A stretch of DNA of 21,398 bases from a virus: positions 1 to 21,398 of IMG/VR virus record IMGVR_UViG_3300029923_000116; one strand, written 5' to 3'. A model generated the notes under the pieces. The model saw nothing but the letters and a program-made list of their open reading frames with translations, ran no database searches and was not told the origin of the DNA. Below, one piece after another: positions 1 to 21,398 of this stretch. Numbering within the stretch: position 1 is the first letter of the stretch; each line of letters opens with the position of its first letter. A program made the position numbers and the translations under genes.

Positions 1-109
1 AGTATACTTACCCTTTCTTTTCTCTCCTATATTCTCCTAAGTACTATACAGTTTACTAGTATATACTCTTTTCTGGGAGAATAGTCTACAACGTGGAGCG
101 TAAATAGTT
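1..109 (+). promoter_or_regulatory. AT-rich palindromic leader before the first gene
   Basis: This non-coding stretch is much richer in A and T than the rest of the window. It holds a pyrimidine-rich tract at about 11-39, the 8-base palindrome AGTATACT at 1-8, the 10-base palindrome AGTATATACT at 58-67 and the octamer TACTATAC at 42-49. Hexamers resembling a bacterial -10 box occur (TATACA at 45-50, TATACT at 62-67), but no convincing -35 box sits at the right distance, so no single promoter can be named. The start codon at 110 has GTGGAG at 92-97, a rather long spacing. The region probably carries the promoter of the operon that follows; it may also lie near a genome end or origin, but that is inference. 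Confidence 0.4.
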
Positions 110-358
110 ATGGCCCGTGTGAAATACCCGTTCATTGTCAAGTATGTGTACGAGGATGGTACTGCATTGTTTGGCTGTGAGCCACGAGACGAGGGTGATG
201 TGTTCACTCAAGTCCCTGATCAACTGGAAGCGTCCGTCTATCGTAACATCAAGCAATTCAAGGCGGGCTTTAAGCTCTCTCCTACGGCGTGGCTGGTAAA
301 GATGCGTGCCTTTGAGGACGATGGGCAGACTACAGAGCTGGTATACGTGGGCGAATAA
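110..358 (+). CDS. Small hypothetical phage protein, 82 aa
   Basis: No family is recognised. The product is 82 residues, soluble, of mixed charge and rich in Tyr, Val and Phe, with no membrane segment, signal peptide or cysteine pair. It begins MARVKYPFIVKYVYEDG and ends in an acidic stretch. It is the first gene after the AT-rich leader and is followed by the repeated intergenic element at 360-406. Its place at the head of a run of very small genes suggests an early gene acting on the host, but nothing in the sequence shows a mechanism. The ATG is chosen because it opens the frame after the leader; the ribosome-binding site (GTGGAG, 12 bases upstream) is poorly placed. Confidence 0.7.
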   Translation: MARVKYPFIVKYVYEDGTALFGCEPRDEGDVFTQVPDQLEASVYRNIKQFKAGFKLSPTAWLVKMRAFEDDGQTTELVYVGE

Positions 359-359
359 C

Positions 360-411
360 GGAATGCTCATTCGTCTACATTAACCTTAGAAAATAATTTG
401 GAGAATTCATC
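360..411 (+). promoter_or_regulatory. Repeated intergenic element, copy A (candidate phage promoter)
   Basis: The gap between the genes at 110 and 412 holds GGAATGCT (360-367), ATTAAC (379-384), AGAAAAT (388-394) and GAAT (403-406). The same blocks in the same order, with one base of spacing difference, occur at 3749-3794 before the class II amidotransferase gene. GGAATG resembles the GGAAC-type -35 box read by ECF sigma factors, and this phage encodes an ECF-like sigma factor at 11403. GGAG at 400-403 is the ribosome-binding site for the ATG at 412. The promoter role is inference; a conserved mRNA leader is the main alternative. Confidence 0.45.
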
Positions 412-660
412 ATGGCTTACGTCTCTGTTAAAGGTGGTGCAACTTCCGACCCCTTCTCCCGTGGGCAATTGGTGCTCACCTTCGGCGGTCTTGTGGTCCT
501 CACCACTGGTAAGACAACCGCTAACACCTTTGAAGCGGTGGTACTGGAAGGTGAGCCAAGCAACAATCCTGGCAGCACCCTCATGACTGGCAAGGTGGCA
601 CTCTTCCAGCGTGATGGCTCGCGTCGTTTCATTGGTACTGTCACCATCAAGGAGGAATGA
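412..660 (+). CDS. Small hypothetical phage protein, 82 aa
   Basis: An 82-residue protein of unknown function, rich in Gly, Thr and Val with alternating hydrophobic residues, which suggests a small beta-barrel or beta-sandwich. It has no Cys, no membrane segment and no recognised motif. It begins MAYVSVKGGATSDPFSRG. The ATG at 412 has GGAG at 400-403, 8 bases upstream. The stop codon overlaps an upstream in-frame ATG of the next gene. It has its own candidate promoter element immediately upstream, so it may be expressed more strongly than, or at a different time from, its neighbours. Confidence 0.75.
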   Translation: MAYVSVKGGATSDPFSRGQLVLTFGGLVVLTTGKTTANTFEAVVLEGEPSNNPGSTLMTGKVALFQRDGSRRFIGTVTIKEE

Positions 661-662
661 TC

Positions 663-1010
663 ATGCCTCATCCCAAGTATGAAATTGGTGAAGTGGTCCT
701 GTTGCGTAGTGTTGAGCTGCCACACATGAACTGTGAGGCTGCTGTGCTCAAGATTTACGGCGGGCCAGCTGGCACCAAGATCGACCATGAGGGCGTTGGC
801 TATCAGCTTAGCGTTGGTGGCTTCTCCTACTTCCTCGACAAAGATTTCCCCAGCCCTGAAACGGGCAACCAAATCATGTGGGCTGAGTCTGCGTTGCGTA
901 AAAAGCACCAGCCCGGTGAGATGGGCTTCGAAGATTTAATGTTTTCCCTGTCGTCACCTAAGCTGCTTACCCTTCAACCTGATGGGGTAGTGGCTGCTCC
1001 TCCCCTATAA
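663..1010 (+). CDS. Small hypothetical phage protein, 115 aa
   Basis: Unknown function. The start is placed at ATG 663 rather than the in-frame ATG at 657, because GGAGG at 651-655 is 7 bases from the former and only 1 from the latter. The N-terminal part (PHPKYEIGEVVLLRSVE) looks like a small beta-strand-rich domain; a KOW/SH3-like 'YEIGEVV' opening is only a resemblance. The middle has a Gly-rich segment followed by YFLDKDFPSPE, and the C-terminal 25 residues are hydrophobic and Pro-rich without a clear membrane helix. It sits in the early small-gene run. Confidence 0.7.
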   Translation: MPHPKYEIGEVVLLRSVELPHMNCEAAVLKIYGGPAGTKIDHEGVGYQLSVGGFSYFLDKDFPSPETGNQIMWAESALRKKHQPGEMGFEDLMFSLSSPKLLTLQPDGVVAAPPL

Positions 1011-1050
1011 CCTCCCACAACGGCTCACAGGAGCCCACAGAGGTATCAAC

Positions 1051-1239
1051 ATGGTACGTTACCGCATCAAACGGCCTAAGGCCCGCCCGGTTGACTCCCG
1101 TGACCGTCTTCCTACGTCTGGTGACGTGTTGGTATTCCTGCCAACTGGTCATTGGATCAAGGTGACGGCCAAGGATGTTCACACACTCAAACGCTTTCGC
1201 ACTGACCCATTCTACTGGGCCCCGGTGGGTGAGTCGTGA
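1051..1239 (+). CDS. Small basic hypothetical protein, 62 aa
   Basis: A 62-residue protein that starts with a strongly basic segment (MVRYRIKRPKARPVDSRDR) and continues with a short hydrophobic strand (VLVFLPTGHWIKVTA). It could bind nucleic acid or a host protein, but no family is recognised. The ATG at 1051 follows AGAGGT at about 1039-1044. The last four bases overlap the GTG start of the next gene (GTGA at 1236-1239), a common coupled arrangement in this phage. Confidence 0.65.
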   Translation: MVRYRIKRPKARPVDSRDRLPTSGDVLVFLPTGHWIKVTAKDVHTLKRFRTDPFYWAPVGES

Positions 1240-1370
1240 AGTGGGGTGTACGGTACAGTGAGGGCAGTTGGTGTACCTACGAGGTAGCCACTGGCGTCAT
1301 TGTGTTCAAGTCTTGCTTCGAGTTTTTCGCTCAGCGTGAAGCTCGGATGCTCAATGAACGAGGTGTGTGA
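1236..1370 (+). CDS. Very small hypothetical protein, 44 aa, GTG start
   Basis: A 44-codon frame beginning with GTG at 1236, overlapping the previous stop by four bases (GTGA), and ending with TGA at 1368-1370, which shares its last base with the ATG of the next gene. The product begins (M)KWGVRYSEGSWCTYEVATG and includes two Cys and an aromatic-rich middle (KSCFEFFAQREAR). Without it there would be a gap of about 130 bases in a region that otherwise has none, and both its ends show coupled overlaps, which is why I call it real. No function can be assigned. Confidence 0.6.
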   Translation: MKWGVRYSEGSWCTYEVATGVIVFKSCFEFFAQREARMLNERGV

Positions 1371-1558
1371 TGGCATGGCCTCAAGATGACCAAGAAAAAG
1401 CACGGCGGGTTGCTATTGCCAAAGAGTTGACTCGTCAAGAGTTCTGGATGGCTGTGTATACAGCGTCTGTCTCTAACGGAGACCTCCCCTCTGACTCGTC
1501 ACACCGTGCTGATGTAGCCCTGCTGGACTTCGACATGAAGTTTGGTGGTAAGCCATGA
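1370..1558 (+). CDS. Small hypothetical protein, 62 aa
   Basis: A 62-residue protein of unknown function. The start is taken as ATG 1370, which overlaps the preceding TGA by one base; an in-frame GTG lies one codon upstream. The N-terminal half is charged and probably helical (QDDQEKARRVAIAKELTRQ) and resembles a DNA- or protein-binding helix, but no domain is recognisable. The last four bases overlap the ATG of the next gene at 1555 (ATGA). GAGG at about 1360-1363 may serve as the ribosome-binding site. Confidence 0.65.
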   Translation: MAWPQDDQEKARRVAIAKELTRQEFWMAVYTASVSNGDLPSDSSHRADVALLDFDMKFGGKP

Positions 1559-1797
1559 GCATCTACGACAAAGAGATTGCTCTCATGAAGGGTGTAACTG
1601 ACGAAACACCCAAGTGGCGCAAGTTTCAGGTGACATTGTTCTTTGGTGGTGATGACTGCCCGAACATGCCTGATCAAATCTTCACGGTCCAAGCTCAAGG
1701 CGTGACTGGTGCCATCAACATTGCCACCTATGACGCCATGAACAAGGGCTACAAACGTGAGTGGGTCGAAGGTCATCATGTCGAGTTGCTCGACTAG
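1555..1797 (+). CDS. Small hypothetical protein, 80 aa
   Basis: An 80-residue protein of unknown function. The middle reads KWRKFQVTLFFGGDDCPNMP, a beta strand followed by a turn with one Cys; the rest is an amphipathic helix (GAINIATYDAMNKGYKREWV), giving a pattern like small alpha/beta adaptor proteins. It overlaps the preceding gene by four bases (ATGA), so it is probably translated by coupling. It is followed after nine bases by the next gene, whose ribosome-binding site is AGGAGG. Confidence 0.7.
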   Translation: MSIYDKEIALMKGVTDETPKWRKFQVTLFFGGDDCPNMPDQIFTVQAQGVTGAINIATYDAMNKGYKREWVEGHHVELLD

Positions 1798-1806
1798 GAG
1801 GCTGTG

Positions 1807-1986
1807 ATGGAACAGATTCTGTTGGCGCAATTGGACCAAGCAAGACGCAACATGGCTCAGGCAGCTTTCGATGAGGACTACCCTGAAGCCTCGGTGTGGA
1901 TGTACAAGATTGAAGCGCTGGAAGACGTGCTGGCTGAGGCTGGCGTACATAAACAAGCTGATAACGTGGTGAATATCCATGGCTAA
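1807..1986 (+). CDS. Small helical hypothetical protein, 59 aa
   Basis: A 59-residue acidic protein that appears to be two helices (MEQILLAQLDQARRNMAQAA and an Asp/Glu-rich second helix around SVWMYKIEALEDVLAEAG). The start is set at ATG 1807 because AGGAGG at 1796-1801 is five bases upstream; an in-frame GTG at 1804 is too close to it. The function is unknown. Its 3' end overlaps by eight bases the gene at 1979, which opens the amidoligase island. Confidence 0.65.
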   Translation: MEQILLAQLDQARRNMAQAAFDEDYPEASVWMYKIEALEDVLAEAGVHKQADNVVNIHG

Positions 1987-2875
1987 AGTATTGGACTGGG
2001 ACAGCCTCATCGCCCAGGCAAAAGAACAACTGATCAAGGCAGTGGGGAAACGCAAGGACAACGCGGCAGCGGCGTTCATTGGCGAGGATGGCGAGATTAA
2101 GGTGACTGGTGGTTATGTCTGCCACGCTTTCCTGAACTACCACAAGGCCAAGATCATCGTCAACAGCCTGCAAGAAGGCAGCGGCTACGGTGATAACCCC
2201 GGCCGTGTACTGGCTCCCGAAGTCGAGCACTGGTTCGTGGACTACATGCTCAACCGTAGCATCTACAAGGATGCGTTCATCACCAAAGATGCCACTCAAG
2301 CTCTTGCTGAGGGCGTGGTGCTGATTGACGGTGACAAGCCGGGCAACCTAGTGGGTGGCGCTGCTGTCGGCCTGCGTCGACTCTGGGAGCATGTGTACGT
2401 GGCTCGTGCTGCTTACGATCTCGTGCAACAGGGGGTGAATGAAGACCTCGCCTTCGCTATTGGTCACACCATCCAGGCACCAAGCGAGATTAACCCTGCC
2501 ACCAACGTGTCGTGGTCGGCCAACCTCAACTGGCACACCTCGTTGAATCCTGACAGCCTCGGTTGGAAGGGGTTGAAGAACCTCTTGGCACACAAGTTCA
2601 AGCCAACCGATAAGTATAGCCTGACCGGCCACTACCGCAACTACAGCGACATGTTCGCCGAGCAAGGTGATGGTGGTGGGCTGGTGGCCATCATCCGCAA
2701 GGATTTCCCTTACAATCTGTGCAAGGGTGAACGCAAAGGCGTTAGCCTCAACCCATTCGGTGCTGCCCTAAAGGCTGAAGAGAAAGTCATGGGCAACAGT
2801 GTACCCTACAACCGTGCCATCGAAGTGATGGCTAAATGGGCTAACACCCATCTGATGGAGAAGATCAATGCCTAA
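1979..2875 (+). CDS. Conserved-looking hypothetical protein of the amidoligase island, 298 aa
   Basis: No family is recognised. The protein is soluble and mostly helical, with no signal peptide or membrane segment. A Trp- and Asn-rich centre (SWSANLNWHTSLNPDSLGW, about residues 178-196) and a KGERKGVSLNPFG stretch near residue 255 look like conserved structural elements rather than an obvious active site. It overlaps the preceding gene by eight bases, and its own 3' end overlaps the class I amidotransferase gene by eight bases, so it is translated together with that enzyme. Its position makes it a candidate substrate carrier, acceptor or regulatory partner of the amide-forming pathway, but this rests only on neighbourhood. 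The ribosome-binding site before ATG 1979 is weak, consistent with coupling. Confidence 0.8.
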   Translation: MAKVLDWDSLIAQAKEQLIKAVGKRKDNAAAAFIGEDGEIKVTGGYVCHAFLNYHKAKIIVNSLQEGSGYGDNPGRVLAPEVEHWFVDYMLNRSIYKDAFITKDATQALAEGVVLIDGDKPGNLVGGAAVGLRRLWEHVYVARAAYDLVQQGVNEDLAFAIGHTIQAPSEINPATNVSWSANLNWHTSLNPDSLGWKGLKNLLAHKFKPTDKYSLTGHYRNYSDMFAEQGDGGGLVAIIRKDFPYNLCKGERKGVSLNPFGAALKAEEKVMGNSVPYNRAIEVMAKWANTHLMEKINA

Positions 2876-3503
2876 AGTATTCATTGTTGGTGGCCGTGCC
2901 CCTGCGTATGAACGCATGTACACCGATGCAGGCTGGGACCTGTGCAAAGGGCCACTCAAGGCTGACCTGATCCAATTCACAGGCGGTGAAGACGTATCCC
3001 CCTGCCTGTACGGCGAGGAACGTCACCGCACCACTGGTGACAACCTGGAGCGCGACCTGTATGAAGCTAGCTTCTTTGCTTTTGCACGTCGTATGGGCAT
3101 CCCTATGGCCGGCATTTGTCGTGGCGGGCAATTCCTTAATGTAATGTGTGGTGGGTCGATGTACCAGCATGTGAACAAGCATGCCACTGGCCTCAATCAC
3201 ATCCTGACGGACGTTGCCACCGGCGGCAAAATCTCGGTTAGCTCCACTCACCACCAGATGATGCGGGCCGGGCCTGGGGCTGAACTTGTAGCCACTGCTG
3301 CTCTCGGCGGATTCAAAGAGTACATGCAAGGTAATGAGGTGGCCAAGTGTCTTGATGCTGAGGAGCCTGACACAGAGGTGGTGTACTATGCCGCCTGTAA
3401 GGCTCTGTGCTTCCAGCCACACCCCGAGTTCTTCGACAAGGCTGACCAGTGCCCGCAATACTTCTTCGAGCTGCTGGACCGATACCACGGCCTGCGTGCG
3501 TAA
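2868..3503 (+). CDS. Class I glutamine amidotransferase-like hydrolase (peptidase C26 / PuuD type), 211 aa
   Basis: This alpha/beta hydrolase of the class I glutamine amidotransferase fold is most like gamma-glutamyl-GABA hydrolases. The N-terminal part contains TGGEDVSP (38-45), the C26 version of the loop leading to the oxyanion hole. The nucleophile is Cys84 in AGICRGGQFLN, and the other triad residues are His185 and Glu187 in FQPHPEF. A STHHQMM stretch (126-132) matches the conserved SxHHQ segment of C26 enzymes. Expected activity is hydrolysis of a gamma-glutamyl amide, either releasing ammonia or trimming a gamma-glutamyl product. The length is slightly under the family norm (about 230-260), with the loop after TGGEDVSP shortened. 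GGAG at 2857-2860 gives a 7-base spacing to the ATG. It could be a free hydrolase rather than an ammonia-channelling subunit. Confidence 0.9.
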   Translation: MPKVFIVGGRAPAYERMYTDAGWDLCKGPLKADLIQFTGGEDVSPCLYGEERHRTTGDNLERDLYEASFFAFARRMGIPMAGICRGGQFLNVMCGGSMYQHVNKHATGLNHILTDVATGGKISVSSTHHQMMRAGPGAELVATAALGGFKEYMQGNEVAKCLDAEEPDTEVVYYAACKALCFQPHPEFFDKADQCPQYFFELLDRYHGLRA

Positions 3504-3504
3504 T

Positions 3505-3747
3505 ATGGACCAGCTCATGGACCTTGCCAATGAACAGATCAATCTGGCGGAGAATCCGCTCAAGGTTGAGATTGCCCTCATTGGCATTACACGTGAACAG
3601 GCACTGGACCTGTCCAAGCTGTACTCCGCCAATGGTGTGGGGTACATGACTGTTGGTCCGACCTACAACGTGAAACGAAAAACCACGCTCACTTACCTTT
3701 TGTGGGCACCATCACGGGAGCAGCACGACCTAAACCTTGGCCGGTAA
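3505..3747 (+). CDS. Small hypothetical protein of the amidoligase island, 80 aa
   Basis: An 80-residue protein of unknown function. It starts with a Leu/Asn-rich helix (MDQLMDLANEQINLAENPLK) and ends with a basic, beta-rich part (NVKRKTTLTYLLWAPSR). No ribosome-binding site precedes the ATG, which lies two bases after the previous stop, so reinitiation is likely. It is followed by the second copy of the repeated intergenic element, so it ends the first transcription segment of the island. Nothing links it to a specific step except position. Confidence 0.65.
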   Translation: MDQLMDLANEQINLAENPLKVEIALIGITREQALDLSKLYSANGVGYMTVGPTYNVKRKTTLTYLLWAPSREQHDLNLGR

Positions 3748-3748
3748 G

Positions 3749-3801
3749 GGAATGCTAGCGCTCGCAATTAACTTCAGAAAATCTTTCAAGGAATCAACCC
3801 A
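3749..3801 (+). promoter_or_regulatory. Repeated intergenic element, copy B (candidate phage promoter)
   Basis: GGAATGCT (3749-3756), ATTAAC (3767-3772), AGAAAAT (3776-3782) and GAAT (3791-3794) repeat the arrangement found at 360-406. The spacing differs by one base, and the intervening bases have mostly diverged, which suggests the blocks are kept by selection. AAGGA at 3788-3792 is the ribosome-binding site of the following gene, nine bases from its ATG. It would give the ammonia-generating and ligase genes their own promoter. No terminator-like hairpin is visible here. The promoter role is inference. Confidence 0.45.
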
Positions 3802-5157
3802 ATGTGCGGATTAGTGGGCGTGGCCGGTTGCATCACGGTCAAACAAGAGAACGCTTTCAAGCAACTGCTTGAAATTGACACACTTCGCGGCCCACACTCC
3901 ACAGGCATTCTCGCTGTGGATGCAAGAGCCAATCCAGTTGTGTTCAAGAAGGTGGGCACCCCGTGGGACCTGATGCAGTACAAGCAATACGACGAGATCT
4001 TTCGTCCGTCGCTGAACGTGCTGATGGGTCACAACCGGTGGGCCACCAAGGGCAAAATCACCAGCGTCAATGCTCACCCATTCGAGCATGGTCACATCAT
4101 CGGTGCCCACAACGGCACCCTGCGCAACCAAACCCTATTGCCTGATCACCTCGAATATGAAGTGGACAGCGACAACATCTTCCACGCCATTGAAATTTTG
4201 GGTGTGGACGATACCGTCAAGCGCCTGGCCGGGGCATTTGCCCTTACTTGGTACGATGGTATCAGCGAGTCGATGAACTTCATTCGCAATGAAGAACGTC
4301 CCCTGTGGATCTGTGAAGACAAGGAAGAAAAGACCGTGTTCTGGGCGTCGGAACGCTGGATGCTCGAAATCGTGCTCCAGAAAGCCGACATCAAGTACAA
4401 GGAGCCCTTCCAGCCGAAGCCCGGCCAGTTGTTCACGTACAAACTGGACCACGGCTACCAGCCTAAAGCATTCAAGGCGGTCGAAGTTACTGACTTGAAA
4501 TTGCACGAATACCCTGTGTATGTGCCACCAGCAAAGACGACTGGCGCAGGGACCGGAAACTCCGGGACTGGTAAGTCCGCGAATGGCAACGTCTTCGAGA
4601 AAGAGGACAAACGCGGAAAAAAGCTCATAACCCCAAACGAACTGGTTCTTCAAGACAGGGTCGAGTTCTTCGCCTCGTCCCTTCGGACCAGTGAAACCAC
4701 TGGCGCTCAGTGGATTTCGTGCGGGGCCACTCAGGACAACTGCGAGATTGAACTGCGGTTGTATGTGAATGACCCTGCCTTGGCTGACTGGGTATTGAAC
4801 AGCGTTCACTTGTTCGAGGGCAAGGTGCGTAGCTTCACTACCCTGGGCGGTCAGACTTACGCAATTCTCGACCCTACTTCAATCATCGAACTCATGGAAG
4901 TCGATCAGACGACCTTGCCTGAAGAGGAAGAAGAGTGGGCCGTCGTTTACGGCGGTGAAATCATATCCGAAAGCAACTTTGATCTGTTGGTGTCTTGTGG
5001 CTGCGGCAATTGCAAGGCAGTACCCACGATCGAAGAAGCTGAAGATATCGTGTGGCTGGACAAAATGAACTTCATCTGTGGCGAATGTAAGGATTTGCCC
5101 GTGGTGAGTGACTTCGTAGAACGGGCAATCGAAGCCCAAAAAACAGGTACTAAGTAA
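3802..5157 (+). CDS. Class II (Ntn-type) glutamine amidotransferase with Cys-rich C-terminal extension, 451 aa
   Basis: After removal of Met, Cys2 becomes the N-terminal nucleophile (MCGLVGVAGC), as in GlmS, PurF and AsnB amidotransferase domains. Further family motifs are GHNRWATKG (76-84), the NAHPF loop (90-94), AHNGTL (102-107) and the VDSDNIF segment (121-127). This domain, about residues 2-215, hydrolyses glutamine to glutamate and ammonia. No asparagine synthetase, PRTase or SIS synthase domain follows. Instead there is a Gly/Thr/Ser/Lys-rich linker (about 244-275), a beta-rich segment (about 280-370), a run of Glu (374-378), and a metal-binding-looking end with Cys399, Cys401, Cys404, Cys426 and Cys429. 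The ammonia user must therefore be a separate protein, most simply one of the ligases encoded downstream. Its stop overlaps the next start by one base. Confidence 0.93.
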   Translation: MCGLVGVAGCITVKQENAFKQLLEIDTLRGPHSTGILAVDARANPVVFKKVGTPWDLMQYKQYDEIFRPSLNVLMGHNRWATKGKITSVNAHPFEHGHIIGAHNGTLRNQTLLPDHLEYEVDSDNIFHAIEILGVDDTVKRLAGAFALTWYDGISESMNFIRNEERPLWICEDKEEKTVFWASERWMLEIVLQKADIKYKEPFQPKPGQLFTYKLDHGYQPKAFKAVEVTDLKLHEYPVYVPPAKTTGAGTGNSGTGKSANGNVFEKEDKRGKKLITPNELVLQDRVEFFASSLRTSETTGAQWISCGATQDNCEIELRLYVNDPALADWVLNSVHLFEGKVRSFTTLGGQTYAILDPTSIIELMEVDQTTLPEEEEEWAVVYGGEIISESNFDLLVSCGCGNCKAVPTIEEAEDIVWLDKMNFICGECKDLPVVSDFVERAIEAQKTGTK

Positions 5158-6026
5158 TGACTTTGAATATTCTGGTAGGTGCGGACCCGGAAGTATTTGT
5201 GCGTAAGGTCGGCAAAAAGCAATTCCAATCCGCACATGGGCTTATCGAGGGTGACAAAAAGAACCCTCAGAAAGTCCAAGACGGCGCTGTCCAAGTGGAC
5301 GGTATGGCGTTGGAGTTCAACATCGACCCCGCCAAGAACGAAGCGGAGTTCGTGAAGAACATCACCGGCGTCATGAAGATCATGGGCGAGATGGTGCCTG
5401 CTTACGAGCTGGTTCCTGTGCCTGTGGCCAACTTCACCCAGCGTGTGATGGATGCCCAACCTAAAGAGGCCAAGGAGTTGGGTTGCGACCCAGACTTCAA
5501 CGCCTGGAATAACGGTGAGGCCAACCCACGGCCCAACGGCGCGGTTAACTTCCGCACTGGTGCTGGTCACGTCCACATCGGTTGGACTAAAGGCGTCGAC
5601 GTGGCTGACCCTGGCCACAAGGAAGCCTGCATCATGGCAACCAAGCAACTGGACTTCTATCTCGGTCTGGGCAGCTTGATCTATGACTCAGACACCAAAC
5701 GTCGGACCATGTACGGGGCACAGGGGGCGTTTCGTCCGAAACCCTATGGTGTTGAGTACCGTGTGCTCAGCAACGCCTGGTTGCAGTCTGAGGAGCTTAT
5801 GGCATGGGTCTATCGGACCACTGTCAAGGCTATCAATGATCTGTTCGAGGGTAAGCCAGCGTACAACGATCATGTCGAGCTGATGGCTGCTGCCATGAAA
5901 TCCAAAAAGCCGAACATGTGTCACGTCCGTTACATCCTGGACAAACTCGGCGTTGAACCTCCTCCGGGCTTCAAGAAAGCTCACAACATCTACGACGGTT
6001 ACATCCCTGTCGAGAAGGCGGCTTAA
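5157..6026 (+). CDS. Phage carboxylate-amine ligase of the glutamine-synthetase-like fold (COOH-NH2 ligase type 2), 289 aa
   Basis: The sequence has the marks of the phage GS-like amidoligase family. GADPEVFV (8-15) supplies an acidic metal ligand at Glu12, MALEFNID (50-57) a second at Glu53, and TGAGHVHIGW (134-143) the paired histidines His138 and His140. GAQGAFRPKPYGVEYRVLS (187-205) holds the phosphate/metal-binding Glu200 and Arg202. Such enzymes activate a carboxylate with ATP and join it to an amine or ammonia; the substrate here is unknown. The gene follows the class II amidotransferase with a one-base overlap, so ammonia from that enzyme is a reasonable amine source. The N-terminal region is short compared with bacterial GCS2 enzymes, typical for phage members. 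Its role as ligase is well supported by motifs; the reaction is inferred. Confidence 0.88.
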   Translation: MTLNILVGADPEVFVRKVGKKQFQSAHGLIEGDKKNPQKVQDGAVQVDGMALEFNIDPAKNEAEFVKNITGVMKIMGEMVPAYELVPVPVANFTQRVMDAQPKEAKELGCDPDFNAWNNGEANPRPNGAVNFRTGAGHVHIGWTKGVDVADPGHKEACIMATKQLDFYLGLGSLIYDSDTKRRTMYGAQGAFRPKPYGVEYRVLSNAWLQSEELMAWVYRTTVKAINDLFEGKPAYNDHVELMAAAMKSKKPNMCHVRYILDKLGVEPPPGFKKAHNIYDGYIPVEKAA

Positions 6027-6028
6027 TC

Positions 6029-6583
6029 ATGTCAATGTATGGCAAAGACCACGAGTATGCACACAGCCGACTCGTAGAAACCATCGTCCGCAAGGGCAAA
6101 ACACCGATCTTTGTCGTGTCTGTGAACAAGGGTATGGTCGTAAACTACTACCGTCTGGACGAGGTGGGTGGTGAGCTGCGTACCTGCGACATTGACGACT
6201 TGGACTTGCACCCAGTCCCGCTGGGCTACTGCAACTTCAACAAGTACGCCACCTACTTGAGCCGGATTCCGATGCGTCGGGACTGGCGTCAAGGGCTGCG
6301 CAAGGGTAACTTTGCCTCGCAAGGTCAAGGTTATCCTGGCGAACGTATCCCGTATGACGCTCTCAATCAGGTCATCATCGGTGAATACCCAACCTACCCT
6401 GCCTGCCTGGACGCTGTTCGCAAGATCAAGTCCATGGCATGGAGTCGCTGCTGGTCCGTAGACAACGGGCTGGATGTGTACTACAAGGGCGGTCGTAACC
6501 CAGTGGGCAAGGTCGAGGAAGGGAACGTCATCCTCGTACCGTCTTTCAGCTATCTCAAAGAGGCTTTACAGGAGTCGCTATGA
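6029..6583 (+). CDS. Hypothetical protein between two amidoligase genes, 184 aa
   Basis: A basic, Tyr- and Arg-rich soluble protein with no family I can name. The best-conserved-looking part is at residues 64-94, containing [18 protein letters not shown] and then an Arg-rich [14 protein letters not shown] segment; I have the impression that similar segments occur in other phage proteins near amidoligases, but I cannot verify this. The C-terminal half contains [20 protein letters not shown]. It lies two bases after one ligase gene and overlaps the next ligase gene by four bases, so it belongs to the same translation unit. The basic core could bind a nucleic acid or a polyanionic acceptor; this is speculation. 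Confidence 0.8.
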
Positions 6584-7467
6584 AAACAGTGATGCAATGG
6601 TTTCGTCTTAACAAGAAGTACAAGACGGCCGGTGACGTGGGCATCGAAATTGAAGTCGAAGGGAAGCGTCTCCCAGTAGCGGAGAAGTTCTGGAACAACG
6701 AGTTGGACGGGTCACTCCGCGGCGAGGAGACTCGTGAGTACGTCCTGATGAAGCCGTCGACCTTGAAAGAGGCCAAGATGGCTCTAGCTTATCTGGACGC
6801 TCAGTACAAGGCACACGATACTGTCGTTGATGACAGCGTCCGGGCAGGTGTACACGTTCACGTCAACGTGCAAGACCTGAATGCCATCGAGCTGTACAAT
6901 TTCATGGTCCTCTATCTGATCTTGGAAGAGGTGCTGGTGAAGTGGTGCGGCCCACACCGGGAAGGCAATCTGTTCTGTCTGCGGGCTGGTGACGCTGACT
7001 TCCTGCTGGGCCAACTCCAAGCAGTGGCACAAACTCGTGACTTCGGCGCACTTCACAGTGACCAGTTGCGTTATGCCTCCATGAACGTGAAAGCTCTGGG
7101 CACCTATGGTAGCCTTGAGTTCCGTGCAATGCGTGGCACCCGTGACCTTGACTTGATTTACAAGTGGGCTGAGGTGCTGGTTGGCCTGCGTGAAGTGGCC
7201 AAGGGGTTTGAAAACCCTGAGAAAATCATCGAGTGGTTCAGTTCGGGTGACGCTAAGTCGTTCCTGATCCATGCCCTCGGTGAGAACGCTCGTGAGTTTG
7301 CCTGTGAAGGCTATGCTGCCATGCTACATGATGGCATGCGCCGTGCTCAAGATGTGGCGTTCTGTGTTGACTGGAACGATTACCATGAGGTAGCCAAGAA
7401 GTTGATCGGCGACCTTGAGTTCCCGTTGGACATGGAGTTCCCTAACGAGCCACTGGAGGATTACTAA
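6580..7467 (+). CDS. Putative amidoligase of the glutamine-synthetase-like fold (Amidoligase_2 type), 295 aa
   Basis: This second GS-like amidoligase is different in sequence from the one at 5157. VGIEIEVEG (20-28) gives the metal-binding Glu23/Glu25, followed by ELDGSLRG (41-48) and EYVLMKPS (53-60). AGVHVHVNV (89-97) carries His92 and His94, and [20 protein letters not shown] (164-183) holds Asn169, Glu180 and Arg182 of the active-site strand pair. All catalytic positions expected of the family are present. It is likely to form an amide or isopeptide bond using ATP; the partners are not known. Having two GS-like ligases with distinct signatures suggests two successive additions rather than redundancy. 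GGAG at 6571-6574 is five bases from the ATG; the start overlaps the previous gene by four bases and the stop overlaps the next ATG by one. Confidence 0.9.
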
Positions 7468-7679
7468 TGATACTCCTAACTCAAAAGGAATACGATGATG
7501 CCCGTTCACCTGCGGGTAAAATGGTCTATGTTGTGACCTATCTTACCTGGGATGGACCAGAGTTCATTGCTGTAACTAGTACAGAAGAGCTGGCTAATCT
7601 GGCCGTTGGCAGCGACATGGCTAAAAACAAAGGCCGCAAAGAAGTTCACTACGAAATTGATCTGGAGACAGTCCAATGA
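7467..7679 (+). CDS. Small hypothetical protein between amidoligase and ATP-grasp genes, 70 aa
   Basis: A 70-residue protein of unknown function with a beta strand (KMVYVVTYLTWDG), a helix (STEELANLAVGSDMAKNKG) and a charged end (KEVHYEIDLETVQ). The pattern is that of a small alpha/beta domain. No Cys, no membrane segment. It overlaps its neighbours by one base at the 5' end and four at the 3' end, so it is translated with the two ligases and could be a subunit or acceptor in their reactions, but there is no direct evidence for either. Confidence 0.7.
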   Translation: MILLTQKEYDDARSPAGKMVYVVTYLTWDGPEFIAVTSTEELANLAVGSDMAKNKGRKEVHYEIDLETVQ

Positions 7680-8869
7680 AAGCAGCAATCTATCCGTACA
7701 AACCTGGTAGCGAATCGTGCAAAGCACTGGCACAAGGTTTGGATCTGGTCCGTATCGCTCACAAAGACAGCAAGTACAGGGGCGGTAAGGACAAACTGGT
7801 CATCAACTGGGGTGCCTCCAAGGTGCCTGAAGAGGTGAGCAAGTCCATCATCCTCAACCTGCCACAAGCTGTACAACAGGCGAGTGACAAGTCCCTGGCC
7901 TTCCGTCGCATGAACGAAGGCCGTCGTCTCACTCGCAAGGTGATGGCTGGCGGCGCAGTTCACGAGCTGGCGATTGATCACGGCCTATTCAAACAAGTGG
8001 CCGATGACTTCGTTGGTCGCTTTGATGGTGGCAAGTATGGCATCATTGACGTCCGTGAGCCCGCCCCAGACGCACAAGCCTACTGCCGTACCCCTGAGTA
8101 CACCACTGACTTCCACAAGGCTCGTATGTGGTTTCAGCAGGGTCACACGGTCGTTGAACGTCACGTCCTGAACGGCCACAGTGGCGAGGGCATCCGTCTG
8201 GTTGAGCCAGGCACCGGTGATGAAATCTCTCGTGCCCCTCTGTACGTCAAGTACGTGCCGAAGAAACAAGAGTACCGTATCCATGTGTGTGGTGGCATGG
8301 CCGTTGACGTACAGCGTAAAGCACGCCGGAAAGATCTGGCTGACGATGAAATCAACTGGAAAATCCGTAACCATGACAATGGGTTTATCTTCGCTCGTAA
8401 CGAAGATGGTCAGGTTCCACAAGATGTGATTGACCAGTCCGTCCGGGCTGTCAAGGCACTCGGCCTGGCGTTCGGTGCAGTTGACGTAATCTTCAACGAC
8501 AAGGCACAGCAGGCATACGTGTTGGAAGTCAACACCGCACCTGGCTTGGCTGGTGAGACTCTGGCTGGCTACGTCGGTCGCTTCCAGGAGTACCTGGCTG
8601 GCGCAGTACCACTGCCCGCTCAGATCATCCCCAAAGAGTTCATCGGTGAGGACGTTGATCCGATCGATCCGTGGGCCAACATGGGTGTTAATCCTGATTG
8701 GATTAAAGCACCACCTCCTCCAGCTCCTGCACAGGACGGTTACAAAGCCAAGAAAGCACCGAAACTCTTCGGCGGTTTGGCTGCTGCTAAGGCTGCTGCC
8801 ATTGCTGATATCCAGGGCTTCCAAGCTGACATGCAAGTAGCTGACGAGGATGACGACGAGATTTTCTGA
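7676..8869 (+). CDS. ATP-grasp ligase with Pro/Ala-rich acidic C-terminal tail, 397 aa
   Basis: The ATP-grasp fold is shown by the nucleotide-binding loop HVLNGHSGEGIRLV (163-176), the hinge and strand LYVKYVPKKQEYRIHV (189-204) and the metal-binding end GAVDVIFND (267-275) with YVLEVNTAPGL (281-291), where Asp270, Glu284 and Asn286 are the expected magnesium ligands. These enzymes form an acyl-phosphate and attach an amine or peptide to it. The first 130 residues are a less conserved substrate domain. After about residue 330 the protein continues with a Pro-rich linker (APPPPAPAQ), a Lys/Ala-rich helix and the acidic end ADEDDDEIF, which is not part of the catalytic fold. It is the last gene of the island and is followed by a terminator-like hairpin. 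GGAG at 7664-7667 is eight bases from the ATG. Confidence 0.92.
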   Translation: MKAAIYPYKPGSESCKALAQGLDLVRIAHKDSKYRGGKDKLVINWGASKVPEEVSKSIILNLPQAVQQASDKSLAFRRMNEGRRLTRKVMAGGAVHELAIDHGLFKQVADDFVGRFDGGKYGIIDVREPAPDAQAYCRTPEYTTDFHKARMWFQQGHTVVERHVLNGHSGEGIRLVEPGTGDEISRAPLYVKYVPKKQEYRIHVCGGMAVDVQRKARRKDLADDEINWKIRNHDNGFIFARNEDGQVPQDVIDQSVRAVKALGLAFGAVDVIFNDKAQQAYVLEVNTAPGLAGETLAGYVGRFQEYLAGAVPLPAQIIPKEFIGEDVDPIDPWANMGVNPDWIKAPPPPAPAQDGYKAKKAPKLFGGLAAAKAAAIADIQGFQADMQVADEDDDEIF

Positions 8870-8877
8870 AAATAAAT

Positions 8878-8907
8878 AGGGGGAGGTTGTAGACTTTTCC
8901 CCTTTTT
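8878..8907 (+). terminator. Terminator-like hairpin after the ATP-grasp gene
   Basis: A stem can form between AGGGGGAGG (8878-8886) and TTTTCCCCTT (about 8895-8904), with GGGGA/TCCCC as its core and a loop of 9 or more bases around TTGTAGACT. T bases continue to 8907. The stem contains G-U pairs at both ends and the T tract is short, so termination may be partial. It lies at the end of the amidoligase island, in the longest gene-free gap after the leader, where a terminator would be expected. Confidence 0.45.
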
Positions 8908-8919
8908 CACCAGTATAGT
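8890..8919 (+). promoter_or_regulatory. Possible sigma70-type promoter before the replication genes
   Basis: TATAGT at 8914-8919 matches the bacterial -10 consensus at five of six positions. TAGACT at 8890-8895, 18 bases upstream, matches TTGACA at four of six. The start point would fall a few bases before the ATG at 8938. The proposed -35 box overlaps the terminator-like hairpin, so folding and initiation might interact. The -10 lies inside the octamer GTATAGTA, the complement of TACTATAC at 42-49. Confidence 0.35.
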
Positions 8920-8937
8920 AATCCCAAGAGGTAGAAA

Positions 8938-9147
8938 ATGCAGAAGAAACATGAGTGGTACTTGGTCGATCGGGATGGCAGCCCTGTTTGGGATAAGGAA
9001 GACTGGGTTAGTACCCGTAAAGCTGCTCGTAGTTGCCTTGCTAACTACAAGCGTGACATCTTCGAGGTATGGAACGTTGATCTTAAATGGCCACTCGCCA
9101 TCCGTCAGCGGACATGGGTACTCGAAGCAGACCGCAAGGTTCGATAA
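8938..9147 (+). CDS. Small hypothetical protein before primase-helicase, 69 aa
   Basis: A 69-residue, Trp-rich basic protein (KKHEWYLVDRDGSPVWDKED at the N-terminus, then TRKAARSCLANYKRD). There is no recognised domain. The ATG follows AAGAGG at about 8926-8931. It is the first gene of the replication segment, directly downstream of the proposed promoter, and is separated by 21 bases from the primase-helicase gene. It may be a replication accessory or a DNA-binding regulator, but no sequence motif supports either. Confidence 0.7.
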   Translation: MQKKHEWYLVDRDGSPVWDKEDWVSTRKAARSCLANYKRDIFEVWNVDLKWPLAIRQRTWVLEADRKVR

Positions 9148-9168
9148 TAATTAGAGAAGAGGAGGAAC

Positions 9169-10890
9169 ATGGGCCAATGTCTGGTAAAGACAGCTCACAG
9201 TTGCGGTACACGTAACGGTTTGCAAGTCTATGAACAAGAAGATGGGAGCCTGGATGGGTTTTGCTGGTCGTGCAACAAGTACGTAGCGAACCCACTGGGC
9301 GTTGGTAAAACCATCCACGACATTCCCAAGCATGAACGACTAGCCAAGTCCGCCGAAGAAATTCAAGCGGAGCTGGATGAAATCGGAGAGTGCGGGATTG
9401 TAGACTTAGAGGACAGGCGTCTCCGAGCAGCAGCACTTGATTACTACGGTATCAAGGTCGGGTATGACCGGGCTGATGGTAAGACGCTCAAGTTCCTCTA
9501 TTTTCCATACATCGCTAAGGCTCGCCTTCAGTCTTACAAAGTGAAACTAATCGAAGGTAAGAAGTTCTGGTCTGTTGGTGATCAGTCGAAGGTTGATTTG
9601 TTTGGGTGGCAGCAAGCCAAAGAAAGTGGGGCCAAGCGATTGGTCATTACTGAAGGTGAGCTGGACGCTGTAGCACTCAAGGTTATCTTCGACACCTATG
9701 AAAAAGCTGAGTACAGGGACTTTATCCCGGCGGTTTGCAGTTTGCCCCATGGCGCAGGATCTGCCCATAAGGACATCGCTCGACTAGCCCCTGAGATCAC
9801 TAAGTTTTTCAAAGAGGTGAGCTTCTGTTTCGACGATGATGAGCCAGGCCATCAGGCCACGGAGGAATGCCTCAAGATATTCCCTGGCGCTACGGTCGTC
9901 AACCTGCCCTGCAAAGATGCGAACGAATGTATCATCAAGGGTAAGGGCAAGGCAGCCTTCCAAGCTGCCAAGTGGCGTGCTGAGGTCAAGAAGAACACTC
10001 GTCTTGTGTTCGGTGAGGACTTGCACGAGGAAGCACGAGAGGTGGCAAAACGAGGCGAGCTTACATGGCCTTGGGAAAAGCTGAATGACATCACTCGTGG
10101 TATCCGTTACGGCGAAACCATTTACATTGGTGCCGGTGTTAAGATGGGCAAGTCGGAACTCTTGAACGAGTTGGGCGCGCACTTCATCAAGAACCACGGT
10201 GTCAAAGTGTTCATGGCTAAGCCCGAAGAAGCCAACAAGAAGACTTACAAACTTCTCGCTGGCAAGATTGTAGGTAAGGTGTTCCATGACCCTGATCGTG
10301 ACTTTGATTTCAATGCTTACGATGACGCTGGCGCTGTGCTGTATGGCAAGCTCGGCATGGTCAACCTATACCAGCATCTGGGGTGGGAGTCTCTCAAGGC
10401 TGACATCTATGCAGCGGCTGGCTGGGGTGCCAAGGTTATCTTCATCGACCCTATTACGAACTTGACCAACGGTATGGAAGCCGCAGCAGCTAACATCAAA
10501 CTGCAAGAGATTGCACAAGAGTTGGCAGCGATGGCCCTGGACCTTAACGTCGTCGTGTTCATCTTCGTCCACTTGAAAGCACCAGAAAACAACATCAGCA
10601 AAGATGCACGGCTGAAGTCCTATAAGGACGGTAAATATATCGGCCTCGGTAATTGCCCTCACGAGCTTGGTGGGGACGTAAGTTCGAACCAGTTCGCTGG
10701 CTCTCGGGCTATGATGCGTTCCTGTAACTACATGCTTGCACTGAAGGGTAACAAGGATGCGATCTTGAACGACCACATCCGTAACATCCGTGAGCTTGAG
10801 CTGTTGGAAGACAGGGAGTTCGGTGAGGTAGGCAACTTCCCACTGTACTGGAACCGCAATACAACGCACTTCGAGGAGTTGGACCAATGA
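9169..10890 (+). CDS. DNA primase-helicase, T7 gp4 type, 573 aa
   Basis: This bifunctional enzyme unwinds DNA and makes RNA primers at the replication fork. The N-terminal zinc motif is formed by Cys12, Cys32 and Cys35 plus a nearby His or Cys (HSCG at 10-13, FCWSC at 31-35). The TOPRIM primase core has LVITEGELDAVAL (158-170) with Glu162 and FCFDDDEPGH (219-228). The DnaB/RecA-like helicase domain follows a linker at about 290, with Walker A GAGVKMGKS (321-329), Walker B KVIFIDP (422-428) and the H4-like FIFVHLKAP (464-472). The size matches T7 gp4 (566 aa). A strong ribosome-binding site, GAGGAGG, precedes the ATG by 3 or more bases. The stop overlaps the next ATG by four bases. Loader activity is probably not needed, as in T7. 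Confidence 0.95.
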   Translation: MGQCLVKTAHSCGTRNGLQVYEQEDGSLDGFCWSCNKYVANPLGVGKTIHDIPKHERLAKSAEEIQAELDEIGECGIVDLEDRRLRAAALDYYGIKVGYDRADGKTLKFLYFPYIAKARLQSYKVKLIEGKKFWSVGDQSKVDLFGWQQAKESGAKRLVITEGELDAVALKVIFDTYEKAEYRDFIPAVCSLPHGAGSAHKDIARLAPEITKFFKEVSFCFDDDEPGHQATEECLKIFPGATVVNLPCKDANECIIKGKGKAAFQAAKWRAEVKKNTRLVFGEDLHEEAREVAKRGELTWPWEKLNDITRGIRYGETIYIGAGVKMGKSELLNELGAHFIKNHGVKVFMAKPEEANKKTYKLLAGKIVGKVFHDPDRDFDFNAYDDAGAVLYGKLGMVNLYQHLGWESLKADIYAAAGWGAKVIFIDPITNLTNGMEAAAANIKLQEIAQELAAMALDLNVVVFIFVHLKAPENNISKDARLKSYKDGKYIGLGNCPHELGGDVSSNQFAGSRAMMRSCNYMLALKGNKDAILNDHIRNIRELELLEDREFGEVGNFPLYWNRNTTHFEELDQ

Positions 10891-11084
10891 GTCTAGCAGA
10901 TTTGACGGGCCAGAAGGATGCTTATCAGCTTCTTTATGAGGCCCGTGAGGAGATCAAACGGCTACAACGCCAAGTAGATCGTCTCGGTAAAGCTAATGCC
11001 AAGTTGCAGAAGCAAGTGAGTAATGCAGCATGGGAAGCAAACTATATCCTAGGCATGACCGATGACTCAAGCAGGTATCAATAA
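10887..11084 (+). CDS. Small coiled-coil protein, 65 aa
   Basis: A 65-residue protein of which residues 12-48 form a strongly predicted helix with heptad spacing of Leu, Ile and Val (YEAREEIKRLQRQVDRLGKA and onward), typical of a short coiled coil. The end is polar. It overlaps the primase-helicase gene by four bases and the next gene by one. A structural or oligomerising role next to the helicase is possible; no known family is recognised. Confidence 0.7.
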   Translation: MSLADLTGQKDAYQLLYEAREEIKRLQRQVDRLGKANAKLQKQVSNAAWEANYILGMTDDSSRYQ

Positions 11085-11251
11085 TGTACGCACCAGAACC
11101 GGATCGTGAAATCGGCACATGCACTGAGTGCATGCAAGTCGGCGAGCTTAATGAACGTGGTGTGTGTGACTTCTGTGAAGATCCGTATGGGAAGTCTGCA
11201 CTGGCACAGTTGCTGGAGCTTGAGGAAGCAATCCTCCTGCAACAGGAATGA
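11084..11251 (+). CDS. Small zinc-ribbon-like protein, 55 aa
   Basis: A 55-residue frame with the pattern CTEC (13-16), eleven residues, CDFC (28-31): two knuckles typical of a small zinc-binding domain, followed by an amphipathic Leu/Glu-rich helix (LAQLLELEEAILLQQ). The ATG overlaps the preceding stop by one base, and the stop overlaps the next ATG by four. The preserved cysteine spacing is the main reason to believe it is expressed. Such proteins often bind DNA, RNA polymerase or another protein; which one is unknown here. A perfect 17-base inverted repeat lies over the first CxxC codons. Confidence 0.65.
   Translation: MYAPEPDREIGTCTECMQVGELNERGVCDFCEDPYGKSALAQLLELEEAILLQQE
11118..11134. 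repeat. Perfect 17-base inverted repeat within a small gene
   Basis: CATGCACT G AGTGCATG is a perfect palindrome with eight-base arms around one central base. It lies in the codons for the first zinc knuckle of the 55-aa protein. One such palindrome in a window this size is not far from chance expectation, so a role as an operator or RNA hairpin is only possible. Confidence 0.4.
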
Positions 11252-11406
11252 CAAGGCTTAAGTCTACGGAGGAGCTAGCGGCCAGGATTGTACGGGCTAA
11301 CCTTGACTTACACTTTGGCGATGACTCACCAGACCCAATCTCGAAGCTGGCCTTCCGCAATATCGTGGAGATGGTGGCTAAGCTCTTGGAGGAAAGCCGG
11401 CGATGA
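11248..11406 (+). CDS. Small hypothetical protein before the sigma factor, 52 aa
   Basis: A 52-residue protein of unknown function: a charged helix (TEELAARIVRANLDL), a short acidic loop (FGDDSPDP) and a second helix (NIVEMVAKLLEESRR). It overlaps the zinc-ribbon gene and the sigma-factor gene by four bases on either side. Its codons near the end supply GGAGGA (11388-11393), the ribosome-binding site of the sigma factor. A sigma-binding or anti-sigma role would fit the position, but this is speculation. Confidence 0.65.
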   Translation: MTRLKSTEELAARIVRANLDLHFGDDSPDPISKLAFRNIVEMVAKLLEESRR

Positions 11407-11885
11407 ACGAGGTGTTCGGTAAGTTCTATGAAGACAACAGGAACGATCTTGTACGACGGTTAGCCTATGGTGCTGGCAGTCCTGAAGCAGCCGAGGATGT
11501 GCTTCAGGAGGCTTCTGCCCGTGCCCTCATGTACTGGGACACGTTCAACCCCGAGCAAAAGGAACTCGGTGCGTGGTTTAGCACCATCCTCAAGAACGCC
11601 CTACGTGATTACAAACGTGCCGAGTGGTTGTTTGGCATGGGTGAGGAGTTCGATGAGGAGCAGTATGACCCTCAGGAAATGCCTATCGACGAGACAGAGT
11701 TAGTAAAGAAGATCTACGCGATGATCGACGGTAAACTCGAAGACCATCAAGAGATTTTACTGTTCTACTTCGAGAAGCATTACTCTCCACAAGATATCGC
11801 TAACGTCACTGGCTTCAAGGTGAAGACCATCAAGCAGGTGATCTGGCGTTTTAAAGCGGAGGTCGTGGATAAACATGGTACCTGA
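11403..11885 (+). CDS. ECF-like RNA polymerase sigma factor, 160 aa
   Basis: A two-domain sigma factor of extracytoplasmic-function type. Region 2 (about 4-75) contains SPEAAEDVLQEASARAL (26-42), the helix that contacts the polymerase clamp, and GAWFSTILKNALRDYKRAE (56-74), which corresponds to the -10-reading segment. An acidic linker (81-98) leads to region 4 (about 100-153), with DHQEILLFYFEKHYSPQDIA followed by the helix-turn-helix VTGFKVKTIKQVIWRFK that would read the -35 box. The protein should redirect host RNA polymerase to phage promoters, as the phiEco32 sigma factor does. The length (160) is normal for ECF factors. The best candidates for its target are the repeated elements at 360 and 3749, which begin with the ECF-like GGAAT. 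The ATG has GGAGGA nine bases upstream and overlaps the previous stop by four bases. Confidence 0.88.
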   Translation: MNEVFGKFYEDNRNDLVRRLAYGAGSPEAAEDVLQEASARALMYWDTFNPEQKELGAWFSTILKNALRDYKRAEWLFGMGEEFDEEQYDPQEMPIDETELVKKIYAMIDGKLEDHQEILLFYFEKHYSPQDIANVTGFKVKTIKQVIWRFKAEVVDKHGT

Positions 11886-12081
11886 TCCTATCGTTGACCC
11901 TTGGTCAGTAATGTTCCGTGGAGGGGACGACGAGAAATGGGAGTGTTGGGAGACATACGAGGGCTACCAAGAAGCACACAAGGTCTTTGAAGAGGTTTCC
12001 CTCAGGCTGAGGGGCATCATTCATTTTCACATGGTGCGTGGCTGGGGTGCGACACAGCCTGACTGGATACATGAGAGGTAA
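11875..12081 (+). CDS. Small hypothetical protein before DNA polymerase, 68 aa
   Basis: A 68-residue protein rich in Trp, Glu and His (EKWECWETYEGYQEAHKVFE, then IIHFHMVRGWG). No family is recognised. It overlaps the sigma-factor gene by eleven bases and ends twelve bases before the DNA polymerase gene, so it is co-translated with both. It could be a small factor for polymerase or sigma function, but no motif supports this. Confidence 0.65.
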   Translation: MVPDPIVDPWSVMFRGGDDEKWECWETYEGYQEAHKVFEEVSLRLRGIIHFHMVRGWGATQPDWIHER

Positions 12082-12092
12082 GAGGATGGTAG

Positions 12093-13967
12093 ATGCTTGA
12101 GGCCGTATTCGACCTTGAAGGTGATGGGTTTAAACCGACAAAGATTCACTGTGTGGCGATGCAAGTTGGTGGCAAGATTTACGACGAGGTTGATTATGAC
12201 CGCGAGCGATCTTTCTTCACCAAGGCTGATGTTCTTATCGGCCACAACATCGTCAGGTTCGACATTCCTATTGTTGAGCGGATTCTGGGGATAAAGGTCA
12301 AGGCAAGGCTGGTTGATACACTACCACTGTCTTGGTATCTATACCCGAAGCGGCTCAAGCATGGCTTGGCGGACTGGGGAGAAGAGTTCGGAGTACCCAA
12401 ACCACCCATTGAGGACTGGGATAACCTGCCGCTTGAAGAGTATGTCAATCGTTGCAGGGAAGACGTAAAGATCAACACCAAATTGTGGCAGAAGATCTGG
12501 AAGGATCTTATGAAGCTCTATGGTGACGAGGAGAAGGCGTGGCGTCTCATTGACTACCTAACCTTCAAGATGGACTGTGCGAGGGAGCAGGAGGCGTCAC
12601 GTTGGCTCCTAGACGTAGACCATTGCACTAAGACCCGCGACAAGTTGGTCGCATTGCAACAGGAGAAAGTCCTAGAATTGGCAGCGGCTATGCCTAAAGT
12701 TCCCGTTTACGAGAAGTTTAAGAAGCCAGCCAAATGTTTCAAACTCAACAAGGATATGTCAGAAGCTGGTAAGACCTGGTTCGCTCGACTAGAGAGGCTC
12801 GGACTTCCTGCTGATACGGAAGGAGTAGTGGAAGAAGTTGTGGAGGTCAAGGAACCTAACCCCGGCTCTCATCCACAGGTCAAGGACTGGTTGTACGGCT
12901 TGGGCTGGGTGCCAGAAACCTTCGAATTTAAAAGGGACAAAGCGACCGGGGACGTAAGAAAGATCCCCCAAATCAACCTCAAAGAAGGCAAGGGCGTGTG
13001 CCCTTCCATCAAGAAGTTGTTTCACAAGGAGCCAGGTCTGGCTGTCTTGGAAGGTCTCTCCATCCTTACTCACCGCATCGGCGTGCTGAACGGATTCTTG
13101 GCTAACGTGGATGAAGATGGTTATGTCCAAGCGAAGATCCAAGGACTCACCAACACGTTACGCTTCAAGCATCGGGTGGTTGTCAACCTTCCGGGTATTG
13201 ATAAGCCTTATGGCGCTGACATACGTGCTTGTCTGGTGTGCCCTGAAGGTTATGAACTGGGCGGCAGTGATATGAAAGGGTTGGAGGACCGCACGAAGCA
13301 GCATTACATGTGGCCTCACGATCCAGACTATGTGTCTTCGATGTTGGAAGACGACTTCGATCCCCATATCGACATTGCTGTCTTTGCTGGTCTTATGTCA
13401 GAGGAGGATGGGAATGCTTACAAGGCCGCGGACAAGGAGTTCGAACAGACTCCAATGTTCAAAGCCCTCAAAGTAGTCCGAGCTGTAGGTAAGAAAGGTA
13501 ACTACACCGCGGTTTATGGTGCTGGGGCAGCAGCAATTGCCCGAGCTATTGGCCGTCCCTTGTCTGAAGGTGAGCGTTTCAAAGACGCCTACTGGAAACG
13601 TAATTGGTCTGTGCTTGCCATTGCTGAGGAGCAGTTGGTCAAGAAAGTGTTGGGTGGTATGTGGTTGTTCAATCCTGTAAGCGAGTTCTGGTACAGTCTT
13701 CGCTATGAGAAAGATCGATTCTCTACGCTCAACCAAGGCACAGGTGTCTACTGCTTTGACCGTTGGATCATGGAGTTCCGCAAGAAGCGTCCACAACTGA
13801 CAGGTCAAATGCACGACGAAATCATTGTCACAATCAAGAAGGGCCATCGTGAGGAGCTTACAAAGTTGCTCAAGGATGCCGTCAGGGTTGTCAATGATGA
13901 ACTTAAACTCAACCGTGAGCTGGATATCTCCGTAGAATTCGGTGATAGCTATGCCAACATCCACTAA
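12093..13967 (+). CDS. Family A DNA polymerase with 3'-5' exonuclease, T7 gp5 type, 624 aa
   Basis: This is the replicative polymerase. The proofreading domain has ExoI FDLEG (Asp7, Glu9), ExoII GHNIVRFD (Asn52, Asp57) and ExoIII YVNRCRED (Tyr117, Asp124). The polymerase domain has motif A GSDMKGLEDR (391-400, Asp393), motif B with Arg463, Lys467 and Tyr471 in RAVGKKGNYTAVYGAG (463-478), and motif C MHDEI (573-577). Arg, Lys and Tyr are spaced as in T7 polymerase, where the Tyr gives low discrimination against dideoxynucleotides. At 624 residues it is somewhat shorter than T7 gp5 (704). The region at about 240-300 is rich in Pro, Glu and Lys and may replace part of the thumb, where T7 has the thioredoxin-binding loop; whether a processivity factor binds there is not visible. 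The gene is uninterrupted. AGAGGA precedes the ATG by six bases. Confidence 0.96.
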   Translation: MLEAVFDLEGDGFKPTKIHCVAMQVGGKIYDEVDYDRERSFFTKADVLIGHNIVRFDIPIVERILGIKVKARLVDTLPLSWYLYPKRLKHGLADWGEEFGVPKPPIEDWDNLPLEEYVNRCREDVKINTKLWQKIWKDLMKLYGDEEKAWRLIDYLTFKMDCAREQEASRWLLDVDHCTKTRDKLVALQQEKVLELAAAMPKVPVYEKFKKPAKCFKLNKDMSEAGKTWFARLERLGLPADTEGVVEEVVEVKEPNPGSHPQVKDWLYGLGWVPETFEFKRDKATGDVRKIPQINLKEGKGVCPSIKKLFHKEPGLAVLEGLSILTHRIGVLNGFLANVDEDGYVQAKIQGLTNTLRFKHRVVVNLPGIDKPYGADIRACLVCPEGYELGGSDMKGLEDRTKQHYMWPHDPDYVSSMLEDDFDPHIDIAVFAGLMSEEDGNAYKAADKEFEQTPMFKALKVVRAVGKKGNYTAVYGAGAAAIARAIGRPLSEGERFKDAYWKRNWSVLAIAEEQLVKKVLGGMWLFNPVSEFWYSLRYEKDRFSTLNQGTGVYCFDRWIMEFRKKRPQLTGQMHDEIIVTIKKGHREELTKLLKDAVRVVNDELKLNRELDISVEFGDSYANIH

Positions 13968-13975
13968 GGTGACTT

Positions 13976-14167
13976 ATGTACAACACATATAACGGCTGGA
14001 AGCTGCAAGGACGCTCAGTGGAATCTGGCCAGAAGGGCCGGTTTCGCAATGAGTATGGGGACATGATGTTCCACAGCAGCCAAACAGTGCGTACAGCAAC
14101 GAAGAAAGTAACAATCTACCGAGATCGTTTCGGTGGCGTCGTAAGTAAAGAAGTACAATATCTCTAA
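13976..14167 (+). CDS. Small basic hypothetical protein, 63 aa
   Basis: A 63-residue basic protein, beta-rich, with repeated aromatic and Arg residues (YNTYNGWKLQGRSVESGQKG, then KKVTIYRDRFGG). The composition suits a nucleic-acid-binding role, but no domain is recognised. AAGGTGA at 13966-13972 precedes the ATG. It lies between the polymerase and the presumed single-stranded DNA-binding protein, with gaps of 8 and 16 bases. Confidence 0.65.
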   Translation: MYNTYNGWKLQGRSVESGQKGRFRNEYGDMMFHSSQTVRTATKKVTIYRDRFGGVVSKEVQYL

Positions 14168-14183
14168 GAGGTTATAAAACCCA

Positions 14184-14906
14184 ATGGCATTGAATGCTCG
14201 TACAGTAAAATCCAAAGCAAAAGGTCTTGAACAGGAGCCAATGGACGAAGGCACTTACCCCGCTCGGGTGGTGCAGGTCATTGACTTTGGTGTTCAGCCA
14301 CAGCGGCCCTTCAAGGGGCAGCCTAAGCCACCAGCTCAGACCATCTACCAAACCTACGAGTTCCTGGACGAGTTCTGTAAGGACGAGAACGGCGACGACG
14401 TAGAGGACAAGCCACGTTGGCTGTCCGAGGACTTCCCCCTGTTCAACCTGGAAGCTGACTTGGCCAAGTCCACCAAACGGTATCACGCACTTGACCCCGA
14501 TGAAAAGTTCGAGGGTGACTTCACACTGTTGGTTGGTGAGCCTTGCATGGTCACTATCAATCAGTACGAAAGTAAGGGCAAGATCCGCAATGGCATCAGT
14601 TCTGTAGCCGCGATGCGTCCTAAGGAAGCAGCCAAGGCTCCTCAACTGGTCAACCCACCAAAAGTCTTCCTGATCGATAACCCTGATCTAGAAGTGTTCA
14701 AGTCGTTGCCTGACTGGATTCAAGAGAAGATCACCGGTGGTCTGGAGTTCGAGGGTAGCGCCTTGGATCAAGCTCTCAACGGCCCTGCTAAGCCTGTCAA
14801 AAAAGACAAGCCAGCACGTAAGCCTGTGGTAGAGGTTGAGGATGTACCAGAAGGTGATGACGATGTTGACGCTGAAGACGTTGGAGACGACGATATCCCA
14901 TGGTAA
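14184..14906 (+). CDS. Probable single-stranded DNA-binding protein with acidic SSB-like tail, 240 aa
   Basis: Residues 20-150 are rich in beta strands and aromatic residues (GTYPARVVQVIDFG, TIYQTYEFLDE, FTLLVGEPCMVTINQYESKG), consistent with an OB fold. The C-terminal 50 residues are a Lys/Pro linker followed by a strongly acidic tail that ends in GDDDIPW. That tip is nearly the same as the DDDIPF tip by which bacterial SSB recruits its partners. The position between polymerase and 5'-3' exonuclease also suits an SSB. The fold is inferred from strand pattern and context, not from a signature motif, so a recombination or annealing protein remains possible. AGAGG at about 14166-14170 is far (13 bases) from the ATG. 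Confidence 0.7.
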   Translation: MALNARTVKSKAKGLEQEPMDEGTYPARVVQVIDFGVQPQRPFKGQPKPPAQTIYQTYEFLDEFCKDENGDDVEDKPRWLSEDFPLFNLEADLAKSTKRYHALDPDEKFEGDFTLLVGEPCMVTINQYESKGKIRNGISSVAAMRPKEAAKAPQLVNPPKVFLIDNPDLEVFKSLPDWIQEKITGGLEFEGSALDQALNGPAKPVKKDKPARKPVVEVEDVPEGDDDVDAEDVGDDDIPW

Positions 14907-15085
14907 TATACATCTGGCCTAACGGCGAGTGGATTTACGACTGGGAGACTAACGGGTTCACAATGAAACACAGCACCGTCCCTTCGGGCGGTCGCTGGGT
15001 GAACCTTGATGACTTGCATTCTGTCCAACCTCAACTGTCGGTCGAAGAACGTAACGCAATTTGTGAAGCCTTGGGCAGTGAATGA
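14900..15085 (+). CDS. Small hypothetical protein, 61 aa
   Basis: A 61-residue protein with an aromatic-rich start (MVIYIWPNGEWIYDWETNG) that looks like a small beta hairpin, then a helical end (VEERNAICEALGSE). It overlaps the SSB-like gene by seven bases, so it is probably translated by coupling. No function can be assigned. Phages often have short proteins of this WPNGEW type, but I cannot name a family. Confidence 0.65.
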   Translation: MVIYIWPNGEWIYDWETNGFTMKHSTVPSGGRWVNLDDLHSVQPQLSVEERNAICEALGSE

Positions 15086-15167
15086 CGCAGGATGGTGTTC
15101 AATAGCCATCATGTTGGCGTTTGTTGTGTGGATGTATACACATATCGGAGTAATCTGTGGAAGTTAA
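15078..15167 (+). CDS. Possible tiny membrane peptide, 29 aa, GTG start
   Basis: This short frame starts at GTG 15078, overlapping the preceding stop, and ends at TAA 15165-15167, eleven bases into the next gene. The peptide is mostly a single hydrophobic segment (SIAIMLAFVVWMYTHIGVI) flanked by two Cys, as expected of a one-helix membrane protein. It would fill the 71-base gap between the genes at 14900 and 15157. There is no good ribosome-binding site and the frame is short enough to occur by chance, so the call is weak. Confidence 0.3.
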   Translation: MNDAGWCSIAIMLAFVVWMYTHIGVICGS

Positions 15168-15486
15168 AGAGTTTAAAGCTGGCGATTTTGCTCAAATCAC
15201 TGGTAAAGAGTTGGCCAAGGACGGTCTGCCTGAGGGTACACTCGTGTATCTCGCAGGTGACACCTTCATCCGTGAGAAAGAAGACGATCCGTACCTGTTT
15301 CGACGTGCTTTTCTGGCTGCTCGTATCCATGAGTATCACATTCAGGTGCAAGACAAACCATTTCTGATCACCGCCAAAAACCTTGAGCGGCCAGAAGAGT
15401 TTGAGCTGGCAATTCTGGAAGAGGCGTACTTCGAGGACTTCTCCCCGAAAGACGGCTTTGAATCTCCCACATTGGAGAATGACTAA
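15157..15486 (+). CDS. Hypothetical protein, 109 aa, GTG start
   Basis: A 109-residue acidic protein of unknown function. The first part (EVKEFKAGDFAQITGKELAK, then GLPEGTLVYLAGDTF) resembles a small SH3-like or KOW-like barrel, as found in several small phage proteins; this is pattern impression only. The rest alternates strands and acidic helices. The start is GTG at 15157 because CGGAG at 15146-15150 is six bases upstream and the frame has no earlier start with a ribosome-binding site. It ends one base into the next gene. Confidence 0.75.
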   Translation: MEVKEFKAGDFAQITGKELAKDGLPEGTLVYLAGDTFIREKEDDPYLFRRAFLAARIHEYHIQVQDKPFLITAKNLERPEEFELAILEEAYFEDFSPKDGFESPTLEND

Positions 15487-15677
15487 TGACTAAGTGCGTT
15501 AAGTGCGACAAGGAAATGACTGCCTGGGCAGAGCGTAACTGTGAGGGGTTTTGTACAACCTGCTTTCACCAGACCCTCCCGTACACTCCACCAGAGGTTG
15601 ACGTGGTAGATGAGGACTGGCTAGCGGGTGTGTCCTGCAACCCAGATGCCCCTGAGGAATGCGAGTCGTGTCAATGA
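15486..15677 (+). CDS. Small zinc-ribbon-like protein, 63 aa
   Basis: A 63-residue protein with CVKC (4-7) and CTTC (23-26), plus Cys19, making a likely zinc-binding knuckle pair, and an unusual Cys-rich end (Cys51, Cys59, Cys62 in ECESCQ). The segment between is acidic and Pro-rich. The ATG overlaps the preceding stop by one base, and its own stop overlaps the next ATG by four. The family is not known; small zinc ribbons like this often act as protein-binding modules in phage transcription or replication. Confidence 0.7.
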   Translation: MTKCVKCDKEMTAWAERNCEGFCTTCFHQTLPYTPPEVDVVDEDWLAGVSCNPDAPEECESCQ

Positions 15678-15874
15678 CCTCAACCTATGACGAGCCAGAC
15701 ACCTTTGATGAGGTGGCTTGGAACGATAAGCGTGTTGACTTGGAAGAGGCACTCCAAGGGGCAGCTTGGGAACTCATTGAGTACATGGGCACTAAACACT
15801 TCACAATCTCCGACGCACTGGATGAGTTCGTCGTGATGGTCAGACCTAAGGAACCTAATGAAAGCATTGATTGA
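15674..15874 (+). CDS. Small acidic hypothetical protein, 66 aa
   Basis: A 66-residue acidic, helical protein (FDEVAWNDKRVDLEEALQGA, then TISDALDEFVVMVR). The start is placed at ATG 15674, which makes a four-base overlap with the previous stop (ATGA); an in-frame ATG at 15659 has GAGG only one base away and is less likely. Its 3' end overlaps the exonuclease gene by 17 bases and supplies that gene's ribosome-binding site, AAGGA. The function is unknown. Confidence 0.65.
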   Translation: MTSTYDEPDTFDEVAWNDKRVDLEEALQGAAWELIEYMGTKHFTISDALDEFVVMVRPKEPNESID

Positions 15875-16751
15875 TGCTGACATCTTGGTGTATGAGATCG
15901 CCAACTGTGGTCAGTACCTTGACCCCGAGTCTGGTGAACTCATTGTGCGTGAGTTCGACTATGTGGCAAGCCTCCTTGATGATAAAATCAGGGAGATTGA
16001 GGCGTTGGTTTGGGCAACTGAACCAAGCGTCCTCTATCTGACCGGTGATCGCAAGCTCATCAAGTCGATCAACAAGAAGAAGAAGCATCAGGGCGAGGCT
16101 CTTATCGAGTTCAAGCCCAACTTCCGATTCGAGACAGCCAAGAAGAAAGAGTACAAAGGTCAACGGGTACAGGAAAAACCGTTCCACTACGCCAATATTC
16201 GTGAGTACATGCTCGCTAACTACGAGTGTGTAATCGCGGAGGGGATGGAAGCAGACGACATGATCTGCGTGGAACTCATTCGCAACGGGAACGCATTGAG
16301 TGTTATCTGCTGCTCGCGGGATAAAGACCTGCGGATGGTTCCCGGCATGCACTTCGGCTGGGAGTGTGGCAGACAACCCCAGTTTGGCCCTCAAAGGGTG
16401 GATTTTTTAGGTGAGCTACGTCTCAAAGAACACGTCTCCGCAAAAGGAGTCAGAAGCTATACGATCAAAGGTGAAGGAATTAAGTTCTTTTACAGCCAGC
16501 TTATCACAGGGGACGGCACGGACAACATTCCCGGTTTACCAGGCGGAGGTCCGGTCCTTGCTTTCAAGTCCCTTGCTGACTGCGGGTCAGAAGAACTACT
16601 GTTTGAACGTGTGGCGGGGCTATATGAGGCGAAATACGGGGAAGATTGGAGGGTGGAACTGATAGAGCAGGCAGACCTGCTCTGGATGATTCGAGAACTC
16701 AACGAAGACGGTTCACCTGTCAAGTATGTACCGGTGGACGAACGAGGCTAA
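15858..16751 (+). CDS. 5'-3' exonuclease, T7 gp6 / FEN-like PIN domain, 297 aa
   Basis: The N-terminus MKALIDADIL gives the first two metal-binding acids, Asp6 and Asp8. GMEADDMICVEL (129-140) supplies Glu131, Asp133 and Asp134. SRDKDLRMVPG (153-163) supplies Asp155 and Asp157, and LITGDGTDNIPGLPGGGP (215-232) is the helix-hairpin-helix loop that holds the DNA, with Asp219 and Asp222. This is the complete active site of the FEN/PIN 5'-nuclease family, at the T7 gp6 length (300). A Lys-rich segment (KSINKKKKH, 69-77) precedes the arch. The enzyme would remove RNA primers and may degrade host DNA. AAGGA at 15848-15852 is five bases before the ATG. Confidence 0.93.
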   Translation: MKALIDADILVYEIANCGQYLDPESGELIVREFDYVASLLDDKIREIEALVWATEPSVLYLTGDRKLIKSINKKKKHQGEALIEFKPNFRFETAKKKEYKGQRVQEKPFHYANIREYMLANYECVIAEGMEADDMICVELIRNGNALSVICCSRDKDLRMVPGMHFGWECGRQPQFGPQRVDFLGELRLKEHVSAKGVRSYTIKGEGIKFFYSQLITGDGTDNIPGLPGGGPVLAFKSLADCGSEELLFERVAGLYEAKYGEDWRVELIEQADLLWMIRELNEDGSPVKYVPVDERG

Positions 16752-16752
16752 A

Positions 16753-16977
16753 ATGACCTTTAAAGAGAAGTACGAGATTGGCGGAATGACGTATGAGAGG
16801 TACGCTGAGTTGTTCAAGGATGTATCCCTGTCTCTGACAGAGGAAGAGTTTGAAGCTGGCTGGTATTTCTCTGACGAGTTCGACGGCCTATTGATACACA
16901 AAAGCTGGCCGGAAGCGGATTTTGACTGGGGCACATATCACTCCCTACAGTGTGGAGAGACCCAAGTTGCCTTATAA
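16753..16977 (+). CDS. Small acidic hypothetical protein, 74 aa
   Basis: A 74-residue acidic, aromatic-rich protein (MTFKEKYEIGGMTYERYAEL, then AGWYFSDEFDG). The start is ATG 16753, with GAGG at 16744-16747 five bases upstream; an in-frame ATG at 16726 lies inside the exonuclease gene with no ribosome-binding site. It is separated from the oxygenase gene by twelve bases. No family is recognised. Confidence 0.65.
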   Translation: MTFKEKYEIGGMTYERYAELFKDVSLSLTEEEFEAGWYFSDEFDGLLIHKSWPEADFDWGTYHSLQCGETQVAL

Positions 16978-16989
16978 AATGGAGTCTGT

Positions 16990-17529
16990 ATGATTGTCGA
17001 AGGACTTCTAACCGAAGACGAGCTTTATCAACTGAAAGTAGAACTCGGTCGTTCAGACTACATGCCATTACCCTTGGGTGATGGTGTGATTATGTCTGTC
17101 TGTGCGCTGTCACAAACAGCTAGGACATTCATAGCCGATGCCGTTGAGGAAGCGTGGGGCAAACCCCTGTCAATTGTGGAAATGTTTTGCAGGTATAACT
17201 CCCCTGACCTCGATACGTCGTTTCGTATCCACTCAGACGGGCTTATACAGGGCTTAGAGCCCGATGTAGCTAGTGTCCTATACCTCACTACTGGTCACAC
17301 AGGAACGGCGCTCTTTGAGCACCCTGAGCATGGCACAGAGGGTCGAGGGATGATCTTCCGAGAGGACGATGGACAGTGGAAAATGACAGAGTTCTCTCCA
17401 GAGGTGGAGAATAACGCTGTAATCTACAACGCTAACAGGTTCCACTCCAGATGGCCGCCTAAAGCTGACGGACACAGGTTCGTTATCGTGGGCTTTTACC
17501 AAGAGGTAGCTGATGGCACTGAGACGTGA
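16990..17529 (+). CDS. 2-oxoglutarate/Fe(II)-dependent oxygenase-like protein, 179 aa
   Basis: The metal-binding triad typical of double-stranded beta-helix dioxygenases is visible: His81 and Asp83 in FRIHSDGLI (78-86) and His152 in NRFHSRWP (149-156). Arg163 in GHRFVIVGFY (161-170) is placed to bind 2-oxoglutarate. The strand VASVLYLT (93-100), the GTALFEHPEHG loop (105-115) and NNAVIYNANR (141-150) complete the usual order. Such enzymes hydroxylate or demethylate proteins, nucleic acids or small molecules; the sequence does not tell which. At 179 residues it is close to a minimal single-domain enzyme. GGAG at 16981-16984 is five bases from the ATG. It overlaps the next gene by 17 bases. Confidence 0.85.
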   Translation: MIVEGLLTEDELYQLKVELGRSDYMPLPLGDGVIMSVCALSQTARTFIADAVEEAWGKPLSIVEMFCRYNSPDLDTSFRIHSDGLIQGLEPDVASVLYLTTGHTGTALFEHPEHGTEGRGMIFREDDGQWKMTEFSPEVENNAVIYNANRFHSRWPPKADGHRFVIVGFYQEVADGTET

Positions 17530-17863
17530 GATTGACGAGTTCCTCAAGTCCAGTTTTGAGGAGCTGGTGGAGTTGGTTGTCGAACAAAGAGAAAAGATTG
17601 AAGACTTAGAAGGAGAGATAGCAGCTCGTGATGATGTAATTGATGAGCGAGACGCGTACATCAGAGATCTTCTGGAGGCAGTCCAGATGAATGAGAGAGT
17701 AAAGTTCAAGGAGGAACGTAAAGGGCGGGACATGTTGTGGATGGGTAAACCGATCACCAGCTACTCGAAAGACGAGCTAATAGAAATCGTGTATCACCTA
17801 GCAAACAACGCACGTCTCCAACAAGAACGACACATAGAGCAACTAGGGAGAATGCTTGGGTAG
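17513..17863 (+). CDS. Coiled-coil protein, 116 aa
   Basis: Residues 12-70 form a long, highly charged helix with heptad-like Leu/Val/Ile spacing (ELVELVVEQREKIEDLEGEI and onward), predicted as a coiled coil. A second helical part follows (YSKDELIEIVYHLANNARLQ). The ATG at 17513 has AGAGGT at about 17502-17507. It overlaps the oxygenase gene by 17 bases and the HNH gene by eight. A role as oligomerising scaffold is possible; no enzymatic motif is seen. Confidence 0.7.
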   Translation: MALRREIDEFLKSSFEELVELVVEQREKIEDLEGEIAARDDVIDERDAYIRDLLEAVQMNERVKFKEERKGRDMLWMGKPITSYSKDELIEIVYHLANNARLQQERHIEQLGRMLG

Positions 17864-18308
17864 ACCCATGGGAGAGCTGGTCAAGTGCGACGGTAAATGG
17901 TCGCAGGCCAAGTTCAACAGCTTCATTAAAAACAATCTCAGAAGCGCAACCCGTAAATGGGCTCCGATACAGCAATGCAAGAAGCGTGCTCACGTTAGCA
18001 GGGGCTTGTACAGATGCGAATGTTGCGGGACTGAGGTTCCCCCAACTATCTATAACGAGGATTTACGGAAGCGCGTTAAAAACATCTTTGTTGACCACGT
18101 AGTCCCGATCATTGACCCAGCAGTGGGTTTCACGACCTGGGATGAATGTATCGAACGGATGTTTTGTGACTCAACTAACTTGCAACTCTTGTGTGGCGAT
18201 TGCCACAAGGTGAAAAGTATTGAGGAAGTTGGTATTGCTAAGGAACGTCGGAGACGTGCCAAAGAAGAACAGTTCGATGACGAGGAGTTTGACATTGAAG
18301 AAGAGTAA
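17856..18308 (+). CDS. HNH endonuclease, 150 aa, probable TTG start
   Basis: The HNH (beta-beta-alpha metal) nuclease signature is present: a CxxC knuckle at Cys54/Cys57 (YRCECCG), the catalytic segment FVDHVVPI with His81, the N of HNH at Asn108 in STNLQLLC, and the last His117 in LLCGDCHKVKS next to the second knuckle Cys113/Cys116. The end is acidic ([14 protein letters not shown]). The start is uncertain: TTG 17856 has AGGGAG five bases upstream, while ATG 17868 has no ribosome-binding site; either leaves the domain whole. It is a free-standing gene in a non-structural context, so a homing, host-DNA-degrading or recombination role is more likely than the terminase-linked role of other phage HNH proteins. 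Confidence 0.87.
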   Translation: MGRPMGELVKCDGKWSQAKFNSFIKNNLRSATRKWAPIQQCKKRAHVSRGLYRCECCGTEVPPTIYNEDLRKRVKNIFVDHVVPIIDPAVGFTTWDECIERMFCDSTNLQLLCGDCHKVKSIEEVGIAKERRRRAKEEQFDDEEFDIEEE

Positions 18309-18552
18309 CAGCCCACGGTTCGATGATGTGCAGTCTGTATCGATGCGCACATGGAATCGGTGCTCGATCGTTTTTAATCTGCGTGCTGATGCAGGTGACG
18401 AGGAAGCACGAGCCTATGTGGCCCAGTTTGACGACATTAGTCGACAGCAAATGAAGGCCATGTTTGACTACATCTTGCTCAAAGGTTACAGCACAGTCCG
18501 CTGTGAAGTAACCAATGGCACAATTGACAAACGGGTGCAGGCCAATGGCTGA
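18295..18552 (+). CDS. Small hypothetical protein, 85 aa, TTG start
   Basis: An 85-residue protein of unknown function. The start is taken as TTG 18295 because AGGAG at 18283-18287 is seven bases upstream, and it overlaps the end of the HNH gene by 14 bases; no in-frame ATG gives a better site. The product ([15 protein letters not shown], then [20 protein letters not shown]) is an alpha/beta mixture with a helix-rich middle ([19 protein letters not shown]). It overlaps the next gene by eight bases. Confidence 0.65.
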
Positions 18553-18880
18553 GTTAGCTGACCGTTTTAACGACGGCAAAGCTCAGTTGTCTATGATCCT
18601 GGAGGCTCGCCATGCACTGGCGGGTCTTGCCGGTGTCTTGGAGTTTGGTGCTGCTAAATACAATCGTGGTAATTGGCATAAGGGGCTTCCCCATGCTGAC
18701 GTATGCGATAGTCTTTTGCGTCACATCTCAGCTTATCTTAGCGGTGAAGATATTGACCCTGAATCGGGTAAACCGCACGTAGATCATATTTTCTGTAACG
18801 CAATGTTCTTAGCCGAAGGGTTCAGGACTCACCCAGAACTGGACAACCGAAGCGAGGAACTGAAGCGTGGCCGCACCTAA
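18545..18880 (+). CDS. dATP/dGTP diphosphohydrolase-like protein (DUF5664, MazZ-related), 111 aa
   Basis: The protein matches the DUF5664 pattern known from phage and bacterial nucleotide pyrophosphohydrolases: [12 protein letters not shown] at the N-terminus (7-18), [12 protein letters not shown] (33-44), [20 protein letters not shown] (55-74) and [15 protein letters not shown] (78-92). The paired acids and histidines in the second and third helices are those that bind metal and triphosphate in all-alpha NTP pyrophosphohydrolases. From memory, this family includes the N-terminal domain assigned to MazZ of 2-aminoadenine phages. It probably cleaves a purine dNTP to dNMP and pyrophosphate. The start is set at ATG 18545; an in-frame ATG at 18515 would add ten residues before the domain. 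The 3' end overlaps the exonuclease gene by 14 bases. Confidence 0.8.
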
Positions 18881-19640
18881 GATCTATGTAATTGATATTG
18901 AGACGGCTCCAAAGATCGCCTATGTATGGCGCTTCTTCAAGGAGCACGTTGGGGCTAAGCAAGTGTTGGATCATGGTCACATCATGTCCTTCGCTGCGAA
19001 GCGACTGGGGGATGACCAGATCATCTATAAAGAGAACCGTAAGGATGACGACAAAGCAATTACTCAAGCGCTCATCGATGTCCTTGATGACGCTGATATC
19101 GTTATCGCTCAGAATGGTGATCGTTTCGACCTTCCTTCTATTAACGGTCGGGCTTTGGTTCACGGACTCAAGCCTCCAAGTCCTTATAAGACAGTTGATA
19201 CCCTGAAGGTTGCCCGCAACGAGTTCAAGTTCGAGCGTAACAGCCTGGAATACCTGGCGATCATTCTCGGCTGTGCGCCGAAGGATCAGCACAAGGACTT
19301 CCCTGGCTTTGAGCTATGGCTTGAGTGTCTGCGTGGCAATGACGCAGCATGGAATGAGATGCGGTTGTACAACATCCAGGACATCCTGACCTTGGAAGAG
19401 GTGTACATCAAGATGCGTCCTTGGATTCGTAACCATGCGAACCTCGGGATCTACATCGAGCACGAAGGTCCTGTGTGTCCTAAGTGCGGCAGTGTGCATG
19501 TCACCCGTCGTGGTTATGTCACCACGAACACTGGCAAGTACCAGCGGTTCCGTTGCAACGACTGTGGTGGCTGGGCTCGTTCCCGTACTACTGAGCTGCC
19601 TAAAGAGCTGCGTAAAGTCTTGCTGGTAAACGCGGTATAA
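18867..19640 (+). CDS. DnaQ-like 3'-5' exonuclease with C-terminal zinc ribbon, 257 aa
   Basis: An RNase H-fold exonuclease: Exo[10 protein letters not shown] (Asp10, Glu12), Exo[11 protein letters not shown] (Asn83, Asp88), ExoIII in LYNIQDIL (Tyr168, Asp172). The catalytic domain (about 5-185) resembles predicted exonucleases related to the family B polymerase proofreading domain. The C-terminal 55 residues form a zinc ribbon, CPKCGS (204-209) with HVTRRG, and FRCNDCGGW (228-236), similar to the ribbon of transposase-type DNA-binding proteins. This probably helps DNA binding. It is separate from the polymerase, which has its own proofreading domain, so repair or recombination is more likely. 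The start is GTG 18867, with GAGGA at about 18854-18858. Confidence 0.88.
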
Positions 19641-19641
19641 G

Positions 19642-19854
19642 GTGAGTAAGTTCTTACCAGACCTTTACTACTTGAAGGCAAAGGACAAGTTCTTGGGGGC
19701 ACACCTGACACAAGGTGTTGTCTTCAAGGATTATCGTTCTCCCATCAGGTGGCTCAGGGAGCATGATCTGCCTCTCGATAGTTTTACTGTCGAGAAGGTG
19801 GAGCTGCTTTACTACCCAAGCAATATCCCATCCGCAACCAAGGGCATTGAGTAA
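19642..19854 (+). CDS. Small hypothetical protein, 70 aa, GTG start
   Basis: A 70-residue protein of unknown function (SKFLPDLYYLKAKDKFLG, then RSPIRWLREHDLPLD and VEKVELLYYPSN). The mixture of strands and a short helix suggests a small globular domain; no motif is recognised. GTG at 19642 directly follows the exonuclease stop by one base and the ribosome-binding site is poor, so it is likely to be translated by reinitiation. The stop overlaps the next ATG by one base. Confidence 0.65.
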   Translation: MSKFLPDLYYLKAKDKFLGAHLTQGVVFKDYRSPIRWLREHDLPLDSFTVEKVELLYYPSNIPSATKGIE

Positions 19855-20222
19855 TGAATCCGATCATCCAAGGACTTGTCGTCAGCTTTGCAGCTTACTT
19901 CACAGTCCTGCTGCTGGGTTTCCAGTCCAAGCTCATGAGGGACAATCGCTGGCAGTTGTCGTTCTTCATGACATGGATGATCACCTTTGCTCAAGTGGCG
20001 ACAACTTGGTCTATCGCAAACAACCACCTTGGCATGCCTTTACTGGTGTTCCTCAGTGGCCTAGGCGGGAGCCTGGGGATTGTGTCCTCTCACTTCCTTT
20101 ACCTGTGGTACGACGGGAGAAAGAATGTTAATCCTTCTGTCGCTGCTGGTAACAAACCTGCTAGTGATCTTCCTTCCGCAAAAGTTATCGGAACAATCTC
20201 CCCGAGCAATGCTCGCCATTAA
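19854..20222 (+). CDS. Membrane protein with three predicted helices, 122 aa
   Basis: Three hydrophobic segments are visible at about 4-23 (IIQGLVVSFAAYFTVLLLGF), 34-54 (QLSFFMTWMITFAQVATTW) and 60-86 (MPLLVFLSGLGGSLGIVSSH and on), followed by a polar tail of 35 residues. There is no cleavable signal peptide. The protein should sit in the inner membrane. No family is recognised; a holin-like function is not supported by its place among replication and metabolism genes. The last 98 bases overlap, in another frame, the small membrane protein at 20125. The ATG shares one base with the previous stop. Confidence 0.7.
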   Translation: MNPIIQGLVVSFAAYFTVLLLGFQSKLMRDNRWQLSFFMTWMITFAQVATTWSIANNHLGMPLLVFLSGLGGSLGIVSSHFLYLWYDGRKNVNPSVAAGNKPASDLPSAKVIGTISPSNARH

Positions 20223-20268
20223 TTCCGTCTTCCTTGCGGTCACAATCTTTTCCTACTTGGTGAACTGA
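20125..20268 (+). CDS. Small membrane protein overlapping its neighbour, 47 aa
   Basis: A 47-residue protein with two hydrophobic segments: 1-18 (MLILLSLLVTNLLVIFLP) and about 28-46 (AMLAINSVFLAVTIFSYLV), joined by a short polar loop. The ATG has GGGAG at 20115-20119, five bases upstream, and the stop directly abuts the PhoH-like gene's ATG, which lacks its own good ribosome-binding site and so would depend on coupling. Both facts support expression despite the 98-base overlap with the previous gene. The function is unknown. It may pair with the upstream membrane protein. Confidence 0.6.
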   Translation: MLILLSLLVTNLLVIFLPQKLSEQSPRAMLAINSVFLAVTIFSYLVN

Positions 20269-20913
20269 ATGGATCTCCAACCAACAAAACAACATGAACT
20301 CTACGACATGGCCCTTCGGGACCGCTCACTGATGCCTACAATCGCGTATGGGAGCGCAGGGACAGGCAAGACATATGGTGCTATTGGTCGAGCTGTAGAG
20401 TGGCTGGAAGGCAACAAGAAGAGCCAGGTGATCCTCGCTCGTCCTAACGTCTCCTTTGCCCAGACAAACGGATTCCTGCCAGGTGGTGAGCGTGAGAAGC
20501 TCCTTCCTTGGATTCGTCCGTTGCAACAGAACTGGAACGCCCACGGCATTGGCTACGCTCACCAGGAAGACCTGGAGAAAAACAAGCGTATCCAGTACTA
20601 CATGCTTGAACACATTCAAGGCCTGACCTGGGACAACGCCCTTGTCATCGTCGACGAGTGCCAGAACATGAGCTTCGAGCAGATCAAAGTCTTGGTCTCT
20701 CGTATGGGTAAATACAGCAAGCTCGTCCTGTGTGGTGACGTAGCACAGACCAGCCCCCTGTTCAAGAACTCCGGCCTGCAAGAGTTCATCAACATGGTCG
20801 AAACCCTTGACCTGCCAGTGCATACCATCCACTTCACTCGTGATGATGTGTTGCGTTCTGAGCAAGTCAAGATGTTCATTGGCGCCTTTGAAGATTGGGA
20901 AGCCCGTAAGTGA
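20269..20913 (+). CDS. PhoH-like P-loop ATPase, 214 aa
   Basis: Typical PhoH features are present: an N-terminal Q-motif-like part (LQPTKQHELYDMA), Walker A YGSAGTGKT (27-35), the ILARPNV segment (55-61), GFLPGGEREKLLPWIRPL (68-85), Walker B ALVIVDECQN (124-133) and the sensor-like LVLCGDVAQTSP (152-163). These proteins belong to the helicase superfamily 1-like branch and bind ATP; many phages carry them, and their role in phage is not settled (RNA metabolism has been suggested). The length matches the PhoH core without the KH or PIN domains found in some bacterial forms. The stop overlaps the GTG of the next gene. Confidence 0.92.
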   Translation: MDLQPTKQHELYDMALRDRSLMPTIAYGSAGTGKTYGAIGRAVEWLEGNKKSQVILARPNVSFAQTNGFLPGGEREKLLPWIRPLQQNWNAHGIGYAHQEDLEKNKRIQYYMLEHIQGLTWDNALVIVDECQNMSFEQIKVLVSRMGKYSKLVLCGDVAQTSPLFKNSGLQEFINMVETLDLPVHTIHFTRDDVLRSEQVKMFIGAFEDWEARK

Positions 20914-21074
20914 AAGTAAAAGAGTTGATAGAGGAGCTTCACAATCACAACCCTGAGGCGGTAGTCAAGATTTATGACTACAACCCAGGGGAGGGTTGGT
21001 TCCACGCTGAAGTACACGAGGTAAACAAGTTGCCGGACCCCAATGAGTTCCAAGAGGAAGTCCTGTTAGTATGA
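20910..21074 (+). CDS. Small hypothetical protein, 54 aa, GTG start
   Basis: A 54-residue frame from GTG 20910, overlapping the PhoH stop (GTGA), to TGA 21072-21074, overlapping the next ATG (ATGA). The product (KVKELIEELHNHNPEAVV, then KIYDYNPGEGWFHAEVHEV) has a helix followed by a beta hairpin, a layout common in small phage proteins. The coupled overlap at both ends and lack of any other frame in the gap support it. The function is unknown. Confidence 0.65.
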   Translation: MKVKELIEELHNHNPEAVVKIYDYNPGEGWFHAEVHEVNKLPDPNEFQEEVLLV

Positions 21075-21398
21075 TTAAATCCACCCGCAATCAGATGGGC
21101 AACGCTGGTAACGTCTACCAGAACAATGACAAGCGGGTGTTGTGCGTGTGTTCGGCTGGCCTGTTGCGCAGCCCTACACTAGCTCAATACCTTCAACAGA
21201 CGTATGGCTACAATACTCGTGCTTGTGGTACGGCAGAAGAGTACGCCCTGATCCCCATCAGTGAGGCACTGGTGCAGTGGGCAGACCTTGTAGTGTTTGT
21301 GAGTCCTGAGAACTTTCATGCAGTGAAAGAGGAACCTTGCCTTAAACATCGGCCTTGCATTGTTCTGGACCTTCCAGACCAGTTCGAGCGTAACCAAC
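21071..21398 (+). CDS. Low-molecular-weight tyrosine phosphatase-like protein, 3' end cut by window
   Basis: The visible 109 residues begin with a short polar leader and then VLCVCSAGLLRSPTLAQYL (23-41), which contains the phosphate-binding loop C-x5-R (Cys27 nucleophile, Arg33, Ser34). The TRACGTAEEYALIPIS segment follows, then WADLVVFVSPENFHAV. VLDLPDQFER lies close to the end and carries the Asp expected as general acid. This arrangement resembles the predicted tyrosine phosphatase family of COG4551 type. It could remove phosphate from proteins or act on another phosphoester. The gene runs off the window end at 21398, so its length is unknown. AGAGGAAG at 21053-21060 is ten bases from the ATG. 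Confidence 0.82.
   Translation, partial: MIKSTRNQMGNAGNVYQNNDKRVLCVCSAGLLRSPTLAQYLQQTYGYNTRACGTAEEYALIPISEALVQWADLVVFVSPENFHAVKEEPCLKHRPCIVLDLPDQFERNQ

Follow-up and report, generated by a model that had tools for sequence, protein, structure and literature searches.

The viral DNA analysed here (a linear virus record of 21,398 bp, hereafter the window) carries a new member, of the C26 form, of a phage gene cassette that is itself known. The gene set has been published as the "peptidoglycan modification cassette" (PMC5498523, Duhaime et al. 2017; also PMC11945000), in passages that cite Hardies 2013, and thus it is not the undescribed system that had been suspected from the sequence alone. 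We consider it probable that the window holds a complete copy of this podophage cassette, and that the cassette encodes a cytosolic, glutamate-centred pathway of ligation and trimming. Its genes are inherited jointly with a recognisable membership, their active sites are intact, and a deglutamylase is obligatory. More than 300 sequenced phages carry the cassette, with Pseudomonas, E. coli, Vibrio, Rhizobium and Bacteroidetes (crAss-like) among their hosts; therapy candidates are included, and yet the product has been a matter of guesswork since the cassette was proposed. An all-or-none pattern of occurrence, an obligatory C26-or-GGCT step and two newly recognised core proteins turn it into a defined seven-part pathway that can be tested. 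In the cassette literature outside Iyer 2009 and Hardies 2013, we found neither the all-or-none statistic nor the rule of C26/GGCT exchange, nor a structural description of g1 and g6 that places them in the core.

The window, 21 kb in length, is a genome fragment from a phage related to Pseudomonas phage GP100 (Zobellviridae), with protein identities to GP100 of 96% for the DNA polymerase and 92% for the primase. The cassette proteins are 43-83% identical to their GP100 counterparts, except for the poorly conserved g8 (22%). The sequence-only reading had described a nine-gene amide-bond island at positions 1979-8869, and all nine open reading frames are indeed present and intact there, tightly packed on the same strand with ATG starts throughout (Table 1). 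From g2 to g9, the spacing to the preceding gene is -8, +1, +54, -1, +2, -4, -1 and -4 bases. Most of the proposed gene classes, namely a class II Ntn amidotransferase, two carboxylate-amine ligases, an ATP-grasp protein and four genes without names (g1, g3, g6 and g8), are borne out by domain matches. A chance array is ruled out by the catalytic residues, which are kept at 95-100% across the cassette enzyme families, and by dN/dS values of 0.09-0.31 for the seven conserved cassette genes with phage GP100 as the reference.

Table 1. Genes of the cassette, with positions in the window.
Gene	Position	Strand	Description
g1	1979..2875	+	~300-aa protein without a name; 76/94 loci; probable Cys-dependent enzyme
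g2	2868..3503	+	Peptidase_C26, gamma-glutamyl hydrolase-type; triad Cys84-His185-Glu187
g3	3505..3747	+	80-aa orphan, not conserved
g4	3802..5157	+	Class II Ntn glutamine amidotransferase domain (Cys2) with C-terminal extension
g5	5157..6026	+	COOH-NH2 ligase type 2; first carboxylate-amine ligase
g6	6029..6583	+	Conserved, beta-rich, SH3-like; 90/94 loci; probable targeting/scaffold subunit
g7	6580..7467	+	Amidoligase_2; second carboxylate-amine ligase
g8	7467..7679	+	70-aa, small, lineage-specific; in 1/94 loci
g9	7676..8869	+	RimK-like ATP-grasp ligase; low-complexity C-terminal tail

The two ligases and the ATP-grasp protein were used as baits to fetch 236 loci from viral contigs. Profiles were built, and 94 independent loci, each with room on both sides, were scored. 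Because GATII, g6, g1, C26 and GGCT did not serve as baits, their presence is not circular; they are found in 93, 90, 76, 81 and 40 of the 94 loci, respectively. All five core genes occur together in 90 of these loci, and the window shows the commonest gene order (g1-C26-GATII-CN_lig-g6-Aml2-ATPg-primase-polymerase). Of the four genes without names, g1 and g6 thus belong to the core, whereas g3 and g8 are lineage-specific.

A control was anchored on the DNA polymerase rather than on the cassette. It covered 35 phage loci that had 7 kb or more of upstream sequence; of these, 26 carry none of the five core genes, one carries four and eight carry all five. Most of the cassette-free polymerases share less than 50% identity with the query, and several records are fragments. 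The 26 cassette-free loci also lack C26, GGCT and g1, and the ligase is absent from the remainder of those records as well. The cassette is thus all-or-none in polymerase-anchored phage loci, and given how distant the cassette-free polymerases are, this pattern may reflect few gain or loss events. Related phages do not carry the genes scattered or independently of one another, in keeping with the coherent amide-bond pathway that had been proposed; independent occurrence, which the sequence-only reading had named as its refutation, was thus not observed.

Broader searches yielded a similar picture. When 50,697 phage records were searched by tblastn with four proteins in turn, 316 records matched g5, 309 g9, 329 g4 and 317 g7, and the host breakdown is near-identical across them (121, 120, 121 and 117 Pseudomonas records, respectively). 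Distances between module genes correlate beyond those of the replication genes (0/300 permutations) except for the ATP-grasp gene, whose mirror-tree was discarded as uninformative, probably owing to paralogues. This gene is swapped or duplicated at some loci, with no co-variation with the other module genes. The cassette is also present in crAss-like phages, where the replication region differs, and g1 and g6 are not recognisable in those members. No fusions that might link steps were observed among the cassette genes. When 84,980 species of bacteria and archaea were scanned, only six CN_lig loci emerged, all with the module and all in metagenome-assembled contigs that look like phage, and bacterial homologues were for this reason rejected as a functional clue.

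The assignment that did not survive concerns g2, which had been taken for a class I amidotransferase-like hydrolase. This protein matches Peptidase_C26 (PF07722; 73.5 bits, cut-off 20.5, 2.8e-20) and falls below the cut-off of the GATase model (17.2 versus 22.8 bits). Its solved relatives in the PDB are Lin1909, 7d4r/7d53 and PuuD, although its score of 26.4 against the PuuD equivalog model is far under the cut-off of 266. The catalytic triad is 98-100% conserved (n = 122 sequences). When the 94 loci are sorted by deglutamylase, 54 have C26 only, 27 have both C26 and GGCT, 13 have GGCT only and none has neither, with a Fisher p of 4e-6 if relatedness is ignored. On a ligase tree of 96 tips, C26 and GGCT switch at least 7 times, GGCT undergoes 14 or more changes, and loss of both never occurs. 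The choice differs even within one subfamily of crAss-like phages, where phi14:2 has GGCT and cr108_1 has C26; in the window, C26 is present and GGCT is absent. Since no locus lacks both genes despite the repeated switches, C26 and GGCT, which are unrelated folds both able to remove gamma-glutamyl groups, occupy one obligatory slot. GGCT itself is not defining for the cassette, because the published members PA11 and CW02 match the C26 gene. Replacement of C26 by GGCT in sister lineages points to gamma-glutamyl removal, and together with the Pfam scores indicates that g2 is best read as a predicted gamma-glutamyl hydrolase, or deglutamylase, and not as an ammonia donor.

The remaining enzymes are assigned with differing margins. 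Protein g4 matches GATase_6 (PF13522; 60.7 bits, cut-off 27, 1.9e-16) and, in the PDB, the N-domains of GlmS and PurF; Cys2, Asn104-Gly105 and Asp122 are ~100% conserved (n = 146 sequences). It has no GlmS/PurF synthase domain, and its C-terminal extension bears a CxCxxC...CxxC motif. The ligase g5 matches COOH-NH2_lig (PF14395; 33.5 bits, cut-off 25) and PHROG 3815 at 3e-86, and g7 matches Amidoligase_2 (PF12224; 30.5 bits, cut-off 22) with active-site Glu, His and Arg residues conserved at 97-100% (n = 156 sequences). No solved relative of g5 or g7 is detectable by sequence. The protein g9 matches PHROG 2599 at 9e-83 and ATP-grasp in Pfam only below threshold; its ATP-grasp residues are invariant.

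Two of the genes formerly counted among the "unknown" ones, g1 and g6, are true cassette members. About 100 very divergent members of g1 (103 in the alignment) retain an invariant Cys48, Arg133 and His186 and a near-invariant Glu137 and Ser94, and we regard g1 as a probable, predicted Cys-dependent enzyme. Its AlphaFold model is confident (pLDDT 90, pTM 0.90) and has no fold match in the PDB at E<1 (best E 1.0). A Pfam search over 76 members gave stray single matches only, and the g1 profile against the PDB gave only repeat-protein noise. Against BFVD, 14 viral models match at E<=1e-3, and the named ones all come from cassette-carrying phage groups (CVT22, CW02, RIO-1, GAP52 and Aeromonas phages), with two g1 paralogues in GAP52 both near E 1e-3. 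Given these matches, g1 is probably closer to universal than is apparent by sequence. The AlphaFold model of g6 is likewise confident (pLDDT 97) and beta-rich; its best fold matches, to tandem SH3/Tudor/KOW proteins, are weak and non-significant (E 0.05), and 8 of 81 members give SspH-like matches. A targeting or scaffold subunit is the probable role of this protein. The small protein g3 has no match in Pfam or PHROG, and g8 matches DUF7336 under the cut-off.

We propose the following pathway for the cassette. The ligases g5 and g7, of the glutamate-cysteine-ligase fold, would activate a carboxylate with ATP and couple it to an amine; for characterised ligases with this fold, that carboxylate is usually the glutamate gamma-carboxyl. 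Glutamate addition is the reaction of RimK relatives, and g9 may append a further glutamate-type residue. Protein g4 would hydrolyse glutamine or a gamma-glutamyl amide, the latter being a reaction open to class II Ntn enzymes that lack a synthase domain (EgtC). The deglutamylase, C26 here and GGCT elsewhere, would then strip gamma-glutamyl groups. Both enzyme types cleave gamma-glutamyl amides, and precedents for such protecting-group logic are PuuA/PuuD, EgtA/EgtC and BtrJ/BtrG. Binding of the target, or of the complex, is the probable task of g6; a further Cys-dependent step would fall to g1. The order of these reactions is a proposal, and glutamate is suggested as the donor by analogy with fold relatives only.

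Among known systems, the RIO-1/phiEco32/LUZ24 cassette resembles the window in its two ligases, ATP-grasp protein, glutamine amidotransferase and deglutamylase, in gene order, and in its position before primase and polA. The window differs in having C26 in place of GGCT and in the extra small genes g3 and g8. For a cell-wall precursor and for a small metabolite or amine as the acceptor, we hold the chances to be equal and modest at best; a host or phage protein ranks slightly below these, DNA is improbable, and any other acceptor is about as improbable. According to the published hypothesis, the cassette puts three unusual peptide linkages on peptidoglycan precursors to block superinfection or prepare lysis. 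The name was given for RIO-1-like phages, and the cassette is listed for phiEco32, PA11, LUZ24, PaP3, tf and CW02 (PMC5498523; PMC11945000). Enzymes of these types are suited to forming amide bonds on stem peptides, the UDP-precursors reside in the cytosol, and the nine proteins all appear soluble. However, the cassette is placed among replication genes and not lysis genes, neither a racemase nor any other cell-wall gene is found among the annotated module genes, relatives of C26 have soluble gamma-glutamyl amines as substrates, and a wall change would need to take effect inside one short lytic cycle. In the cassette literature outside these two papers, Iyer 2009 and Hardies 2013, no demonstration of a product or of a peptidoglycan change was found for any member, which agrees with the statement of the sequence-only reading that no product had been shown. 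We consider peptidoglycan modification possible, but do not favour it.

The Puu/Spu gamma-glutamyl-polyamine pathway is similar to the cassette in that a gamma-glutamate is ligated and later removed by a C26 hydrolase. In contrast, the cassette ligases belong to PF14395 and PF12224 and are not of the glutamine-synthetase-type of PuuA, and none of the nine proteins is a GS-type ligase, oxidase or aldehyde dehydrogenase of that pathway. The likeness of C26 to PuuD and related hydrolases is consistent with auxiliary nitrogen or amine metabolism, in which the phage would use the cassette to free nitrogen from glutamine or to sequester polyamines and amino acids, and the cassette genes are often labelled auxiliary metabolic genes (PMC10580990). 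However, seven interlocked all-or-none genes, g1 and g6 included, exceed the needs of nitrogen salvage, and we judge this explanation unlikely.

Protein modification would have the SH3-like g6 recruit the ribosome, RNA polymerase or another protein, with the ligases adding glutamyl or peptide tags and the hydrolases editing them. The closest solved relatives of g9 in the PDB are the S6/alpha-L-glutamate ligases 7qyr/RimK (7e-8), and the weak fold matches of g6 include KOW/Tudor proteins of the ribosome and RapA. Module proteins also co-purify with SU10 virions, in which the ATP-grasp protein, GATII, GGCT and a 23.3-kDa protein make up four of the six early proteins detected by proteomics (PMC4281155). 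The mass of the last fits g6 (23.2 kDa). This co-detection, which also speaks for the pathway proposed above, may point to a complex, or to no more than the co-purification of abundant proteins. However, g9 reaches only 21.6 bits against the NCBIfam RimK-family model TIGR00768 (cut-off 143.4), the g6 fold matches are not significant, and clustering of open reading frames from 152 loci revealed no conserved small module gene, and thus no small acceptor peptide, beyond apparent shadow ORFs. For the same reason a precursor-peptide (RiPP/graspetide) reading was rejected. Graspetide and R2K peptide ligases, some of them in phages (PMC4431377), share ATP-grasp chemistry and peptide-like bonds with the cassette, but the cassette lacks a conserved precursor peptide and its R2K_2 match is under the cut-off (17.7 versus 26.2). 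Protein modification as a whole seems to us somewhat unlikely. A bolder reading, distinct from this one and in our view possible though less likely than not, is that early in infection the cassette yields either a metabolite not described before or a new glutamyl-amide mark on a protein of host or phage; that g1 is a new fold with a Cys/His centre; that C26 and GGCT are interchangeable deblockers; and that the 'peptidoglycan' label is wrong.

A known defence or counter-defence family was rejected, as none of eight proteins matched the anti-phage defence families in PADLOC. DNA hypermodification that shields phage DNA from restriction is, in our estimate, very unlikely. The phiEco32-like phages, which have the set, are remarkably resistant to restriction-modification with no known modification (PMC11990801), and the cassette adjoins primase and DNA polymerase. 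However, the conserved set contains no base-modifying enzyme. Relief from restriction-site avoidance was rejected as a sign of DNA modification, since palindrome avoidance is equal whether or not a phage has the set (p=0.43 and 0.30). For the LUZ24-like phages, a genus with the set, a DNA acceptor is unlikely, since three papers describe cleavage of their DNA by ten restriction enzymes in all: EcoRI, HindIII, Sau3A and AluI (PMC3634792), BamHI (PMC8540360), and RsaI, HpaI, EcoRV, SmaI and HaeIII (PMC3517423).

Comparison of the "peptidoglycan modification cassette" in the window with that of Pseudomonas phage GP100 (L001) yields dS values of about 1-1.7, which exceed the values of 0.5-0.8 obtained for the primase and polymerase genes. 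This difference suggests that the cassette region was replaced through recombination. The most rapidly diverging conserved gene is that of the core protein g1 (43% identity). Long forms of g1 at two other loci carry an N-terminal extension that, by eye, looks SH3/KOW-like and recalls the core protein g6.

A 160-aa protein encoded between primase and polymerase matches RNA polymerase sigma factors (PHROG 1740, 2.9e-24); the podophage may thus supply a sigma-like regulator from its own genome.

Cassette carriers include the phiEco32-like Gordonclarkvirinae (e.g. L005 and L337), whose reported remarkable restriction-modification resistance, without known DNA modification, is an unexplained phenotype (PMC11990801). 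In two crAss-like phages the cassette is reduced, reordered and adjoined by a uracil-DNA glycosylase. HNH homing endonucleases also occur adjacent to or within cassette genes, and in phage Bas89 one interrupts the COOH-NH2 ligase gene, whose two parts flank it.

Coordinates of the cassette and associated features
Feature	Locus	Positions
Cassette	window	1979-8869
Sigma-like protein	window	11403-11885
Cassette, GGCT form	L335 (phi14:2)	6605-12270
Cassette, C26 form	L336 (cr108_1)	4655-11732
Long g1	L006	2633-4114
Long g1	L011	1163-2488
HNH endonuclease adjacent to or within cassette genes	L001	10180-10647
HNH endonuclease adjacent to or within cassette genes	L005	3945-4415
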